The translations under genes were made by a program, and so were the position numbers. 63,769 bases of DNA from an uncultured Ardenticatenia bacterium. GTDB lineage: Bacteria > Chloroflexota > Anaerolineae > 4572-78 > NAK82. Every line of letters begins with the position of its first letter. Position 1 is the first letter of the stretch. This document shows positions 1 through 63,769 of the stretch, piece after piece. The notes beneath the pieces were generated by a model. That model was not told the DNA's origin. It saw nothing but the letters and a program-made list of their open reading frames with translations, and made no database searches. Location: the NCBI GenBank assembly GCA_937127125.1, contig CAKZLO010000044.1, forward strand, positions 1 to 63,769. The letters run 5' to 3'.

Positions 1-52
1 ATCATCATTGGCACATCTAATCTCCTTCCTGATGTCACAATTATGACTCCAT

Positions 53-73
53 TTTGACATGAATTTGACATGA
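53..73 (+). promoter_or_regulatory. Tandem TTTGACATGA direct repeat upstream of the DeoR gene
   Basis: The decamer TTTGACATGA occurs at 53-62 and 64-73, about 100 bases before the DeoR start. Each copy holds a TTGACA, but no well-spaced -10 follows; the nearest TATATT at 94-99 lies 23 bases after the second copy. It may be a regulator site, a promoter part, or both. Confidence 0.35.
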
Positions 74-164
74 TAGCGATAGTTACACTACACTATATTA
101 AACTCATTATTCGTATGCACTTACGGGTCTATCCTCTGGTTTTAGGAGGGAACACGTACTGGCT

Positions 165-953
165 ATGCTTGCGGGACAGAGGTTAGAGGCTCTGCTAGAG
201 TTGCTTCAGGAAAGTGGAGTGGGGCGTATTGCTGAATTGGCAGAGCGTCTAGGTGTCTCCACTATGACTATTCGACGTGACTTGAACAAGCTGGAGGCAC
301 AAGGTCAGGTACGTCGTATTTTTGGTGGTGCTGTGCTGGAGCGAATAGTCACGCGCGAGCCCTCTCTAGAGGCTCGTGAGCTAGTGCGTGAACGCGAAAA
401 GATGGCAATTGGCGCTGCAGCCGCTCAGCTGATCAATGAGGGTGACATTGTCATCCTCGATGCCGGCAGCTCAACGTTGTGTCTGGCTAAACACTTGCAC
501 GGTTCTAAAGGACTCACAATAGTAACCCACTCGTTACCTGTTATGTGGGAACTAGCCGACGAGTCCAACATTAGCGTGGTCGCATTAGGTGGAGAACTTA
601 ATCACCAGCAAAAATATTTTCATGGGCCATTGGCTGAATATGGGCTACGCCAGATGCGCATTGACAAAGTCTTCCTTGGAATTCACGGCGTGCATGCTCA
701 ACATGGTCTTAGTGAAATCACCTTTACAGATATCCCGCTCAAGCGGTTGTTTATGCGAATCAGCCGGGAAACTATTGTTTTGGCGGATAGTAGTAAGATT
801 GGCCTGGCATCTTTCTTCCGTCTGTGTCCGGTGTCCGAGGTAGACGTAGTCGTTACCGATGCTCGAGCAGATCCGGATGAATTGGCACGATTACAGCAGG
901 TTGGAGTGCAGGTGATTGTGGCTGAAGTCCCTATCAACCAGTATGGACGGTGA
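165..953 (+). CDS. DeoR/GlpR-family sugar-operon transcriptional regulator
   Basis: A 262-residue protein with the DeoR layout. The N-terminal winged helix-turn-helix covers roughly residues 6-58, with the recognition helix in STMTIRRDLNKLE, followed by the family motif RRIFGGAV. The C-terminal DeoRC sugar-phosphate sensor fold (about 75-250) contains the DAGSST segment typical of the phosphosugar-binding loop. AGGAGG at 144-149 lies somewhat far from the ATG, and no better start is visible. It ends three bases before a rhamnulokinase gene, so it probably represses that operon and responds to a phosphorylated deoxysugar. The ligand is inferred from the neighbour only. Confidence 0.88.
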   Translation: MLAGQRLEALLELLQESGVGRIAELAERLGVSTMTIRRDLNKLEAQGQVRRIFGGAVLERIVTREPSLEARELVREREKMAIGAAAAQLINEGDIVILDAGSSTLCLAKHLHGSKGLTIVTHSLPVMWELADESNISVVALGGELNHQQKYFHGPLAEYGLRQMRIDKVFLGIHGVHAQHGLSEITFTDIPLKRLFMRISRETIVLADSSKIGLASFFRLCPVSEVDVVVTDARADPDELARLQQVGVQVIVAEVPINQYGR

Positions 954-956
954 AAG

Positions 957-2450
957 ATGAGTGTATTGGAGCGCTATGTCGCTCTCGACTTGGGTGCTGA
1001 AAGTGGACGTCTTATGTTAGGAATGCTCGACGGCCGCTGTTTGCGGTTGGAGGAGGTGCATCGTTTCCCTAATATCCCAGTACGGGTACTGGGCAGTCTG
1101 CATTGGGATATACTTCATCTCTGGTATGAAGTCATTCAAGGATTGTGTTATGTGTCTACTCGGTATGGTGCACGTTTGGCAGGGATCGCGGTAGATGCGT
1201 GGGCGCAAGACTTTGCGCTTCTGGATCGAAATGGGACACTGCTGGGTTTGCCTTACCATTATCGTGACAACCGCACTGAAGGGGTCTTAGACCATCTACG
1301 TGAACTAGTTCTTGACTGGGAACTCTACCAACGGACGGGTATGCCAGGTTTCGCTATCAGTACGCTGGGTCAGCTGGTGGCTATGCGCCAGCAGCGGAGT
1401 CCAGTATTGGATATTGCCCACACCCTGCTGCTAATGCCTTCTCTGTTCACCTTTTGGTTGAGTGGTAGCTTGGCCAACGAGCTCAGTATTGCTGGCATGA
1501 CGCAGCTATACGACCTAACTGAGAGGAACTGGAGCCCGGTATTGCTAGGGAGGCTTAACTTGTCCACTAGCCTGCCAGCACCTGTGGTTGATACTGCCAC
1601 AGTGGTCGGCCAATTGGTGCGTTCTGTGGCCCAGGAGGTCGGATTGGAGTCTGTTCCCATTATTGCCGCAGCTGGACACGATACCGCCGCTGCTGCTGCT
1701 AGTGTGCCCTATCATACCAGGGATGCTGCCTTCATCAGTTCAGGTACTTGGTCGGTGGTAGGAAAGGAACTGAGCCAGCCCATCATTTCCCACGAGGCTA
1801 TGAAAAGCGGATTTATAAATGAGGTGGGCGCGTGTGGCAGATTTCTATTCGTCTACAACAGCGCGGGATTGTGGCCTCTGCAGGAGTGCCGGCGCCAATG
1901 GTTGCGCGACGGTAACAACTGGAGTTATGCGGATCTTACTAATATGGCGAAGCAATCTCCCCCTTTTGCCACGCTCATTGATCCCGACGATAGTGCCTTT
2001 ATGCGATATGGCAACGTTATGTCCGGGCTTATGGACTTCTGCTGTCGCACACGTCAGGAGATGCCTACGACACCGGGTGGCATTGTACGGTCGTTGCTGG
2101 AAGGATTGGCTTTACGGTACCGTAAGGCAATCTACGACCTAGAGGTGTTGAGCGGTCGTCCCACGGATGTGATCCACATCGTTGGTGGAGGCTCGCAGAA
2201 TGCACTCCTCTGCCAGTTCACAGCGGATGCTGCAAACCAGCCGGTGTTGGCTGGGCCGACGGAGGCTGCTGCCATTGGTACAGTCTTGCTGCAGGCGCTT
2301 GCCTTGGGTAGGCTATCCTCATTAAGCGACGTTAGAGAGGTGGTACTCGCCTCGTGTGAGTTGACAGCTTACGATCCTCATCCTTCGCCTGTCTGGGATG
2401 ACCATTACCATCTTTTCTTGGAAATGATAGAACAGCAGAGACGTACCTGA
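957..2450 (+). CDS. rhaB: Rhamnulokinase (FGGY carbohydrate kinase)
   Basis: A 497-residue FGGY kinase that would phosphorylate L-rhamnulose with ATP in the cytoplasm. The N-terminal phosphate loop appears as ALDLGAESGRLMLG, followed by FPNIPV and LHWDILHLW, which are characteristic of rhamnulokinase rather than xylulokinase. The second half has GHDTAAAAASVP, FISSGTWSVVG and the C-terminal VGGGSQNALLCQ nucleotide-binding segment. Length matches the family. It starts three bases after the DeoR stop with a weak ribosome site, so translational coupling is likely. Isomerase and aldolase partners are not next to it; they may lie upstream of the window. A related ketose such as fuculose cannot be excluded. 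Confidence 0.87.
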   Translation: MSVLERYVALDLGAESGRLMLGMLDGRCLRLEEVHRFPNIPVRVLGSLHWDILHLWYEVIQGLCYVSTRYGARLAGIAVDAWAQDFALLDRNGTLLGLPYHYRDNRTEGVLDHLRELVLDWELYQRTGMPGFAISTLGQLVAMRQQRSPVLDIAHTLLLMPSLFTFWLSGSLANELSIAGMTQLYDLTERNWSPVLLGRLNLSTSLPAPVVDTATVVGQLVRSVAQEVGLESVPIIAAAGHDTAAAAASVPYHTRDAAFISSGTWSVVGKELSQPIISHEAMKSGFINEVGACGRFLFVYNSAGLWPLQECRRQWLRDGNNWSYADLTNMAKQSPPFATLIDPDDSAFMRYGNVMSGLMDFCCRTRQEMPTTPGGIVRSLLEGLALRYRKAIYDLEVLSGRPTDVIHIVGGGSQNALLCQFTADAANQPVLAGPTEAAAIGTVLLQALALGRLSSLSDVREVVLASCELTAYDPHPSPVWDDHYHLFLEMIEQQRRT

Positions 2451-3155
2451 TTAGGTTAACCAGTCTTGTGCGATTATTCCAAGAGGATACCGTCGTCATG
2501 CTGAGCTGGCTTTCAGGTAAGGGGAACACTGACTGAGACTCGCACCACCGGTATGAACAACAGCAACGGTGCCATCCCTGTCTCAGTTTCGCAACCATCC
2601 ATATCCCCTTGGGTCCTGGAGACCCAAGCCTGCTTGATGAAATTAAGCTTCGTCCACCTGGGTTCAATGTAAACAAACTTGTCAGTGCATATTGTTCCGG
2701 GAGTGATTATTGAAAATCACAAGGCCAACTTCTGTGCCTCGAGCATTGTAGAAATCGCAAAAGACATCCCCATACCCAACGAAGGCGCTTGAGGTCTCAA
2801 ACATAGTGTATCTTTGTGATGTCTTGTCTTACTTGACATATTCCACCTCTACCCTGGACATCGTAGATGACCGAGACTCCACCGGAGCCGTTCACACATT
2901 CCGACGCGATCGACGTACCAGTTCAATATACGTTGAAGTGCGCTTTCGTTGTCGGGCGCTCCTAATAATGGAAGCTGTTGTATCTATGACGGCGTTGAGA
3001 AATCTCCCCAAGTCATGGAGATTTCTAGGGAAAAATGGACTCATAAAGCAGGCGATTAAAATATTCTTCAACACTCTCATCTGTGTGGCTTGACGTTGAT
3101 GCCATGTTGAAGTTAATCTAGACGCCAGCGAAGTTTCTGTTGCATACAGAAATGG
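2451..3155. other. Intergenic region with two perfect inverted repeats, no credible gene
   Basis: No open frame here resembles a known protein. Two perfect hairpins stand out: CTTGGGTC/GACCCAAG at 2608-2628 with a five-base loop, and AGAAATCTCC/GGAGATTTCT at 2998-3026 with a nine-base loop. Neither is followed by a T run. The base composition looks like decayed or non-coding DNA. The first hairpin may mark the 3' end of the rhaB transcript. Confidence 0.5.
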
Positions 3156-3183
3156 AAAAATGGCCACCCGTTAGGGTGGCCAT
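3156..3183 (-). terminator. Rho-independent terminator of the tRNA-Val transcript
   Basis: On the minus strand TGGCCACCC, a four-base loop and GGGTGGCCA form a 9-10 bp GC-rich stem followed directly by TTTTT. It lies 24 bases past the tRNA 3' end. Confidence 0.88.
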
Positions 3184-3206
3184 CCTCTTACCAGTACATT
3201 TCACAG

Positions 3207-3280
3207 TGGGCGGTACAAGACTTGAACTTGTGACCTCATGCATGTCAAGCATGCGCTCTAACCAACTGAGCTAACCGCCC
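3207..3280 (-). tRNA. tRNA-Val (anticodon GAC)
   Basis: The minus strand folds as a complete cloverleaf. The acceptor GGGCGGT pairs with ACCGCCC, the D arm is GCTC/GAGC, the anticodon stem CATGC/GCATG has loop TTGACAT (anticodon GAC), the variable loop is AGGTC and the T arm is ACAAG/CTTGT. The discriminator base is A. No CCA is encoded. A promoter lies just upstream and a terminator just downstream, so it is a single-gene unit. Confidence 0.95.
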
Positions 3281-3301
3281 TGGCTGAACTTCTCACCTCA
3301 T

Positions 3302-3329
3302 ATTATACATCATCCTTGCCTAAATGCAA
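3302..3329 (-). promoter_or_regulatory. Promoter of tRNA-Val
   Basis: On the minus strand TTGCAT (3324-3329), a 16-base spacer and TATAAT (3302-3307) lie about 22 bases before the tRNA 5' end. Confidence 0.7.
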
Positions 3330-3412
3330 GCTCGCGCTTGGCTCTTAACCATGGATCTCCTCAACACACTAGTGGCATCGACATCGGATATTTTGGGTTT
3401 TTTGGAAAGTCA

Positions 3413-3451
3413 GCGCCAAAAATTGGCGCGCGCACATAGCTAGGCTATAAT
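3413..3451 (+). promoter_or_regulatory. fumC promoter with overlapping palindromic operator
   Basis: TTGGCG (3423-3428), a 17-base spacer and TATAAT (3446-3451) form a good promoter. The perfect inverted repeat GCGCCAA-AAA-TTGGCGC (3413-3429) covers the whole -35 box, so a bound protein would block polymerase. Which regulator binds is not known. Confidence 0.65.
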
Positions 3452-3551
3452 CGTTGCTGCAGAGGGCGGTTCTCCACGCTGACTGATACATCGTAATAGC
3501 CGTTCCACGAGGACACACGGCACATTGGGCCTTGAACGTAAGGAGGAGAAA

Positions 3552-4952
3552 GTGGTTGATTATCGTGTCGAGAGGGATTCACTGGGCGAAGTGCGCGTGC
3601 CAGCCGATCGTCTGTATGGAGCTCAGACCCAACGCGCGTTGCAGAATTTTCCTATCAGCGGTTTGCGATTGCCACGTCCGTTCATCCGGGCACTAGGGTT
3701 GATCAAAGGCGCCGCGGCCGACGCCAACCGCGAGCTCGGGCTGCTCGATCCTCAGCTGGCGCAGGCCATCCGCCAGGCAGCTGAGGAAGTCGCCAATGGA
3801 GAGTGGGATGAGCATTTCCCGGTAGATGTCTTTCAAAGCGGTTCGGGAACCTCGACCAATATGAACGCCAACGAGGTGATTGCCAATCGTGCTACACAGC
3901 TCCTGGGTGGAGAGATTTCCTCACGGCTGGTGCATCCCAACGATCACGTTAACATGTGTCAGTCCTCCAATGATGTGATTCCCACTGCCATTCACGTCAG
4001 CGCCTATCAGGTGACAAATGAGGTGCTGCTGCCAGGGTTGCGTCATCTCCACACTGTCATGCAACAACGTGCTGCCGAGCTGAACGGAGTGGTGAAGACA
4101 GGCCGCACCCACTTGATGGATGCCCTACCTGTTCGAATGGGGCAAGAAGTAAGCGGCTGGGCCTTTCAGATCGCTCAGGGGATCGAGCGGGTCGAGGGAT
4201 GTCTGCCGCGCCTGGCCCAGCTGACCATCGGTGGGACTGCGGTCGGCACTGGTCTGAATGCCCATCCCGAGTTTGCAGCACGTGTTGTGCAGGTGCTGGC
4301 CGAACGTACCGACTTGCCTTTCGTGGTGTGTCCGAACCACTTCGCTGCCCAGGCAGCGTTGGATACGATTGCCGAGCTGAGTGGACATCTCAAGGTAATC
4401 GCGTGCGCATTGATGAAGATCGCTAACGATGTGCGCTGGATGAGCAGTGGACCGATCGCCGGCTTGGGCGAAATTACCCTGCCTGCTTTGCAGCCTGGTT
4501 CCAGCATTATGGCAGGCAAGGTGAACCCGGTTATGTGCGAGTCGGTGATTATGGTGTGCGCCCAAGTCATGGCTAATGATATGGCAATCGCTCTAGGTGA
4601 CGCGTTGGGCAACTTTGAGCTTAATACTATGATGCCGTTGATTGCCTATAATGTGCTTCAGTCGCTCACTATCTTGGGCAATGCAGCGCGCCTGTTTGCG
4701 GATAATGCCATTGCCGGCTTCATCATCAACCGTCAGCGCATCAAGGAGAATATCGAACGCAATCCCATTCTGGTTTCGGCGCTCAATCCGTTGATCGGCT
4801 ATGACAAAGCTGCCGAGATCGCGCGGCGCGCCTATGCCGAGCGACGACGCGTGCGCCACGTGGCCGCGGAAATGACAGGGATCAAACCGCAAGAGTTGCT
4901 CAAACTCCTCGATCCAGGCCGTATGACTGAAGGGGGGATTTTGTCGCGCTGA
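3552..4952 (+). CDS. fumC: Class II fumarate hydratase
   Basis: Interconverts fumarate and L-malate in the TCA cycle; class II enzymes are iron-free homotetramers in the cytoplasm. The protein (466 residues from the chosen start) carries the family signature GSSIMAGKVNP, the substrate segment SGSGTSTNMNANEV and the TGRTHLMDA loop with its catalytic histidine. I chose GTG at 3552 because AAGGAGG at 3540-3546 sits five bases before it; an in-frame TTG at 3525 would start before that ribosome site. Aspartase shares the fold, but TNMNANEV and overall similarity favour fumarase. It is a single-gene unit with its own promoter. Confidence 0.93.
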   Translation: MVDYRVERDSLGEVRVPADRLYGAQTQRALQNFPISGLRLPRPFIRALGLIKGAAADANRELGLLDPQLAQAIRQAAEEVANGEWDEHFPVDVFQSGSGTSTNMNANEVIANRATQLLGGEISSRLVHPNDHVNMCQSSNDVIPTAIHVSAYQVTNEVLLPGLRHLHTVMQQRAAELNGVVKTGRTHLMDALPVRMGQEVSGWAFQIAQGIERVEGCLPRLAQLTIGGTAVGTGLNAHPEFAARVVQVLAERTDLPFVVCPNHFAAQAALDTIAELSGHLKVIACALMKIANDVRWMSSGPIAGLGEITLPALQPGSSIMAGKVNPVMCESVIMVCAQVMANDMAIALGDALGNFELNTMMPLIAYNVLQSLTILGNAARLFADNAIAGFIINRQRIKENIERNPILVSALNPLIGYDKAAEIARRAYAERRRVRHVAAEMTGIKPQELLKLLDPGRMTEGGILSR

Positions 4953-5151
4953 CCCGCGTCGCCGGACTTTCTTGACCGCTGTGTTGGGGAACCAAGCGCA
5001 TCCCGCTGCCTTGGACCTGATGCTTCCTGGCGAAACAGTCCATTCTGTGTCTTGCTGCACCTCAATCGAAGTGGCAAAATTTTCGGGGTGCACCGCAGGT
5101 GTGGTATAGTAGCGATCAATCCGGGTGGCTTTCTTCACAAAGAGATCGAGG

Positions 5152-6426
5152 ATGATACAACGGGTTGCGATGATCAGTGTCCACACATGCCCTCTGGCGA
5201 CCTTGGGCGGCAAGGAGACAGGGGGCATGAATGTCTACGTGCGTGATCTGACGCGGGAGCTCGCGCGACGACACATCACGGTAGATGTCTATACGCGTTC
5301 TCAGAACCCTGCTATTCCCCGCGTATCCGGTCGTCGGCGGCTGGGCAGCAGTGCTCGCGTCATTCACATCCCTGCCGGTCCCGAGCAGCCGCTTGACAAG
5401 AACCTGGTGTTCAATTATCTGCCCGAGTTTGTGGCGCGCGTGCAGGAGTTTGCTCGCCAGGAGGGTCTCAAGTATGACATTATCCACAGTCATTACTGGC
5501 TCTCTGGCTGGGCAGCGCGCGAGTTGCGTGCCGTCTGGCATGTCCCCATCGTTCATATGTTCCACACATTAGGGTACTCCAAGAACCTGATCGCGGCACC
5601 CGAGGAACGTGAAAGCGAGTGGCGCATCGAGGTGGAGAGGCAGGTCATGCAGTTTGTGGATTGCTTGATCGCTGCCACTCCACTGGAGAAGTCTGATATG
5701 GTGACGGTATATGGCGCCGAAGAGACCAAAATCGTTGTCGTGCCGCCAGGCGTTGATCGACGCCTCTTTCGCCCTATACCGCGGGCTGAGGCACAGGCAC
5801 ATTTTGGCATGCCGCCTGGCCATCATATGGTGCTGTTCGTGGGGCGCATTCAGCCGCTCAAGGGCATTGACACGCTTCTTCGTGCCATGAAGTTGGTAGT
5901 CGAACAGTTTCCCAACTGGAGAGAAGATCTCTGCGTGTGTATCATCGGTGGCGACCCGGGAGATTCCGGTGAAACAGAATTGCAGCGGCTGTATCAGCTG
6001 CGTGATGAGCTCGGCATCAGCGACTTGGTCATCTTTATGGGGGCCCGTGATCAGGACTCACTCGTATGGCACTACTCTGCTGCTGACGTGGTGGTGATGC
6101 CTTCGCACTACGAGTCGTTCGGCATGGTAGCACTTGAGGCGATGGCCTGCGGGACACCCGTGATCGGTGCTGATGTGGGAGGACTTTCCTTTAGCATTCA
6201 AAACGGCTATAACGGCTTCTTGGTACCGGGACGGGATCCTCAGGCGTTGGCAGAAAAGATCTTGCTGATCCTGAAACACCCCTTCTTGCGCGATCAGCTG
6301 GGCGAGCAGGCACTGCTCACCACCGAACGGTATGATTGGCATCACATCGCCGATGAGATCCTCGAAGTGTATGCCCTAGCGCTGAGTAGCCGATCTGCTG
6401 CTAAGGCATTGGTGGGTGCATCCTGA
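5152..6426 (+). CDS. GT-B family 4 glycosyltransferase, sucrose-phosphate-synthase/MshA-like
   Basis: A retaining GT4 glycosyltransferase of about 424 residues. The N-terminal GT-B domain begins MISVHTCPLATLGGKETGG, with the GGMNVYVRDL donor/acceptor loop shared by sucrose synthases and MshA. The C-terminal domain has FVGRIQPLKGIDTLL and the E-x7-E motif in HYESFGMVALEAMACG, which holds the nucleotide sugar. Start is uncertain: ATG 5152 follows AAGAGA by about seven bases, while GTG 5125 and ATG 5170 are also in frame. The acceptor cannot be read from the sequence; compatible-solute sucrose synthesis or an inositol/glycolipid glycoside are both possible. A weak TATAGT (5105-5110) lies upstream. 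Confidence 0.85.
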   Translation: MIQRVAMISVHTCPLATLGGKETGGMNVYVRDLTRELARRHITVDVYTRSQNPAIPRVSGRRRLGSSARVIHIPAGPEQPLDKNLVFNYLPEFVARVQEFARQEGLKYDIIHSHYWLSGWAARELRAVWHVPIVHMFHTLGYSKNLIAAPEERESEWRIEVERQVMQFVDCLIAATPLEKSDMVTVYGAEETKIVVVPPGVDRRLFRPIPRAEAQAHFGMPPGHHMVLFVGRIQPLKGIDTLLRAMKLVVEQFPNWREDLCVCIIGGDPGDSGETELQRLYQLRDELGISDLVIFMGARDQDSLVWHYSAADVVVMPSHYESFGMVALEAMACGTPVIGADVGGLSFSIQNGYNGFLVPGRDPQALAEKILLILKHPFLRDQLGEQALLTTERYDWHHIADEILEVYALALSSRSAAKALVGAS

Positions 6427-6527
6427 TGGAGGAGTCATAGATCGCTCGCAGGAGATCGTGCTGGACAATTTCGGTTAGTGGCATTGCATTCCATCAAGCG
6501 CTAAGATGAAGTCACTGGAGAACACCT

Positions 6528-6986
6528 ATGTCACCTGGAAATGAGATCGTGGATTTAGGCCCCGAAGATGTCCGGCCGGTAACACCTTCTGAACCGGGAG
6601 TCTCCTCTGAGAAAGAGCGAGCAGCGACACAACCACCCGCCGAGGCTATCCCATCTTCTAATTCTAATATCGAGGGGTTACCACGCGCCACCTTCTTTGG
6701 AAATGCCTATGATCTGACCGCCTTGGGTGCGCTTGTCAGCGGAATCCTGGTGCTGGGTTCGTGCCTGACGTGCAACACGGCCACCTATTGTTTGCCTGTA
6801 TTGCCCATTGCGTTGGGCGTGGTCGGCCTTGTGGCAGCGAATCAATCTGTGGACGCCCGCCGCACCCGCATTTGGTCGTGGATCGGCATCGCGGCGGGCG
6901 TTCTGCTTATCTTGCTCGCGTTGGCTGCAGTTGTTCTTTACGTTGCCTTCGTCGTGTTACTGGTCTATCTGGGTGAGCTCGAGTGA
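6528..6986 (+). CDS. Small membrane protein with disordered N-terminus (DUF4190-like)
   Basis: A 152-residue protein of unknown function. Residues 1-60 are rich in Pro, Ser and Glu and probably disordered. Three hydrophobic segments follow, at about 68-85, 90-108 and 115-148, with an acidic C-terminal LGELE. The layout resembles DUF4190-type proteins. Two cysteines lie between the first hydrophobic segments (SCLTCNTATYC). GGAG at 6517-6520 is seven bases before the ATG. It converges with the DUF4349 lipoprotein gene, three bases away. Confidence 0.75.
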   Translation: MSPGNEIVDLGPEDVRPVTPSEPGVSSEKERAATQPPAEAIPSSNSNIEGLPRATFFGNAYDLTALGALVSGILVLGSCLTCNTATYCLPVLPIALGVVGLVAANQSVDARRTRIWSWIGIAAGVLLILLALAAVVLYVAFVVLLVYLGELE

Positions 6987-6989
6987 GCG

Positions 6990-7946
6990 CTACACCTTCA
7001 CAGAGCGACGGCGCCATATTCCACGGACGATGCGCGCCAGCACCCAAAGCGGTAGCGCTACGATCACCAGCAGTGGCAACAGGAAGATAATCGCCCAAAT
7101 TGCCACGGTACCAACGACTTGGAGGGCGGCAACTAATGCCTGCAGAGCACGTTTGGCTATCCCCTGAGGCTCCCAACCTGTTGTCGCTACCGGCTGTTGA
7201 AGCACATCAGGGATCAGATCGATCGAGATAGTGGACAGGGCTGCCAGATTTGCCAGGTAGCGCAGCCGTCCCTCAATCTGTTCGATCTGACCACGCACGT
7301 TGGATAGCTCGCGATACACCTCAAGGATGTCTTGTGTGCGTCCTACCTTAAGGCGTTCCTCGAGGAGCTTTTGCAAAGCTTGTTCGGTGCGTTCGAGATT
7401 GATTTTGCGCGCACGCAGGTCAGTGTACTCTTGGGTCACGTCCTCGCTATTAGTGGTCTCTTTCTCGACTCGCACTGCCAGGGCGCGCAGAGATGCCAGA
7501 GTATCTTGATACTTTTCAGCCGGCACACGAATTACAATCGTGCCACGCTTTACACCATCCTGTAGATACAAGTTGCTATTGGCCACATAACCGCCTTGTT
7601 TAACCGCTAGGGCGCTGATTTCTGCGGCCGCTTGCCCAGCGTCCTGCACAACTAGTTCCATCGAGCCTGAGTATACGACGACGCGCTCCTCTTGCATGGC
7701 TGGCAGGTTGGGAATCTCCACCGGGATATCCCAGTGTTGCATACCAGAGAAGGTTGCGTCATTGCTGAACTCTTTCTGCGGTGCAACAGCCTGTCGAGCT
7801 GGAATTGCTATGGGTGGGGTGGGGGCCACTCCCTCGGCCACCATAGTTTCGGAGTCAGACGGCAAGGCGACGCGCAGGCTGGTGCACGCGCCGAGCGTTA
7901 TCACGATTGCCAGTAGAGCGAGACAACCCAACGTTCTCTTTATCAT
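6990..7946 (-). CDS. DUF4349-domain lipoprotein
   Basis: A 318-residue secreted lipoprotein. The N-terminus has a basic, hydrophobic signal and the lipobox LGAC, so Cys21 would be lipidated. A DUF4349 domain (about 90-250) begins VVYSGSMELVVQD and contains a coiled coil around DLRARKINLERTEQAL. A transmembrane segment (about 277-303) and a basic tail follow, so the protein is anchored at both ends. AGGAGG sits five bases before the ATG. DUF4349 proteins are widespread in Chloroflexota and Gram-positives; their function is unknown, though an envelope role is usually assumed. Confidence 0.85.
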   Translation of the reverse strand: MIKRTLGCLALLAIVITLGACTSLRVALPSDSETMVAEGVAPTPPIAIPARQAVAPQKEFSNDATFSGMQHWDIPVEIPNLPAMQEERVVVYSGSMELVVQDAGQAAAEISALAVKQGGYVANSNLYLQDGVKRGTIVIRVPAEKYQDTLASLRALAVRVEKETTNSEDVTQEYTDLRARKINLERTEQALQKLLEERLKVGRTQDILEVYRELSNVRGQIEQIEGRLRYLANLAALSTISIDLIPDVLQQPVATTGWEPQGIAKRALQALVAALQVVGTVAIWAIIFLLPLLVIVALPLWVLARIVRGIWRRRSVKV

Positions 7947-8034
7947 AAGTGCCTCCTGGAAAGTTCATGCGGCAGCTGGTTCTGCTTTGTCAGACGCGTT
8001 GCGCTGGCGTTCGGTTCCCATCCGCTCGACGCAC

Positions 8035-8062
8035 AAAAAAAGAGCGCACCTTTCGTGCGCTC
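8035..8062 (-). terminator. Strong rho-independent terminator
   Basis: On the minus strand GAGCGCAC, loop GAAAG and GTGCGCTC are followed by seven or more T residues. It ends the candidate RNA described next. Confidence 0.9.
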
Positions 8063-8259
8063 GTAAGCTCTTGCAAAAGAGAACCCCGCCATGCCGTGTG
8101 ACAATCCAGCAACTTTGAGTCTGCTCGCGCAGGTGGAAGCCTCTCTGGTGGCTCTGCCTCGCCCGAGAGCAGGCCTCGCATCCCCACCACGAATTTGGCC
8201 TCCAAAAGGTACAACTGTTGGCTCAAATCGCGTGGTGCATCACGCACATGGCAGGGTCT
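8035..8259 (-). ncRNA. Candidate structured non-coding RNA of about 225 nt (6S-like size)
   Basis: A promoter (8266-8294) and a strong terminator (8035-8062) bracket a stretch with no credible protein. The transcript ends pair over 11 bp: ACCCTGCCATG (8257-8247) with CATGGCGGGGT (8093-8083, one G-U), closing a domain. Inside, CACCACG (8237-8231) pairs with CGTGGTG (8191-8185), and AUUUG-(A)-GCC with GGC-CAAAU extends that hairpin. Further short stems are possible in the 3' half. Size, closing stem and terminator suit 6S RNA, but the strong internal hairpin is not the classic 6S rod, so the class is open. An 85-residue reading frame on this strand runs through the terminator and is probably not translated. 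Confidence 0.55.
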
Positions 8260-8265
8260 ATTTTT

Positions 8266-8294
8266 ATCTTATCACAAGCCGCAAAAATTGGCAA
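8266..8294 (-). promoter_or_regulatory. Promoter of the candidate RNA
   Basis: On the minus strand TTGCCA (8289-8294), a 17-base spacer and TAAGAT (8266-8271) predict transcription from about 8259. Confidence 0.65.
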
Positions 8295-8363
8295 GCCACA
8301 AACACGCGTGTGCAAATTTTGTAGTCCGCTCCTCACCACCCTCCTTTCACGATTCCCCGCCCT

Positions 8364-9566
8364 CTAGGGAAGGAAACCGAAAGGATTGCGCTGTACTCCG
8401 TTCTGAAGAATTTCAAAGTGCAAATGAGGCCCCGTTGCGTTGCCCGTAGCGCCTACCTCGCCAATCTTCTGCCCTTTAGCCACTGAGTCTCCTACTTTCA
8501 CGTAGAACACCTTCAGGTGAGCATATAACGTCTGGAAGCCATTGCCGTGGTCGATGAGCACCATGCGGCCGTATCCGCTGCTGTCCCATCCAGCTGCTAC
8601 AACAAACCCTGAGTCAGCTGCCGTCACGGGAGCCCCTTCCCATGAGCCGATGTCGATGGCACGGTGGCGTCCCCAATAGCCTTGTGAAATAGATCCGCTT
8701 GCAGGCCACCCGAAAGACCCTGAACCTTTGTTAGCGTTTTGTGGGATTGGGCCGTTGTAGGCTACTACCTGGCGTGGCACATACGGTTTGGTGCCACCCG
8801 GCACAATCAGCCTCTGTCCCACCTGAATCTGGGGATCGTCTTTGTCCAGATTGTTAAGCGGATAGTCGATGATGGCAGAAGGATCTACCTTGAAAGTGGC
8901 GGCAATTTTCCCGATGGTATCCCCTTTGCCGACTTGATGGTAAACACCATCCACCGGCAAAATGATCAGCTCCTGGCCCACACGCAGCAAATCGGGGTTA
9001 TCTTCCACAAAGCGACCGTTGGCCCACATAATGGTCTCGGGCTTGATATTGAACTGTGCCGCAATACCGAAGATGGTATCGCCTGGTTTGACCACGTAAG
9101 TGGTGATCTCTGCACGCGGCCGTTGGGCAGGCATGATAGTGTAGGGCACAGCGGCACGCATCAGAATCGCATCGTCCTGGGCCACAGGCACGTTGGGTAA
9201 TAAGCTGCTGTCGGTTGCTAACAAGGATGGCGGCGCAATAGGTGCGACTGGCACACGTTGGCCTAGCAGAACCAGACGTGCCAGCGTTCCGTCCATCATA
9301 GGAATTACATAGAGGGAACGGTTGGCGAAGACAATCACCAAGGCGATTAAGAGAATGATCGAGGTATGGGCGGCAACACGGCTGCGTAGCAGATCATCGG
9401 CCCAGCGTGCACTTAACCACTTGCGCGTGTGCCCTGAGACCCAGCTGCGCACGCCCTCGCTGCTCGCTGTGGTAACAGCAGAGCGCGTCAGGTAGATGCG
9501 ACTCCTGAAGTGGAAAAGGCGCCTGCCCAATACAGGCTTGGGCGCTGCCTCGCTTCCTGAGCTCAA
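8364..9566 (-). CDS. Membrane-anchored LysM/M23 peptidase (cell-wall hydrolase or adaptor)
   Basis: A 400-residue protein with a cytoplasmic basic N-terminus, one membrane segment (about 68-90), two LysM peptidoglycan-binding domains (about 152-200 and 205-255) and a C-terminal LytM/M23 domain (about 285-400). Zinc-site elements are visible: H and D in RHRAIDIG, and HLHFEI near the end. The first LysM begins YVVKPGDTIFGIAAQFN. It would cut or bind peptidoglycan cross-bridges outside the membrane. The start is a TTG at 9566, preceded by GGGAG; a promoter at 9603-9630 leaves a 30-base leader, which supports this start. The gene probably stands alone. Confidence 0.88.
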   Translation of the reverse strand: MSSGSEAAPKPVLGRRLFHFRSRIYLTRSAVTTASSEGVRSWVSGHTRKWLSARWADDLLRSRVAAHTSIILLIALVIVFANRSLYVIPMMDGTLARLVLLGQRVPVAPIAPPSLLATDSSLLPNVPVAQDDAILMRAAVPYTIMPAQRPRAEITTYVVKPGDTIFGIAAQFNIKPETIMWANGRFVEDNPDLLRVGQELIILPVDGVYHQVGKGDTIGKIAATFKVDPSAIIDYPLNNLDKDDPQIQVGQRLIVPGGTKPYVPRQVVAYNGPIPQNANKGSGSFGWPASGSISQGYWGRHRAIDIGSWEGAPVTAADSGFVVAAGWDSSGYGRMVLIDHGNGFQTLYAHLKVFYVKVGDSVAKGQKIGEVGATGNATGPHLHFEILQNGVQRNPFGFLP

Positions 9567-9602
9567 GGCTGTCGACGCTCCCAGATTGTGTTCACGGTTT
9601 TC

Positions 9603-9630
9603 ATCATATCCATCGCAGCAATGTTGTCAA
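9603..9630 (-). promoter_or_regulatory. Promoter of the M23 peptidase gene
   Basis: On the minus strand TTGACA (9625-9630), a 16-base spacer and TATGAT (9603-9608) predict a start near 9596. Confidence 0.75.
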
Positions 9631-10083
9631 ATAGCGTGAAGGGACAAGTTCGTATCAATTGGTATAATAGGGGGGCTATGGCGGTGGTTTTGTGCGCACC
9701 ATTGGCTTCGCGGAAGAAGTCACCGAGGTGGGTAGAGTACACGTTTCCACAGTGATGGCTGTCAATCGACCTGTGAAGGCACAAACTGGGGGATGAGGAC
9801 ACCACCGAGGCGCTGCTGCGTGGGCACTGCCGGGATCGCATGGACACTTCACCAGAAGGGGATCCGCAAGTTGCCCAGCCTCATCGACTCATCTGACGAA
9901 GGGTCTGCGTCCGGAGAGGCTGTAGTGATCCCCCGCGAGAATAGTGAGCAAGAAGTGAAGCCATGCAGCAGGTTCGCTTCAGGCAGTCGTGCAACGTCTC
10001 TGTCATTCGCTCTTCACTACCTCACTTTTTATTTCATTCTGGTATGACCGTTGCCAGAAACTATGGGGATAATTCAGCCTGTT
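9631..10083. other. Intergenic region without a recognisable gene
   Basis: Short frames exist on both strands, but none resembles a known family or has a convincing ribosome site. A TATAAT lies at 9663-9668 on the plus strand without a good -35. A 34-codon frame beginning GTG near 9691 on that strand is too short to call. Confidence 0.4.
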
Positions 10084-10344
10084 TTACAGTAGCTGCGCAT
10101 GTGGCGCTTCCAAATCTGGTTCGCCAGAGCGGGGCGCGTAGTACCCGCTGTGTCGTTGTAGCCATTCTCCCCAGTGCACCAGCTGGCGGCCTAGCCAGCC
10201 AAGCACGCGCGACAGCAGACCAACGCTCCGATCGGAGTCATTCTGCCGCGCCGCCAACGCCAGGCGTGCCAGGCGCTCTTGCTCTGCCTCGCGCAACAGA
10301 TCCTTATGATGTTCCCATTGAACCCATACCAGATTCCAGTTCAT
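10084..10344 (-). CDS. Small hypothetical protein downstream of the GntR regulator
   Basis: An 86-residue protein rich in Trp, Arg and Leu, with no membrane segment. Residues 10-60 look like an amphipathic helix (HHKDLLREAEQERLARLALA). It lies 48 bases after the GntR stop on the same strand and has a purine-rich AGGCAGG upstream of its ATG, so it is probably the second cistron of that operon. I do not recognise a family. It could be a small protein partner of the regulator; this is a guess from position only. Confidence 0.5.
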   Translation of the reverse strand: MNWNLVWVQWEHHKDLLREAEQERLARLALAARQNDSDRSVGLLSRVLGWLGRQLVHWGEWLQRHSGYYAPRSGEPDLEAPHAQLL

Positions 10345-10392
10345 GGCTTTACACCTGCCTCTATGTGCCCGCGCTCACTGCGCGGTCACTGC

Positions 10393-11364
10393 TCAGCTGG
10401 ATGGATGCACACTGTCTGCCAGGACGGCTCGTAAGAACTCGATAGCCGCCTCTTCCAGCGTCCTGTAGTCGAGCACGATCAACTGTTGCGATGGTAGCAC
10501 CAGCGGTCGCACGGCATCGGCGACGAAGTCCGACACAATAATCACCGGGCAGTGCGGCAATGCCTCTTGGAGCCGCTGTCGCTCATCCGCGCCCACCAAG
10601 ACGGCATCCAGGCCAGTGATGCCTGAGGTCTCCAAAGAATGTTGCAGCTCTTGTGCACCGCTCGGCGAGCTGCACACCAGCGCGACGCGCGTGCCCTTGG
10701 GTATCGCTGCCACCTGAATGAGGTTCTGCAGCTGGGGCTTAATCGACAGGGCGATCACCTCTTTGCGCGTATGTGCCAGCGCCTCGCGCAGCTCCTGGAT
10801 ATGGAAGAAAGTGGTCACCACTACAGGCACGTCGCGTAGAGCAGCCTCGATGCCTCCGGACGCGGCGCGCAGATCGCGCAATACCAGCGGCTGCACCGGA
10901 ACACGCAGGCGCTCCTGGATGACGCACGCCACAGCCTGGGCGATGGATGGTTCACATTCGACGAAAGCCAGCGTCGCAGGCACGCGGCAGCGCGATCGCC
11001 GGCATGCGCGCCCCAACACCAGCGCGGCCAGCTCCGACGGCCCCATCCCGATCGCCTGCGCCTCGGCCAGTAAGCTATCAATCTGCTGCAGCAGTTGTGT
11101 CGTCGGGCGCGACGACGAGGTGCCCACGGCTGCCGTCACTACACAGCCCCGTCCCTGGCGGCACTCAACCAGCCCCTCGCGTGCCAGTTCGCGGTAAGCA
11201 CGTTGCACTGTGTTGCGGTTGACGTGCAGGAAGCCGGCCAGCTGGCGCGCGGGTGGCAGCCGGCTGCCCGGTGCCAGCTCCCGATTCAGGATGAGGAAGC
11301 GAATCTGCTCACGCAGCTGGACGTGCACCGGCAGGTTCCCACTTGCTTCGATGTACAATTCCAT
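10393..11364 (-). CDS. GntR-family transcriptional regulator with an uncommon C-terminal domain
   Basis: A 323-residue regulator. The N-terminal GntR winged helix (about residues 8-75) shows PVHVQLREQIRFLI, LPPARQLAGFLHVNRNTVQ and the wing VECRQGRGC. The C-terminal 230 residues do not look like FadR, HutC or MocR effector domains; they have alternating hydrophobic strands and may be a Rossmann-like sensor. ATG 11364 is preferred over 11385 because GGAAGG lies about seven bases before it. A perfect operator overlaps its own promoter, so it is probably autoregulated. It faces away from nothing: the downstream methyltransferase block also reads on the minus strand but from higher coordinates, so any control of that block is inferred. 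Confidence 0.85.
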   Translation of the reverse strand: MELYIEASGNLPVHVQLREQIRFLILNRELAPGSRLPPARQLAGFLHVNRNTVQRAYRELAREGLVECRQGRGCVVTAAVGTSSSRPTTQLLQQIDSLLAEAQAIGMGPSELAALVLGRACRRSRCRVPATLAFVECEPSIAQAVACVIQERLRVPVQPLVLRDLRAASGGIEAALRDVPVVVTTFFHIQELREALAHTRKEVIALSIKPQLQNLIQVAAIPKGTRVALVCSSPSGAQELQHSLETSGITGLDAVLVGADERQRLQEALPHCPVIIVSDFVADAVRPLVLPSQQLIVLDYRTLEEAAIEFLRAVLADSVHPSS

Positions 11365-11386
11365 GAGCACACCTTCCTTTGGCATA

Positions 11387-11441
11387 TTGGCATAGTTTAC
11401 TATGCCAATAGTATTATAGTACAGATGGGAAGATTTGTCAA
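11387..11441 (-). promoter_or_regulatory. Consensus promoter and perfect palindromic operator of the GntR gene
   Basis: On the minus strand TTGACA (11436-11441), exactly 17 bases and TATAAT (11413-11418) form a consensus promoter. The predicted transcript start, near 11405, falls in a perfect inverted repeat: TTGGCATAGT, two T residues, ACTATGCCAA (11387-11408). This is a strong candidate autoregulatory GntR site. Confidence 0.82.
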
Positions 11442-11536
11442 GGGGGCAGAGGAAAAGAATTCGAGAACCGGGTTATCAACCCTGTCGGCCATTTTACAGG
11501 GAAGTGCTCCAGTGACAGGAGACTTTCGGCAAGGAA

Positions 11537-11555
11537 CATTGCCCTCTTGGCAATG
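11537..11555 (-). terminator. Weak terminator-like hairpin after the methyltransferase block
   Basis: CATTGCC, a five-base loop and GGCAATG form a perfect 7-bp stem, followed on the minus strand by TTCCTT. A second imperfect stem (TGGGCAG/CTGCCCA, 11570-11596) lies just upstream. The T tract is poor. Confidence 0.4.
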
Positions 11556-11627
11556 ATGGTCATGCCTGATGGGCAGGTCAGCCGATATACTGCCCAGCCA
11601 GATCAGAGATGCGGTGGCAGAAGGTTT

Positions 11628-11986
11628 CTACTCCGTCTGTACCACAATCTGATGCCACTTGGGAGGCTCCCAATGGCCCAGATAGTACCCCGGCCAGAAA
11701 TGCCACAGACCTGGCTGATCCACCTGAAGCGAGGCGCTAAAGGAGTAGCTCTCGCCGGGTGCCAGCGTCACCTCACGGTGACCGAAGTCCCTGTTAGCCT
11801 TCTGTGGTCGCGACAGCCTACCAGAATCCCATATGGCTTGAACACCATCTGGCAGGACGTGGTATTGCGCAGCGTAAAGCACACGGTCAGGGTATCGCCC
11901 ACCCTGACTGTCTGCGGCCCGTCCACCGAAAACTGGCTCAGTTCGACCCCATCATAGGATGCGTCCGACACTCCTGTCAGCGGCAA
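11628..11986 (-). pseudogene. Frameshifted small beta-sandwich (Ig-like) protein
   Basis: Two reading frames join into one sensible product. The frame starting ATG 11986 gives a beta-rich segment (FSVDGPQTVRVGDTLTVCF, then FTLRNTT) and runs to GILVGCRD. The other frame continues FGHREVTLAPGESYSFSASL and ends with a Trp-rich strand, LWHFWPGYYLGHWEPPKW. The switch lies near 11795-11835 and needs one single-base indel. The joined protein is about 118 residues and looks like one immunoglobulin-like or CARDB-like domain without a signal peptide. It overlaps the 3' end of the preceding MttB gene by 35 bases. Sequencing error and true decay are both possible. Confidence 0.6.
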
Positions 11987-13397
11987 GCACGACTTTCCAC
12001 ATCGCCTGCACCGCTTTGTCCTCTAGCGGGGGCACGGTGGGCGTACGCGAACGGATCAGCCGCCGGGCACGCTGTGCCACGTCCAGCTGGCCCTCTTTCT
12101 CCCACACCTCCCATGGTCTGCGCTCCCACAGGCGGGTGAACCACAGCTCTTGCTTGAAGTGGTCGAGGGTGTGTTGCGTGGTAAGGAAATTACCGCCTGG
12201 TCCGACCTCGGCGATCACATCGATGGGTATGGTGTCGTCGTTTACCTCAAACGATTTGAGTATGTGGCGCACTGTGCTCACAATCTCGTTGTCGATAGGG
12301 AACACCTCGGGTCGTACTGTATTGAGTGAATCCACCATACCAAACCCAGCTACTACTGTGAGACCGGCCAGGGAAGGAAGCAGGCAGCCCAGCAGCTTTT
12401 CCACACCCAGCTGGGCGTCCGCTGCCTTGGCATCGGTGATGAGACCTCCTCCGCGTGAGGGAATGTTGAAGTAACATGCCATCTCAGCGGTGGCAACACG
12501 TTGCATGGCGAATTCGGGACCGCCCATAGCCAACCGTCCACTGGCCATGTCCAGACTGCGTGTGTAGCTGGTGTACAACACTGGCGTGCCGGGCTGCACG
12601 GTCTGCACTAGTGTAATGGCACCCAACAACTCGGCAGTAGCCATAGCGGTGTTGCCGGCCAGGGTCACTGGTCCAGTCGCACCGGCAATAGGGCCAGGGC
12701 TGATGCCGATCGGCAATCCTTGCCGGGCGGATTCCACCATTGTGCTGGCCTGACGTGCATCCAGCTCCATCGGGCTGAGTGTGGTCAGATCCACCACCCA
12801 CAATGGATATTGTCGCAGCACCTCACGACTGCCACGAACGATCGTGGCGATCTCGAGATTGTCGCGCACCGCCTGCTTGCCATAGGCCGTGTTCAATATT
12901 GGTCGGGTCGAGTTAAGCAGGGAGATAACCTGCTGGTAGCGATCATTGGTCTCCGCGGGAGCATCGGCCGGTGTGCCGATAGTTGCCAGAATGTCCAGCT
13001 GCTCCTGTGCATCGGCCAAGCGGGTGATCCAGGCCAGATCCTCCTGCATGATGGGGCGCCGCGTACCGCTGTCCGGATCATACCAGTGTACCGCGTAGCC
13101 GTTAGTGCTGTAGTAGACGTTGCCTGGTCGCAGATGCACAACCCGCTTTTGATCTTCAATGTCGCGACCGTACAGGGTGAACTCGGACGGCACCTTCTGA
13201 CGGGCGCTTTCCACCAGCGAGGATGGGAAACGCACGCGCTGAGTGGCCGGGTCAACGTGCGCTCCAGCATCTGCTAGGACGTCTCTCGCCTCTGCGTCTA
13301 CGATGCGTAACCCTACCTTCTCGAGCAATTCCAGTGCAGCACTGTGAATGCGCTGTTTTTCCTCGTCAGAAAGAAATTGCAGCTGCATACGAGCCAT
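11952..13397 (-). CDS. MttB-superfamily corrinoid methyltransferase, non-pyrrolysine (paralogue 1)
   Basis: A 481-residue trimethylamine-methyltransferase-family TIM barrel. Members move a methyl group from a quaternary amine to a corrinoid protein. Family landmarks include the N-terminal LELLEKVGLRI, GPIAGATGPVTLAGNTAMATAELLG in the barrel, and HTLDHFKQELWFTRLWERR near the end. No in-frame TAG occurs, so it lacks the pyrrolysine of true MttB and belongs to the MtgB-like group, whose known members use glycine betaine, proline betaine, carnitine or butyrobetaine. The substrate here is unknown. It is the last intact gene of the catabolic block; AAAGGA precedes the ATG. Confidence 0.85.
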   Translation of the reverse strand: MARMQLQFLSDEEKQRIHSAALELLEKVGLRIVDAEARDVLADAGAHVDPATQRVRFPSSLVESARQKVPSEFTLYGRDIEDQKRVVHLRPGNVYYSTNGYAVHWYDPDSGTRRPIMQEDLAWITRLADAQEQLDILATIGTPADAPAETNDRYQQVISLLNSTRPILNTAYGKQAVRDNLEIATIVRGSREVLRQYPLWVVDLTTLSPMELDARQASTMVESARQGLPIGISPGPIAGATGPVTLAGNTAMATAELLGAITLVQTVQPGTPVLYTSYTRSLDMASGRLAMGGPEFAMQRVATAEMACYFNIPSRGGGLITDAKAADAQLGVEKLLGCLLPSLAGLTVVAGFGMVDSLNTVRPEVFPIDNEIVSTVRHILKSFEVNDDTIPIDVIAEVGPGGNFLTTQHTLDHFKQELWFTRLWERRPWEVWEKEGQLDVAQRARRLIRSRTPTVPPLEDKAVQAMWKVVLAADRSVGRIL

Positions 13398-13467
13398 GAG
13401 AGATTCCTTTCTCTGATTCTGCTATGGTGCAATGCGATTCCACTGATGCTCTAAGCTCTCTGCTGTA

Positions 13468-14937
13468 TCAATGATTGATGACGCGCCGATACCAGCTGGC
13501 TTCCAGGCGTTTCAGCTCAGCCAACGTTTCATCAGGCAATGGCGGGGGAACGTGAGTCTCGATCAGCTGCCGTGCGCGGGCGTTCAATCGATCCAACAGA
13601 TCAGCCCCTTGTTCCTTACGCAGAGGATCACACATAGAACGATCGAACAGCTGGGGATACCACATGCTCCTGAAGTGTTCTAGAGTGTGGGGGTGCCCGA
13701 CGTACTCACCCATCGGGCCAATCTCGGCGATCAGGTTGACTGCTTCGGTGAGCTGTTCATTGCCGATGAGAGGCGAGGCCAGCATCGCTTTCGTATATCG
13801 GATGATTTCATCCACCAGCACAACGCCTTCGCCGGCGCAAAGCTTACCAGCACCAACGGAGCCAGCGTTGTGCACCATCTCGGCACCGCTCAAGAAGGCG
13901 AACAGGCACTGCGCCATCATCTCGGCGCCAGCCTGAGCGTCCAGCTGGGGGCTGTCGGTGCACAGCTCGAGACCCCAGGCCGGCATGCCGTACCAGTGCG
14001 CCATGTCAGTCACCGCCGCATAGGCCAGAAAGGTCTCCGGTGCACAGTAAGACCAGAGCGTGGAGCGCATATCCATTACCTGCATGGTGAATCCGGCAGT
14101 GCATAGTGGTGCTCCAGGGCGCTTTAGCTGATGTATGACCACGTTAGCCAGCCAATCGGCATTGCTCAGCACCAGCGCGCCGGACACACTGCACGGACTG
14201 TTACCGCCTATAGCTGGACAGGAGTATGTCAGCAATGGTATTCCGTTTTCTGCACAGCTTAACAATACCTCGAGGTGATCACACGTGCCGTACAGCGGCG
14301 CCGCCGGCACGCTGACGCAGATGACGAAAGGTCGTTCGCACAGAGCATCACGTCCGCCTGCCACAATCCCGAGGCAGTCGAGCACGTCCGACAACCCTGT
14401 TCGATCATAGGGAAGCACCCAGAGCGGCTTGGTGGTGTGGCACACACTTTGGGCGACTGCCACCTGCGTTTGCAGCGCAGGGGGTACATCTGTCGCCTGC
14501 CCAACGCATTGCACATAGTCGATGCTGGGCAAGGCATCGAGCAGTGTGGTGAACCAGCTTTGGTCCGCCTTGCAAAAAGGACGGTTGGTGCGCTGGTACG
14601 GGTCGTGTACGAAGACTGTGTCGGCTAAAGCACCAAAGGCTATCCGGCCTTCCACCAGGGGCAACGCCGGCTCACCAAGGCGATTGTAGATAGTAACTGG
14701 CTTGACCGTTTGTAGCGCCTGTTCGACCAGGGTCCCAGGGATATATACACGCTCGCCTTCGATGCGTGCACCCGCTGCCGCCAGCAGCTCGCGCGCCTCG
14801 GCTGCCGGCACGTGGTAGCCGGTGCGCTGTAACACGTCGAGGCTAGCATTATGGATGGCTTGTGCTTGAGCATCCGAGAGCAGCTTAAGCTCACGTTTCA
14901 TTGTATCTGTGGGCGTCACAACCAGTCCTGATCTCAT
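13468..14937 (-). CDS. MttB-superfamily methyltransferase, non-pyrrolysine (paralogue 2)
   Basis: A 489-residue protein of the same superfamily as its two neighbours but clearly diverged. It begins with LKLLSDAQAQAIHNASLDVL, has PAIGGNSPCSVSGALVLSNA at the barrel region equivalent to GPTNLRG, and ends with HPHTLEHFRSMWYPQLFDRS. No TAG interrupts it. I prefer ATG 14937 because AAGGA lies seven bases before it; a GTG at 14952 is also in frame. It starts close behind the URO-D-fold gene, which suggests coupled expression. Having three different paralogues suggests several substrates or successive demethylations of one substrate. Confidence 0.84.
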   Translation of the reverse strand: MRSGLVVTPTDTMKRELKLLSDAQAQAIHNASLDVLQRTGYHVPAAEARELLAAAGARIEGERVYIPGTLVEQALQTVKPVTIYNRLGEPALPLVEGRIAFGALADTVFVHDPYQRTNRPFCKADQSWFTTLLDALPSIDYVQCVGQATDVPPALQTQVAVAQSVCHTTKPLWVLPYDRTGLSDVLDCLGIVAGGRDALCERPFVICVSVPAAPLYGTCDHLEVLLSCAENGIPLLTYSCPAIGGNSPCSVSGALVLSNADWLANVVIHQLKRPGAPLCTAGFTMQVMDMRSTLWSYCAPETFLAYAAVTDMAHWYGMPAWGLELCTDSPQLDAQAGAEMMAQCLFAFLSGAEMVHNAGSVGAGKLCAGEGVVLVDEIIRYTKAMLASPLIGNEQLTEAVNLIAEIGPMGEYVGHPHTLEHFRSMWYPQLFDRSMCDPLRKEQGADLLDRLNARARQLIETHVPPPLPDETLAELKRLEASWYRRVINH

Positions 14938-14958
14938 ATCCCGTCCTTGCACACCACG

Positions 14959-15990
14959 TTACACCAGTGGGTACACGCCAGCACGGTGAGTCTCCTCGAT
15001 CATCGCCCGGTAGTTCTCAGGTTTCACTGATGAGTGGATCGTGTTGCTCGAAGACATAATGTAGCCTCCATTGACGCCGGCGATGTGGATTGTTTCGCGC
15101 ACCGTGCGGCGCACCTGCTCGGGTGTCCCGCAGCTCAGTAGGTCACCACAATCAATATTGCCGATCAGACAGACACGGTCGCCATACTTGCGCTTCACCT
15201 CGCCGATGTCCATTCCGGCTACCGGCTCGAGCGGATTGATGCCGTCAACGCCAGTGCTGATGATCATATCGAGGATTGGCCACAAGTTGCCATCGCTATG
15301 TTTCACAACAAAGGCTCCCTCGTCGTGGATCGTGCGGACGATGCGTGCCAGGCGTGGCCGGATGAACTCATCGTACATTTGCGGCGACACCATTGGCCCG
15401 CTGCGGTAGGCGATATCGTCGCCCAACATGATTACTTCGGTGCCAGCGTGCACCGCATGTCGTGCCAATGCGATGGCAAAATCGTTCACCATATCCAGTA
15501 CTTCGTGTACGAGGCGCGGCTGTTCCACCATAAACACAAGGAAATCATCCAGGCGGCATAACTCAGCTGCCCACATAAACTCGGCACGCTGGCACCACAC
15601 AATAGCTTTTTCGCCTTTGAACCGCCTCACGTAGTCTGGCAATCGCCCCAGCCGATGCGGCGCATACGGGTCGGGAGGTGTATAGCGACGTAAGTCGGCT
15701 AAGCTTTTGATTGGACCCTCGATGGGGGCTTTGTGTTCAGCGGTGACACCAAACGTGACACCCCATTCGTTGATGCAGGTTTTCTCGTCTAGTGGTTCCT
15801 CCTTGAAAGTGCCTTCAAACATAAAATGGGCCACAATAGCATCCAGGCCGATCTGTTCCACGAAGTCAGGCCACGTCGAGCCTGGCAGGATGGTCTGGTA
15901 CACCTTGGGGTGAACGAACCACTCCAGGATCGGTACACGGTCCGGGATCTGACGCTGCAACGCTGCGATAACTCGCTCACGAGAGTTCAT
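14959..15990 (-). CDS. URO-D-fold methyltransferase (uroporphyrinogen decarboxylase-like)
   Basis: A 343-residue protein of the uroporphyrinogen-decarboxylase superfamily, starting MNSRERVIAALQRQIPDRVP, the typical opening of the MtaA/MtbA/O-demethylase branch rather than HemE. The barrel has VFMVEQPRLVHEVLD and FVVKHSDGNLWPILD. True MtaA/MtbA enzymes have an H-x-C zinc pair; here the position reads HSDG and no cysteine partner is visible, so it may be a substrate-demethylating component rather than a methylcobamide:CoM-type transferase. ATG 15990 overlaps the upstream MttB stop by 14 bases, arguing for translational coupling. A longer in-frame extension upstream lies wholly inside the neighbour and is unlikely to be used. 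Confidence 0.83.
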   Translation of the reverse strand: MNSRERVIAALQRQIPDRVPILEWFVHPKVYQTILPGSTWPDFVEQIGLDAIVAHFMFEGTFKEEPLDEKTCINEWGVTFGVTAEHKAPIEGPIKSLADLRRYTPPDPYAPHRLGRLPDYVRRFKGEKAIVWCQRAEFMWAAELCRLDDFLVFMVEQPRLVHEVLDMVNDFAIALARHAVHAGTEVIMLGDDIAYRSGPMVSPQMYDEFIRPRLARIVRTIHDEGAFVVKHSDGNLWPILDMIISTGVDGINPLEPVAGMDIGEVKRKYGDRVCLIGNIDCGDLLSCGTPEQVRRTVRETIHIAGVNGGYIMSSSNTIHSSVKPENYRAMIEETHRAGVYPLV

Positions 15991-17464
15991 CTGTGTACAC
16001 CCGTTTTGTCGCCACCAAGGCCTGAAATTCATGGACCGCTTGACGCAGAATCTGATCAAGCACTTCATCTGCCCCATCGGGCAGTGGTGCGGGCCCGGTC
16101 GCAGCCAGAATCTCTTGTACCCGTTCGTGCGCTACGTCCATGATAGACTTCGCGCCCTTTTCGATCCATTGCGTGATTGTCTGGCGTGCGAATAGAACTG
16201 GGAAGAAGAGTTCCTGTCTGAAATGTTGTGCCGTATAGTCATGCTCAAGGAAACTGCCCCGGTGTCCTACCTGACGGATTATCTCAACCAGTCGAGCCTC
16301 ATCCTCAGCCGGAACACCCTGCATCACACGCGCTATCATACGCACCATCTCGTCGCAGATGACCAACATCTCGAGCGAGCCATACATGCCGCTCGCGAGC
16401 GTACCCATGCATTGTGTGAGTGTCATACCAGACAGAGCATTCAACAACATACCCATCATCGCTTCAGCGGCTGCAGCCGCATCGGGCAGCTTGGCCTCAA
16501 CGCCGGCCCCGGTATTAAACGTGGGCAGATTGTAATAACGCCCCAACTGAGCTACTGCTGCGCGTCCTACCGCCTGCTCAGCGCTGGCATAGGTGACCTG
16601 CATAGTGCGCATATCCATTACTGGCGTGTGTGGTGCGAAGATAAAGGGGGTGCCCGGTTTGATCACTTGGGACAATACCAGACCGAACAAGGCTTCGGCT
16701 GTAGCCTGAATTAGTTCGCCCCGCAGATTTGTCGGACCGGTAATACCCATGAGTGGCGCAGGCGAATATTGGATGGGACAACCATAGTGCGTCGCCTCAA
16801 CGATCCCCTCGTTCAGGGGAGTAACTCGGAGAGGAGAGACCGGGGTCACATATACCACGACCCATGGCCGACGCCGAAACTCATCCTCTCCACCTGAGAC
16901 AGCTACTGCCATTTCTAGAAATCTGGCTACTGCTCGCTGGCCCAACGAGCTAACCACTACCGGCTTAGTTGTGTTGCGAAATATGGCGTCATACTTGTAA
17001 AAGAAGGCTACATCCTTTGGCTTATCACCTGCCGAGCACAGTGCCATAATAAAATCCACGTTCGGTAGTGCCTGCCCGAGACGAGTTGCAGCCACCATGT
17101 CAGCAGTAGTCGGCGCGCGTGGCTTTCCTGTAAAGTAGTCCCAGAAGAAAGGCTCCGAGGTACCACCCATGCCATAATACACCCGACCTGCTTCTAAGAG
17201 AAGGTCATTTGTCGGGTCGCGACCGTACAGCACAAAGGAGGCGGGGGCGGTTTTCAGGGCGTTTTCCACCAGTTCGGCTGGCAGATGAGCCGTATGGGCT
17301 TCACGGTTCACCCGCGCGCCATTGTGCTCCAGAATGTCAAGGATAACTTCCGAGTCACTGACAACCCCTGGGTTCTCCAGCAGCGCCAATGCTGCACAGT
17401 GAATCCGCTCCATGTCATCATGCGAGAGATAGTTTAACCAGCCGCCCCGTAATCCTGTTTTCAT
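15977..17464 (-). CDS. MttB-superfamily methyltransferase, non-pyrrolysine (paralogue 3)
   Basis: A 495-residue MttB-superfamily protein without an in-frame TAG. Landmarks are YLSHDDMERIHCAALALLEN at the start, ITGPTNLRGELIQATAEALF in the barrel and EHDYTAQHFRQELFFPVLF at the end. AGGAGG lies nine bases before ATG 17464. It follows the ABC permease genes by 43 bases and overlaps the next gene, so import and demethylation appear to be produced together. The presumed reaction is methyl transfer from an imported methylated compound to a corrinoid protein, but no corrinoid protein gene is in the window. Confidence 0.85.
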   Translation of the reverse strand: MKTGLRGGWLNYLSHDDMERIHCAALALLENPGVVSDSEVILDILEHNGARVNREAHTAHLPAELVENALKTAPASFVLYGRDPTNDLLLEAGRVYYGMGGTSEPFFWDYFTGKPRAPTTADMVAATRLGQALPNVDFIMALCSAGDKPKDVAFFYKYDAIFRNTTKPVVVSSLGQRAVARFLEMAVAVSGGEDEFRRRPWVVVYVTPVSPLRVTPLNEGIVEATHYGCPIQYSPAPLMGITGPTNLRGELIQATAEALFGLVLSQVIKPGTPFIFAPHTPVMDMRTMQVTYASAEQAVGRAAVAQLGRYYNLPTFNTGAGVEAKLPDAAAAAEAMMGMLLNALSGMTLTQCMGTLASGMYGSLEMLVICDEMVRMIARVMQGVPAEDEARLVEIIRQVGHRGSFLEHDYTAQHFRQELFFPVLFARQTITQWIEKGAKSIMDVAHERVQEILAATGPAPLPDGADEVLDQILRQAVHEFQALVATKRVYTDELS

Positions 17465-17507
17465 CGTGACAGACCTCCTGTCGCAAAGCTCACCCCTGTC
17501 AGCGATG

Positions 17508-18401
17508 CTAGAATCGTTTCACTTGACGGCCGAGCACGCGCGCCAGCCCATCGGTGAACATGTTGAGGCTGATCACCAGACCGGAGAGCGCCAAGGCAGG
17601 CGCCAACACGGTGTAAGGTGCCGCTACCAAATTGGCGCGGTTTTCGCTGATCATCAGACCCCATTCGGGCGTGGGCGGCCGCACCCCAAGCCCCAAGAAG
17701 CCCAGCGATCCGATGAGGATCGGCGCATAGCCGGCGCGCACACCAAACTCCACCAGCAAGACGCCGGTCGCGTTGGGTAACAGTTCACGCCAGACAATGG
17801 ACCAGGCTGACTCGCCACGAGCGCGTGCCACCAGGACGTAGTCGCGAGTCACCAGATCAATGGCCACCGAGCGTGCCATGCGCCCGGTGCGCGGCAGCCA
17901 CACCAGCGCCACGACACCGACCAGTAGCCACTCATTGCCGGAGGCCTCCAGTCCAGCTGCCATAATCACCAGCAGGGCAAATACCAGCACAGGTATGCTG
18001 ATCAGGACTTCGAACAGGCGCATGAGAATCTCATCGAACCAGCCACCGACAAAACCGCTGAGCAGACCGAGGAAGCCACCGAGTACCACGGCCAGCGCAG
18101 TGCTGGTGAGCGCCAAAAACAGCTCGTGTCCGGCTCCGTGCACCACCCGGCTGAACAAATCACGTCCCATCTGATCGGTGCCAAGCAGGTTCTTGGCATT
18201 GGGGGGAGCGAAGGGTTTGCCTGTGCCTATCCGATCGTAGGGAAAGGGTGCCCAGAGAGGGCCAGTGATGGCCACGAGAATGTATATTGTCAGTAAGACG
18301 CTGCCCAGCACCAGCGTCCACGGCAGCCGACGCACCCGTCCCAGACTCTTGCCCAGTTCGGCGCGCGTCACAAACTTGCGGGTCGCAGCAGAACTTGTCA
18401 T
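17508..18401 (-). CDS. Opp/Dpp-type ABC transporter permease (DppC-like)
   Basis: A 297-residue inner-membrane permease. It has the N-terminal OppC-type helix (about 29-48), the conserved NLLGTDQMGRDLFSRVVHG motif, and the EAA-like cytoplasmic loop VARARGESAWSIVWRELLPN that docks on the ATPase. About six membrane segments are visible. Its ATG overlaps the DppB-like gene by four bases (ATGA). With the neighbouring DppB, binding protein and fused ATPase it forms a complete importer of the peptide/nickel/opine class. Members of this class also move oligosaccharides and betaine-like compounds, so the substrate is open. Confidence 0.9.
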   Translation of the reverse strand: MTSSAATRKFVTRAELGKSLGRVRRLPWTLVLGSVLLTIYILVAITGPLWAPFPYDRIGTGKPFAPPNAKNLLGTDQMGRDLFSRVVHGAGHELFLALTSTALAVVLGGFLGLLSGFVGGWFDEILMRLFEVLISIPVLVFALLVIMAAGLEASGNEWLLVGVVALVWLPRTGRMARSVAIDLVTRDYVLVARARGESAWSIVWRELLPNATGVLLVEFGVRAGYAPILIGSLGFLGLGVRPPTPEWGLMISENRANLVAAPYTVLAPALALSGLVISLNMFTDGLARVLGRQVKRF

Positions 18402-19351
18402 CGGGCTGTCCTCAAACGTGGATTCAACACGACAGTCATCACGTCAGCAAACAGGTTGGCCAGGATGTACACTGCCGAGATGATCAACGCGCATCCCTCC
18501 ACCACTGGCGCATCACGGAGGAAAACCGAGTCTATCAGCAATGTGCCGATTCCGGGAAAGGCAAACACCTTTTCTACGACCACCACACCTCCAATGAGAT
18601 ACGCCAGGTTAAGCGCAGTGACGTTCAGCGCTGGCACCAGCGCGTTCGGCAGCGCGTGGCGCAGCACCACTCGTGGCAGGGGCACTCCCTTCAGGATGGC
18701 CATACGAACGTAGTCGGAATCGAGCACCTCGATCAGATTGTCGCGCAGCATACGAATGGCATACACCGCCATAGCGATAGCCAGTGTGACTGCCGGCAGC
18801 GTCATCATACGCACTGCTTCTCCGAACGATTGGGCCATATTGATCGCCACTACCACCGGAAAGGCTCCCAGCACGACACCGAAGATAAAAGCAAACAGGG
18901 TACCCATCACGAACTCGGGGATAGACAGACCGATCAGGGTAAGAGTTGATAAGAAAGTGTCCACTGCCCCTTCGCGAAAAACAGCGCTGAGGGAACCTAG
19001 AATGATAGAAAAAGGAATGTACAAAATGAAGGCGTACAGGGCCAACAAGAAGGTGTTCTTGAGCTTTGGCAAGATCACCTCGCCAACATTGAACTCGCTG
19101 ACGAGCGAGTCGCCAAAATCTCCCTGCACGACACCATAGAGCCACTCGCCATAGCGCACATACATAGGCCTATCAAGCCCTCGCATACGACGGAACTCAG
19201 CTTTCATTTCCTCAGTGGCGTAACGCCCCAGCACACGTGCTGCGATATCGCCTGGCAGAATCTCGATGGCGCTGAAGATGATGAAGGAGACGATGAGCAG
19301 AGTTGCCGATGCCCAGAGGGCACGCAATAATACTACTCTGGCAAAAACCAT
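18398..19351 (-). CDS. Opp/Dpp-type ABC transporter permease (DppB-like)
   Basis: A 317-residue permease with the DppB-type N-terminus (first helix about 8-30, then ILPGDIAARVLGR and MRGLDRPMYVRYGEWLYG) and the cytoplasmic coupling loop DYVRMAILKGVPLPRVVLRHALPN. Six membrane segments can be placed. It lies 87 bases after the binding-protein gene, across a large hairpin that may lower its expression relative to that gene. It pairs with the DppC-like permease, with which it overlaps by four bases. Confidence 0.9.
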   Translation of the reverse strand: MVFARVVLLRALWASATLLIVSFIIFSAIEILPGDIAARVLGRYATEEMKAEFRRMRGLDRPMYVRYGEWLYGVVQGDFGDSLVSEFNVGEVILPKLKNTFLLALYAFILYIPFSIILGSLSAVFREGAVDTFLSTLTLIGLSIPEFVMGTLFAFIFGVVLGAFPVVVAINMAQSFGEAVRMMTLPAVTLAIAMAVYAIRMLRDNLIEVLDSDYVRMAILKGVPLPRVVLRHALPNALVPALNVTALNLAYLIGGVVVVEKVFAFPGIGTLLIDSVFLRDAPVVEGCALIISAVYILANLFADVMTVVLNPRLRTAR

Positions 19352-19384
19352 AGTTTGCTAACCCGTTTCACTCAATCAGGAACA

Positions 19385-19414
19385 GCTGGGCTGCTCATGT
19401 ATGAGCAGCCCAGC
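19385..19414 (-). other. Intra-operon 14-bp hairpin between binding protein and permeases
   Basis: GCTGGGCTGCTCAT and its exact complement are separated by two bases. There is no T tract after it on the minus strand; the T run precedes it. Such hairpins after binding-protein genes usually stabilise the upstream mRNA and give excess binding protein. Confidence 0.7.
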
Positions 19415-19438
19415 AAAAAGTGGCATACACCAACGCGC

Positions 19439-21037
19439 TTAGCGCTTGCAGGTGACGCGGCGCACATCGAAGCGAGAAATCTGCACGTCCGGCACATAAC
19501 CAGTGCAGTTGGAGCGCGCCGCAGCCACGGTGAAGAACTTGCCCTCGAAAATGTCACCGCCTTCCTCGGTGAGCCACCGCATGGCTTTGCGGTAGGTGGC
19601 GATGCGCTCATCCGGATCGAGCGTGCGGCTGGCCTTGAGCAGCAGCTCGTCGTACTCCGGCTTGCACCAGTGGGTCTCCGGATACAGGGAGTTGCAAGCG
19701 TGGCTGATCGAGAGACCACTGAAAGGCGGACGCTGCACGTGTGCTGACATCATGAAGGGCACCTTGAGCCAGACATTGTCCCAGTACTCCTGCACCGGGC
19801 TCGTGATGATCTGGAAGTCGATGCCCACCTCTTTAGCTCCCTGCTGCAGCAGCTGGGCAAAGCAGGTGAAACCAGGGAACTGTTCGCTCACATAAAATTC
19901 CACCTTGAGCGGGTTGTCCGGGCCGTAGCCTGCCTCGGCGAGCAGCTTCTTGGCGGTTTCGTAATCGGGTCCGATGGGTACCTCTTCCTCTGGCCGCCAA
20001 GCATAAGGCATCTGTGGATTGATCGGGTTGTCGTCTCCGATGACGCCGTAGCCCAGCCAGCAGGTATCCACCACCTCCCGCTTGCTGTAGATCATCTTGA
20101 ACACCTGGCGGATGCGATTGTCATCGAAGGGTGGCGTATCGACCCACATGATGCCCAGCATAGAGGTGGAGGGACCACTCCTGAGCAGAGTCACATTGGG
20201 ATCGTTCTCCAGCTCGGCGATGTTGGCGAAATCGATGATCTGCACAAAGTCCATCTCGCCGGACTTGATCGCTTGAGCACGTGTGGCTGCCTCGACCAGC
20301 GGGTAGAGATGGATTTCATCGGCAAGTGGCAGGCCCTCTTCCCAATAGTCCTGGAACTTGACAAAGCGATGCGGCGAATCCACCGGTTTGAAATCCACCG
20401 GGATGAATGGGCCGGTGCCATTGCCAGAGGTGCGAAGGTCGGCTCCTTTCGCGCCAGCCGGCACGATCCATGTATTCTTGATGGAAATCATCAGCGGCAG
20501 TTCGGCGGCTGGTGCATCCATCTTGAACTTGACCGTGTAGTCGTCGACCGCGATGATGCCATCATAATTGAGGAAGGCCAGCTGCGAGGCGCCTTCCGAA
20601 CCCGCCACCGTATCATCGCCAGCTCGCTTGGGGTCAAGCACGCGCTGGAAGGTGTAGACCACATCCTTGGACGTCAGCTCGTGGCCGTCGTGGAACTTCA
20701 CCCCTTTGCGCAGATAGAAGGTCCATTCAGTGGCGTCTTCGTTGGCCTCCCATCGCTCTGCCAGCTCAGGCACCACCTCGAAGTTACTCGTCAGATCCAT
20801 CAGGCGGTTATAAGACATGTTGACCATTACATGGTTCTCGCCCGAGGGTTGGTTCAGCGGGTCCATCGAGTTGTTCTCACCGCCGGGGTCGGTGTAGGCG
20901 AACTTGATGATGAGCGGCTCCGCTGCCTTGACCTCAGTCACCGGGGCAATGACGCTCAGGGGACGAGCACCCACAATGGTCGAGACAAGCCCCAACAACG
21001 CCACAAGAGTGACAAATAACAACCGTTTCCGCGACAT
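19439..21037 (-). CDS. ABC transporter substrate-binding protein, family 5
   Basis: A 532-residue extracellular binding protein of the peptide/nickel class (SBP_bac_5). A hydrophobic signal peptide covers residues 1-24 or so (LLFVTLVALLGLVSTIVGA) without a lipobox. The mature protein shows ELAERWEANEDATEWTFYLR and KGVKFHDGHELTSKDVVYTF, the hallmark of the family. Several cysteines in the last third (CNSLYPETHWCKPEYDELL) match relatives in which they may form disulphides. AAGGAG precedes the ATG. It supplies the DppBC-like permeases downstream. Its ligand cannot be read; the methyltransferase context suggests a methylated solute. Confidence 0.9.
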   Translation of the reverse strand: MSRKRLLFVTLVALLGLVSTIVGARPLSVIAPVTEVKAAEPLIIKFAYTDPGGENNSMDPLNQPSGENHVMVNMSYNRLMDLTSNFEVVPELAERWEANEDATEWTFYLRKGVKFHDGHELTSKDVVYTFQRVLDPKRAGDDTVAGSEGASQLAFLNYDGIIAVDDYTVKFKMDAPAAELPLMISIKNTWIVPAGAKGADLRTSGNGTGPFIPVDFKPVDSPHRFVKFQDYWEEGLPLADEIHLYPLVEAATRAQAIKSGEMDFVQIIDFANIAELENDPNVTLLRSGPSTSMLGIMWVDTPPFDDNRIRQVFKMIYSKREVVDTCWLGYGVIGDDNPINPQMPYAWRPEEEVPIGPDYETAKKLLAEAGYGPDNPLKVEFYVSEQFPGFTCFAQLLQQGAKEVGIDFQIITSPVQEYWDNVWLKVPFMMSAHVQRPPFSGLSISHACNSLYPETHWCKPEYDELLLKASRTLDPDERIATYRKAMRWLTEEGGDIFEGKFFTVAAARSNCTGYVPDVQISRFDVRRVTCKR

Positions 21038-21305
21038 TTCTGCTCTCCTTTCCTGCTTTGGAAAAGACTTCTCAATTCCCTATCGCTTACCAGATAAACC
21101 GAAACACCCTCGTTTGCTTGTTGATTCTGTTGATCCGGCTGTCCTCCTTTCTGCCTGCCCCAGAGCAGCTTTGCCGACGTGGTGGGGCATACCAATGGCA
21201 CGCCGGCCCCAAAATCCACCTAACCCCCTGCCTCTGACTTCCATCTGGCGAAGCGGCGGCAGGGTGCTCACCGCGACCGATGACAACCGCAGCATGTCCC
21301 CATCA

Positions 21306-23375
21306 CTAGGCCCTCTTGAAGCGGTCTGTCCACACATCGTGCTGGCGTAACTCTTCGACGGGGATGTGGCAGCGCAGCATATGGGTGCGGCTGAGCGTTT
21401 GCCACGGTGGAGGTTCATCATTGCAATGGGAAGCGCTTTTCCACGGGCAACGCAGAGCGAAGGGACACGCTGGCTTGTCCTCACTGATAATCAATCCAAT
21501 GTCCTTGCGTGCTTCGGGCATCACTTGATCCGGATCTGCCTCGGGCACAGCGCTTAACAGCAAATAGGTATAGGGATGAAATGGTGGGCTGAAGACCTCC
21601 TCGGTGGTACCTACTTCGCACAAAGCACCCCAGTACAGCACACCAACACGGTGCGCTAGTGAGCGCACCACCGCTAGGTCATGGGAGATGAATAGATATG
21701 CGACATTGCGTTTGGCCTGCAGCTCGGCCAGCAGCTCGATGATATTCGCCTGCACCGACACGTCCAGCGCAGAGAGCACCTCGTCACATAGCATCAGCTT
21801 TGGCTCAGCCGCCAACGCACGAGCTATTGCAACACGCTGTCTTTCTCCACCGCTCAACTCGTCGGGAAAGCGATCGTAATAGCGTCGGTCAAGACGCACG
21901 TCCTCCAGCAGCTCTTCAACACGTCTGCGCAAGGCAGCGCCGGACAGCCCGAAGAACATCTGCAATGGCCGGCCGATAATCTGAGAAATGCGCTGGCGAG
22001 GGTTCAGCGAGGCGTCTGGATTCTGGAACACCAGCTGCAGCTCGCGCAGCAGATTGCGGGTCCGTTTGTCCACCGGAATGGTAAGATCATACTGGCCATC
22101 GAAGCGCAGATTGCCGGTCACATAGGGAATGAACCCATTTAGCGCGCGGGCGATGGTGCTCTTGCCGCTGCCAGATTCACCTACCAGCGCGAAGGTTTCA
22201 CCCGGCCGGATGTCAAATGAGACGCCATCCACAATCAAGCGGGGTATGGGGCGTGCAAACAAATGGCGCTGTTGTACCGTGTATGCTGCCCCCAGATTCT
22301 CAACCTTGAGCAGAACCTCATCTGGTTGGCAAGACGGTCTCTCACATTGCCGGAAAGCCACGCTTTGTGTCTCGGCAAGTCGTTGAGCCAAGGAGGGGAT
22401 TTCCTGCCAGCGCCAACAGGCAACAGCATGGTCCCGACCCACTTCCACCAGATGTTGGCTCTGGGTGAAACATACCTCCTGTGCGAAGCCGCAGCGCGGA
22501 GCAAATGGGCAACCGGCAGGTAGCTCATCTCGCTTGAGCAGGCCTCTGAGCAACAACGAACGTAGCTGTGCGGGGGCGGTGATGCGTGGGACTGAGGCAA
22601 TAAGGCCCTGTGTATAGGGATGCAGCGGCTGCTTGAAAATCACATTTCGCGGCGCTACTTCGACAATCTGTCCGGCATACATCACACCGATGCGGGTGCA
22701 AATCTGTGCCACGACCCCAAGATTGTGCGTCACATATAGCATGGCCAGCCCATAACTCGACTGCAGATCCATCAGCAGGTCAAGGATCTGGGCCTGCGTG
22801 GTGACGTCCAGACCGGTTGTTGGCTCGTCCAGCACAATCAGCTGTGGGTCGCAGGCCAGTGCCATAGCGATGATGACACGTTGCTGCTGGCCACCGCTAA
22901 GCTGATGCGGATAACGCTTGAAGATCGTGGAAGCGTTGGGTAATCCAACTCGCGTGAGCAAGTCGAGGGCACGTTCACGTGCCTCATGCGCTGTTTTGCT
23001 GTAATGATGAACCATGAGTGCTTCGACAATCTGATCGCCGACGTGAATACCTGGACTGAGCGCTGTGGTGGGATTCTGGGGCACAAAGCTGATCTGGCGA
23101 CCGCGAATACGCTGCAGCGCGCTGTCTGATAAGCGGAGCAGGTCTTGGCCGCCGAAAAAGACGTGCCCGGATCGATACCGTGCACTACGCGGCCGATAGC
23201 CCAGCAATGCATTGGCTGTCGTCGACTTGCCGCAACCTGATTCGCCCACCAAGCCCAGGGTTTCGGCTGGGTTGATATGCAGGCTCAAATTCTCTACAAC
23301 TGGATTCCACCTATCCCCCTGCCAATACTCAACTGTCAGGTCACGGATCTCGATCAATGGACCGTTCTGCTCCAT
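21306..23375 (-). CDS. Fused two-domain ABC transporter ATPase (DppD-DppF type)
   Basis: A 689-residue cytoplasmic ATPase holding both nucleotide-binding domains of an Opp/Dpp importer. Domain one (about 1-330) has Walker A GLVGESGCGKST, signature LSGGQQQRV, and ends in the oligopeptide-transporter tail with CPFAPRCGF. Domain two (about 355-670) has ALVGESGSGKST, LSGGERQRV and a matching tail CPFALRCPW. Most importers encode these separately; fusions such as GsiA or YejF are known. It begins 27 bases after the isomerase gene. A 268-base gap separates it from the binding-protein gene, in which I see no clear promoter or gene. Confidence 0.92.
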   Translation of the reverse strand: MEQNGPLIEIRDLTVEYWQGDRWNPVVENLSLHINPAETLGLVGESGCGKSTTANALLGYRPRSARYRSGHVFFGGQDLLRLSDSALQRIRGRQISFVPQNPTTALSPGIHVGDQIVEALMVHHYSKTAHEARERALDLLTRVGLPNASTIFKRYPHQLSGGQQQRVIIAMALACDPQLIVLDEPTTGLDVTTQAQILDLLMDLQSSYGLAMLYVTHNLGVVAQICTRIGVMYAGQIVEVAPRNVIFKQPLHPYTQGLIASVPRITAPAQLRSLLLRGLLKRDELPAGCPFAPRCGFAQEVCFTQSQHLVEVGRDHAVACWRWQEIPSLAQRLAETQSVAFRQCERPSCQPDEVLLKVENLGAAYTVQQRHLFARPIPRLIVDGVSFDIRPGETFALVGESGSGKSTIARALNGFIPYVTGNLRFDGQYDLTIPVDKRTRNLLRELQLVFQNPDASLNPRQRISQIIGRPLQMFFGLSGAALRRRVEELLEDVRLDRRYYDRFPDELSGGERQRVAIARALAAEPKLMLCDEVLSALDVSVQANIIELLAELQAKRNVAYLFISHDLAVVRSLAHRVGVLYWGALCEVGTTEEVFSPPFHPYTYLLLSAVPEADPDQVMPEARKDIGLIISEDKPACPFALRCPWKSASHCNDEPPPWQTLSRTHMLRCHIPVEELRQHDVWTDRFKRA

Positions 23376-23402
23376 CTACACCTATACCTTTCGTCTCGCC
23401 CG

Positions 23403-24767
23403 TCACACTTCACCAAACTGCCGGAAAGGTACCCCGAGCAGCTGACACCACTCGGCCACCTCGCGTGCCACATGCCCGACTGCAACCGCGTAATGGTGTC
23501 CGAGTCCGGCGTTGCCCCACTCCTCCAGCGCGTGCCCCAGGTCAAAGGGGAAGATCACCTTTGCCGCCGATCCGGGGAACTCCAACGTGTACGGCACCGA
23601 CTCCCCTTCCATCGCGGCAATGCGCAACGTTCCTCGCCGCCCCGCCAGATTGGTTAGGGTGACCGGTGTCGCTTTCATCGTCGCTTGGATGACAGGTCCA
23701 TACGCCCCCGGACCGATGTGCTCTGGGATGGGCAGCAAACCCATCTTGTCCGGATGGGCAGCCAGCCGCCGCGGCAGGTTGCCACAGTGATGCAAAATGC
23801 CACTGTTCTCAGCAAAGTTGATGCGCAGAAAATCGGAATGGAAGGTGGGTTCACCGGACAACAGTTGCATCGCTGCCATCATAACCGCGCCGGGGATGTC
23901 GCTTTCGCAAGAGGCTGCTATGCCCATGTCGTTGGCAATGCTCTTGCCCAGGCACGGACCGCCCAGGTGATCATGGAAACATTCAACGGAGAATGCCTGC
24001 AAGTCTTCTTCGGCAATGATTCTTTGCAATGCCAGGTGGCTGCGCACACCGTACAGAATGACCTCATGTGGGGTGGGGCCGGGATCAAAACCGGCTGACA
24101 TCTCACGCCATGCGGCTTCTGCCTCAGCAACTGAGATCGCCTCCACGGTGCGCTGATAGCGCGTCAGGCCGACGTTGACGATCTGCACGCCGAACGTCTC
24201 GCGCAATGCCAGTTCGTCGAACATCACGTCGGACATACCCTCGGCACGGAATCCCATCAGGCCAATGCGCATGCCTTTCATGCGCCGCTTCAACGCAGCC
24301 GCACGAGCATAGAGCAACATCTTATCCCAGCTGGCTCGATCCCGCAGGTGGCCAATCACAAAGCGATAGGGCATACCTAGCTCCTTGAGAGGCACCAATG
24401 CCTGCTGCAAGCCCACCAGCGCACCCCACGCTTCGGGATCAGCTAATCCCCAGAGAATCGCGGGCAAACCTATCGCTTCGGCCAGCAAGGGGATGATATG
24501 ATCCAGAGTGAAATTGCCCGGCACAACGCACAGTGCATCCAGCTGTTTCTCTGCAAAGAAACGCACTATCTGGGGTATCTCGCGCTCGTGGGTGTATGGC
24601 TGCGGATACACCAAGATCTCAAATATATCCTGTGGGGCGACGTCAGGGAGCAGGCGCGGCAATTGGCGGGCAAATTCGGCGCCATCCTCGTGTGGCCAGC
24701 TGGACACCACCATACCTAAGCTTGGACGCAATTTCGAGTTTTGTGGAGACACCGTATTCACAGGCAC
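23403..24767 (-). CDS. L-fucose/L-arabinose isomerase-like protein (copy 1)
   Basis: A 454-residue protein of the FucI/AraA C-terminal superfamily. Landmarks are LGMVVSSWPHEDGAEFARQL near the start, an N-terminal Rossmann-like half (about 15-170), MRIGLMGFRAEGMSDVMFDE in the middle and FSVECFHDHLGGPCLG, in which Glu and Asp would bind the metal. True enzymes interconvert aldose and ketose with Mn2+. The sequence is far from canonical FucI (about 590 residues), so the substrate is unknown. The start is a GTG at 24767 with no clear ribosome site, so the N-terminus may be off by some residues. It is first behind the strong promoter at 24874-24902, followed by the ABC genes. Confidence 0.8.
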   Translation of the reverse strand: MPVNTVSPQNSKLRPSLGMVVSSWPHEDGAEFARQLPRLLPDVAPQDIFEILVYPQPYTHEREIPQIVRFFAEKQLDALCVVPGNFTLDHIIPLLAEAIGLPAILWGLADPEAWGALVGLQQALVPLKELGMPYRFVIGHLRDRASWDKMLLYARAAALKRRMKGMRIGLMGFRAEGMSDVMFDELALRETFGVQIVNVGLTRYQRTVEAISVAEAEAAWREMSAGFDPGPTPHEVILYGVRSHLALQRIIAEEDLQAFSVECFHDHLGGPCLGKSIANDMGIAASCESDIPGAVMMAAMQLLSGEPTFHSDFLRINFAENSGILHHCGNLPRRLAAHPDKMGLLPIPEHIGPGAYGPVIQATMKATPVTLTNLAGRRGTLRIAAMEGESVPYTLEFPGSAAKVIFPFDLGHALEEWGNAGLGHHYAVAVGHVAREVAEWCQLLGVPFRQFGEV

Positions 24768-24873
24768 AATCCCAGTTCAAATAGTATGCTTCATCACGCA
24801 CCAACGCACTGTAGCGAGGGAGCCGCTCGATGCAGATGGGGGATAACATCTTGCCCAGCTTTTATTGAAAACC

Positions 24874-24902
24874 AATATAGCATAACACTGTCTCCTTGTC
24901 AA
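24874..24902 (-). promoter_or_regulatory. Promoter of the isomerase/ABC/methyltransferase block
   Basis: On the minus strand TTGACA (24897-24902), 17 bases and TATATT (24874-24879) predict a start near 24867 and a leader of about 100 bases. Upstream at 24917-24937 are GGTATTATC and GGTATTACC, a possible direct-repeat activator site. The rest of 24903-25100 shows no gene. Confidence 0.78.
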
Positions 24903-25100
24903 TGGTTTTCTGGCTCTATGGTATTATCGGTATTACCAGTCACACCATACAAAAACAATTACGATACAAAGACAATCCTGAATCCTGCTGGTCTTACAGG
25001 GTCACGTCGGCATCCAACAGAGCAGGTGCCAAAACACTTGCGAGCAGCATACACATCCTGAGACGCCACGCCGGGGCATATTTTATCCTGCTACAATGCA

Positions 25101-25964
25101 CTATGCCCTCGAAGTCCCCACCTCAGCACTATCCATCGGGTCCTGCAGCTCGGCCATCGCCTGCTCGAACTCGGCGTCGTTGGGTGCTCGGCCATGCCAG
25201 TCGCACTGGTTCTCCATAAACGAGACGCCTTTGCCCTTCACGGTGTGGGCGATGATGACGCTGGGTCGGCCGGTGACCTGCTGTGCCGCCTCGATGGTGT
25301 CGACAATCTGGCGCATAGAATGCCCATCAATCTCGAATGTCTCCCAGTTAAAGGCGCGCCATTTGTCTCGCAGGGGCTCGATTGGCATCACATCACTGCA
25401 CCACCCATCCAGTTGCAGGTTGTTGTAATCGACGAAGGCGGTCAGGTTGTCCAGCTGAAACTTCGCCGCTGCCATCGCTGCCTCCCATATCTCGCCTTCG
25501 TTGAGCTCGCCATCGCCCAAAACAACATAGACACGAGCAGATGAGCGATCTATCTTTAGCCCCAGTGCCATACCGACACCCAGGGAGAGCCCTTGGCCCA
25601 GCGAGCCGGTGCTGATGTCTACGCCAGGGGTCTTCTCCATATCAGGATGTCCTTGCAAACGGCCGTTGATCTGGCGCAGCGTCAATAGCTCCTCAACAGG
25701 GAAGAAACCGCGTTCGGCCAGTGCAGCATACCACACCGGGCACGCGTGCCCTTTGGAAAGAATAAAACGGTCGCGCTCCGGCCAGTGCGGATTGCCCGGA
25801 TCGACGCGCATGAAGTGAAAATAGAGTGCGGTCACGATGTCTGTCGCTGAAAGCGATCCCCCGGGATGGCCCGATTGGGCCGCGTGAATCATGCGGATGA
25901 TGTGTCGGCGAATTACTCGAGCCTGACGTTCAAGCTGTTCCACCGTCGCGTGCGGAATCGGCAT
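25101..25964 (-). CDS. Transketolase, N-terminal (TPP-binding) subunit
   Basis: A 287-residue half-transketolase. It carries the N-terminal catalytic region: GHPGGSLSATDIVTALYFH, SKGHACPVWYAALAERG, and the thiamine-diphosphate/Mg motif GDGELNEGEIWEAAMAA. The matching C-terminal half is the gene directly upstream on the same strand, 11 bases away, so the two make one heteromeric enzyme moving two-carbon units between sugar phosphates. AGGGAG precedes the ATG. Split transketolases are common in archaea and in many bacteria. In this operon it may regenerate pentose or use a rarer ketose. Confidence 0.92.
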   Translation of the reverse strand: MPIPHATVEQLERQARVIRRHIIRMIHAAQSGHPGGSLSATDIVTALYFHFMRVDPGNPHWPERDRFILSKGHACPVWYAALAERGFFPVEELLTLRQINGRLQGHPDMEKTPGVDISTGSLGQGLSLGVGMALGLKIDRSSARVYVVLGDGELNEGEIWEAAMAAAKFQLDNLTAFVDYNNLQLDGWCSDVMPIEPLRDKWRAFNWETFEIDGHSMRQIVDTIEAAQQVTGRPSVIIAHTVKGKGVSFMENQCDWHGRAPNDAEFEQAMAELQDPMDSAEVGTSRA

Positions 25965-25975
25965 CTCATCACTCC

Positions 25976-26917
25976 CTAGCGTTGCAACAACTCCATCGCT
26001 GCCGCCACGACCGCATCGGCATCCATGCCATACTTGCGCAGCAGCAAGCGATATTCACCCGATTCGGCGAAAGTGTCGCGCAGACCGATGCGTCGCAGCG
26101 GGGTAGGACACTCCTCGCCCAGCACTTCCGCCACCGCACTGCCCAGACCTCCATGGATCTGATGGTCTTCCAGCGTCACCACACGTCGCGTCTTGCGTGC
26201 CGATGCAACAATGATCTCACGATCGAGCGGCTTCAGCGTATGAATATCGATCACATCGGCCTGGATGCCGCGCTGAGCCAGCTGTTCATGTGCCTCCAGC
26301 GCGATGGCCACCATGTCGCCGATGGCGATCAGTGACACATCACTGCCGGAGCGCAATTGCTTTCCCTTGCCGATAGTGAATTCGTCCTCCTCACGGTAGA
26401 TAACCGGCACCGGGTCGCGCGTAAAGCGCAAGTACACAGGACCCACATGGTGGGCTGCAGCACGCACCAGCTTGCGCGTGGCGTGGTAATCCGCTGGCAC
26501 AATGATAGTTATACCAGGAATTGTGCGCATAATGCCCAGGTCCTCGGTCGCCTGATGAGTGACACCGTCATTGCCTGGTGTCACACCGCCATGGCTGCAG
26601 GCAATCTTGACGTTCAGGTGAGTGTGCGCAATAAATGTGCGCACCTGCTCACAGGCGCGCATCGTGCCAAAGACTGCGTACGTGCTGGCGAAAGGGATCT
26701 TGCCAGTGGTGGCCAGCCCGGCGGCCACCAGCATCATATTGGACTCGGCCACGCCCATCTGGAAGAAGCGCTCCGGAAACGCCTTGGCAAAGCGGTAAGT
26801 CTGGGTGGATTTGGAGATGTCCGCTTCTAACACCACCAGATTGGGCAGCTCGTGCCCCAGCGCCACCAGCTCCTCTCCGTAGGCGAAACGGGTTGGTATC
26901 GCCTCCGCCCATTTCAT
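25976..26917 (-). CDS. Transketolase, C-terminal (pyrimidine-binding) subunit
   Basis: A 313-residue protein with the pyrimidine domain (about 1-175) and the C-terminal transketolase domain (about 190-313). The catalytic glutamate lies in QMGVAESNMMLVAAGLATTG, and ITHAT-type residues appear as SHGGVTPGNDGVTHQ. The C domain has VIDIHTLKPLDREII. GAGGGG precedes the ATG. It is the partner of the N-terminal half downstream. It sits behind the HpcH aldolase in the operon. Confidence 0.92.
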   Translation of the reverse strand: MKWAEAIPTRFAYGEELVALGHELPNLVVLEADISKSTQTYRFAKAFPERFFQMGVAESNMMLVAAGLATTGKIPFASTYAVFGTMRACEQVRTFIAHTHLNVKIACSHGGVTPGNDGVTHQATEDLGIMRTIPGITIIVPADYHATRKLVRAAAHHVGPVYLRFTRDPVPVIYREEDEFTIGKGKQLRSGSDVSLIAIGDMVAIALEAHEQLAQRGIQADVIDIHTLKPLDREIIVASARKTRRVVTLEDHQIHGGLGSAVAEVLGEECPTPLRRIGLRDTFAESGEYRLLLRKYGMDADAVVAAAMELLQR

Positions 26918-26985
26918 TCGTCTGGTCCCCTCTCAATGTGTACCCGTGTGATCACCCTGTTTGCCTATCTCCTGACACAGTGCGT

Positions 26986-27768
26986 TCAGCGACCGCCCGT
27001 TGCAGTGCGCATCTCCTCCAATATGCGCCTGCCTGATTGGGTGATCCATTCGAAATCGAAGCCAAGTGTAATGAAGTTCAAACCCTGTCCAAGCCAGTAC
27101 AGATAGTCCTCCTTGCCGCCAAAGACGGTAATGCCTACTGGGGTGTGCCGAGCGTGGCATTTGCTAATGGTCGTGAGGATAGCTTGCTCGACACGCGGCT
27201 GATGGAGCTGCAAGGGAAAACCGAGCGAGTAGGAAAGATCGGCCGGCCCGATCAACACAGCATCGATGCCTGCCACGCTCAAGATGGCGTCCAGATTTTC
27301 GACCGCGTCGCGATGTTCGACCTGCAGGACAACCATCACGCGCTCATCAATGGTGCTGCGGTAGTGCTCCAGCTCCTTGAAATAGTTGGAGGCATCGCGG
27401 GGGAAAAAACCGCGCACACCCAGTGGCGGATAGCGACACGCTGCCACAGCGCGGCGTGCATCCTCCGCCGTCGTCAACAGAGGCACTACCACACCTTCCG
27501 CGCCAAGGTCGAGCACCTGCTTGATCAACCATTCCTGATTGTCCGCCACGCGCACAATCGGCACCACGTCGCGTGCACGGATCGCAGCGATCACCTCACG
27601 CAAACTGGTGGGATTGTAGGGACAATGCTCGCCATCCACGAATACCCATTCATAACCCGCATTACACACCGCCGCAGCGACAGCTGGATCGGAGCATGTA
27701 ATCCACGCGCCAAAGCTGACCGTGCCGCTTTGCCATATCTCCTTGAGCTGTTTGCCGTTCATGACCAT
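26986..27768 (-). CDS. HpcH/HpaI-family aldolase (2-keto-3-deoxy sugar acid type)
   Basis: A 260-residue class II pyruvate aldolase. The motif VFVDGEHCPYNPTSLREVI gives the metal-side Glu-His region, QVEHRDAVENLDAI supplies a metal-binding Glu and IGPADLSYSLGFP the substrate loop. Known relatives cut 2-keto-3-deoxy-glucarate, -rhamnonate or 4-hydroxy-2-oxo acids into pyruvate and an aldehyde. With the lactonase and dehydrogenase next door, a 2-keto-3-deoxy sugar acid is the most likely substrate. Two ATGs (27768, 27762) are possible and no strong ribosome site distinguishes them. Confidence 0.88.
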   Translation of the reverse strand: MVMNGKQLKEIWQSGTVSFGAWITCSDPAVAAAVCNAGYEWVFVDGEHCPYNPTSLREVIAAIRARDVVPIVRVADNQEWLIKQVLDLGAEGVVVPLLTTAEDARRAVAACRYPPLGVRGFFPRDASNYFKELEHYRSTIDERVMVVLQVEHRDAVENLDAILSVAGIDAVLIGPADLSYSLGFPLQLHQPRVEQAILTTISKCHARHTPVGITVFGGKEDYLYWLGQGLNFITLGFDFEWITQSGRRILEEMRTATGGR

Positions 27769-27787
27769 CCGTCAACTCTCTTACAGG

Positions 27788-28657
27788 CTACGATGGCAGA
27801 CGCGGATAGCATAGTGGGATGCCCGCCAGGGACATGCGCGCCTTGGTCAGCCAGGTGCCACCTAGGTTGGCAAACACAAGTGTGCGCATGTCGGCACCAG
27901 CAAAGGCGATGTTAGTAGGTGCATTGAGCAAAGTCCCCTGCCAGTCATCGAAGACGATGTCCAGACGCCTATCAGGCGATAGGCGGTACAGTCGGTGTGG
28001 CACGTAGCATGAGATGTACAGATTGTGCGCGACATCAAAGGCTAGCCCGTCCGGCACGGTATAGGGCATCTCCACGACAGTCTCCGGCTGCGCCAAGGAG
28101 CCATCCGGCAGAATGCGCGCTTTGCTCACGCCCGGCATGTTCGATTCAATGAAGTAAAGCACACCGCCGTCTGGTGAGAGTGCCATACCATTGGGAAAGC
28201 GCAAGTTGGTCGCGCTGACGACTCGTGTTGTGCCATCAGGTGCGATGCAGTAAATGCAACCATTTGCGCCGTCCCAGTCCGAGGAGTCGGACACGTACAG
28301 GTTACCTGCGCGGTCAAAGACGGGGAAGTTGGGCAGGCGCATTGGCCGATTGGGAGCACCCTTCGAGTAGACGGACACCTCCCCGCGCTGCGTCACGCGG
28401 TACACGGCGTGTCCGTTCTCGCTGCAGACATACAGGTTGGCCTCCGCGTCCAGGCAAAGGCCAATTGCATCCACGCCCAGGTTAGCGATGATTTCCGTGG
28501 CACCGTCGTCTAAATTGACACGGTAGATTTGTCCTGCCTCGCCACCGGCGTAGATGTATCCATCGGGCCCCCAGGCGACACACTCGCAGTGATCCTTGCC
28601 GAAGCTGAAAGCCTCGAAGTCCTTACGCGCCATCAACATCGTTGGTGGTTGCTGCAT
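27788..28657 (-). CDS. SMP-30/gluconolactonase-family sugar lactonase
   Basis: A 289-residue six-bladed beta-propeller lactonase. It opens with ECVAWGPDGYIYAGGEAGQI, where Glu is a metal ligand, has FPNGMALSPDGGVLYF (Asn and Asp ligands) and DGLAFDVAHNLYISCY. The family hydrolyses sugar lactones produced by sugar dehydrogenases. GGGAGG is seven bases before the ATG. It follows the DUF4432 gene and precedes the aldolase, fitting a dehydrogenase-lactonase-aldolase route. A strictosidine-synthase-like role is less likely. Confidence 0.87.
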   Translation of the reverse strand: MQQPPTMLMARKDFEAFSFGKDHCECVAWGPDGYIYAGGEAGQIYRVNLDDGATEIIANLGVDAIGLCLDAEANLYVCSENGHAVYRVTQRGEVSVYSKGAPNRPMRLPNFPVFDRAGNLYVSDSSDWDGANGCIYCIAPDGTTRVVSATNLRFPNGMALSPDGGVLYFIESNMPGVSKARILPDGSLAQPETVVEMPYTVPDGLAFDVAHNLYISCYVPHRLYRLSPDRRLDIVFDDWQGTLLNAPTNIAFAGADMRTLVFANLGGTWLTKARMSLAGIPLCYPRLPS

Positions 28658-28693
28658 AACATTGCCTCCCAGTGAACCGTCAGGTAAATGTGT

Positions 28694-29758
28694 TTATCGT
28701 AAGGTGGGTGTGCCGTCCAACGTGATTTGCCGCACACCGGTCGTGCTCTCATAGAAGAGTGCGCGAAACTCCACCTCAGCTGACTCGCCCGGCGAAAGCG
28801 TACGGTGCGTGCCAGTTCTCTGCATCACTGTGGCCAACCCTTGTCCCGGGATGCTCGTGTTGGGCTCGATTGCCATCGTATAGCAGTTCCGGTAGAACGG
28901 GAAGCCTGACGAAACGTGCATCTCCTGCCACAGCCATGCGTATGGGAAGACTTCCTTCGGCCAGACCAACCCAAAGCCGAAGCCGAGCGCGGTATTGGTG
29001 ATCGCGTACCAACCCGACTCAAAGTCGCTCAGATAACCCAAAGTGAAACGCGGCGTATCCTGGCCGGGCACGCGTGACATATCCACGACACCCTCGGGTG
29101 TCTCGACCATCGGCCAGTTGTAGCGTCGACCGGGCTCAAGCGGGTTGGCACTGCCGATATATTTGTCGTCTGCCAACAGCGTGCGCGCGTCCGTATCGAT
29201 GCGGCAGGCACTGCTCAAAAACGGTGCACCGAAGGCAGGATGATGGCCCCACATAAAGTCGAGTGGCTCGCCTGCCTCGTTGGTAATGCGCTCGTACAGG
29301 CTGAGCATGGGGCGACCTTTTTCGACCCGGAGGCGGCGGAACAACCGGAAGGGGCTGCGGAACAGACGTGTCTCCAGGTGCACCTCGGCAAAGGCAGCGC
29401 CCTGTGCTATGTGGACGCAGTCCCATGCAATCAGCGACGCCTCACCGTGCATGTTGAGTGTTATACCGTGATACGTGCACTCATCGCCCCCATTGGGGAA
29501 GAGCACTTGCCAACCGCCGGGGTAGTACTCAAGCCATGTCGTCTCCGTGTCCAAACTAAGCGCTGCACCGCGCGTCGGTTCGCGCAATCCCCACGGCGTC
29601 TTCCACAAGACATCAAGGCGGCGAGGCTTATACACCAGCTCGTAGATGTCGGCCCCTTTGTCGAGCAAGAGAGTTGCCCTAAGCAGGTCGTTTTCAATGC
29701 GCAGCGCATGCATGGCGTGTCCTAGTGTGATCTCCTGAACCCTACACGTCGATGTCAT
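28694..29758 (-). CDS. DUF4432 family protein (aldose-1-epimerase-like fold)
   Basis: A 354-residue galactose-mutarotase-like beta-sandwich. Recognisable parts are LLLDKGADIYELVYKPRR, FPNGGDECTYHG, and MWGHHPAFGAPFL, where histidines correspond to the mutarotase active site. DUF4432 members sit in sugar catabolic operons, and some act as epimerases or isomerases on sugar acids or lactones. It has no signal peptide. Its position between SDR and lactonase suggests it converts anomers of the substrate for the dehydrogenase. A poor ribosome site precedes the ATG. Confidence 0.82.
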   Translation of the reverse strand: MTSTCRVQEITLGHAMHALRIENDLLRATLLLDKGADIYELVYKPRRLDVLWKTPWGLREPTRGAALSLDTETTWLEYYPGGWQVLFPNGGDECTYHGITLNMHGEASLIAWDCVHIAQGAAFAEVHLETRLFRSPFRLFRRLRVEKGRPMLSLYERITNEAGEPLDFMWGHHPAFGAPFLSSACRIDTDARTLLADDKYIGSANPLEPGRRYNWPMVETPEGVVDMSRVPGQDTPRFTLGYLSDFESGWYAITNTALGFGFGLVWPKEVFPYAWLWQEMHVSSGFPFYRNCYTMAIEPNTSIPGQGLATVMQRTGTHRTLSPGESAEVEFRALFYESTTGVRQITLDGTPTLR

Positions 29759-29767
29759 CGGCGGTGG

Positions 29768-30580
29768 TCATCCTTTCGACGCTTCCGGCGGCCAGCCGGG
29801 CATATTGGGCATGTTGTGGTCGGGTGGATAAGGATATGATCGCGCCGTCGCGCCTCCGTCCACGTTGATGCAGGCACCAGTGATGAAGGATGCCTTGGGT
29901 GAGAGCAGAAAGGCTACCACGTGGGCCACTTCCTCGGGAAGCCCCACGCGGCGCAACGGTTGCTCATCGTCCCATTGCGCGCGTAGAGCGGCCGGATCGG
30001 GAGCTCGCTCCAGATCAAGCAATGACAGAGGTGTAAGGATGGTGCCCGGCCGCACAGCATTGCAGCGGATGCCCAGGTGACCATACTGCACCGCCACGGA
30101 GCGCGTCAACGCATCCCGCCCTCCGTTGGCCGCCTCATAAACGAAGCCGGAGGGGAAGGACACTATGGCACGGATGGACGAAATATTGACAATGGAACCG
30201 GGAGTGCGCTCACGCACAAACACAGCACACGCTACAGAACAACCTAGCAGGTAGCCGATTAGGTTGACCTGGAGAATCTCGTGCATGTCGTCATCGTTCA
30301 GATCGTGTGCTCGCGTCTGGATTTCGATGCCGGCGTTGTTGACCCAGCCGGTCAAGTGGCCCATTTGCTGAGCCCCCGCGGCGGCACGCTCGTGGGTCTC
30401 GCGGAAGCGCACGTCGCCCAAAACGGTCCGGAAGGAGCGTCCGTGGGTTGTCTCCAATTTTTGCAAACCTTCGTTGTAGTTTCGGGCGATGCCAACTACT
30501 TGCCAGCCTTCCTGTAGCAGGCGCTCGGCAATGGCATAGCCAATCCCCTTGCTCGCGCCGGTGACAACCACTGATTCCAT
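29768..30580 (-). CDS. SDR-family sugar dehydrogenase
   Basis: A 270-residue short-chain dehydrogenase. The start [20 protein letters not shown] has the TGxxxGIG nucleotide motif; NNAG is present in [12 protein letters not shown], the catalytic Ser lies in IVNISSIRA, and the Tyr-x3-Lys position reads [13 protein letters not shown], so Lys is replaced by Gly (Y-EAA-N-G). That unusual site deserves care. The C-terminus holds [12 protein letters not shown] 30580 is used because the longer frame runs into the permease gene upstream. In the operon it likely oxidises the imported sugar to a lactone, if active. Confidence 0.8.
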
Positions 30581-30600
30581 ACGGCCGATTTTCTCCGTTG

Positions 30601-31497
30601 TTATCCCTTGATAGCCCCAGCTACCAGGCCACGAATGAAATAGCGCTGACCGAAGAGGTAGATGAGGAAGATGGGCACGCTGGCCATTAGCATGCCCGCC
30701 ATAGAGACCGGCACGTCCGCGTTGTAGCGTGAGCCGAACACTGTGATGCCCACCATCAGTGTGCGCATGCCGTCCTCGGGCAGCAACACTAGCGCGATCA
30801 GCAGGTCGTTCCACACCCACAACATGTTCACCGTGATGAGCGTCATCATCGCCGGGGACGAAAGCGGCAACATGATGCGGAACAGGATGTCAAACGGCGA
30901 GGCACCGTCCATAAGAGCCGATTCGATAATCTCGTGCGGAATGGTGCGGAAGAAGTTGTTGAGCAGATAGACCGAGAAAGGCGCCAGCATGCCAGCATAG
31001 ACCAGGATGGCCCCCGGGTAGGTACTGGTCATCTTGAGGCGAGTCAGCAGCAGGAACAGCGGGATGAGCATCACCACCGGCGGGATAACCATCAGCGAGC
31101 TGATCACGGACAGCAACACGTTGCGACCGCGGAAGTTCATGCGTGAGGTGGCAAACGCGCCCAAAGCGGCGAAAAAGGTCGAGAGAGCTACCGCGCCCAC
31201 CGATAGGATGATACTGTTGCCAAACCAAAGAAAGAAGCGACCACCACGCAGAGCGGTTTCAAAGTTGCCCAGGTAAATCTGGGTCGGGAAACCCAGCTTG
31301 CTGAGCGCATAGGCTTCCTGGGTCTTCAACGGCGTAATCACCATGAAGTAAGCCGGAAGCAGGACAGTCATAGCAGCCAGCAGGAGGACCAGCTGCTTAA
31401 CCACCACGGATAGATCGATGCGGCGCCTCGGCGCACCTGCACGCGCGACGCCCGTGACGCTCTCGAGGGGGGCAGCTTGCATTTCACGCACGCTCAT
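30601..31497 (-). CDS. CUT1 sugar ABC transporter permease (MalG-like)
   Basis: A 298-residue permease with a basic N-terminus and six membrane segments. The ATPase-docking EAA loop is clear: [25 protein letters not shown]. The end [19 protein letters not shown] is the typical MalG C-terminus. It overlaps the MalF-like gene by four bases. No ATPase gene is present; CUT1 systems often share one MsmK-type ATPase encoded elsewhere. Confidence 0.92.
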
Positions 31498-32369
31498 TCG
31501 ATACCCTCCATCTCTGCCCTGGCGCGCAGCTGGAAGAGGGGAATCATCAGCGCGAGCGTGATCAAGAACAGGATGACGGCTACTGCCGATGCGATCCCAG
31601 GCAACGAATTGCGGAAGGCGAAGTTAAAAATGTACAGCTCCATAACTTGTGTGGCATTGCCTGGCCCGCCGCGCGTCATCACGTACACAAAGGGAAAGAC
31701 CCAAGCCAACATGGTGATGACGCTCACTACAGCATAGAACTCGGTGACGTCCTTCAGCTGGGGGATGGTTACGTACCACAGCCGCTGCCACCAGCCAGCG
31801 CCGTCAATGCGTGCTGCCTCCTGAATCTCTTCGTTGAGGCTCAACAGACGCGCCAGGAAAAGCACTACCCCGAAGCCCATCTCGTGCCAGATGATGATGG
31901 CCATCACCGACCACAGTGCCATCTGGGCACTGCCCAGCCAATCTAACGCCAGGAAGCCCAGCCCGATGGCCCGCAGCAGCTCGTTGACCGCGCCGTTCAG
32001 CGAGAGCATATTGCTGAAGACGACGCCGATGACGGGAATGGCAATGATGAAGGGGGCAAACAGGATGGTCCGGTACACGCGCCAGCCTGCCACCCGCTCA
32101 TATAGCAACACAGCCAGCACGATGCCCACCAGCACCAGGATGGGCACTGCCAGCAACAGCTGAGCATTGTGCAGGATGGCCTGCTGGAAGACATCATCTT
32201 TGAAGATTTGACGGTAGTTCTCCAGGCCGATGAATGGTCCGCTGGCGCCTCGAATGCGGCGCATGCTGAAATCAAAGATCGCCGCCAATGGATAGCCAAA
32301 CACAAAGAGCATGAGCAGGCTAACCGGTGCCAAATACAGGTACGGTGTCCATGGCTTCGTACGAAGCAT
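31494..32369 (-). CDS. CUT1 sugar ABC transporter permease (MalF-like)
   Basis: A 291-residue permease with six membrane segments and the EAA loop EEIQEAARIDGAGWWQRLWYVTIPQL. It begins TPYLYLAPVSLLMLFVFGYPL, typical for MalF relatives lacking the extra periplasmic loop. AAGGAG lies about 15 bases before the ATG. It follows the binding-protein gene across two hairpins and overlaps the MalG-like gene, so the pair form one channel. Confidence 0.92.
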   Translation of the reverse strand: MLRTKPWTPYLYLAPVSLLMLFVFGYPLAAIFDFSMRRIRGASGPFIGLENYRQIFKDDVFQQAILHNAQLLLAVPILVLVGIVLAVLLYERVAGWRVYRTILFAPFIIAIPVIGVVFSNMLSLNGAVNELLRAIGLGFLALDWLGSAQMALWSVMAIIIWHEMGFGVVLFLARLLSLNEEIQEAARIDGAGWWQRLWYVTIPQLKDVTEFYAVVSVITMLAWVFPFVYVMTRGGPGNATQVMELYIFNFAFRNSLPGIASAVAVILFLITLALMIPLFQLRARAEMEGIE

Positions 32370-32390
32370 ATCCGCGCGCTCTTTCTCCTT

Positions 32391-32437
32391 ACCTTATTAA
32401 TAAGGTTTCCCCTTCCCCTCTGAGGAGGAAGGGGAAA
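32391..32437 (-). other. Two intra-operon hairpins after the binding-protein gene
   Basis: An 11-bp perfect stem, TTTCCCCTTCC/GGAAGGGGAAA (32406-32437), abuts the palindrome ACCTTATTAATAAGGT (32391-32406). They lie between the binding-protein and permease genes, as does the hairpin in the other ABC operon, and probably set relative expression. Confidence 0.6.
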
Positions 32438-32461
32438 CTGCCCAACAGACAGCAGGAGGGA

Positions 32462-33823
32462 TCACAGCGCCAAGTCGTTGGCCCAGATTTGATACTTCTC
32501 AAGCAGGTCCGGGTTTTGCTCACGCCACTTGGTGGCAACTGCCTGAGCGTTCTCGCCGGCCTGCTCGCCGTTATACTCGCCGGCCACGATCTTCTGCGCG
32601 TTGACGAACATCGCATCGGTCCAGAACATCACCGGCATCAGGTTGGAGATGTAGGGCACCGAATCTGGGTTGGCTACCCAGTTCTTCCAAGCCTCACGGA
32701 AGAGCGGATCCTCAATCTTGTTGCCGTCCCACGATGCATCGGTGGGGAGTGCCTTGGAGTCAGTCCAGATCGCCTGGACGCGCTCCGGGGTATGCAGCGA
32801 TTCGAGGAACTTGGCGGCGATCTCTTTGTGCTGGCTCTGCGACGAAATGCCCAGGCCCTGCAGGTCACGGATGGGCTTGTTGTTCATCTTGCCCTTGCCT
32901 CCAGCCGGGAAGACCATCAGACCGACTTTCTCGGCGCCCAACATACCAGCCTGTTTGCCCAGCGTCGGGACAACGATGGCAGTCATAGCCCCCTTGCCCG
33001 CACCGAAGTAGTCCATGCCGGGGTAGAGGTCGATCGAGTTCATGTCCTCGTTCATGTAGCCAGCCTTCCAGAGCTGCTCCAGCTTGGTCCAGTGCTCATA
33101 GTATCTGGGTTCGCGCCAGTCGAGTTCGCCGATGAACAGCTTGAGCGCTTCGGCCGGGGTGTCCAGGTTCGGGCCGAGCGCGTGGCCCATGTACCATTCG
33201 CCCCACGGACCGTCCTTCAGGCCGCCCACAATGGGGGTGAAGCCCTTGGACTTAAGCTTGTCACAGGCATCCAGCAGGCCTTCCCAGGTGGTGGGCGGCT
33301 GGTCCGCATTCAGGCCGGCTTTGTCGAACATCTCCTTATTGTACAGCCATATAAGAGAGCAAGCATACCAGCCCAGCCGATATTGCTTGCCTTGGTAGAT
33401 GCTGAGCACGGTCGCGTCGGCCTCCTTGAGCAGCTCATCGGAGATCAGCCCGTTGAGAGGTTCCAGATAGCCCAGCCAGACACTTTCCATGTGGTAGATG
33501 CCATTCCAAAGGAACTGGATGTCTGGGGCATTGCCAGCGGCCGAGGCAGTCTGGAACTCGGAGATGACCGTGGTGGTGTCCTGCAGAGTCACTTCAATGG
33601 TCACGCCGGTCTCCTTTTCGAAGATGGCGACGCTGTCTTTCACCCATTTCTCCAGGCCAGGCGCTTCCTGCTCGCCCCACCACCACATGCGCAACTTCTC
33701 GCCCGCTGCGCGCGCAGCAAAGGGGTGACTGCCCGGCCAGTAATAAACGCCCGCCGCGGCTGCACTTGCGGCCGCCAACTTGATAAAGTCACGTCGCGAA
33801 ATGCGCAACACTTTCTCAGACAT
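32462..33823 (-). CDS. Tat-exported sugar-binding protein of a CUT1 ABC transporter
   Basis: A 453-residue family 1 extracellular binding protein. The start MSEKVLRISRRDFIKLAAAS contains a Tat twin-arginine motif (SRRDFIK), so it is probably exported folded. The mature part shows EAPGLEKWVKDSVAIFEKET, LGWYACSLIWLYNKEMFDKAG and PFFREAW-like helices. GGAGG precedes ATG 33823; a longer frame to 33877 starts before this ribosome site. It heads the sugar operon that continues with the two permeases and the catabolic enzymes. Confidence 0.92.
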   Translation of the reverse strand: MSEKVLRISRRDFIKLAAASAAAAGVYYWPGSHPFAARAAGEKLRMWWWGEQEAPGLEKWVKDSVAIFEKETGVTIEVTLQDTTTVISEFQTASAAGNAPDIQFLWNGIYHMESVWLGYLEPLNGLISDELLKEADATVLSIYQGKQYRLGWYACSLIWLYNKEMFDKAGLNADQPPTTWEGLLDACDKLKSKGFTPIVGGLKDGPWGEWYMGHALGPNLDTPAEALKLFIGELDWREPRYYEHWTKLEQLWKAGYMNEDMNSIDLYPGMDYFGAGKGAMTAIVVPTLGKQAGMLGAEKVGLMVFPAGGKGKMNNKPIRDLQGLGISSQSQHKEIAAKFLESLHTPERVQAIWTDSKALPTDASWDGNKIEDPLFREAWKNWVANPDSVPYISNLMPVMFWTDAMFVNAQKIVAGEYNGEQAGENAQAVATKWREQNPDLLEKYQIWANDLAL

Positions 33824-34325
33824 TGTGGCTCCTCCCTTTCTTCGGCAAGGTATGTGCCAGTAGGCGTCCTGTTCCAAATGTTAACAACAGAGTTGGGCAA
33901 CTCCTAATCTGTGATGCACCGCGACTGTCAATGAGATTCGCCTCCGGTTCCTCCTTTCTAGCGGCAACGCTGTGCCAGCAAGGTCTGAAAGTTCACAGAG
34001 GTAAATGGAGGGATCCAGGCGATTAAGGGCATGTGCGGGATAGCTAAGTGAGCACACTCTATGATGGCACAGTGACCCAGCGGGAACAGCGTATTGAGAG
34101 ATGCTCCTTATGGATACCGATCCTGCCACACCGGGGGGACGATTACACCACTTCACGGCGCCTCCCGCGACCTTGCTGCCTGTCTGCACTGCCTTGTGTC
34201 GACTTACACTCGGGGTATCCACATAAAACTAATTGTAACACTGGTTTGTATGCGCGGCAAGCAGGTGCCCCAACCTCTCTGATAGTGCTTGCCTTGGATA
34301 GTGGCAATACCCATCTTACAGGTCA
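33824..34325 (-). other. Long leader region of the sugar operon, no gene seen
   Basis: About 500 bases separate the strong upstream promoter from the binding-protein start. No credible reading frame is present. A second, weaker promoter is possible: TTGACA at 33926-33931 with a poor -10 near 33903-33909. A perfect inverted repeat GAGTTG-GG-CAACTC lies at 33890-33903, just where that -10 ends, and could be an operator. Confidence 0.45.
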
Positions 34326-34330
34326 TACCA

Positions 34331-34358
34331 ATTATAACACAACAATGTACACTGTCAA
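34331..34358 (-). promoter_or_regulatory. Strong promoter upstream of the sugar operon
   Basis: On the minus strand TTGACA (34353-34358), 16 bases and TATAAT (34331-34336). GGTCATACC (34321-34329) lies at the predicted transcript start and might be an operator. It points to the binding-protein gene 500 bases away. Confidence 0.7.
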
Positions 34359-34525
34359 GCACCCATGGTGGCACACCTGCAGTCTCCGGCAACTGGACCT
34401 GCCCGGAATTATCGAGTGGGACAGGAAAGGGGTAGAATAGGGGCATAGACGGTGAAAGGTATCTGCACAGGCACTGAGATCTGCTCACGGCGATGGCCTT
34501 ATCTCATACCAGACAAGGGGGGACT

Positions 34526-35227
34526 ATGGCGACACACATTGCGCTGGTGACAGGAGCTAATCGCGGCTTGGGTCTTGAGATAGCACGGCAGCTGGCGCAG
34601 CGTGGCATCCATGTGGTGTTAACAGCGCGTTCGGAGGAAAAAGGTCAGGCTGCTGCTGCACAATTGCAGGCAGCAGGCTGGGAAGTATCCTTCCAGCAGC
34701 TCGATGTGACGCAGCCGGAGAGCATTCAGCGCGCCGTGGACACCGTCTATGCCCAGTTCGGCCGCGTCGATATTCTGGTCAACAATGCTGCCATATTGCT
34801 GGGTTATACCACACCTGGCCTGCAATTTCCCGTTGCGACCATCCGCGAGCTGATGGAGGTGAACACCTACGGCCCGCTGTTGTTGTGCCAGGCGGTTATC
34901 CCCCTGATGCAACAACACAATTATGGACGCATCGTCAACATCTCCAGCCGTGCTGGCCAGCTGGCCTCGATGGGTGCCGCCTCGTTAGGGTATCGGATGT
35001 CCAAGGCTGCGCTCAACGTCGTCACCCGCGTACTGGCGGCTGAGGTGCAGGGCTACAACATCCTGATCAACAGCATGTCGCCGGGCCACATTCGCACCGA
35101 TATGGGAGGTCCCCACGCGCCGCGCTCGCCGGAACAGGGTGCCGATACAGCGGTCTGGCTGGCCACGCTGCCCGATGGTGGCCCCAGCGGGCAGTTCTTC
35201 TTCGAGCGCGAACCGATCCCATGGTAA
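34526..35227 (+). CDS. SDR-family NAD(P)-dependent oxidoreductase
   Basis: A 233-residue classical SDR resembling carbonyl-reductase-type enzymes. It starts MATHIALVTGANRGLGLEIA with the TGANRGLG nucleotide motif, has LVNNAAIL, the catalytic Ser in RIVNISSRAG, and Tyr-x3-Lys as YRMSKAAL. The C-terminal part reads SMSPGHIRTDMGG. AAGGGG at 34515-34520 decides for ATG 34526 over an upstream in-frame ATG. It diverges from the sugar operon and is followed by an isomerase-like gene. The substrate is not evident. Confidence 0.88.
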   Translation: MATHIALVTGANRGLGLEIARQLAQRGIHVVLTARSEEKGQAAAAQLQAAGWEVSFQQLDVTQPESIQRAVDTVYAQFGRVDILVNNAAILLGYTTPGLQFPVATIRELMEVNTYGPLLLCQAVIPLMQQHNYGRIVNISSRAGQLASMGAASLGYRMSKAALNVVTRVLAAEVQGYNILINSMSPGHIRTDMGGPHAPRSPEQGADTAVWLATLPDGGPSGQFFFEREPIPW

Positions 35228-35304
35228 GCGCAACGATCCCTGGAAGCGTTGACGTACCATCTCGGGTGTGCTACGATGGCAAGGATTCTTTGCCAAGATA
35301 GAGC

Positions 35305-35321
35305 GCGGGAAGATGTCCCGC
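35305..35321 (+). other. Small hairpin between SDR and isomerase genes
   Basis: GCGGGA, five bases, TCCCGC. There is no T tract; it may protect mRNA ends or attenuate transcription. Confidence 0.35.
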
Positions 35322-35368
35322 CATTGTCCTCACGCCTGACCATCATTTTTCCTTGAGGAGGATGCGAT

Positions 35369-36751
35369 ATGTTGACACCCAAAGTTGCTTTTGTCGTGTA
35401 CGGCGTACACAAGGATGGTCTGCAAGACCCTCTGGGCACCCCCTTCATTGACGAGAGCATCATTGCCATGGCGAAACAAGCGTTACGCGCCACTGGCCTG
35501 GAGCTGGTCGAGTATCCCATAGTGCTGGCTACGAAGCAGGAAGCACGTGCGTGCTTCGCTCAGCTGAAAAAGATGGACGACCTGGACGCTGTCGTGCTTT
35601 TCTCCGGCACGTGGGTGTGGGCTGCTCATCTGATCGGCGCCATTCGCGATTTTTCCTTCACCGGTCGCGGTATCGTAATCTGGACGGTGCCGGGTTCACA
35701 GGGCTGGCGACCGGTCGGCGGGTGGGTGCTCCAGGCTGCCTTCAAGGAGATCGGCCTGGCACACCGTTTCGTGTATGGTCGCCAGGACGAAGCGAGCACT
35801 ATCCAGCGCATTGTGTCTTATTGCCGCGCCAGCGCGATGAAGAATCGTCTGAACATGAGCACGCTGGGTGCCTTTGGAGGGCGCGGCATGGGGCAGACAT
35901 GCGGTGTGGCCGATCCCTCGCAATGGATGAAGGTCTTCGGCATCGACATCGACACACGCGACGTTACCCAGCTCATCGCCACGGCTAAAGCGGTCACACC
36001 CGACGAGCTGGCAGCGGCGCGGCGGCACATCCAGCCATACTTTGTCGAACCGGTGCCCACAGATGAGATGGCCGAGCGTTCCATCCGTCTTTATGTGGCG
36101 ATCAAGAAGATGGTGCAACAGGAAGGCTTTGACTTCTACACCATTCAGTCCTTCCCCGGCATGGGCGATGACTACGGCGCCACCTCGTTTGCCCAGAGCA
36201 TGATGCTGGAGGATGGGGTGGCGACCTCAACGCTGAGCGATTTCAACACTGCGCTCACGACGAAACTGCTGCTCGATTTGGGCGATGAGCGTCCCTATTA
36301 CGGCGACTTGCAGCACGTCGACAAGACGACGCGCGAGGTCAAGATCATCGGCGACGGGGCCTGCCCGCCCTCACTGGCCGGCAAGGTGGGGCCGGCGCGC
36401 TTCGCCCAACATGGCATCCCAACCGAGGGTGCGGCCGGCGGCCTGGCGGTAGATCTGGTGTGCAAGGCGGGCGAAGGCGTGTTGGCTCGGCTGGGCCGTC
36501 GCGACGGTCGGTTTGAAATGGTCATCGCGCGCTGCACTGTTTTTGAGCCACCGCAAGAGTTAATCGAAGCGCGCCGCCGCGAATGCGGCATCCCCTTCTG
36601 GCCACATGCCTTCGCGACGGTGCATTGTGACGTTGATGCCCTGCTCGAAGCCTGGAACAACGAATACGCCGTGTTGGGCTATGGCAGTCACCTTTACGGC
36701 GAGCTGAAAGACTTCTGCGAGCTAACCGGTATCCAGGCGATCGCGCTTTAG
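35369..36751 (+). CDS. L-fucose/L-arabinose isomerase-like protein (copy 2)
   Basis: A 460-residue FucI/AraA-superfamily protein, distinct from the copy at 23.4-24.8 kb. It opens KVAFVVYGVHKDGLQDP, has ALRATGLELVEYPIVLATKQ in the N-terminal domain, MSTLGAFGGRGMGQTCG in the middle and FYTIQSFPGMGDDYGATSFA, in which acidic residues would bind metal. GAGGAGG is seven bases before the ATG. Canonical FucI is longer. It probably interconverts an aldose with its ketose, but enzyme activity is inferred from fold only. It ends in convergence with the radical SAM gene. Confidence 0.82.
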   Translation: MLTPKVAFVVYGVHKDGLQDPLGTPFIDESIIAMAKQALRATGLELVEYPIVLATKQEARACFAQLKKMDDLDAVVLFSGTWVWAAHLIGAIRDFSFTGRGIVIWTVPGSQGWRPVGGWVLQAAFKEIGLAHRFVYGRQDEASTIQRIVSYCRASAMKNRLNMSTLGAFGGRGMGQTCGVADPSQWMKVFGIDIDTRDVTQLIATAKAVTPDELAAARRHIQPYFVEPVPTDEMAERSIRLYVAIKKMVQQEGFDFYTIQSFPGMGDDYGATSFAQSMMLEDGVATSTLSDFNTALTTKLLLDLGDERPYYGDLQHVDKTTREVKIIGDGACPPSLAGKVGPARFAQHGIPTEGAAGGLAVDLVCKAGEGVLARLGRRDGRFEMVIARCTVFEPPQELIEARRRECGIPFWPHAFATVHCDVDALLEAWNNEYAVLGYGSHLYGELKDFCELTGIQAIAL

Positions 36752-36773
36752 AGCAAGAGCACGCTGAGAGGCT

Positions 36774-36800
36774 GCAGCGTCACAGTTGCTGTGGCGCTGC
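36774..36800. terminator. Hairpin between convergent genes
   Basis: GCAGCG-T-CACAG-TTG-CTGTG-G-CGCTGC forms a long stem broken by one T-G mismatch. It lies between two convergent genes but has no T run on either strand, so it may act as a weak bidirectional terminator. Confidence 0.45.
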
Positions 36801-36810
36801 GGCCAGCTTC

Positions 36811-37758
36811 CTAAACCCCTTCCAGATCGAAGGCGGGTACATACTCGGGACTGGCACTGTCTGTTTCCTGAACGAAGCCGTTTTCCAGCCCGCGCTGCAG
36901 TGCATAGTCAACCAGTGCCTGGTACTGCTCTTGGGGCACCCGCACTGCCAGCTCGGGATGCTCGTGGGCGCGCCCCAAAGGGGTATATTGCGACATCAGA
37001 TTGAGGTAGACGCCATGCGGCAGGTTGTCTAAAACCCAGTCCACCACGCGCTGCGAGTCCTCCAGGACGCCGGGCAGCGTGAGGTGGCGAATCATCAGCC
37101 CACGTCGGATGAGGCCCTGCTCGTCGAAGGACGGTTCGCCTACCTGACGAAACATCTCCCGGATGGCGGCCGTGGCATACGCGAAGTAATCCGGTGCCCG
37201 CGACCAGCGTGCACTCAAACCGCTGTCGCAGTATTTGAGATCAGGCAGGTAAACGTCTACTAACCCTTCCAGAAGGCGCAATGTCTCCACGCGCTCGTAG
37301 CCGCCGGTGTTGTACACGATGGGGATGTTCAGCCCGCGCTGACGCGCCAAGTTGATCGCCTGAATAATGTGGAGCGTGTAGGGTGTGGGGGTCACCATGT
37401 TGATGTTATGAGCACCATTAACCTGCAGCTCAAGGAAGATTTCGCTGAGACGTGTGATGGTGATCGCTTTGCCGACGCCCTGATGGCTGATGGGATAGTT
37501 CTGGCAGTAGACGCAGCGCAGGTTGCAGCCAGTGAAGAACACGGTTCCGGAGCCGTGCTCACCCGAGAGGCACGGTTCCTCCCATGGATGCAGAAATACC
37601 TTGGCGACGGTCACAGTGGCATCCGTCCCGCAGTAGCCAGGTGCTGTGTACCGGTCGGCGCCACACTGCCGTGGGCACAGCGTGCAACGGTGCAGCTGAG
37701 CGGACCGATCGGCAGGGAGATCTGTCACCTCCGGCGTGCTCATTCCTCGCTCACACAT
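36811..37758 (-). CDS. Radical SAM protein, PflA-like (COG1313 type)
   Basis: A 315-residue radical SAM enzyme. The cluster motif C-x3-C-x2-C is FFTGCNLRCVYCQNYPISHQ. An N-terminal cysteine-rich segment CTLCPRQCGADR could hold another metal. The rest, with VTPTPYTLHIIQAINLARQR and LPDLKYCDSGLSARWS, matches uncharacterised pyruvate-formate-lyase-activase relatives. It overlaps the RNase J stop by eight bases; a second ATG at 37743 with GAGCGAGGA upstream is possible. No glycyl radical enzyme gene is nearby, so the target protein or substrate is unknown. Confidence 0.85.
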   Translation of the reverse strand: MCERGMSTPEVTDLPADRSAQLHRCTLCPRQCGADRYTAPGYCGTDATVTVAKVFLHPWEEPCLSGEHGSGTVFFTGCNLRCVYCQNYPISHQGVGKAITITRLSEIFLELQVNGAHNINMVTPTPYTLHIIQAINLARQRGLNIPIVYNTGGYERVETLRLLEGLVDVYLPDLKYCDSGLSARWSRAPDYFAYATAAIREMFRQVGEPSFDEQGLIRRGLMIRHLTLPGVLEDSQRVVDWVLDNLPHGVYLNLMSQYTPLGRAHEHPELAVRVPQEQYQALVDYALQRGLENGFVQETDSASPEYVPAFDLEGV

Positions 37759-39391
37759 CCAAAACCACTGGAAAGATCATCGGGCGGCGACGCGTGCGTG
37801 CGTAGAGAAATTCGGCCAGGCGGTCGTGAATCAGAGTGCTGAGCGTGTCGCGGTGGCCTGAATCGACCACCGAGAGCACAACCTCCTTGGCCTCCTCCAT
37901 TAGCACTTCCGCGTCCCGTATGAACACGAACCCGCGCGAAACCAGCTCTGGACCGTCCACAACGGCACCGGTCTCAGCATCGCGCGCAAGAACAACCACG
38001 ACAAAGCCGTCGCGTGAGAGCATCTGGCGGTCGCGCAACACGACTTCGCCCACGTCGCCCACTCCGGCACCGTCCACCAACACGTTGCCGCCAGACACCC
38101 TTTCACCCAGGTGTGCCCCTTGGGAGTCGATCTCGATTACCTGGCCGTTACGCACAACGAAGATGTTCTCCTCAGGCATGCCCAGCTCGCTGGCCAGCTG
38201 GCCGTGGAGCACCAGATGGCGGTACTCGCCGCTGATCGGGATGAAATAGCGCGGCCGCGTCAGGCTGAGCATCATCTTCTGTTCTTCCTGGCTGGCGTGC
38301 CCAGAGACATGCACCGGACGCAGGCGCGGGTAATACACCTTGGCGCCCAGCTTGAAAAGATTGTCCAGCGTGCGATGGACCAGCTCCTCGTTGCCCGGTA
38401 TCGGCGTGGCCGAGAGAATCACGGTGTCACCCGCCTGAATGCTCACCTGACGATGCTCCTGGTTTGCCATGCGCACCAAGGCACTGGTGGGTTCACCTTG
38501 CGTGCCGGTGCAAACAATGGCCACGTGGGATGGTGGAAGGCGTTCCATCTCTTCTGGCCGGATGAACAAACTATCCGGCGCGTTCAGGAAGCCCAGTGAG
38601 CGTGCCATGCGCACGTTTTCCACCATGCTCCGTCCAACGATCGCCACACGTCGCTGGAAGCGCAGCGCACACTCAACGACTTGCTGGATGCGTGAGATGT
38701 TCGAGGCAAAGGTGGAGACGATGACGCGTCCAGGCGCGTGCTCAAACACCCTGGCGAATTCCTGGCTGACGACGCGCTCCGAGGGGGTGTAGCCCGGCTG
38801 CTCGGCATTGGTACTGTCGGACATCAACACGAGCACACCTTTGCGTCCGAAGTCGGCCAGGGCGCCAAAGTCGGTCAACTGCCCGTCCACCGGCGTGTAG
38901 TCGAACTTGAAGTCGCCTGTGTGAATCACCAGGCCAAGCGGTGTCTCGATCCCCAGCCCGACCGCATCCGGAATGCTATGGCAGACGTGGAACGGCTGTA
39001 TCACAAAGGGGCCGATCTCCAGACGGTCGCCTGGCGCTATCGTGTACAGCTCGGCGTTGCTCAGCTGATTTGCTTCGCGCAATTTCACCTCGATCAACCC
39101 GCGCGTCAGGCGTGTGGCGTACACTGGCACCTGCAGTTGTGGCAGAATGTAAGGCAGACCGCCAATGTGATCTTCGTGGCCGTGGGTGACGATAATGGCC
39201 TTGACATAATCAGGCGCTTCCATCAGATAGCTGATGTCTGGGATGACCAGGTCAATCCCCAACATATCGCTTTCCGGGAACATGAGGCCGCAGTCGATCA
39301 CGATGGCGTGCTCGCCATACTCGATCACGGTCATGTTCTTGCCGATCTCACCGGCGCCTCCCAGTGGGATAATACGTAATGCTTGTTCCAA
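37751..39391 (-). CDS. rnj: Ribonuclease J
   Basis: A 546-residue metallo-beta-lactamase/beta-CASP nuclease that processes and degrades mRNA and rRNA from 5' ends. The zinc motif HGHEDHIGGLPYI is intact, with further ligands in FHVCHSIPDAVGL and HTGDFKFDYTPVDG; the beta-CASP part has MSDSTNAEQPGYTPSE and the RNase J HVSGHASQEE loop. The C-terminal domain is present. The start is a TTG with GAGGTGG four bases upstream. It lies in a housekeeping run with uracil-DNA glycosylase, RimI, TsaB and TsaE. Confidence 0.94.
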   Translation of the reverse strand: MEQALRIIPLGGAGEIGKNMTVIEYGEHAIVIDCGLMFPESDMLGIDLVIPDISYLMEAPDYVKAIIVTHGHEDHIGGLPYILPQLQVPVYATRLTRGLIEVKLREANQLSNAELYTIAPGDRLEIGPFVIQPFHVCHSIPDAVGLGIETPLGLVIHTGDFKFDYTPVDGQLTDFGALADFGRKGVLVLMSDSTNAEQPGYTPSERVVSQEFARVFEHAPGRVIVSTFASNISRIQQVVECALRFQRRVAIVGRSMVENVRMARSLGFLNAPDSLFIRPEEMERLPPSHVAIVCTGTQGEPTSALVRMANQEHRQVSIQAGDTVILSATPIPGNEELVHRTLDNLFKLGAKVYYPRLRPVHVSGHASQEEQKMMLSLTRPRYFIPISGEYRHLVLHGQLASELGMPEENIFVVRNGQVIEIDSQGAHLGERVSGGNVLVDGAGVGDVGEVVLRDRQMLSRDGFVVVVLARDAETGAVVDGPELVSRGFVFIRDAEVLMEEAKEVVLSVVDSGHRDTLSTLIHDRLAEFLYARTRRRPMIFPVVLDV

Positions 39392-39437
39392 CTTACCACC
39401 TCAATAGTAAAAAAACAGTGTGTATTCGCGAACATCC

Positions 39438-40055
39438 CTAAAACAGAGTCAATTGTTGTGGGGGTGGCGGTTGCTCGGACGGGCTGAGGCGTTCCGCCTG
39501 GGCGATGATCGCCGGCAACTTCTTGAAGTCCATCTCGATAGTGGCTTTCCACTGCGGTTGGTGCAGAGCGGCTGCGGGGTGCAGCATAGGCACCACCAAA
39601 GTGTTCCCCACCTGTCGCGCCTGGCCGTGGATGCGGCTGATCGATTGACCTGGGAAGTAGCGGTACATCGAGTAACGTCCCAGCGTCACGATCACCTTGG
39701 GACATATTAGCTCTATCTGCCGGTCGAGATAGGGCTTGCATGCCTGGAGTTCATCCGGCAGCGGGTCCCGGTTGCCCGGAGGGCGACATTTCACCACGTT
39801 GGTAATGTACACTTGTTCCCGCTTCAAGCCAATGCTCGCCAGCAAATCCTCCAGGAATTTGCCGGCGCTGCCCACGAACGGACGTCCCTGACGGTCCTCG
39901 TGGAAGCCGGGCCCTTCACCGATGAACATAACGGTGGCATCGGCTGGTCCCTCACCCGGCACGGCATGGGTGCGCCCGCTGTGCAACGCGCAACGTGTGC
40001 AAGTACGAACTGCTGCTACGAGTTCTTCCAGGTTCATCTGGTTGATTTCCGGCAT
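39438..40055 (-). CDS. Family 4 uracil-DNA glycosylase (4Fe-4S)
   Basis: A 205-residue family 4 UDG, which removes uracil from DNA. Motif GEGPGFHEDRQGRPFVGSAG holds the catalytic region and MLHPAAALHQPQWK the second site. Four cysteines suit the 4Fe-4S cluster: CTRC near the N-terminus, then KCRPPGNRDP and a Cys 16 residues later, the spacing seen in the Thermus enzyme. GAGGATG precedes the ATG. The tail QPPPPQQLTLF ends in a QLTLF motif resembling a sliding-clamp-binding peptide. Confidence 0.92.
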   Translation of the reverse strand: MPEINQMNLEELVAAVRTCTRCALHSGRTHAVPGEGPADATVMFIGEGPGFHEDRQGRPFVGSAGKFLEDLLASIGLKREQVYITNVVKCRPPGNRDPLPDELQACKPYLDRQIELICPKVIVTLGRYSMYRYFPGQSISRIHGQARQVGNTLVVPMLHPAAALHQPQWKATIEMDFKKLPAIIAQAERLSPSEQPPPPQQLTLF

Positions 40056-40067
40056 TATCTTTCATCC

Positions 40068-40751
40068 TCAGGTTGCTGTTTTCTGGTTGTGACCTCCACG
40101 ACTGCCGATTGGTCCTACTCGCCAGCCGCTTTGGAGTTGCTGCGTCAGGCGCGCTCGCAGCGCAGCCCGATGGGCATCGATCATCTGCCAGTAGTTGCCG
40201 ACGGTAAACACAGGTGTCGTCATAATCAGCGCGTCCTCGTTGTTGTCGTGGTAGTAGCCGACACGCCGTCCCGTCTCACGAAACCCATACTTAGTGTAGA
40301 GGGAACGCGCCACCGTGTTGGAGACGCGAACTTCCAGAGTGGCTACCTGTGCCCCCAGCCGGCGCGCTTCCTCCAGCACGTTGAGCAGCAGGAACTCCCC
40401 CAGCCCGTATCCGCGCACATCCTTCCGGATGGCCAGTGTGCTAATGTGTGCCTCGTCCACCATCATCCAGAAGCCGGCGTAGCCCAGCACCACCTCGGAT
40501 GGTGGCTCTGTTGCCTGCGTGAACGTGCGCCGTATGCGTCGCCAGAATGAGAGCGGATTCAGTTTCGACGAAGCAAGCGGATCGCGGAAGCACAGCACGT
40601 AGTAATGGGCAAGCTCGTTCCGGGTGATTTCGTGGCGGTAAGCGCTCTCCGGCCAGGGCAATGAGAACGCTGTATGCTCAATCGCTATCACTGCCGGGAT
40701 ATCGGTCAGTCGCATCGGTCGTACGTAGAATGGAAGATCGAGTGTGGACAT
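40068..40751 (-). CDS. rimI: Ribosomal-protein-alanine N-acetyltransferase RimI-like
   Basis: A 227-residue GNAT protein. It has VRPMRLTDIPAVIAIEHTAF at the start, and the acetyl-CoA site in ISTLAIRKDVRGYGLGEFLL followed by ATLEVRVSNTVARSLYTKYG, as in RimI. It is longer than typical RimI (about 150) because of an inserted arginine-rich loop around residues 75-90 and a C-terminal tail of about 45 residues. Its neighbours tsaB and tsaE match the common tsaE-tsaB-rimI order. A GTG at 40772 overlapping the TsaB stop is an alternative start. Confidence 0.86.
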   Translation of the reverse strand: MSTLDLPFYVRPMRLTDIPAVIAIEHTAFSLPWPESAYRHEITRNELAHYYVLCFRDPLASSKLNPLSFWRRIRRTFTQATEPPSEVVLGYAGFWMMVDEAHISTLAIRKDVRGYGLGEFLLLNVLEEARRLGAQVATLEVRVSNTVARSLYTKYGFRETGRRVGYYHDNNEDALIMTTPVFTVGNYWQMIDAHRAALRARLTQQLQSGWRVGPIGSRGGHNQKTAT

Positions 40752-40758
40752 GGGTATG

Positions 40759-41457
40759 CTACTGCCCTGCACCGGACTCGCCCACTTTTAGGGGATGTCC
40801 TTCCGGTGTCTGTAGATAAATCGGGGCCAGTGTTGTGGTGTCGTCTATGTCATGGTTAGCCAATCGTACCGCAGCCAGCTCGGCCAGATAGCTGGCACGC
40901 CGTGCCCGCAGCGCGGGAGAGGGCACTATCGCTTTGCTGCCCAGCCGGCTGCGCAGCAGCTCGGCTTCGGAGGCGGTGATCTCACCCGCGAAGATAGTGG
41001 GCGAGCTGACCTGATCACACAGCTTCTCCAGGGTGGTCAGCTGAGACGGGATGACCTGCGTCCAGGCACCGTCTACTTGTCGGTAGCACGCCGCCCCGAG
41101 GCGCCCGCGTCCGGCGGCGATGATTGCCCAAACGGGCATCTCTGACCGTTGGAACGGGTATGCCACAGCATCCAGAGTGGGGATGCCGACCAGGGGAATG
41201 TCGTATGGCAGCGCCAGCCCTTTGGCTGCTGCCAGCCCGGCACGCACCCCTGTAAAAGAGCCTGGCCCCAAAGACACAGCAATGCCTGCCAGATGTTCGA
41301 CAGCCACGCGCCGCGTAGCGAGCATGCGCTGAATGCGTGGTATAAGCTCCACACTGTGGTTCAGAGAAGTGTACCAGACATCCTCCGCCCACAGCTGCTC
41401 TTCCTCCCAGAGAGCCAGGCTCGCGAAATTGGTGGCAGTATCAATCGCGAGAATCAT
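40759..41457 (-). CDS. tsaB: tRNA threonylcarbamoyladenosine biosynthesis protein TsaB
   Basis: A 232-residue ASKHA-fold protein needed for the universal t6A37 modification of ANN-decoding tRNAs. It opens MILAIDTATNFASLALWEEE and has the TsaB hallmark GIAVSLGPGSFTGVRAGLAAAKGLA. It acts with TsaD, TsaE and TsaC; TsaD is not in the window. It overlaps tsaE by four bases (ATGA) and the RimI gene region at its end. Confidence 0.94.
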   Translation of the reverse strand: MILAIDTATNFASLALWEEEQLWAEDVWYTSLNHSVELIPRIQRMLATRRVAVEHLAGIAVSLGPGSFTGVRAGLAAAKGLALPYDIPLVGIPTLDAVAYPFQRSEMPVWAIIAAGRGRLGAACYRQVDGAWTQVIPSQLTTLEKLCDQVSSPTIFAGEITASEAELLRSRLGSKAIVPSPALRARRASYLAELAAVRLANHDIDDTTTLAPIYLQTPEGHPLKVGESGAGQ

Positions 41458-41969
41458 TGCGGTAAATGGCGAACGGGCATCGCAAAAGCCAGTCGCTGAA
41501 AATCTTTCAGCAGCTTGAAATGGTGATCGCCTGTGGCGCGCATCGTAATGCGTCGTTTGGTCTCATCTAGATGGTAAAAAGTGATCCACAGATGATCCTC
41601 CGGCAGCGCAGCCGCCACCCGCTCTGCCCATTCGATCACACACACTCCTTCTCCGTATAGGTAATCTTCCAATCCCAGATCCAAGGCTTCAGCCAGACGC
41701 GTGATGCGGTACATGTCGATATGGTATAACGTGTGACGGCCATGGTACTCGTTGATGAGGGTGAAAGTAGGGCTGGTGATGGGTTCTTGCACCTGCAATC
41801 CCTGTCCCAGCCCCTGCACCCAGCGCGTCTTGCCGCTGCCCAAAGCGCCTTGAAGCGCGATGACCTCGCCTCCCTGCAACAACTCTCCCAGGCGTGCGCC
41901 AAGGCGACGCGTTTGAGCTTCACTGTGGCTGATGAAATCAATCGCGTGCTGATCAAAGATCGAGGCCAT
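41454..41969 (-). CDS. tsaE: tRNA threonylcarbamoyladenosine biosynthesis ATPase TsaE
   Basis: A 171-residue P-loop ATPase. Walker A is GALGSGKTRWVQGLG; PITSPTFTLINEY and HIDMYRI are typical TsaE motifs, and VCVIEWAER completes the set. It regulates the TsaBD complex by ATP hydrolysis. GGAG lies six bases before the ATG. It forms an operon with tsaB and rimI. Confidence 0.94.
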   Translation of the reverse strand: MASIFDQHAIDFISHSEAQTRRLGARLGELLQGGEVIALQGALGSGKTRWVQGLGQGLQVQEPITSPTFTLINEYHGRHTLYHIDMYRITRLAEALDLGLEDYLYGEGVCVIEWAERVAAALPEDHLWITFYHLDETKRRITMRATGDHHFKLLKDFQRLAFAMPVRHLPQ

Positions 41970-41999
41970 ACCCGGCTCCGATGAAAAGCGGCACAGTGA

Positions 42000-44900
42000 T
42001 TATACCGCGCCACCCTGTCTCCTGTCCACTTCATTCGCCACAATCGCTGCGCTCAGACAGAAGATACATGCCAAATCCACCAGGAAGAAAGCGTGATCCA
42101 CCAGCCCATGTGCTAGTGTGGCTGCCATACTGGCCATCAGCCCCAACAGCGTGGCACGTGCTGGCCCTTCACCCAGGCGACGGTAGAGCGTCCATGCCAG
42201 TCGCCAGAACGCCAGCTGCAGCCACAGCAGCACAGCAATGCTTGCCACACCCAAACGCGTGGCAAAGTCGAGCACGATGTTGTGCGGGTGGCTCAGATTG
42301 GGCTCCTGCCACGCATCCAGCAGCATATAGCGCGTGCGGTACTGATACAGGAAGTTGTCCGGGCCGACGCCCAGCCATGGGTGGTCTAGAAACATCTTGA
42401 TTGCGCTTTGCCACAAGCGCAGGCGGAAGAAGCCGGTGCCTGCGTCAACGGTGAAGAGGGAGTTCAAACGTTCAGTGCCCAACAGGGGCAGGATGCCACC
42501 CGCCAGCGCAGCGAGCAGCGCCAACACCACCCCTAATGCACGCCTGCCATACATCGCGGCAAGGAACACAAGCGCGGTCGGCATGCCTAGCAGGAGAGCG
42601 CCACGGCTGAAGGTGAGCACCAATGTCAGCAGAATGGATGCCAGCGCCAGCAGCCGCAGGAAGTTGTCCAGCCGCAACCAGGGCACGCCGTGCAGACGCT
42701 TCCAGCCGAATGTCAACTGGGCGATCAATATCGGAGCGGCACGCTCCAGCAACAAAGCGAGGTTGTTAGGCGAGCCATAGCTCCCCAGAGCGCGATGGAC
42801 ACCCTCGGCAGTAATCGCGCGTTCGGTGAAGAAGAACAGGTAGAGCGCATAGAGCGCCATGGTGCTTGCGCCCAGCAGGAAAGAGTCCACCAACCACTGG
42901 CTGCGGCGGGTCATTTCCTCTGGCTTTGCAGCCGGCGGGCTACCCATCTCACGATCGATGCGTCGGACAAAGACGTAGAAAATGGCTGCGTCCCACACCA
43001 CCACGTGGAATTCGTGAAATGCCACTCCCACGTTTGGCGCCGCCAGGCTGGAGACGAGCGCCAACGCAACCAGTGCACCCAGACTGGCATCCATCTGCCA
43101 GCTGGGAAGCAGGCGCCATCGGCCTGTCTCTGCGCCTGCTGTGGCCGCAAGCGCGCCCGCCAACGGCACCAGCATGAGCGGCATCAGCGACCAGTCCGCC
43201 TCGGCCAGCCAGCCTGTCTCCGCAGGTGGGAAGACGGTGAGCACGGCACCAAGACCTCCCAGGGTAGTGAGCACCCAGGCGAGCCAATCCAGCTTGAGCG
43301 GTCTCTCGGCCGTGTGAAGCAGGCGCCATGCGCGACGCACCACAAAGGCGATCGCTACGAGCACCAGCAGCACTTCGCTGAGGGCAATGGTGCGTCCCAA
43401 CAGCGGTTTTGGCAACAGGAAGAAGGGGACGCTGAAGATGATCAGCAAAAGGGCCAGGTCAGGGCGCGGCAAGAGGCAGAGGAATAGAGGCAGCAGGAGT
43501 GCCAGCGACAACACGGTACCTGGGGCAAAATAGAAGGCAGCTGTTACCACGAGCAAGAGGGCAAGATGCCGGGATGTGCCCAGTGCAGCATAGCGAGCTC
43601 CTGATGTGGCGATCCACGCACGCCAATTCACATAACGCAAGGCAAACACAGTGCCACCCAGCGCCAGGAGTGCCAGCGCACCGGTGACCGCTAGGGCGAT
43701 CCCCAGCATACGCACGTCTGCTTCGCGGCTGACCCGCCAACCGATCACGGGCCACTGATACCAACCCCCTTCGGCGAGAATGGTTGCCTCGTGGCGTCCC
43801 TCAGTGAGATAACGCGCCACGGTCACCTCGGCCTCTTCTTCGAGCGGGTCGAAGAGCCACAGATAGGCTTGTCCGTCCTGCTCTGGCAGCTGATTGGCCG
43901 GCTGGCCGTCTATGCTGACGTACAGCACTCCGCGATACGTTCCACGGCGTACCAATAGGTCGAGCCGGGTGCCCTCAAAATGAACCTTCAGCACAGAGGG
44001 TGGATGGCGCGGCACGTCCAGACCGTCGGGTGAGAGGCGCCACTCTCCCTCAAGCTGCCCGGAGGGGTGTACGGCTGGATAGCTGCCTACCGTGGCAACG
44101 TCACCGACCAGGCCGCTCGCTTGCCACCCTGTCAACGTCGCCATGGAACGTTCGCCGTCCACCAGAGCGAGTCCGCGGCGCGGGTCATCCGGCGCCAGCT
44201 GGTGCGCATCCCATGCCGGGAACATCATTGGGCCGAGCCATGGCCAGTGGGCACGTGCGAACGTGATAGCCTGGCTTGTATAGCGTTCTTGCTCCTCGGG
44301 TGGCACGTCTGGCCATGGGGAGGCATCGCCGGGCCATTCCGCTGGCAGTGCGCTCCAGCCGAAGCTGGTCAGCCAGATCGCCTTGTTGTGGTCGCTGTGT
44401 CGTGTCATCACCTGGCGCAGCAGTGTGACACGCGCGAAGTTCAGCTGATCGCCTGTGGCCGGCTCATTCGGCGCCGCACGGAAGCCATAGGGCTCCGCTG
44501 CCACCACATCGAACCACTGCGCCGCGTTGGCACGATACAGCTGCTCCAGGAAATCCATCTCGTTCAGGTTAAGAGGACCACGTTCAACTGTGGGCGCCAG
44601 CGCTGCCGTGACGATGATGGCGCCTGGATCCGCTGCACGAATGGTAATGGCTGCCTCGCGCAACAGGTGGGCATACAGAAGCGGTTCGACGTAGCGATTG
44701 CCCCAGTGGGCTGCCAAGTTAGGTTCATCCCAGATCTGATAAGCGTCGATCTGTGCACCGTAGCGCTGTGCCAGTGCGTGGGCGTAAGCGCCGAAATCAG
44801 ACAGCTCTGTGGGGGGCGTGTGCAACGGGCTGCCAGCCGGACGCGCCCACTCCGGCGTCGTGTCCAGCAGTGCCAGCACCCGCATGCCCCGCCGGCTTGC

Positions 44901-45254
44901 CGCCTCTACCGCGTAATCCCAACGCGACCAATCTAATTGGCCACGCTGCGGTTCGATCAACGCCCACGGGAAGGGCAAACGCACCCAACGCAGACCTAAG
45001 TGGAGCATGCGGTCTAGCGCATCGTTCATCTCTGCCGCATCGAGGCGGTACAATTCGGCGGTGACCCCATAGGTCTTGTCGGCGGCCAGCGGTACGGTGG
45101 GTGAGAGGCCAGGATAAGCTCTCAACGCTCGTCCCACGCGCCAACCGAGCCAGAGCACAATTCCCACCATGATGACGAACAGGGCAAACCATAGCAGGAG
45201 ACGTTGATAAGACTGCGGATGGGTTGGTCGCGTAGGGGTGGTATCGGGTTGCAT
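42000..45254 (-). CDS. Glycosidase-like/O-antigen ligase (WzyC) fusion membrane protein
   Basis: A very large protein (1,084 residues). Order: one membrane helix (about 18-40), a clan GH-A-like barrel (about 55-385), a beta-sandwich resembling a carbohydrate-binding module (about 395-505), then 12 or more membrane helices (about 513-1075) with the Wzy_C/O-antigen-ligase motif near HPWLGVGPDNFLYQYRTR and HPHNIVLDF. In the barrel the acid/base motif is present as IWDEPNL (Glu177). The nucleophile position, normally a Glu in a TE-FGW segment, reads LTSFGW (Ser297), so it may bind rather than cleave glycans. It would join or polymerise surface glycan. ATG 45254 has no Shine-Dalgarno and a promoter directly before it. 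Confidence 0.82.
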   Translation of the reverse strand: MQPDTTPTRPTHPQSYQRLLLWFALFVIMVGIVLWLGWRVGRALRAYPGLSPTVPLAADKTYGVTAELYRLDAAEMNDALDRMLHLGLRWVRLPFPWALIEPQRGQLDWSRWDYAVEAASRRGMRVLALLDTTPEWARPAGSPLHTPPTELSDFGAYAHALAQRYGAQIDAYQIWDEPNLAAHWGNRYVEPLLYAHLLREAAITIRAADPGAIIVTAALAPTVERGPLNLNEMDFLEQLYRANAAQWFDVVAAEPYGFRAAPNEPATGDQLNFARVTLLRQVMTRHSDHNKAIWLTSFGWSALPAEWPGDASPWPDVPPEEQERYTSQAITFARAHWPWLGPMMFPAWDAHQLAPDDPRRGLALVDGERSMATLTGWQASGLVGDVATVGSYPAVHPSGQLEGEWRLSPDGLDVPRHPPSVLKVHFEGTRLDLLVRRGTYRGVLYVSIDGQPANQLPEQDGQAYLWLFDPLEEEAEVTVARYLTEGRHEATILAEGGWYQWPVIGWRVSREADVRMLGIALAVTGALALLALGGTVFALRYVNWRAWIATSGARYAALGTSRHLALLLVVTAAFYFAPGTVLSLALLLPLFLCLLPRPDLALLLIIFSVPFFLLPKPLLGRTIALSEVLLVLVAIAFVVRRAWRLLHTAERPLKLDWLAWVLTTLGGLGAVLTVFPPAETGWLAEADWSLMPLMLVPLAGALAATAGAETGRWRLLPSWQMDASLGALVALALVSSLAAPNVGVAFHEFHVVVWDAAIFYVFVRRIDREMGSPPAAKPEEMTRRSQWLVDSFLLGASTMALYALYLFFFTERAITAEGVHRALGSYGSPNNLALLLERAAPILIAQLTFGWKRLHGVPWLRLDNFLRLLALASILLTLVLTFSRGALLLGMPTALVFLAAMYGRRALGVVLALLAALAGGILPLLGTERLNSLFTVDAGTGFFRLRLWQSAIKMFLDHPWLGVGPDNFLYQYRTRYMLLDAWQEPNLSHPHNIVLDFATRLGVASIAVLLWLQLAFWRLAWTLYRRLGEGPARATLLGLMASMAATLAHGLVDHAFFLVDLACIFCLSAAIVANEVDRRQGGAV

Positions 45255-45261
45255 AGTGCGG

Positions 45262-45290
45262 AGTATACCACGGTGGGAGCGGGGCAAGAA
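45262..45290 (-). promoter_or_regulatory. Promoter giving an apparently leaderless transcript
   Basis: On the minus strand TTCTTG (45285-45290), 17 bases and TATACT (45262-45267). The -10 ends only seven bases before ATG 45254, so transcription would start at or next to the start codon. Confidence 0.5.
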
Positions 45291-45380
45291 ATAGGATCTC
45301 AGGCGGAACGATGTGTGGGACACTCTATGGGAAGGAAAGGGGCACTTTCGTCGTTTAGAGTGGCACTTCGGCTGCCTGAT

Positions 45381-45842
45381 TCAGCGCGAGAGAAACAGGC
45401 TCACCAACTGTGCGCGCGTACTCTCCAGCCGCTCGGCAATCACACGACAAATACGGTTCATCAACGTGTAGCACAACTGGACATCCCTTAAGAAAAGTGT
45501 CAGGAGATCTTGGCCGGAAAATGCTAGCACGATCACAGGTGTGGCACAATGCGCTGAAGCGGTATAGACATATGGCTCGACAACCGCCGACCAGCCAAAG
45601 ACCTCTCCTTGTGTGATCGTCATCACCACTTCACGGTGCGTGCTCTGGTTGTTGCTGGTCATCGTCAGATCTACCCAGCCATCGAGGAGCACATACAGTT
45701 TTGTTGCCGGGTCGCCCTGCTGGAAGATCACTTTCCCTTCTGGGAAGCAGACGTAGTCGGCGAGCGCGGCGAGCTGGGCCAGCGCGTCCTCAGACAGTCC
45801 GGCGAAAAAAGGTGAGTGAGCAAGCGACTGCGGCGTGACCAT
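45381..45842 (-). CDS. Stand-alone cyclic-nucleotide-binding domain protein (copy 1)
   Basis: A 153-residue protein that is a single CNB domain with C-terminal helix and no DNA-binding domain. It shows VIFQQGDPATKLYVLLDGWV and the phosphate-binding-cassette region GEVFGWSAVVEPYVYTASA, which departs from the classic RxxSA core, so the ligand may not be cAMP. It is second of two such genes after the hydrogenase operon. A role as small-molecule or redox sensor for the hydrogenase is possible but unproved. Confidence 0.82.
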   Translation of the reverse strand: MVTPQSLAHSPFFAGLSEDALAQLAALADYVCFPEGKVIFQQGDPATKLYVLLDGWVDLTMTSNNQSTHREVVMTITQGEVFGWSAVVEPYVYTASAHCATPVIVLAFSGQDLLTLFLRDVQLCYTLMNRICRVIAERLESTRAQLVSLFLSR

Positions 45843-45976
45843 AAGCTATCATCCCAGAAAGGACAGCGCGGCACGCAGACAACACGGAGAGAAAAGGTAA
45901 GAGATCAGGCCGTGCTCCATCCGTGCCGCACCGTCCTGGATGTATGCGATAAGCAAGCCAGCAAAAGGGCGTTTTG

Positions 45977-46426
45977 CTACTCGATGTAGGCTGGCAAGGC
46001 TTCCATGCGCAGATTCCGCATCCGCTCGCGGATGACGTGAGCGACCTTCTCCATCATCAGGCAGCCGAACTGCCAGTCCGACGGAAAAGCGTCGCGGATG
46101 CGCCGGCAGTCGAAGCGCACGACTCGGCAGCGCGACAGCGCTTTGGCGCCGGCAGTGGTCTCATGAGGCGGCACCATGCCGGACCAGCCGAACACCTCGC
46201 CCGGGCCAATTGTACTGGTGAGTACCTCGTGTCGGGGCAATTCCATCACGATGCCCACGTGTCCCTCGAGCACCAGGTAGAGATCGTGCAGTTCCTCGTC
46301 CTGACGGAAGAACCAGTGCCCTGCGTCCACGGTTATCTCTTCTGCTGCCATGGCCAAAATGTTGATCTGATCAATCGACAGGCCTCCGAACAGTTCGTAG
46401 CGGCGGATCAGCTCGGGTGAGATCAT
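45977..46426 (-). CDS. Stand-alone cyclic-nucleotide-binding domain protein (copy 2)
   Basis: A 149-residue CNB-domain protein without helix-turn-helix, paralogous to the next gene. Key parts are HWFFRQDEELHDLYLVLEGH and PGEVFGWSGMVPPHETTAGA; as in the other copy, Trp follows the Gly and the arginine expected for phosphate contact is missing, so binding of an ordinary cyclic nucleotide is doubtful. It lies 82 bases after the MvhA stop with GGAGGAGGGAG before its ATG, so it is probably part of the hydrogenase operon. Confidence 0.83.
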   Translation of the reverse strand: MISPELIRRYELFGGLSIDQINILAMAAEEITVDAGHWFFRQDEELHDLYLVLEGHVGIVMELPRHEVLTSTIGPGEVFGWSGMVPPHETTAGAKALSRCRVVRFDCRRIRDAFPSDWQFGCLMMEKVAHVIRERMRNLRMEALPAYIE

Positions 46427-46508
46427 CGCTCCCTCCTCCTGTGTGCTTTAGTGGGGCAGACGCTCGAGTCATCTGCGTTTTGGACTGTGACGCCTGCATG
46501 CTACGAGC

Positions 46509-47999
46509 TTAGCGACCAGTCCGCAAGATGCGATCGATGACTTGGTGTTGTGCATCGCGGATGATCACTTCCAATGGCATCTGGCCGGGCAACGCGTGTG
46601 TGGCGCAAGCCATGCACGGATCATAGGCGCGAAAGGCCATTTCAATGCGATTCAACACCTCTTCGGTGACCGCGGTGCCCTTCTTGATCAGGCCTTGCGC
46701 CGCCTTGCGGATGGACATTGCGATCGGTGCATAGTTGTTGGTTGTGCCCACGATCAGGTTGACGCGCGTCAGGATGCCTTTCTCATCCGTCCAGTAATGA
46801 TGGGTCAGGGTGCCGCGAGGTGCCTCCACACACCCCACCCCCTCATCGGGAGTGCTGGTCACCACGACGCGCAGATTGGGATCGGTAATCTCGGGATCGT
46901 TGATGAGCTCGACCATGCGCTCGGCGGCATAGAGCAGCTCAATCAGACGTGCCCAGTGCGTTGCCAGGCGATAGTGAATGGGTTGATAGCGTCCGTCGCG
47001 TTTCTTGCTGCCCAGCGTTTCATACATCTTCTCATAAGCTTCCTGCGCACGGGGCGTGGCCATGCCATCCGCCGCGTTGAGCCTGGACAAGGGTGTGGCG
47101 CAGTAGACACCACTCTCCTTGCCGTCCACGAAGCCCTTCCAACCGACGCCTCGCAGAAAGGGGAACTTCAGATATGTCCATGGCTCGACGTGCTCGGCGA
47201 CATGCGTGGCGTATTCGCGCGGATGGTAACGCACGAAGCCTTTGCCCTCGGGGTCTACCACGCGGATCATCCCGTCGTAGAAATTGACACAGTTGTTGGC
47301 GTCCACGGTGCCCATGTAGTAGGTGCGATGGGTGTAGGTGTCCGAGAGAATTATGTCCACGTAGGCCTGGTTCTTCAGCACGACGTCCTCGAAGAGCTTC
47401 AGGCTGAACAGGGCAAAATCCACATTCTTCTGCGAGATCTCGGCGAATTCGCTTTGCATTTCCTTGGTGATCGGTTTGCTCCAGCCGCCTGGCAATCCGG
47501 CGACGGGATGGACTCCGCGTCCGCCCAATTCCTCAATGATGTGGTGGTTGCGGATGCGACAGTCGATCACCTCCTTGCCGATCTCGAGGCCCACCTTGTG
47601 CACCACGCCCAAAATGTTGCGCTCGGCAGCCGGCGCATCCGGTCCCACCACGAAGTCGGGGCCGCCCAGCGCATAGAAGTGGGTGGTATGATCCGTGACG
47701 TAGAAAGCGGAGTAGAAGAATTCACGCACCTTCTTCACCGCCGAGGAGGGCTCCACATGGTACAGGGCATCCAGAGCTTTGGTGGATGCCATGTGATGTG
47801 CCTCCGGGCAGACTCCGCAGATGCGGTTGGTGATGCGTGGCATCTCTTCTGCAGGCCGCCCAACGCAGAACTGCTCGAAACCGCGCAGTTCCGGGATGAG
47901 CAGGTAGGCGTTGGCGACATTTCCCTGGTCGTCCAGGAAAATCTCGATCTTGCCGTGACCTTCCAATCGGGTGATTGGGTCAATGCTGATCCGTTTCAT
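46509..47999 (-). CDS. mvhA: [NiFe] hydrogenase large subunit, group 3c (MvhA-like)
   Basis: A 496-residue catalytic subunit binding the Ni-Fe(CN)2CO centre. The L1 motif is RICGVCPEAHH, and the L2 motif DPCMACATHAL at the C-terminus contains the final Cys pair and the His after which the maturation protease cuts. The C-terminal extension of about 23 residues is still present, so it is made as a precursor. It begins with KRISIDPITRLEGHGKIEIF, typical of group 3. It oxidises H2 and passes electrons to MvhG and MvhD and on to HdrA. The gene overlaps mvhG by four bases. All ligand positions are Cys, with no Sec. Confidence 0.94.
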   Translation of the reverse strand: MKRISIDPITRLEGHGKIEIFLDDQGNVANAYLLIPELRGFEQFCVGRPAEEMPRITNRICGVCPEAHHMASTKALDALYHVEPSSAVKKVREFFYSAFYVTDHTTHFYALGGPDFVVGPDAPAAERNILGVVHKVGLEIGKEVIDCRIRNHHIIEELGGRGVHPVAGLPGGWSKPITKEMQSEFAEISQKNVDFALFSLKLFEDVVLKNQAYVDIILSDTYTHRTYYMGTVDANNCVNFYDGMIRVVDPEGKGFVRYHPREYATHVAEHVEPWTYLKFPFLRGVGWKGFVDGKESGVYCATPLSRLNAADGMATPRAQEAYEKMYETLGSKKRDGRYQPIHYRLATHWARLIELLYAAERMVELINDPEITDPNLRVVVTSTPDEGVGCVEAPRGTLTHHYWTDEKGILTRVNLIVGTTNNYAPIAMSIRKAAQGLIKKGTAVTEEVLNRIEMAFRAYDPCMACATHALPGQMPLEVIIRDAQHQVIDRILRTGR

Positions 48000-49024
48000 T
48001 GAGTACCTCCCTGTGAACTGCTGCCCATCTCCACACGCGCACGCTGCAGCAATGAATGCGCCATGCTGAAGCGATACAGCGTGCCGGCGGGATCCGCTAG
48101 CGTCTCCATCACTTCCTCAATCATATGCTCCAATTTCGCTTCTTCATCGCGCAGGTTGCCCACACCCACCACGGAAGCCAGTGCCGAGAGCATGCGCGCT
48201 CCCTGATCCTCCACATCATCCAGCGGGCCATAGCACCCCTCACAACGCATGTTCGCGCGCGGACAGCGGGCACCACAGCCGGAGCGAGTCGCTGGACCCA
48301 TACACAGTATTCCTTGCTCCAGCAGACATATGCCCGGCTCCGGCACGATCTCGTGGGGTCGATAGAAGCGTGTGATGGTCTTTTCGTGCTTCTCCAGTGG
48401 GCACTCGTCGCAGACCGCCACCTTGCCGGCACCGATGATGGTCGAACCTGGCGCGGGGAGTGGGGCACCGCTCACGACCGCCTCCAACACGGCCCAGATT
48501 TGGGGCGGCTCGGGCGGACAACCCGGGATGACGTAGTCTACCGGCACCACTTGATCCAGTGCCCGGACGCGATCGTAGAAGACTGGGATGTGCAGTTCCC
48601 CTTCGGCCACTTTGGACACCGGCTGGGGCAGCACACGCTTCGGGTTGTCTGTCGAGATGCTGTTGATGTAGGCCGCCTGGAAGATCGCTTCGGAAGTGGT
48701 CAGGTTGGCGAGTGCTGGGATGCATCCCTCGTGGGCGCACGAACCGAAGGCGACCAGCACCTTGGACTTGCGGCGCAACAGGTGAGCCATCTCCTCGTTT
48801 TCCGAAGTGCGAATGGCGCCGTTGAAAAGGCACAGGTCGATATAATTGTCTGGATAGCTTTCGACATCCTTGACCTTGAAGTCGGCGGCGCATGGCCAGA
48901 AGGCGATGTCGAAGGCCTCATCCACTGCCAGAATCTTGTCGCCGATGTTCAGCACAGCGATCTCGCAGCCGCCGCATGAGGCAGCCCAGTACATGGCGAA
49001 CTTGGGTTTTCCGTTGCCAGCCAT
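47996..49024 (-). CDS. mvhG: [NiFe] hydrogenase small subunit, group 3c (MvhG-like)
   Basis: A 342-residue Fe-S subunit. It opens KFAMYWAASCGGCEIAVLN (proximal cluster CxxC), continues FGSCAHEGCIPALANL and YVIPGCPPEP, and ends with CDECPLEKH plus a ferredoxin-like set (CLLEQGILCMGPATRSGCGA, CPRANMRCEGCYG). ATG 49024 is chosen because GGAGGAGG lies eight bases before it; a longer frame would overlap MvhD. It takes electrons from MvhA. Confidence 0.93.
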   Translation of the reverse strand: MAGNGKPKFAMYWAASCGGCEIAVLNIGDKILAVDEAFDIAFWPCAADFKVKDVESYPDNYIDLCLFNGAIRTSENEEMAHLLRRKSKVLVAFGSCAHEGCIPALANLTTSEAIFQAAYINSISTDNPKRVLPQPVSKVAEGELHIPVFYDRVRALDQVVPVDYVIPGCPPEPPQIWAVLEAVVSGAPLPAPGSTIIGAGKVAVCDECPLEKHEKTITRFYRPHEIVPEPGICLLEQGILCMGPATRSGCGARCPRANMRCEGCYGPLDDVEDQGARMLSALASVVGVGNLRDEEAKLEHMIEEVMETLADPAGTLYRFSMAHSLLQRARVEMGSSSQGGTQ

Positions 49025-49026
49025 CT

Positions 49027-49527
49027 CTATGCCTCCTCCGTCATAGCTGTTGCTTCTTCCACGGCTGCTGCCACGCTGGTCGCAATTGACGGGTGGCCGT
49101 TGCCTCCCAGCACAGTCTGCTTCCAGCGCAGTGGGCCGAGCGCGCGCAACTGCTCGGTCATGCGGTTGACCGCTTCGGCCAGCACGGTGCCCTCGGAAGC
49201 GGATGCCCATACCAGCTGCAGGCGCTCCGGCTCAATGCCCCACTGGCGCAGCATACGCCGGAGCAACACGTACCGTCGCAGCGCTTTGAGGTTGCCCTCG
49301 ATATAGTGGCACTCGCCTGGGTGACATCCCGCGATGAGCACACCATCCGCTCCCTCGCGGAACGCTTTAAGCACCAGATCGGGCTCGACCCGCCCGCTGC
49401 ACATCACGCGGATGGGTCGCATGTTGGGTGCATAGTGCAAGCGCGCCGTGCCAGCCAGGTCAGCAGCGCGATAGGAACACCAGTTGCATAGAAAACCGAC
49501 GATCACAGGTTCATATGGTGCACTCAT
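49027..49527 (-). CDS. mvhD: Hydrogenase delta subunit (MvhD, FrhD/VhuD family)
   Basis: A 166-residue 2Fe-2S protein linking Mvh hydrogenase to HdrA. Conserved cysteines appear in GFLCNWCSYRAADLAG, RVMCSGRVE and IAGCHPGECHY. In methanogens one of these positions can be selenocysteine (VhuD); here all are Cys. GGAGAGGAG precedes ATG 49527, two bases downstream of which the MvhG gene later begins in tandem. It implies that Mvh docks on the adjacent HdrA. Confidence 0.92.
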   Translation of the reverse strand: MSAPYEPVIVGFLCNWCSYRAADLAGTARLHYAPNMRPIRVMCSGRVEPDLVLKAFREGADGVLIAGCHPGECHYIEGNLKALRRYVLLRRMLRQWGIEPERLQLVWASASEGTVLAEAVNRMTEQLRALGPLRWKQTVLGGNGHPSIATSVAAAVEEATAMTEEA

Positions 49528-49606
49528 TGTCTCCTCTCCTGCAGGCGATCCCTGTCGAATGCTCATGAGAATCTAACCGGTGCGCTCCACAACTCTCCAA
49601 TGGTTG

Positions 49607-51604
49607 TCACGTGGACGATGCTTCCATCGACTGGCGCACGTCCAATAGGATACCCTCCACTTGGGCCATCAGTTGACGGCGGGTGAAGTGAGCACCGGTG
49701 ATGGCTGCGCTGGGGCAAGCAGCGACGCATGTGCCACACCCCTGGCACAAGGCGGAAATCGCCTCCGAGACCTGGCGATCCTCGTGGTAGACAATTGCCT
49801 TGTAGGGGCAGAGGTTGTTGCAGATGCGGCAGCCGGAACAGCGTTCCTCATCAATGTGTGCCTTGATGGGTTCCATCACCACTGTGCCCTGGCCGATCAT
49901 ACCGGCGACACGCGCCGCGGCACCAGCCCCCTGCGCCACTGTCTCGGGGATGGCCATAGGACCTTGACAGGCGCCGGCGATGTAGATGCCCTCCACCATA
50001 GTGAGGAGCGGGTCGAGCTTGGGGTGTCGCTCGGTGAAGAAGCCGGCAAAGTCACAACCCAGGCCGAAGAGCTGGGCCACCTGACGGGCGTCTTTGCGCG
50101 GTTGCACGCCGACGCTCAGGATGACCATGTCCACCGGGATGCGCCGCTGTTCACCCAGCAGGGTATCATACACCTGGATGATTAGCTTGCCCTCTTCATC
50201 TGCTGTGCGCGCGACATCGGTCACCTCGGCCACTCGTCCACGGACCATATTGGCGCCTTCCATCATCACCCGATGATAGAACTCCTCGTAGCGCTTGCCC
50301 GAGGCGCGAATGTCGATGTAGAAGTTGTACACCTCGGCATCGGGCAACCGTTCGCGCACCAGATGGGCAAACTTGAGCGAGTACATACAGCACACGCGCG
50401 AGCAATACTCATTGTAATTCTCGTCGCGTGAGCCGACGCAATGGATAATGCCCACGCTCTTCGGTGGCGTCCCATCTTTGAGCAGGATGCGGCCACCCGT
50501 CGGGCCGGAGGCGTTGACCATGCGCTCAAATTGCACGCTGGTGATCACATTGGGGAGCCGACCGAAGCCGTAGTGGGGGATGCGCGTGGCGTCGAAGGGG
50601 TCGTAGCCGGTCGCGACGATGATGTTGCCCACCTCGAACTGGATGAAGCGATCTTGCTGCTCAAAGTCGATGGCATTGGTTGGGCAGAAGATCTGGCACG
50701 CTTTGCACTTGCCCTTCTGGAAGTAGATACAATTCTCCCGGTCAATCACGGGATACTTGGGCACTGCCTGAGGGAAAGGACGATAGACTGCCTTGCGCGT
50801 GCCGATGCCGGCTTCAAACACCTGATCGACCACCTTCTTGGGGCACTTTTCCTCGCAGATGCCGCAGCCGGTGCACAGTTCCTCGTTCACATAGCTGGCT
50901 TTCTTGCGCACCGTCACGGTGAAGTTGCCGACATAACCCTCCACTGATTCTACCTCGCTGTAGGCGAGCAAGGTGATGTTGGGGTGTTGCCCCACGTCGA
51001 CCATGCGCGGCGTCAGAATACAGGCGGCACAGTCCAAGGTGGGGAAGGTCTTGTCCAGCTGGGCCATATGGCCACCGATGGAGGGCTCGCGCTCCACCAT
51101 GTAGACGTGGTAGCCAGCGTTGGCCAGCTCCAGCGCTGCGGTGATGCCGGCAATGCCACCCCCCACGATCAATGTATTGGGATTGATGCTCACCGTGATC
51201 AGCTCAAGTGGCTGGTGGAAGAGCACCCGCTGGATTGCGCCGCTGATCATCGCCTTCGCTTTCTGCGTCGCGGCCTCTTTGTCGTCTGTTGTCCAGGAGT
51301 CTAGCTCGCGAATGTTGGCCATCTCCATCAGGAATGGGTTCAGTCCGGCGCGCTGGGCTGCTCCGCGGAAGGTCTTCTCGTGCATATGTGGAGAGCATGC
51401 AGCCACCACAATGCGCGTCAGGCCCAGCTCCTTGATGTCCTTCTCGATCAGATCCTGTCCCAGGCTGGAGCACATAAACTTGTAATCGCGAGCGATCATC
51501 ACTTCGGGCAATTCTCCTGCCCAACGTGTCACCTCCGGGACATCCACCACACCTGCAATGTTGGTGCCACAATGACAAATGTATACACCCACTCGTTCCG
51601 CCAT
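49607..51604 (-). CDS. hdrA: Heterodisulfide reductase subunit A-like flavoprotein (HdrA)
   Basis: A 665-residue HdrA with the bifurcating FAD site in VGGGIAGITAALELANAGYH and SIGGHMAQLDKTFPTLDCAA, the latter binding a 4Fe-4S cluster near FAD. Ferredoxin-type clusters follow: CTGCGICEEKCP, CKACQIFCP, CSGCRICNNLCP and CQGCGTCVAACP. N-terminal VYICHCGTNIAG is the HdrA N-domain. It receives electrons from MvhD and can split them between ferredoxin and a second acceptor. HdrB/HdrC-type functions are probably supplied by the Fe-S protein at 55.5-56.7 kb. AGGAGG precedes the ATG. Confidence 0.93.
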   Translation of the reverse strand: MAERVGVYICHCGTNIAGVVDVPEVTRWAGELPEVMIARDYKFMCSSLGQDLIEKDIKELGLTRIVVAACSPHMHEKTFRGAAQRAGLNPFLMEMANIRELDSWTTDDKEAATQKAKAMISGAIQRVLFHQPLELITVSINPNTLIVGGGIAGITAALELANAGYHVYMVEREPSIGGHMAQLDKTFPTLDCAACILTPRMVDVGQHPNITLLAYSEVESVEGYVGNFTVTVRKKASYVNEELCTGCGICEEKCPKKVVDQVFEAGIGTRKAVYRPFPQAVPKYPVIDRENCIYFQKGKCKACQIFCPTNAIDFEQQDRFIQFEVGNIIVATGYDPFDATRIPHYGFGRLPNVITSVQFERMVNASGPTGGRILLKDGTPPKSVGIIHCVGSRDENYNEYCSRVCCMYSLKFAHLVRERLPDAEVYNFYIDIRASGKRYEEFYHRVMMEGANMVRGRVAEVTDVARTADEEGKLIIQVYDTLLGEQRRIPVDMVILSVGVQPRKDARQVAQLFGLGCDFAGFFTERHPKLDPLLTMVEGIYIAGACQGPMAIPETVAQGAGAAARVAGMIGQGTVVMEPIKAHIDEERCSGCRICNNLCPYKAIVYHEDRQVSEAISALCQGCGTCVAACPSAAITGAHFTRRQLMAQVEGILLDVRQSMEASST

Positions 51605-51625
51605 ATCGTTTCCTCCTCTGCTACG

Positions 51626-53641
51626 CTAGCATAGCGCTGCGTGAATGAGTTCAATCAGCTCTTTAACCGCCATGCGGTTCTCATAACCGGTCGTCTTGAC
51701 CGCGTCTCGGTACATGGTGACATCCTTAGGGCACGTCACCACCAATGTCTGTACGTTATCCAGCTTGACCGCCTCGCGGATGCGCGCTTCGCTGGGGCGT
51801 TCCTGCACTGCCTGTTCCTCCATCCAGATGCGTCCGCCACCGGCTCCGCAGCAAGCCGCCCGGTCGCCGCAGCGCGGCATCTCAATCAACTGGCAGCCGG
51901 TCGCCAGGATGAGGCGGCGCGGTGCGTCATACACACCGTTGTAGCGGCCCAGATAGCACGGATCGCTGTAGGTGACCGTGTATCCCAGCCGATGGGTGAA
52001 TTTCAGCGCGCCCGACGCCAACATCTGGTCGAGCAGCTCGGTGTAGTGCAGCACAGGCCGACCGTCGAGCACCTCGCGGGGATATTCGTTCTTGAGGGTG
52101 TTGTACGAATGCGGATCGGTGGTGATGATCGCCTTGAACGAGCAGCGGCTCAGCACGGCTGCATTGCGATGCACCAGCATGTCGTACAGTCCCTCTTCGC
52201 CCACCCGTCGCACGTCGTTGCCAGCATTGCGCTCCCCGTCGTACAGGATGCCAAAGTCCAGGCCGAGTTTCTGGAACACTTCTGCCGTCTTGCGCGTGAT
52301 GTCGGTCAGAGTGGTGCTGTAGGAAGCGTAGTCGCCTACGAACCAGAGATACTCGACGCTTTCCTTGCGCGCGTCCTTGATGGGTGTTTCCAGCGTCTGC
52401 GCCCAGCGTGCACGGACACGCTCCGACTGGCCGAACGAGTTGCCGTAGCGTCCCAGGTTGGCCAGCGCCTCCTGTAGCATGCTGTCCATGCGACCTTCGT
52501 TCACCAGTTGGCGCCGCATGTCGACCATGGTATCCACATGCTCGATGAACACGGGGCACTCACGCACGCAGGCGCCACAGGTGGTGCACGACCACAGGAT
52601 GGCATCCTTGACCACCTCGCCGACCAGCGCAGGCACCTTGTCCGACCCGTTGCCGTTCTTGAGCAATGTCCGACCGTCGCGCCGCAGCGCGGTGCGGATA
52701 TCCACCATGAGTTCCTTGGGGCTGAGCGGTGTGCCCGCGGCGAAGGCAGGACAGGCATCCTGACAACGCCCACATTCGGTGCACGCTTCGCTGTCCAACA
52801 GCTGCTTCCAGGTGAGATCGCGCAGGCTGGTGACGAAGAGTGGCTCGCCGGCGGAGGTCTGGGGCTGAGGCGCGAGTTGTCCCATCGGACGATCGAGTTT
52901 AGAGAAGAAGACGTTCAGCGGGCCGGTGACCACGTGTAGCATGGTGCTCATTGGCAAAGTGACGAACAGGGTGGCCGCGCTGAGCAGGTGGAAGGCCCAC
53001 AGGCCAAGATGCCAGTTCAGGAGTGCTTGGTCGGACGCTCCCGTGGAGAGCCACAGCTGCCCTACCAGCCAAGCGAAAGGCGTCCACCAGGCCCATTCCG
53101 GTCGCTCGACCGCCAGACGTGTCGAGGTGACCGCCAAGCCGCCGACCACGATCACCACGATGAGCACTAGCGAGTAGGTGAAACGTGGCGCCAGGGTGAG
53201 GCGGCGCGGTCGCTGGATGTAGCGTCGGTAGGCTGCCATTACGGCGCCGACCAGAAAGACCAGCGTGAACAGGTCCAGGACAAGCTTATAAATGAGATAG
53301 GTGTTGCCGCGCAAAAAGGTGATGAAATGCGAATGAATCGTCGCCAGGATGGTGCCCCACAGGAATACGAAGAAGGCCCAGGCAAGCGCGATATGCATCA
53401 CGCCCGGATAACGCTGGCTGAGCACGCGCACCTGCACGATGGCATACTTGATCAGACGCCACACCCGGATGTGCAGCTGGTCCCAACGCTTCTCGCTCCG
53501 TCCCAGCCGCCACCACAGGCTGACGGCCTGGTAGAGGCGGAAGAGCAACACCAGCGACGCCAGGCCCATGATCCCGTAGGCATACACCTCCGGCGGCCCC
53601 CAAGTATGTGGGATACCCCAAAAATCAATGCGTTCCGGCAT
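51626..53641 (-). CDS. EtfD-type membrane oxidoreductase (NarI-like domain + Fe-S + CCG domains)
   Basis: A 671-residue fusion. The N-terminal half has five to six membrane helices (about 20-41, 82-103, 115-137, 153-175, 210-238) of the NarI/HdrE cytochrome b type with histidines on helices. Then come two 4Fe-4S motifs, CTECGRCQDACP (about 287-298) and CTTCGACVRECP (about 352-363), and two cysteine-rich CCG domains, ending SDPCYLGRYNG and CCGAGGGRIW. The layout matches the Etf:menaquinone oxidoreductase EtfD of acyl-CoA oxidation systems. Its gene directly follows EtfA, supporting electron flow between EtfAB and the quinone pool. An HdrDE-type reductase is the alternative. Confidence 0.87.
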   Translation of the reverse strand: MPERIDFWGIPHTWGPPEVYAYGIMGLASLVLLFRLYQAVSLWWRLGRSEKRWDQLHIRVWRLIKYAIVQVRVLSQRYPGVMHIALAWAFFVFLWGTILATIHSHFITFLRGNTYLIYKLVLDLFTLVFLVGAVMAAYRRYIQRPRRLTLAPRFTYSLVLIVVIVVGGLAVTSTRLAVERPEWAWWTPFAWLVGQLWLSTGASDQALLNWHLGLWAFHLLSAATLFVTLPMSTMLHVVTGPLNVFFSKLDRPMGQLAPQPQTSAGEPLFVTSLRDLTWKQLLDSEACTECGRCQDACPAFAAGTPLSPKELMVDIRTALRRDGRTLLKNGNGSDKVPALVGEVVKDAILWSCTTCGACVRECPVFIEHVDTMVDMRRQLVNEGRMDSMLQEALANLGRYGNSFGQSERVRARWAQTLETPIKDARKESVEYLWFVGDYASYSTTLTDITRKTAEVFQKLGLDFGILYDGERNAGNDVRRVGEEGLYDMLVHRNAAVLSRCSFKAIITTDPHSYNTLKNEYPREVLDGRPVLHYTELLDQMLASGALKFTHRLGYTVTYSDPCYLGRYNGVYDAPRRLILATGCQLIEMPRCGDRAACCGAGGGRIWMEEQAVQERPSEARIREAVKLDNVQTLVVTCPKDVTMYRDAVKTTGYENRMAVKELIELIHAALC

Positions 53642-53668
53642 CGTTGCACGCTCCTTTCTGCGCCATGT

Positions 53669-54640
53669 TTACTGCTTTGCCTGACGCACTTTTTCAGTGA
53701 GCACGGGGACGAGGTCAAGCAGGTCGAGCGTTGTCCCATAGCGAGCGATGTCAAAGATGGGCGCGCTCGCATCGGTGTTGACGGCGATGATCGTCTGGCT
53801 GTCGGTGATGGCTTCGGCGTGCTCGGGTGCACCGCTGATGCCGAGTGCCAGGTAGAGACGCGGCTTGACGCGCTTGCCCGACTTGCCCACCAGCCGTGTC
53901 GTGGGCAGCCAACCTTGGTCGACCACGGGGCGTGATGCGCTCACTACGCCACCTATCGCTTCGGCCAGCTCGCGCACCAGCTCGATGTTATCCGCGTTCT
54001 GGATGCCACGGCCCACTGAAACCAGGATCGCCTCCTTGGAGATGTCCACATCGCCACTTTCCGGCTCGATGTACTGCTTGAGCGTGATGCGTCCGGCGGC
54101 CAGGGCGGGTGGTGCCACGGTCTCAACGGGTGGCGGCTGGGTGCTTTTACCCTGTTCGGCCTGGTATCCACCGGGCACCATGGCTACCAGGGCTGTCGGC
54201 GCGGGCAATTCGCCCTCGACCATCACTTTGCCGCCGCACAGCTGGCTGACATACGTCAGGCGGCCGTCGTCGGCGCGCACGTTGCGACAGTAGCTGACCA
54301 GTGGCAGGCCTAGCTGCACCGAGAGCGCACCGGCCAGCTCGGCGCCGATCGAGGTATCGCCAAACAAGACCGCGCGTGGCGCGCTGGCGCTGATCAGATT
54401 GGCCAGCACCTGCTGATACACATCTGGGACGAAGTTGGCGAGCAGGGGATCATCCACGGCCAATACGCGGTCCACGGCAACATCCTGCGCCAGGTCTTTC
54501 ACATTGTGCCCCAGCAGCAGGCCCACGACATTGCCACCGCTGGCGGCAGCCATCTGACGCGCGGCGGCACACAGGACATACGAGATATCGGCAATCTGCC
54601 CTCTCAGGTGTTCGATGATTACATAGATGTCCTGACTCAT
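53669..54640 (-). CDS. etfA: Electron transfer flavoprotein alpha subunit
   Basis: A 323-residue EtfA. The C-terminal FAD domain has the conserved AILVSVGRGIQNADN, SRPVVDQGWLP, GKSGKRVKPRLYLALGISGA and INTD-type VNTDASAPIFDIARYG. The N-terminal domain covers about 1-190. ATG 54640 lies seven bases behind AGGAG; an in-frame GTG at 54646 is weaker. Together with EtfB it accepts electrons from flavin dehydrogenases or, in this context, from the Fe-S protein upstream. Confidence 0.93.
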   Translation of the reverse strand: MSQDIYVIIEHLRGQIADISYVLCAAARQMAAASGGNVVGLLLGHNVKDLAQDVAVDRVLAVDDPLLANFVPDVYQQVLANLISASAPRAVLFGDTSIGAELAGALSVQLGLPLVSYCRNVRADDGRLTYVSQLCGGKVMVEGELPAPTALVAMVPGGYQAEQGKSTQPPPVETVAPPALAAGRITLKQYIEPESGDVDISKEAILVSVGRGIQNADNIELVRELAEAIGGVVSASRPVVDQGWLPTTRLVGKSGKRVKPRLYLALGISGAPEHAEAITDSQTIIAVNTDASAPIFDIARYGTTLDLLDLVPVLTEKVRQAKQ

Positions 54641-54673
54641 TGTCACACTCCTGTTGGTTGTCCTCGCTGACCT

Positions 54674-55438
54674 CTACAGCACGCCTAACTCGCGGAAGAG
54701 TTCTACCAGGCGGCTGGCGACCTCATCCGGTTTGCCCTCAATCATGGTGGCGCGTGCGGCGGCCTCGGGCTTGTACATGCGCGACACCGTCGGCCCACCG
54801 CTCACGTCCAGGCCTTCCACCGTCTGTTCTTCGATGGAGGCCGTCTTCATAGCCTGGCGGATGCGGGTGAAGGCCACATAACGCGGCGGCTGATCGGCTG
54901 CTTGGATGCCCAGCACAGCGGGCAACACCACCTCCATCTCGGCGACCAGCCCACCCGGGTACTCCTTGCGCACCACAGCGCGACCGTCGCTGAGTGTCAC
55001 ACCTGCTATGTAGCCGACGTAGGGAAATCCCAGGTAGGCTGCCAGGAGTGGCCCCATGGAACCGTCCAGGTCGCTGTGGCTCTGGACGCCGGTCAGCACC
55101 AGGTCGGGTTGCAGCGGCTTAATCAGGTTGGCGACGGCGCACGCCATGGCATGGTTGTTCACAGACTGGCCGAAGTTGCCACACAACTTGATCAGGCGGT
55201 CGGCTCCTTTGGCGGCCGCGGTGTAGAGCACATCGTCAACACCTTCGACGTCGGGAGCCATCACCGTTACCTGTCCGCCGCCACGCTCTTTGAGCAGGAT
55301 GGCTTGCTCGATGGCGTGGCCATCAAATTCGTTGAGCTGCAGACGCAGCGTGTCGGGGTCGAGGGTGGTGCCGCTTGGGTCTATGACCAGCTCCTCGACC
55401 AGGTCAGGTACGAGCTTGACTGGAACGACAATGTGCAT
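54674..55438 (-). CDS. etfB: Electron transfer flavoprotein beta subunit
   Basis: A 254-residue EtfB. It starts MHIVVPVKLVPDLVEELVID, and has the NEFDGHAIEQAI helix, the VLTGVQSHSDLDGSMGPLLAAYLG AMP-site region and the VLPAVLGIQ segment. AGGGAGGG lies before the ATG. Whether it is a bifurcating Etf (FAD in place of AMP) cannot be settled by eye. It is co-transcribed with EtfA and EtfD. Confidence 0.93.
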   Translation of the reverse strand: MHIVVPVKLVPDLVEELVIDPSGTTLDPDTLRLQLNEFDGHAIEQAILLKERGGGQVTVMAPDVEGVDDVLYTAAAKGADRLIKLCGNFGQSVNNHAMACAVANLIKPLQPDLVLTGVQSHSDLDGSMGPLLAAYLGFPYVGYIAGVTLSDGRAVVRKEYPGGLVAEMEVVLPAVLGIQAADQPPRYVAFTRIRQAMKTASIEEQTVEGLDVSGGPTVSRMYKPEAAARATMIEGKPDEVASRLVELFRELGVL

Positions 55439-55457
55439 GGCTTTACCCTCCCTTGTG

Positions 55458-56666
55458 TCAGTCGCCCATGGCTTCGGCGAGCAGTTCGGCGATGTCTTTT
55501 ACGATGAGGCGGCTGGCGCCTGGCACGACTTTGGTGGCGTCCTCAAAGCGGGGTGCCTCGTAGGGGCACGCCACAGCCAGGATGTCGGCGCCAACCTGCA
55601 TAGCCTCGCGCACACGCCATTCGGACAGGCGCGTGTGGGCTTTTTCCCAATGGAAACCGTCCATCCACATCCCGCCGCCACCGCCGCCACAGCAGAGGCT
55701 GGTGGTGCGGTTGTGGGGCATTTCCACCAGCTCCACACCCGGGATGGCGCTGAGCAGCTGGCGGGGTGCTTCGAACACATCATTGGCGCGACCCAGGTAG
55801 CATGGGTCATGGTAGGTCACGCGCGCATTCACTTCACCCTTGAACAAAGATTTCAGCGCGTCCAGGCGCTCTGCCAGGAATTCGGTGTAGTGGCGCACGG
55901 GGTACACGATGCCCAGCTTGGGGTATTCGTTCTTGAAGGCGTTGTAGGCGTGCGGGTCGCCGGTGATGATCTCCTTGAACTCGTATTGCGACAGCGCGCG
56001 CTCGTTCTTGGCGGCGAGCATCTCAAAGAGGCCACGCTCGCCTGCCAGCCGCTGCGAGTCGCCATCGCTGACCTCCTCGGCGCCCAGAATGCCAAAGTCC
56101 ACGTGCAGAGCGTTGAGCACGTTGGCCAGCGCACGGCTGACCGGTTGCACGCGCGGGTGATAGGAGCCGTAATCACCCACGAACCACAATACGTCCACCG
56201 GCCGGCGCTCCTCGCTCATGATGGGCACGCGCGGTTTGACGCCCTTCGCCCAATCGGCCCGTTTGCGCGGCGACTCGCCCAAGGGGTTGCCGTAGCGCTG
56301 CGTGTTCTCCAGCGCAACCTGCAGTTCGGACGGGATGTTGCCGGCCAGCAAGAGCTCCTCTTTGGCACGCGTCATCAAGCCAGCGGTGAGCGGGATGCGC
56401 ACCGGACAGACTTCGCTGCACGCGTAGCACGAGACGCACATCCACACCGTGTCCGCTTCGGTCACCCGCTCAAAGCGCTGGGCGCGCAATGCGGCAACCA
56501 TCTTGCCCGGGGGATAATCCATCAGATAGCCATAGGGACATACCCCGTTGCAGGTGCCACACTGCAGACAGGTGCGCACCTTCTCCCCCCCAGCGATTTC
56601 GTGCAGACTGGCGTAGAAGCTCTGGCTGAAGGTGGTGGAACTTTGAGAGACTGTCGTCGTTGCCAT
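55458..56666 (-). CDS. HdrD/GlpC-like (Fe-S)-binding protein with CCG domains
   Basis: A 402-residue soluble protein. Two 4Fe-4S motifs sit at the N-terminus (CLQCGTCNGVCPYG, CVSCYACSEVCP), followed by two CCG domains with HDPCYLGRANDVFEAP and CCGGGGGGMW. This is the HdrC-HdrB fusion layout (HdrD). It can reduce a disulphide with its non-cubane clusters or relay electrons. It is the first gene of the operon, behind the promoter at 56765-56793, and has AGGAGGT before its ATG. It is related to the C-terminal half of the EtfD protein. Confidence 0.9.
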   Translation of the reverse strand: MATTTVSQSSTTFSQSFYASLHEIAGGEKVRTCLQCGTCNGVCPYGYLMDYPPGKMVAALRAQRFERVTEADTVWMCVSCYACSEVCPVRIPLTAGLMTRAKEELLLAGNIPSELQVALENTQRYGNPLGESPRKRADWAKGVKPRVPIMSEERRPVDVLWFVGDYGSYHPRVQPVSRALANVLNALHVDFGILGAEEVSDGDSQRLAGERGLFEMLAAKNERALSQYEFKEIITGDPHAYNAFKNEYPKLGIVYPVRHYTEFLAERLDALKSLFKGEVNARVTYHDPCYLGRANDVFEAPRQLLSAIPGVELVEMPHNRTTSLCCGGGGGGMWMDGFHWEKAHTRLSEWRVREAMQVGADILAVACPYEAPRFEDATKVVPGASRLIVKDIAELLAEAMGD

Positions 56667-56764
56667 TATGGCACCTCCTGACCCAAATTCTCACACGCAA
56701 GCAACTAGCTGTGCAGATTCACGAGCAAGCAGACCATGAGGCCGTTCATGGTTGCTTCATTTTC

Positions 56765-56793
56765 ATCATATCGGTAATGCAATTAATTGTCTA
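56765..56793 (-). promoter_or_regulatory. Promoter of the hydrogenase/Hdr/Etf operon
   Basis: On the minus strand TAGACA (56788-56793), 17 bases and TATGAT (56765-56770), both one base from consensus. The predicted leader is about 92 bases. Confidence 0.72.
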
Positions 56794-56794
56794 T

Positions 56795-56836
56795 GGGGAT
56801 TTTCCCTACTCTGGGTGGGGGGAAAGTCCCCTTTTT
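56795..56836 (+). terminator. Orphan rho-independent terminator facing the operon promoter
   Basis: On the plus strand GGGGATTTTCCC and GGGAAAGTCCCC pair over 12 bp (one G-U), with a 13-base loop, then TTTTT. No plus-strand gene lies upstream for 10 kb. It abuts the -35 box of the minus-strand operon promoter. Confidence 0.7.
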
Positions 56837-56981
56837 CGAGGCAGGCTGGCGTTTTCGGCCAAGCGGCAACGCTCCAGACAGGTTGGAGATGGCTAGGGGG
56901 ACGCGTCGGAGCGATGGGTGAGGGCTGCCGCAGCCATAGCGCAGCCCAGACAGGGGGATCTCCCGCCCTTGGTACGGCGCC

Positions 56982-57506
56982 TCAGGGGGTCTGGATGGCG
57001 TGGCGCAGCGCCCGCAGCGAGGTGCGCAACTCCATCAGGTGCACCAGCTGATCGCCCACGAAGATGGCGTACAGGCGATGGTAGCGGAAGCCGAAGCGCT
57101 GGTAGAAGGCTATCGCTGGCGCGTTGTCTGTCTCGACCGAGACGTAGCAGCGATGCACGCCGATGGCCTCCAAGGCATACACGCCGGCCAGCAGGAGTGC
57201 GCGCCCGATGCCACGACGCTGATGGTTGGGCAAGACGTAGATGCGCGCCAACTCGCCGTGCCTGTCGCGGCGGCGGATGAATTGGGCGAAGCCGACTATC
57301 TCTCGCCCATCTAGCGCCACGAAGAACCAGCTGTCTGGTGCTGCCAACGCAGCGGCAAGCGTCTCGTCGGCGTAGGAATGTTCCAGCACCAGCTGCTGAT
57401 TGTGTGGTGCAATCGTGTGTGCATAGGTGACGCGCCATGTCTCGCGCGCCACGCGACCAATGGCCGCGACGTCAGCATATAACGCAGGCCGGACCCAGTA
57501 TCCCAT
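56982..57506 (-). CDS. GNAT-family N-acetyltransferase
   Basis: A 174-residue GNAT enzyme. Motif A is ARIYVLPNHQRRGIGRALLL, with the pyrophosphate loop RRGIGRA, followed by HRCYVSVETDNAPAIAFYQRFGF. ATG 57506 follows AGAGGG; the longer frame to 57614 runs through the promoter at 57541-57569. The acceptor is unknown; small-molecule amine or protein N-terminus are both possible. Confidence 0.88.
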   Translation of the reverse strand: MGYWVRPALYADVAAIGRVARETWRVTYAHTIAPHNQQLVLEHSYADETLAAALAAPDSWFFVALDGREIVGFAQFIRRRDRHGELARIYVLPNHQRRGIGRALLLAGVYALEAIGVHRCYVSVETDNAPAIAFYQRFGFRYHRLYAIFVGDQLVHLMELRTSLRALRHAIQTP

Positions 57507-57540
57507 CCCTCTTTTGTAACCGGCAGGGCATAGTAGTGTG

Positions 57541-57569
57541 AGTATAATGCTGATAGGGCGAATGGGCAA
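57541..57569 (-). promoter_or_regulatory. Promoter of the GNAT gene
   Basis: On the minus strand TTGCCC (57564-57569), 17 bases and TATACT (57541-57546). Confidence 0.65.
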
Positions 57570-57693
57570 TTGGGCGGCAAGGCAATCCAACGCTGTGGCG
57601 GCTGCGCTGCGCATTGCCTCGGGTGGAGCTGGGGGTGGTCTTGCCGGGACGGGGGAAGGGTGGCCCCCGCCCCCAGCAGACCGTTTATGGCGC

Positions 57694-58449
57694 CTATTTC
57701 CCCAGCAGTTGGGTGAGCTTCTCGACGTCGAAATCCACTACGACGGTGCCGTTGATGTAAAATGTGGGTGTTACCAGGTGGCCGTTGGCCCACTGGCGCA
57801 CCTGTCGTGCTGCTTGCGGATTGGCGTTGACGTCGACCTCGGTGTATTGCAGCCCGCGCTCCTCCAACCAGGCGCGTGCCCGTCGGCAATCGCCACACCA
57901 ACGCGTGCAGTAGAGCACAATGCCCTCTTTGGGCGGTTGTGCTGCTGGTGTTGCCTGTCCGGCAGGGTATTTTGCCGCCAATGCGGGCTCCAGCTTGCGC
58001 AACTCAGCCAGCAACACCTCGTTATCCGGCTGATCGTCGATGTTGTGCACATCGATGTAGCGGATGATTCCCTGCTTGTCGATCAGGAAGATCGCCCGCT
58101 CGGAGTATCCCTCCGCGCGCAGGACCCCATATTGCTTGGCGACCTCGCCATGGGGCCAGAAGTCGCTCAGCAAGGGATAGCTGATGCCGCCCAGACTTTC
58201 TGCCCATGCTTTCAGGCAGGGTATATGATCCACGCTTATGCCCAGGACCTGGGCATCTAATGCCCCAAACTTGGCCATGTCGGCCTCGTAAGCGGGCATC
58301 TGATTCGTTCAGACGGGTGTCCAGGCAAGCGGGTAAAACACCAGCACCACGTTCTTGCTGCCGCGCAGGTCACTCAGCGTGATGCGCTTGCCCAGGTGGC
58401 TGGGCAGACTGAAATCAGGCGCCCTGTCTCCCACTTTCAGATGCGTCAT
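57694..58449 (-). CDS. Selenocysteine peroxiredoxin-glutaredoxin fusion (in-frame TGA at codon 47)
   Basis: Reading through one TGA (58311-58309) gives a complete 251-residue protein. The N-terminal AhpC/TSA-type domain (1-165) starts [20 protein letters not shown] and has [10 protein letters not shown], then TNQ, so Sec47 replaces the peroxidatic Cys of the T-x2-C motif. The C-terminal glutaredoxin domain (about 177-251) has the redox motif CGDC (185-188) and [14 protein letters not shown] lies nine bases before ATG 58449 and a consensus-like promoter is upstream. Product: a thiol peroxidase with an attached reductant. Without Sec, the frame from 58299 would lack the active site. A true nonsense mutation is less likely, because the flanking reading frame is intact and a SECIS-like hairpin follows. 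Confidence 0.88.
58261..58298 (-). promoter_or_regulatory. Putative bacterial SECIS element
   Basis: Directly downstream of the TGA, TGCCC, CTT and GGCC pair with GGCC, AAG and GGGCA around the apical loop GACAT (58281-58277). The loop begins with G and starts about 27 bases after the TGA, in the range reported for bacterial SECIS. Small internal loops (g/tttg and acga) break the stem. The element lies in the coding sequence, as expected in bacteria. Confidence 0.7.
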
Positions 58450-58501
58450 AGGCTGTCCTCCTAGTATTGGGATATGGCATTATTGACTAATATGATGGAC
58501 A

Positions 58502-58530
58502 ATTATAGCATACTATAGTGCAGCATGCAA
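58502..58530 (-). promoter_or_regulatory. Promoter of the peroxiredoxin gene
   Basis: On the minus strand TTGCAT (58525-58530), 17 bases and TATAAT (58502-58507), giving a leader of about 46 bases. Confidence 0.75.
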
Positions 58531-58617
58531 ATTCTGTTGAGGTGCAGCGGCGAGGCAGGGGGAACCCGCGACTGCCTCCGATCCGCGACCCGTGCGGAAG
58601 TGGCGGAGAGGGAGGAC

Positions 58618-59181
58618 TCACCCAGCCGCAGGGCGCGCACGTCGGCTGACCCGCCGCACCAGCCAGGCGATCACGCCGATCACCAGCACAGCAATGGCAA
58701 GCGGCACCAGGATGGCCAGCAACGAGGTGACAAGGGCGATGATGTCCTCGATGGTGCTGACCAGCCAGTTGCCCATGCCACCTGTGACCGCAGTGATGAG
58801 GGGGCGTCCGCTGGCCTTGGCGGCATGCACGCCACCCGCCACTATCAGCCCGCAGATGAGCGCCAGCACGGGGTGGAATTGCCCCAGCGAGCCCGAATTG
58901 GCGGCAAAGAGGATGGCGCCCGCCGCCGGCCGGATGACTGTGTTGATGATGTCGTTGACCGTGTCCACGGCGGGCACTTTGTCGGCGATGATTTCGATGA
59001 TGAGCAGCACGGCCAGCACGCCGATCGCCCACCAGCTGGTCAGCGCATCCCAGGGCGGACGCAACTGCACCAGGTCGGTGAAGCGCGCCAGCAGCGCCAC
59101 GATCAACAGAGGCAGGTAGGCGTTCAGCCCGGCGGCCGAGGAGAGCCCCAGCGCCGAGAACAGATGCAACACGGTTTCCAT
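58618..59181 (-). CDS. DUF4126 membrane protein
   Basis: A 187-residue integral membrane protein with about five helices. The opening LFSALGLSSAAGLNAYLPLL and AADKVPAVDTVNDIINTVIRPAAGA-type core (here ADKVPAVDTVNDIINTV) are characteristic of DUF4126. The C-terminus is arginine-rich and cytoplasmic. GAGGGG precedes the ATG. Function is unknown in the family. Confidence 0.86.
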   Translation of the reverse strand: METVLHLFSALGLSSAAGLNAYLPLLIVALLARFTDLVQLRPPWDALTSWWAIGVLAVLLIIEIIADKVPAVDTVNDIINTVIRPAAGAILFAANSGSLGQFHPVLALICGLIVAGGVHAAKASGRPLITAVTGGMGNWLVSTIEDIIALVTSLLAILVPLAIAVLVIGVIAWLVRRVSRRARPAAG

Positions 59182-59225
59182 GTGCTCAACCCCTCAACTG
59201 GAGTCAGCGGCATAACCCGCTCCCA

Positions 59226-59603
59226 TCACGTGCGCGGTTGCCGCAGAGCGGCGGCTATGGCGCGTGTGTTCTCCTCCAGCGCGAGGAACAGGTGGATGAG
59301 TTCTCCGATGCTGTAGAGCACCAGCGCCTGAATCGCACTAACCACCAGCACAAGCGCGAGGGAGACGCTGCCCAGCGCGCTGCGCACCAACAAGAAGATG
59401 CCCGGCAGAATGCTCGGCCGCCCCCACCACGGACGCGGCGTCTCCCACGGCGTGATCACGCTTGCGCCCAGCACCAGGGTGAGGCAGATGCCGATGGCGG
59501 CCAGCACGACCAACACGCCCCCGATGATCCCCAACACCCGGAAGAGGGTGGCAATCACCCGGAGCACCCGGTAACGCTTTTCAACAATTACTTCCGACTG
59601 CAT
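59226..59603 (-). CDS. Small membrane protein of unknown function
   Basis: A 125-residue protein with two hydrophobic regions (about 14-40 and 65-95) separated by a Pro/Trp-rich loop, TPWETPRPWWGRPS, and an acidic-to-basic amphipathic tail, LALEENTRAIAAALRQPR. ATG 59603 is supported by GGAG seven bases upstream. It lies between two other membrane-protein genes on the same strand. No family recognised. Confidence 0.65.
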   Translation of the reverse strand: MQSEVIVEKRYRVLRVIATLFRVLGIIGGVLVVLAAIGICLTLVLGASVITPWETPRPWWGRPSILPGIFLLVRSALGSVSLALVLVVSAIQALVLYSIGELIHLFLALEENTRAIAAALRQPRT

Positions 59604-59661
59604 CCTCCTACTCCAGCTCCCCACCTCAGGGGAATCGGTCAGGCGGCTGGATGCCCTGCAC

Positions 59662-60345
59662 TTATGCGGTCGCCACCGGTTCGTAGTAGCCGCCCAGCCC
59701 CAGCCCGGCGGCCAGCTGACCCATCAGGTTGCCCACAACCAGATAGGCCCAGAACTGGGTGAAGATGATGCCCACTACGCAGGCGATCGCCCCCAGCGGC
59801 GCCAGGAAGGTGAGCACCAGCCAGAACAGAATCAGCACGATCAGATAGTTGCCCAAGTTGGCACGCATCACGCTCCACCATCCGCTCAGGCTCAGCGTGG
59901 CGCCAAAGGCACCCGTCTCGGCAAAGCGCACCCACAACGCTGGGCTGATCACCCCGATGAAGAGCCCCCACACGCCCATCAAGCAGCTCAGGCAAGCGCT
60001 GGCGATGGCATACATAGTGGCGACGTCCTCCGCTGCGCTGCTGTCGCCCACGCCACCCAGCATAAACGTTCCGACGCCCTGCAGACATGCCAGCAGGATG
60101 ATGGGCAGGGAGTAGACGACGTAGACCAGAAACAGATACAGGCCACTCACAAAGCACTCACCGAACTGATCCCACTCCGGCAGTGGCAGCATCTCGCCGT
60201 CGCGCACGTTGCGAATCAGCTGCACGATGTACCCCATCGCGGCGAAGTTGACAATGGGAATGAGCGAAATCACTCCGCCGATGAGGATCTTCTTGAGCCA
60301 GTCCCGGTCCTGAAACATGAAGGTGAACGAGCTTCCGATATCCAT
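59662..60345 (-). CDS. DUF4013 membrane protein
   Basis: A 227-residue membrane protein. It begins MDIGSSFTFMFQDRDWLKKI, then GGVISLIPIVNFAAMGY and LPEWDQFGECFVSGLYLFLV, all typical for DUF4013. Five to six helices follow. AAGGAGG lies nine bases before ATG 60345; the longer frame to 60531 is arginine-rich leader sequence and not expected to be coding. Function unknown. Confidence 0.86.
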   Translation of the reverse strand: MDIGSSFTFMFQDRDWLKKILIGGVISLIPIVNFAAMGYIVQLIRNVRDGEMLPLPEWDQFGECFVSGLYLFLVYVVYSLPIILLACLQGVGTFMLGGVGDSSAAEDVATMYAIASACLSCLMGVWGLFIGVISPALWVRFAETGAFGATLSLSGWWSVMRANLGNYLIVLILFWLVLTFLAPLGAIACVVGIIFTQFWAYLVVGNLMGQLAAGLGLGGYYEPVATA

Positions 60346-60469
60346 GCTGAAAAGGGCCTCCTTGTTGCGATTACGCGGTCGATGCATTGCGCGGTCGATC
60401 CTGTGACGCAGGACGGACCGGTGGCAAGCGGGCGCGTCGGTGCGTCGCGGCTTGCGGCACGTTGGGTCG

Positions 60470-60499
60470 ATTATACCAGCACGCAGGGGCATGCGCCAA
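60470..60499 (-). promoter_or_regulatory. Promoter of the DUF4013 gene
   Basis: On the minus strand TTGGCG (60494-60499), 18 bases and TATAAT (60470-60475). Confidence 0.6.
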
Positions 60500-60561
60500 T
60501 CACGCCACCCTAATGCCAGCGCAGGTGGCATCCGGATGACGTCGCCGTCGGAGCAGCCTTA

Positions 60562-60619
60562 GAACATTTGTGCATATAGAACATTTGTTCTTGACAGGCG
60601 CGCTGTTATGTGCTATGAT
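60562..60619 (+). promoter_or_regulatory. Promoter under tandem LexA-like boxes
   Basis: TTGACA (60591-60596), 17 bases and TATGAT (60614-60619) form a near-consensus promoter. Two related boxes precede it: GAACATTTGTTC (60579-60590), a perfect GAAC-N4-GTTC palindrome that abuts the -35, and GAACATTTGTGC (60562-60573). The starts are 17 bases apart. This class of palindrome is bound by LexA in Gram-positive bacteria, so SOS control is likely. Confidence 0.68.
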
Positions 60620-60701
60620 AGCAATCGAACAAGGAAAAATGCCACGGCCGACGGCGCGCCACCGCCGCGCGGCAAAATCACTACCAACCAAGGAGGCTTC
60701 T

Positions 60702-61379
60702 ATGCAAACATCCACTGAATTTGCCGAAACTGCCACCTGCACCATCAACACCAACGTGATGTCATTTGTGAACTGGATCAAAGAACACACCTTTATCAGC
60801 TTCATGCAGCGCATCACGGCCTGGGAAGAACGCAGCGACCTCGTCTTCCCGAGCGGCGACCTGCCCCCCTTCCTGCTGCCCTGTAACCGTGACAACGTGC
60901 GCGCGATGGGCCGCTGGACGGTCGTCGAGCTGTTCGTGGGCGAGCTGTACTACGACGAGGAAATGGACCGGTTGCGGGTGCGCCCGCTGGAAGAGATCGA
61001 GGGTGAATCCGTGTGTGGCGTGGCTTTCGAACTGCTGCCGGTAGGGACGGATCGGCTGAAGGTGCGCGTGTGTTGCGACCGACCCGATATGCCGTCCGTC
61101 ATGATGGAGTGGCGAGCTCTGCTGACGGCAGTGGCGGAGACGTGGCCCGAGGCGGAGGATCAGCTGCGTCCATACCTGCGATGGACGTTGAGAGAGAGCG
61201 TGCGCCAGCGCTTCGAGCTCTACCGCACCATCAGGCTGCTCCATCCCGAATGGGGCTATGCCCGCATCGCCGCCGAGGCCAACCGCTGGGATAGGAGCAA
61301 CACTCACTCGGCGTACACCGTCCGCAAAGCCTACCGCTCCATAAGCGAGAAGTGGAGACGCTACCCGCGCATCCGCTGA
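60702..61379 (+). CDS. Unknown protein with C-terminal helix-turn-helix-like segment
   Basis: A 225-residue protein with no family I can name. The N-terminal 140 residues are mixed alpha/beta with several Cys and acidic patches (ELYYDEEMDRLRVRPLEEIE). The last 60 residues, with YRTIRLLHPEWGYARIAAEA and then SAYTVRKAYRS, resemble a DNA-binding helix-turn-helix ending in a basic tail (EKWRRYPRIR). AAGGAGG lies six bases before ATG 60702. The LexA-like promoter directly upstream and a helicase-like gene downstream suggest a replication or mobile-element role. It starts a plus-strand gene group unlike its neighbours. Confidence 0.75.
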   Translation: MQTSTEFAETATCTINTNVMSFVNWIKEHTFISFMQRITAWEERSDLVFPSGDLPPFLLPCNRDNVRAMGRWTVVELFVGELYYDEEMDRLRVRPLEEIEGESVCGVAFELLPVGTDRLKVRVCCDRPDMPSVMMEWRALLTAVAETWPEAEDQLRPYLRWTLRESVRQRFELYRTIRLLHPEWGYARIAAEANRWDRSNTHSAYTVRKAYRSISEKWRRYPRIR

Positions 61380-61500
61380 ACAAGGGTGGTGGCGATGGCC
61401 TCACACCCCTCAGCACACTCCGCTACGGGTGGTGGGCAATGCTCGAGGCCGCCTATGAGACATCATCTACAGGACACCATTATGCATCTGGAGGAAGAAG

Positions 61501-61812
61501 ATGGACCGCAAACTCCTACGCAGCACCTTACAAGCACATGCCGAGATCCTCGAGATGGTCGCCGCACAAGAGGGCGAACCGATCGCCGTCATTGTGGAGC
61601 GGCTCATCCGTGCCGTGGCCGAACGGCGCAGGCTGCCGTCATCCCGGCCATCCCACATCGCGCCGGAGATATATGCCGAGAAAAGGCATAAGATGGATGC
61701 CGAGAAAACGTATGAGATGGATGCCGAGAAAACGTATGAGATGGATGCCGAGGAGACGCACGAGATAGATGCCGTTGACCGGGCTGACTGGGAGGATGGT
61801 GAGGATGTCTGA
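61501..61812 (+). CDS. Small repeat-containing protein
   Basis: A 103-residue protein. The N-terminal half (DRKLLRSTLQAHAEILEMVA, then EPIAVIVERLIRAVAERRRL) looks like a helical ribbon-type dimer or coiled coil. The C-terminal half is four octapeptide repeats of the DAEKTYEM kind and a very acidic end. GGAGG lies six bases before the ATG. The repeats arise from a 24-bp tandem DNA repeat. Function unknown; it is between the two replication-module genes. Confidence 0.68.
   Translation: MDRKLLRSTLQAHAEILEMVAAQEGEPIAVIVERLIRAVAERRRLPSSRPSHIAPEIYAEKRHKMDAEKTYEMDAEKTYEMDAEETHEIDAVDRADWEDGEDV
61673..61768 (+). repeat. 24-bp tandem repeat inside the coding region, four units
   Basis: ATGCCGAG recurs at 61673, 61697, 61721 and 61745 and, changed, at 61769, exactly 24 bases apart. 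The middle units are identical; the first and last have diverged. The repeat keeps the reading frame. Confidence 0.9.
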
Positions 61813-61949
61813 CCCGACGACGCCCACCTGCTGCACCGTCGTGCCTGTGCGACACCATCCCACCGACATGCGCGCTGCCGCAGTCGCTTTTGTCCAACCA
61901 TATTATGTCCTCTGGCGCTGCCGAGAACGCTGGGAATGGAGGATGTGCT

Positions 61950-63008
61950 ATGGCGTACGATCCCGTCATATGGTGCCAACGTCTTGAAGCGCTGCTCGCC
62001 GAGCTGCCCGACGAGAGAACCCGGCACAGAGCGCGTGCCGCCATTCATCGCACCCTGTTGCTGTCGGCCAATCCGGACGGGGAGAGCCTGGCGGTGCGCA
62101 GTGTCGAGGCGCTCCTCACGGAAAGGTTCCCGGAGATGGTGTGGATCGTGCCGGAGATCCTGCCCAGCGGGTTGGCGTTGCTGGCGGGGCGTCCTAAGGT
62201 GGGCAAAAGCTGGCTGGCGCTGCAATTTGCGCAGGCGGTGGTCACCGGCGGCGTCGTGTTGGATCAGCCGGTGCCGCAGGGATCCATTCTCTACGTCGCC
62301 CTGGAGGATGCGCCGCGGCGGCTGCAAGAGCGTATGCAAAAGCAAGGCTGGCCGCTCGACCACAGTTCCCACTGCATCACCCTCGGCGATTTTCCCGGCA
62401 CGCTCGAGTCCGGTGCGAGCGAGCAACTGGCGAGGCTGATGGAAGACTGCCACTATCGGCTGGTGGTCATCGACACTTTCTCACGCGCCACGCGCTGCGA
62501 CCAAAACGACGTGAGCGCAGTCACCGCCGTGTTGGCACCGTTGCAGGAGATGGCACACCAGCATAATGCCTGTGTGTTGCTGCTGGATCACCACAACAAG
62601 CTGGCCAGCGAAGACGCCATCCGCGACATCCTGGGCAGCACGGCCAAAGGCGCCATGTGCGACACCGTCATGGGCCTCTACCGCAAGTATGGTGAGACGA
62701 CGGCACGGCTGGTGGTCATCGGACGCGACATCGAAGAGAGGAAGTTCAACCTGGAATTCGACTGCACGCTGGGCTTCTGGCAATCGTGTGCGGAGGCCAT
62801 CGCTGCGCAGTTGAGCCAGCGCGACCAGGAGATCGTTGATGTGCTCCAGCAACTGTCCATGGCCACGGCCAAGCAGATCGCCGAAGCGGTGCGTCAGGAT
62901 GTCAGCAACACCAAGCGACGCCTGTATAACCTGGTGCAGGCAGGTGCGTTACAGCGCAAGCCTGTAGGCAAGACGTATGTGTACTATCTGCCCGATGGTG
63001 TCGATTGA
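61950..63008 (+). CDS. RepA/AAA_25-type ATPase with C-terminal winged helix
   Basis: A 352-residue RecA-fold ATPase. Walker A is GRPKVGKSW (about 80-88), Walker B RLVVIDTFSRA, and the sensor motif VLLLDHHNK, as in plasmid RepA (RSF1010-type) hexameric helicases and related AAA_25 proteins. The last 70 residues (LSMATAKQIAEAVRQDVSNT, with RRLYNLVQAGALQR) form a winged helix. ATG 61950 is chosen for GGAGG seven bases upstream. Directly downstream lies an array of short repeats, which suits a replication initiator with iterons. Confidence 0.85.
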   Translation: MAYDPVIWCQRLEALLAELPDERTRHRARAAIHRTLLLSANPDGESLAVRSVEALLTERFPEMVWIVPEILPSGLALLAGRPKVGKSWLALQFAQAVVTGGVVLDQPVPQGSILYVALEDAPRRLQERMQKQGWPLDHSSHCITLGDFPGTLESGASEQLARLMEDCHYRLVVIDTFSRATRCDQNDVSAVTAVLAPLQEMAHQHNACVLLLDHHNKLASEDAIRDILGSTAKGAMCDTVMGLYRKYGETTARLVVIGRDIEERKFNLEFDCTLGFWQSCAEAIAAQLSQRDQEIVDVLQQLSMATAKQIAEAVRQDVSNTKRRLYNLVQAGALQRKPVGKTYVYYLPDGVD

Positions 63009-63049
63009 GGCTGCTATGTGCTATGCACCGGCACACAATGTGTGTAATC

Positions 63050-63300
63050 GACACTTTTTACACACATTACACACTTTACACACTTTACACACTTTACACA
63101 CTTACACACTTTACACACTTACACACTTTACACACTTTACACACTTTACACACTTTACACAGTTTACACACTTACACACTTTACACACATTACACACTTT
63201 ACACACATTACACACTTTACACACTTACACACTTTACACACTTTACACAGTTTACACACTTGACACACTTGACACACATAACACATGACACACATACAGA
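63050..63300 (+). repeat. Tandem array of the 9-bp repeat ACACTTTAC
   Basis: About 25 copies of ACACTTTAC run head to tail, with 8-bp variants lacking one T and occasional ACAGTTTAC or ACACATTAC units. The array decays towards 63300 into TGACACAC units. It begins about 45 bases after the ATPase stop. Reading frames through it encode simple His-Thr-Leu repeats and are not genes. Confidence 0.9.
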
Positions 63301-63401
63301 CACAGGTTACATAAATGACACACATGAAACGAATCACACGATCATGTGGATTTCCCTGGCTGGGGTGATGCTGCCTGAATCAGGGCCATGCGCATTTATC
63401 C

Positions 63402-63649
63402 GAGCGGCGCGCGTCCGTAGGGGCGCAATTGCATTGCGCCCGCACTCGCACACGTCGGCCATCCGAGCCGCGCGCGTCAGCCAGCGGCAATATTGGGGCA
63501 CTGCCAAATCGAGCACGCACGCGTCAGCCAGCGGCCGAATCAGAGCATGCACGTGTGAGCAGGTGTATGGATTGCGTTCCTGGATCAGAGCACCCGCATC
63601 AATCTGAGCGGCGCGCGTCCGTAGGGGCGCAATTGCATTGCGCCCGCAC
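63402..63649. repeat. Two identical 44-bp repeats with a palindromic core, plus related shorter repeats
   Basis: Positions 63402-63445 and 63606-63649 are identical. Each starts GAGCGGCGCGCGTCCG and has the hairpin GGGCGCAA-TTGCA-TTGCGCCC. Between them the 15-mer GCGTCAGCCAGCGGC occurs at 63474 and 63521. The palindrome resembles the REP-like elements common in Chloroflexota and Cyanobacteria. No gene lies in 63301-63691. Confidence 0.85.
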
Positions 63650-63691
63650 ACACACCGCTCCCTCACGGTCGCGGCTCGGACTCAGTTTTAT

Positions 63692-63769
63692 GTGTGTAAA
63701 CTGTGTCAAGTATGTAAGTGTGTAAAGTGTGTAATGTGTGTAACTGTGTAATGTGTGTAAAGTGTGTAA
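63692..63769 (-). repeat. Inverted array of the same 9-bp repeat at the window end
   Basis: GTGTAAAGT and variants (GTGTAATGT, GTGTAACT) fill the last 78 bases. They are the reverse complement of the array at 63050-63300, so the two arrays face each other across the 44-bp repeat region. The array runs off the window. Confidence 0.88.

Follow-up and report, generated by a model that had tools for sequence, protein, structure and literature searches.

Mycobacterial AhpE (Rv2238c) is a 1-Cys peroxiredoxin (Prx), as the titles of its PDB entries state, and a review reports that mycoredoxin-1 (Mrx1) reduces it either directly or via mycothiol (PMC4360819). A Prx joined to a glutaredoxin (Grx) on a single chain is known from Haemophilus influenzae, whose PGdx is described as a hybrid Prx-Grx and a glutathione-dependent peroxidase (PMC1361801). 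Selenocysteine (Sec) is the peroxidatic residue of the Sec-peroxiredoxins, or TxxU Prx family, where it lies in the TxxU motif (PMC13188914, Table 1). That inventory, from 2026, comprises 119 prokaryotic selenoprotein families and subfamilies and, in its section 7, names Prx and Grx singly (PMC13188914); the row of the TxxU family holds a Prx domain only, and the selenoproteome table has no row for a Sec-Prx-Grx fusion. No description of such a fusion was found in the literature searched either.

The locus considered here lies in a stretch of 63,769 nucleotides (the window; contig CAKZLO010000044.1) from the assembly of an uncultured Ardenticatenia bacterium (Chloroflexota, Anaerolineae; GCA_937127125.1; 3.7 Mb, 85 contigs, 95% complete). 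Judged from sequence comparisons, its gene very probably encodes a selenoprotein with a peroxidase function, in which an AhpE-like Prx with Sec at position 47 is fused to a dithiol Grx. Sec-Prx and Prx-Grx hybrids are each known; what is new is their combination, the presence of two extra cysteines and the fact that no Cys version has been found.

Reading frame, domains and relatives of the fusion

The frame runs on the minus strand from ATG 58449 to a TAG ending at 57694, and its sole internal stop is the TGA at codon 47 of 251, in the context A-W-T-P-V-U-T-N-Q, as the sequence-only reading had proposed when it placed a single TGA at the peroxidatic cysteine position of an otherwise open frame. 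The good ribosome site and promoter that it described are also found: AGGAGG stands 7 nt before the ATG, and a candidate promoter, TTTGCA-18-TATAAT, agrees with the consensus at 10 of 12 positions. Promoter-like sites on both strands of 57560-58640 number 4, against 0.4 in shuffles, these being consensus matches only. The mechanical list of open reading frames contains only a 201-aa piece of the gene, starting at ATG 58299 (codon 51), and on that measure the gene is indeed missed by gene calling. The coordinates of the features are collected in Table 1.

Table 1. Features of the predicted fusion gene and its expression signals, in positions of the window
Feature	Position	Strand	Basis
Predicted Sec-peroxiredoxin/glutaredoxin fusion gene	57694..58449	-	251 codons + TAG; translated with TGA read as Sec, Pfam, 43 fused loci
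In-frame TGA, codon 47, predicted peroxidatic Sec	58309..58311	-	TGA in 43/43 fused, TGC/TGT in 67/87 unfused loci
AhpE-like peroxiredoxin domain (AhpC-TSA)	58054..58434	-	Pfam, PDB sequence and fold matches
Cys78, proposed resolving cysteine	58216..58218	-	40/43 fused, 0/18 unfused Sec, 7/62 Cys homologues
Glutaredoxin domain, C181-x3-C185-x2-C188	57739..57921	-	Pfam; Cys four before CxxC in 41/41 distinct fused proteins
Cys181 codon	57907..57909	-	Invariant in 41/41 distinct fused proteins
Shine-Dalgarno AGGAGG	58457..58462	-	Sequence; 7 nt before ATG
Candidate sigma-70-like promoter, TG ahead of second hexamer	58502..58531	-	Consensus match only
SECIS-like hairpin in mRNA	58261..58298	-	Fold z, synonymous-codon controls, pair counts

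The upstream neighbour is a DUF4126 gene (58618-59181) that terminates in TGA. When the neighbourhoods of 14 loci were compared (13 in named genomes, with at most about 4 kb per side, and that of the window), no family recurred in three or more of them, barring the fusion gene itself and frames on the opposite strand. Elsewhere on the minus strand of the window, at 51626-56666, two Fe-S/CCG-domain proteins surround an electron transfer flavoprotein pair (ETF domains), a cluster with the appearance of an ETF-linked heterodisulfide-reductase-type electron transfer unit. At 63057-63293 there are short tandem repeats of TTTACACAC, and the very end of the window (63692-63769) holds tandem repeats of GTGTGTAAA, which is the reverse complement of TTTACACAC in another phase.

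Pfam places AhpC-TSA at residues 6-132 of the fusion protein (E 1e-41) and Glutaredoxin at residues 177-237 (E 4e-15), so that the frame downstream of the TGA is intact and ends in a Grx with the CGDC site (W-C-G-D-C), as had been claimed. An AlphaFold2 model built with 22 aligned fusions reached a pLDDT of 88.9 and a pTM of 0.78; a first, alignment-free model (pLDDT 46) was set aside. M. tuberculosis AhpE supplies the top Foldseek matches of the Prx domain in the PDB (TM 0.94 of the target, 38-39% identity) and is also its closest solved structure by sequence; the modelled domain would thus have the AhpE fold. P40, T44 and residue 47 are invariant in the 22 aligned fusions, which corresponds to the PxxxTxxC/U motif of peroxiredoxins, and the conserved Arg is R118 in all 43 fused loci described below. 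The Grx domain has CxxC in the same 43 loci and the [TS]P[TV][FYIL] (cis-Pro) motif in 41 of them. Against the PDB it gave 13 weak matches (best E 4e-7), of which the second (E 2e-6) is Rv3198.1 (2lqo), presumably mycoredoxin-1.

Among the best 25 of 43 matches to NCBIfam, no model reached its cut-off on the window protein. The best Grx-type model was the YruB-family glutaredoxin TIGR02196 (58.5, cut-off 88.55), and the mycoredoxin model TIGR02200 scored 46.2 (cut-off 89.5); these sequence comparisons show the Grx domain to be similar to YruB-type Grx and to mycoredoxin. The PrxU model NF040737 scored 67.4 against a cut-off of 270; the window protein nevertheless shares with Eubacterium acidaminophilum PrxU and the TxxU Prx family the TxxU motif and its predicted use of Sec as the peroxidatic residue. 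HUGP/GUXX-star (NF045501) is likewise a fusion selenoprotein, and its C-terminal part matches the Grx domain of the window protein, but the match covers only window residues 172-240 and scores 39 against a cut-off of 325.

Relatives were collected from three sources: the window's genome together with 40 others near it (41 in all), GTDB contigs, where the 80 best of 587 loci were retained, and 396 genomes belonging to the window's class. Codon 47 was readable in 130 of the 152 loci, and a locus was called fused when at least 190 residues follow that codon. All 43 fused loci carry TGA at codon 47 and have no further stop before the gene end; a fusion with Cys at this codon is not among them. They encode 41 distinct proteins, two pairs being identical; the proteins of L129 (genome G136) and L044 (an Anaerolineales MAG) are the same. 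At the same codon the 87 unfused homologues have TGC (48), TGT (19), TGA (18), AGC (1) or TAC (1), and the alignment that the sequence-only reading had suggested thus shows mostly Cys or TGA at this position. The window gene, in other words, has an in-frame UGA where homologues have Cys. Because dozens of relatives share one design, the Prx-Grx fusion is a real protein family.

The fusion had been thought rare in this setting; it is not confined to one genome, as the class survey found 30 full-length cases in the 396 genomes, with exactly one TGA apiece. Partial matches in three further genomes (G297, G255 and G072), which also have the TGA, were left out of this count. A survey of 400 genomes of the phylum at E 1e-40 gave full-length fusions in 4, every one in the window's class. 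One fused locus, L056, stands in a record titled Actinobacteria bacterium UBA7524 (a MAG), a genome without a tRNA-Sec match, and may reflect transfer or mis-binning. Unfused Prx with TGA at codon 47 include L058, L059, L060, L067 and L081, from records titled Sulfobacillus, Chloroflexi, Eremiobacterota and Actinomycetes MAG; stand-alone Sec forms of this Prx, with 18 unfused TGA loci in all, appear widespread.

Cysteines that mark the fusion and a proposed redox relay

Two cysteines mark the fused form in the alignments, Cys78 in the Prx domain and Cys181 four residues before the CxxC of the Grx (counts in Table 1). The position of Cys181 is T or A in the six unfused Grx matches listed, and AhpE has a Thr where the window protein has Cys78 (pairwise alignment). 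Eighteen of the 62 Cys homologues carry instead Cys52, five residues past codon 47, which we take to be the PrxQ resolving site.

The protein would consist of an AhpE-like Prx with the peroxidatic Sec47, a variable linker and then the dithiol Grx. During catalysis, the selenolate of Sec47 would attack H2O2 or an organic peroxide to give a selenenic acid, with which Cys78 of the same domain could condense to form a selenenylsulfide. The tethered Grx, through Cys185/Cys188 and the invariant Cys181, would then reduce the Sec47-Cys78 bond, and would itself be re-reduced either by a thioredoxin reductase/thioredoxin system or by a low-molecular-weight thiol; a thioredoxin reductase is encoded in the window's genome (396 bits). 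The sequence-only reading had spoken of a self-contained enzyme, which is too strong because the Grx domain needs this outside donor for its own re-reduction. Beyond ordinary dithiol exchange, the C-x3-C-x2-C head of the Grx may have a further role.

We give the role of Cys78 as resolving cysteine, which is suggested by its distribution in the alignments, about an even chance. The competing account leaves the Sec-Prx-Grx protein real and touches only this step: the Grx would reduce the selenenic acid directly or via a low-molecular-weight thiol, and Cys78 would be non-resolving. It has a precedent in AhpE, a 1-Cys peroxiredoxin whose sulfenic acid is, according to the review, reduced directly by Mrx1 (PMC4360819), and Cys78 is missing from 3 of the 43 fusions; on the other hand, 40 of the 43 keep the residue and none of the 18 unfused Sec proteins has it, although the fusions belong to one clade. 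Direct reduction is therefore quite conceivable, at somewhat short of an even chance. The wider proposal, namely an undescribed selenoprotein family of one-chain peroxidases with the relay Sec47-Cys78-Cys181-Cys185-Cys188, in which acquiring the Grx was accompanied by a new cysteine for the resolving step and tied the enzyme to selenium, is in our judgement evenly balanced between right and wrong.

Because mycoredoxin-1 reduces mycobacterial AhpE, the fusion resembles an established redox pair brought onto one chain, and it would be the one-chain form of a pair such as AhpE and mycoredoxin-1. The likeness lies in AhpE matching the Prx domain best in both sequence and fold and in Rv3198.1 being among the matches of the Grx domain; the difference is that the mycobacterial partners are two separate proteins and that AhpE uses Cys instead of Sec. 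In a Bacillaceae MAG, an unfused Sec-Prx is preceded on its strand, at a distance of about 100 bases, by a separate Grx gene. PGdx is a Cys enzyme and its Prx is of the Prx5 type, unlike the window protein. What the two share, going by the published description of PGdx, is the joining of a Prx to a Grx on a single chain (PMC1361801).

Predicted decoding of the in-frame TGA

The UGA would be decoded by SelB and Sec-tRNA(Sec), helped by a hairpin that the coding sequence forms immediately after it. The search for selA, selB, selC (tRNA-Sec) and selD that the sequence-only reading had called for found all four in the window's genome, the set expected for a bacterial selenoprotein: selA scored 557 bits, selB 354 bits with both pieces of its frame, selD 385 bits and the tRNA-Sec 71.9 bits, above the Rfam cut-off, with the anticodon tca (ARAGORN). 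The selD gene (L125, G000:C25:17176-18111) has an in-frame TGA of its own, in the context SAAG-U-ASKLGP, and is predicted to encode a second selenoprotein of the same genome.

Across the class, selA is present in 26 of the 30 genomes with a fusion, which barely exceeds the proportion in the class as a whole (318 of 396), and its co-occurrence thus adds little. Three of the four fused genomes without selA have a tRNA-Sec above the cut-off (one barely, at 47.8 bits), and in G219 (77% complete) no selA and no tRNA-Sec exceeding the cut-off were found. Thirteen named genomes contain the fusion; the tRNA-Sec exceeds the cut-off in 10 of them (one only at 47 bits), and gave no match at E 1e-7 in the other 3, with 150 candidates scored per genome. 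Anaerolinea thermolimosa IMO-1 has a relative of the fusion and a tRNA-Sec of 75 bits.

The bacterial SECIS element (bSECIS) is a hairpin just downstream of the UGA, with its loop about 16-37 nt away and a G as the first or second base of that loop. The window hairpin conforms to this description, with base 28 past the UGA as the first base of its apical loop GACAU (58281-58277). The 61-base stretch from the TGA onwards has a folding energy of -23.4 kcal/mol (z -3.15; 1 of 200 shuffles was as good), and against synonymous-codon controls the downstream fold of the window has a z of -3.25. Over the 48 bases after codon 47, the mean z against such controls is -2.36 in 22 fusions, -1.93 in 40 Sec loci including those, and -0.02 in 67 Cys loci; this set does not include the 21 fusions fetched in the class survey, and its rows are related and not deduplicated, so that the p of 2e-12 from the folding test is overstated. 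Of 40 distinct fused sequences, 39 have a minimum-energy fold whose apical loop starts between bases 26 and 29 past the UGA, L054 being the exception.

The case for the hairpin rests on these single-sequence folds and on pair counts for a named structure of 13 pairs. In the 40 distinct fused sequences, 75.0% of its cells are paired, against 50.2% and 51.9% when the structure is slid by one column; 9 pairs have changed on both sides (reached by 5 of 500 shuffles), as have 36 cells, against a shuffle mean of 16.9 (reached by none of 500). The register belongs to the fusions, as the same columns are paired in only 38.6% of cells in the 67 Cys loci and in 48.3% in unfused Sec loci (47.0% when slid by +1). 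The loop criteria discriminate only partly, since a loop at 16-37 with the G is found not only in 31 of 40 fused sequences but also in 10 of 18 unfused Sec and 30 of 67 Cys loci. RNAalifold gave an empty consensus for the 40 fused sequences, and no Rfam match was found for the hairpin region. Synonymous change is lower in codons 1-24 after the TGA (0.32-0.46) than in codons 25-80 (0.54-0.61), which is weak support because codons 81-96 likewise stand at 0.46.

If the TGA were a true stop, the gene would yield a 46-aa N-terminal peptide and a 201-aa protein re-initiated from ATG 58299, and an ORF of that length does begin at codon 51. However, codon 51 is Ile in 38 of the 43 fused loci and Met in only 5, so re-initiation at this point is not conserved; the split would also be expected to break the Prx domain, and most homologues read Cys at the TGA position. 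Re-initiation was rejected as highly improbable on the strength of codon 51 and of the homologous Cys.

Less probable still, with hardly any likelihood left to it, is that the gene is dead or encodes a plain Cys enzyme, with a TGA that arose by mutation or from a miscalled TGC/TGT, even though a lone stop in an otherwise intact frame resembles a fresh nonsense mutation and the source is a draft genome in 85 contigs. The recurrence of the TGA in 41 distinct proteins rules out sequencing error, and the pseudogene was rejected on the same ground: the codon is present in every fused locus, down to relatives of about 53-54% identity, and synonymous changes predominate on both sides of it. Between the window and its congener L015, the 46 codons before the TGA show 13 synonymous and 6 nonsynonymous codon differences, and the next 110 codons after it show 28 and 8 (raw counts). 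Its presence at one codon position in all 43 fused loci, the lack of any other stop and this predominance of synonymous changes show that the TGA is not due to chance. A genome-wide reassignment of TGA to an amino acid such as Trp, under which the fusion frame would be open, has a negligible probability and was rejected, as the upstream DUF4126 gene and some fused relatives (L017, L018) terminate in TGA, most homologues have Cys at codon 47 and the four Sec genes are present.

Origin and significance of the fused form

A quick tree was computed from 118 Prx domains, 12 of the 130 having been left out (L008, L032, L034, L039 and L041 were removed by hand; the others were too short or had a different codon at position 47). 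The 43 fusions fall into one group (94% SH-aLRT) together with one long-branched unfused Sec protein, L079; the fusion label needs 2 changes on the tree, for which the program warns of long branches. By this tree, the fusion probably arose once, amid several neighbouring branches that are also Sec proteins. As there is essentially one fusion clade, the associations between residues and fusion represent one evolutionary event.

The selenoprotein reading extends the Sec-peroxiredoxins to a fusion that is present in 30 of the 396 genomes sampled in the class, and which ordinary annotation is expected to cut short, halving the gene, or to discard. The relative in the named strain Anaerolinea thermolimosa IMO-1 makes the prediction testable. 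The one-chain arrangement hints that the AhpE and mycoredoxin families are naturally linked, and, with all 43 fused copies keeping the TGA and their unfused relatives using Cys or Sec, the family would offer a clean case for why an enzyme stays with selenium.

Follow-up and report, generated by a model that had tools for sequence, protein, structure and literature searches.

The window, that is, the whole 63,769-bp stretch of DNA analyzed here, ends in a helicase gene, a dense array of short repeats, and the beginning of an inverted copy of that array. This raises the question of whether the segment is a plasmid-type replication module and, if so, how its origin would work. The assembly has 85 contigs, and the window, which is contig C44, stops at position 63769 because the contig ends there. 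The last 77 bp of C44 are identical to the first 77 bp of contig C8, with no longer overlap, as expected where an assembler halts at a repeat; the cut is thus an assembly effect and not a biological boundary. The adjacency of C44 and C8 is supported by this overlap, which lies within repeats, and by the conservation of gene order, since homologous helicase and primase genes are neighbors in eight other genomes and so support the join independently. The order across the two contigs is LexA-type box and promoter, ORF A, ORF B, helicase gene, arm 1, spacer, inverted arm 2, primase gene, and tRNA-Cys, with the following features:

60562–60590, forward strand: two LexA-type boxes, an imperfect one (GAACATTTGTGC, 60562–60573) and a perfect one (GAACATTTGTTC, 60579–60590), read from the sequence and from direct repeat D13.
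60591–60619, forward strand: sigma-70-like promoter, TTGACA-17-TATGAT, read from the sequence, abutting the LexA box.
60702–61379, forward strand: ORF A, 225 aa, without a Pfam, plasmid or PDB relative.
61501–61812, forward strand: ORF B, 103 aa, from the ORF list, with an in-frame 24-bp repeat (61666–61774, from the repeat search) at its 3' end.
61950–63008, forward strand: repA-like helicase gene, with an AAA_25/RecA-type domain and a C-terminal winged helix.
62817–62987, forward strand: winged-helix domain in the AlphaFold model, residues 310–366 of the 372-aa ORF.
63055–63298, forward strand: iteron arm 1, 27 core units of the TTTACACAC type, outer edge GACACTTTTTACACAC, inner edge degenerate.
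63286–63398, forward strand: element-specific block at the inner edge, a candidate unwinding region, matching only contig C15 elsewhere in the assembly.
63399–63688, no strand assigned: REP-like repeats, with many matches on contigs C12, C18, C21, C22, C24, C25, and C78.
63689–63769, reverse strand: first part of the inverted iteron arm 2, continuing at C8:78–225 through the 77-bp overlap.
C8:284–1243, forward strand, outside the window: primase gene.
C8:1277–1348, reverse strand, outside the window: tRNA-Cys.

The 372-aa helicase ORF was called from a TTG at 61890, and an ATG with a ribosome-binding site lies at 61950. The protein matched Pfam AAA_25 (E 2.7e-31), and its sole sequence match in the PDB was RepA of RSF1010 (1g8y, E 1.1e-7). 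The AlphaFold model had a mean pLDDT of 86.9, and the top Foldseek matches included 1g8y, 1nlf, and 1olo. The winged helix was modeled as helix 310–322, strand 324–326, helices 327–334 and 338–350, and strands 355–359 and 362–366, the whole block with a pLDDT of 89–97. A sequence-only reading of this DNA had proposed a RepA-type ATPase with a winged helix, and domain, PDB match and fold all agree with it. The protein encoded beyond arm 2 contains a CHC2 zinc ribbon and a Toprim domain, as in DnaG-type primases.

The same reading had placed an SOS-like promoter upstream, which held: GAACATTTGTTC abuts TTGACA-17-TATGAT, and a like palindrome (AGAACACATGTTCG) precedes lexA of the window's own genome. 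Since a LexA box matching that of the host lexA overlaps the promoter region, SOS control of the helicase module is likely judging from the sequence, and replication would be raised after DNA damage. Other LexA-type palindromes of this genome were seen at C33:95727 (before lexA), C63:48052, and C12:9797. The proposal that the ORF at 60702–61379 encodes a DNA-binding protein could not be confirmed, as ORF A matched no Pfam family and had no relatives on plasmids, in the PDB, or in the homologous loci. ORF B gave no Pfam match either, and no counterpart of either ORF was detected in the homologous loci searched. The 24-bp tandem repeat of ORF B (61666–61774) encodes octapeptides of the MDAEKTYE type.

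Arm 1 begins 46 bp past the helicase stop codon, and its units follow one another in steps of 9 bp, occasionally 8. Its period-9 score was 119, compared with 24 or less in 1000 dinucleotide shuffles and 10.5 or less in all other stretches sampled from the 63-kb window. Arm 2 (63689 to C8:225) has 24 core units in all. Read from the outside inwards, both arms start with GACACTTTTTACACAC and finish in degenerate TTGACACA-type units, and the site is therefore symmetrical at both edges. The dense 9-bp array and its inverted copy, first noticed in the letters, are borne out by unit counts and by a score far above the shuffles. The spacer between the arms is approximately 390 bp long. Its GC content is 61% as a whole, owing to the REP-like repeats, and 38.5% at the inner edge (63250–63345). 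The REP-like repeats (cores GTAGGGGCGCAATTGCATTGCGCCC and CTCCCTCACGGTCGCGGCTC), which the sequence-only reading had also reported between the arrays, are indeed present there and dispersed over many contigs; an internal 61-bp repeat (D4) lies within them.

Only two loci in the whole assembly carry the array, the window and one decayed copy at the end of C15 and the start of C78, so that its interpretation as a widespread, genome-wide low-complexity repeat was rejected. The second copy (C15:101614–102384 and C78:1–57, loci L010 and L011 of genome G000) adjoins mutS. It has two arrays of the arm-1 type as well as REP-like repeats and an inverted arm, and it retains no more of the helicase gene than the last codons. 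The element-specific block at 63286–63398 occurs twice in it, and REP-like repeats sit in the origin spacer of both copies. It has the appearance of a partly duplicated orphan origin without helicase or primase.

Related helicases were sporadic in the class, being found in 21 of 396 genomes at E 1e-12, the window's genome included; strong matches were absent from the same-genus and same-family genomes searched, and a first search of viral contigs with the single helicase protein returned no relatives. A survey of public genomes and viral contigs gave 151 homologue loci, some of them near relatives, so that the counts below are not fully independent. Among the 84 windows with clear repeats right after the helicase, the best period was 9 in 52, 18 in nine, and 27 in two, and in control windows from the same loci it was 9 in 7 of 1,680. 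The period-9 score exceeded every control of its own locus at 100 of the 151 loci and reached the threshold at 65, a distinct period-9 signal being missing from about a third. An earlier set of 33 homologue loci gave a like picture. When 65 loci with clear arrays, drawn from both samples, were searched for a facing inverted arm, one was detected in 58 (p<=0.01) and not in seven. The unit sequences differ almost everywhere, and the inverted copies usually stand before or after the direct repeats. A TAAC/GTTA core was nevertheless enriched (16 of 63, 4.9 expected). The homologues belong to Chloroflexota, Bacillota, Acidobacteria, Alphaproteobacteria, Armatimonadetes, and other groups. Common to the family are the helicase, the winged helix, and the facing 9-bp arrays; the attached primases vary, some being DnaG-like and encoded by a gene of their own, others being Prim-Pol domains fused to the helicase. 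An RSF1010-type RepA (L084) had AAA_25 only, without a winged helix, and no 9-bp array was present behind it.

The layout also occurs on a natural circular plasmid, the 8,291-bp pATHE01, with six copies of ATTCACTCT and three of the inverted GAGTGAACG. These facing arrays (L081, 1737–1912) lie within the 3' part of a 718-aa Prim-Pol/helicase ORF and encode IHSIHS, so that origin and protein tail would overlap in this plasmid. In the cumulative GC skew of pATHE01 the array falls in a broad minimum, which is not informative. Identity of pATHE01 with pBAS2, a 3.7-kb vector plasmid of C. bescii with RepL, was rejected, as the size matches pBAL (8.3 kb); the vector data on pBAS2, a different plasmid, do not bear on the pATHE01 origin. 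Other helicase homologues have genes for tyrosine integrases (L052, L055) or large serine recombinases (L058, L062, L070) as their neighbors.

Since 9 bp correspond to three codons, the arrays could be the coding sequence of tripeptide-repeat helicase tails that expand by slippage. As in pATHE01, the 3' end of the helicase ORF contains the array at 32 of the 65 loci, and L203 may be such a case. At the other 33 loci and in the window, however, the array lies past the stop codon, the 8-bp steps of the window array break any reading frame, and the inverted arms are left unexplained. This explanation is extremely improbable, and a coding repeat was rejected for the window array.

We regard the segment as the probable replication module of an integrated mobile element, consisting of a RepA-type hexameric helicase, an origin of facing iterons of approximately 9 bp, and a DnaG-like primase. 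This reading is based on the likeness of the helicase to RSF1010 RepA, the primase past the arrays, and the occurrence of a like layout on a natural plasmid and beside recombinases, which together also support the plasmid-type module with iterons proposed from the sequence alone. The segment may be capable of autonomous replication. In such a module, the C-terminal winged helix of the helicase would bind the 9-bp iterons, which would make initiator and helicase one protein. The opposite orientation of the arms would set helicase rings face to face across the inner block, the block would melt between them, and the facing layout would bring two helicases onto the DNA in opposite senses; the neighboring primase would then prime the exposed strands.

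That the unit sequence drifts while the pitch stays constant agrees with coevolution between a binding protein and its sites, and the enriched TAAC/GTTA core agrees with recognition having a common ancestry. The same layout, in different letters, stands behind related helicases in many phyla and looks like a shared way of marking where replication starts. There is about an even chance, in our estimation, that these helicases represent an origin class crossing phyla, in which winged-helix RepA-type helicases load themselves on facing 9-bp arrays, pitch and layout being kept while the site sequence drifts and each element has its own specificity. The pitch of such a class would reflect the geometry of helicase subunits placed side by side on duplex DNA. 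The covariation between winged helix and iterons was weak (Mantel rho about 0.15, 26–64 of 1000 permutations), and the ATPase domain correlated with the iterons more strongly in one strand sense, which leaves the winged helix a candidate binding domain. The homologue loci without a distinct period-9 signal, about a third, and a period that seems to be 12 bp in two cyanobacterial relatives also count against the facing-iteron reading.

Short tandem repeats in two clusters are also known from plasmid centromeres, and the arrays could be a partition site of this type, with a ParR/ParB-like protein as their binder and a role in segregation and not in initiation. ORF B could, speculatively, be a small DNA-binding protein of this kind. 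Against this, the arrays stand behind the helicase gene in one phylum after another, and no co-conserved binder other than the helicase was seen, as no counterpart of ORF A or ORF B was detected at the homologous loci searched. We find a partition site very unlikely.

A different kind of origin is known from the archaeal plasmid pRN1, where a 100-bp stem-loop 3' of the rep gene varies in sequence while its fold is kept, and where Rep has a C-terminal winged helix (PMC4234260). The window resembles pRN1 in having the origin just 3' of a winged-helix helicase and in a layout that persists as the sequence diverges. Its arms are likewise complementary and variable in sequence, and they might pair into a long hairpin or cruciform in which the repeats are incidental. 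A stem, however, does not need a strict periodicity of approximately 9 bp; the order and number of units are not the same in the two arms of the window, which can be aligned with each other only with several gaps; the spacer is as long as approximately 390 bp; and the seven loci mentioned above have no detectable inverted arm. A stem-loop origin is unlikely for these reasons, and pRN1, unlike the window, has no iterons (PMC4234260). The origin of facing iterons proposed here also has likenesses to the alpha protein of phage P4, a single polypeptide that is both initiator and helicase and has a winged helix that binds iterons (PMC4234260). The same functions would be united in the window protein, where iteron binding is predicted. 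P4 alpha contains the primase as well, whereas primase and helicase are separate genes in the window.

IncQ replicons such as RSF1010 have a separate RepC initiator, iterons of 20–22 bp, a RepB' primase acting with ssiA/ssiB, and an oriV. The window shares with them a RepA-type hexameric helicase, indicated by the PDB match (E 1.1e-7) and the fold, whose nearest solved relative is RSF1010 RepA (1g8y/1nlf/1olo), and a self-contained set of helicase, primase, and iterons. In contrast with RSF1010, its units are 9 bp long and stand in two facing arrays, the helicase itself bears the winged helix, and the primase is DnaG-like, with CHC2 zinc ribbon and Toprim, and not a RepB'. Since neither RepB' nor a RepC-like ORF was found in the module (ORFs A and B being Pfam-negative), the module is not an IncQ replicon.

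In phage-inducible chromosomal islands (PICI/SaPI), the origin lies directly 3' of the initiator gene; two sets of short iterons stand there on either side of a possible melting region, and the module, in the order pri-rep-ori, includes a primase gene (PMC6092414). In the window, too, two iteron sets directly follow the initiator gene on its 3' side, and a primase gene belongs to the module. PICI-type origins have an AT-rich region between the two sets; in the window, the GC content is 38.5% at the inner edge and 61% over the whole spacer with its REP-like repeats. The window differs from PICI in a helicase of the RecA/RSF1010-RepA class, in gene order, in the 9-bp pitch with facing arms of up to 27 units, and in the distribution of its family over plasmids and integrative elements of many phyla. 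The family is a second lineage with a PICI-like two-set plan, from which it departs in helicase class and in the order of its genes. The sequence-only reading had found an origin with two facing arrays unfamiliar; this doubt is partly resolved, as facing arrays are the rule in the helicase family and a two-set origin has been described for PICI (PMC6092414). No description of 9-bp iterons for RepA-type helicases was found in the literature searched, which left out most subscription journals, and the facing 9-bp-array origin of these helicases appears to be so far undescribed.

The integrated status of the window module is less certain than its nature as a replication module. An integrated plasmid had been suggested; homologous modules elsewhere have recombinases, and an integrase, an att repeat, and an empty site were not found here. 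The 3' end of tRNA-Cys has no att duplication, the left side included, and an empty site was not demonstrable in same-genus and same-family genomes, where the flanking genes lie apart and rearranged (G002, G004). Among the ORFs from 60.5 kb to C8:1243, no integrase, att, divergent regulators, or phage interference or packaging genes were recognized, which also sets the window apart from PICI as an element. The segment might be a domesticated or dead remnant of an old integration that is no longer excised and whose origin is silent or serves the host. The difference from the mobile-element reading, with which this one overlaps, lies in present activity only. Besides the missing integrase and att repeat, the decayed second copy with the last repA codons beside mutS at the end of C15 and the REP-like repeats within the spacer point to a remnant, but both the helicase and the primase ORF are intact, as is the promoter, and the two arms are long and of almost equal size. 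We consider a remnant possible, though somewhat doubtful.

If the self-loading origin class is real, the origins of many plasmids, integrative elements, and prophages could be located from sequence without a conserved motif, by searching for facing repeats of 9-bp period just after a winged-helix RepA-type helicase gene. A single protein that recognizes and unwinds its origin would be a simple system in which the loading of a replicative helicase could be tested directly, and candidate replicons would become available for phyla such as Chloroflexota, for which, to our knowledge, few replicating vectors exist. On two cyanobacterial plasmids (L086, L091), the repeats after relatives of the helicase seem to have a period nearer 12 bp (e.g. 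ATTGGACAAACC) and may represent a second pitch class.
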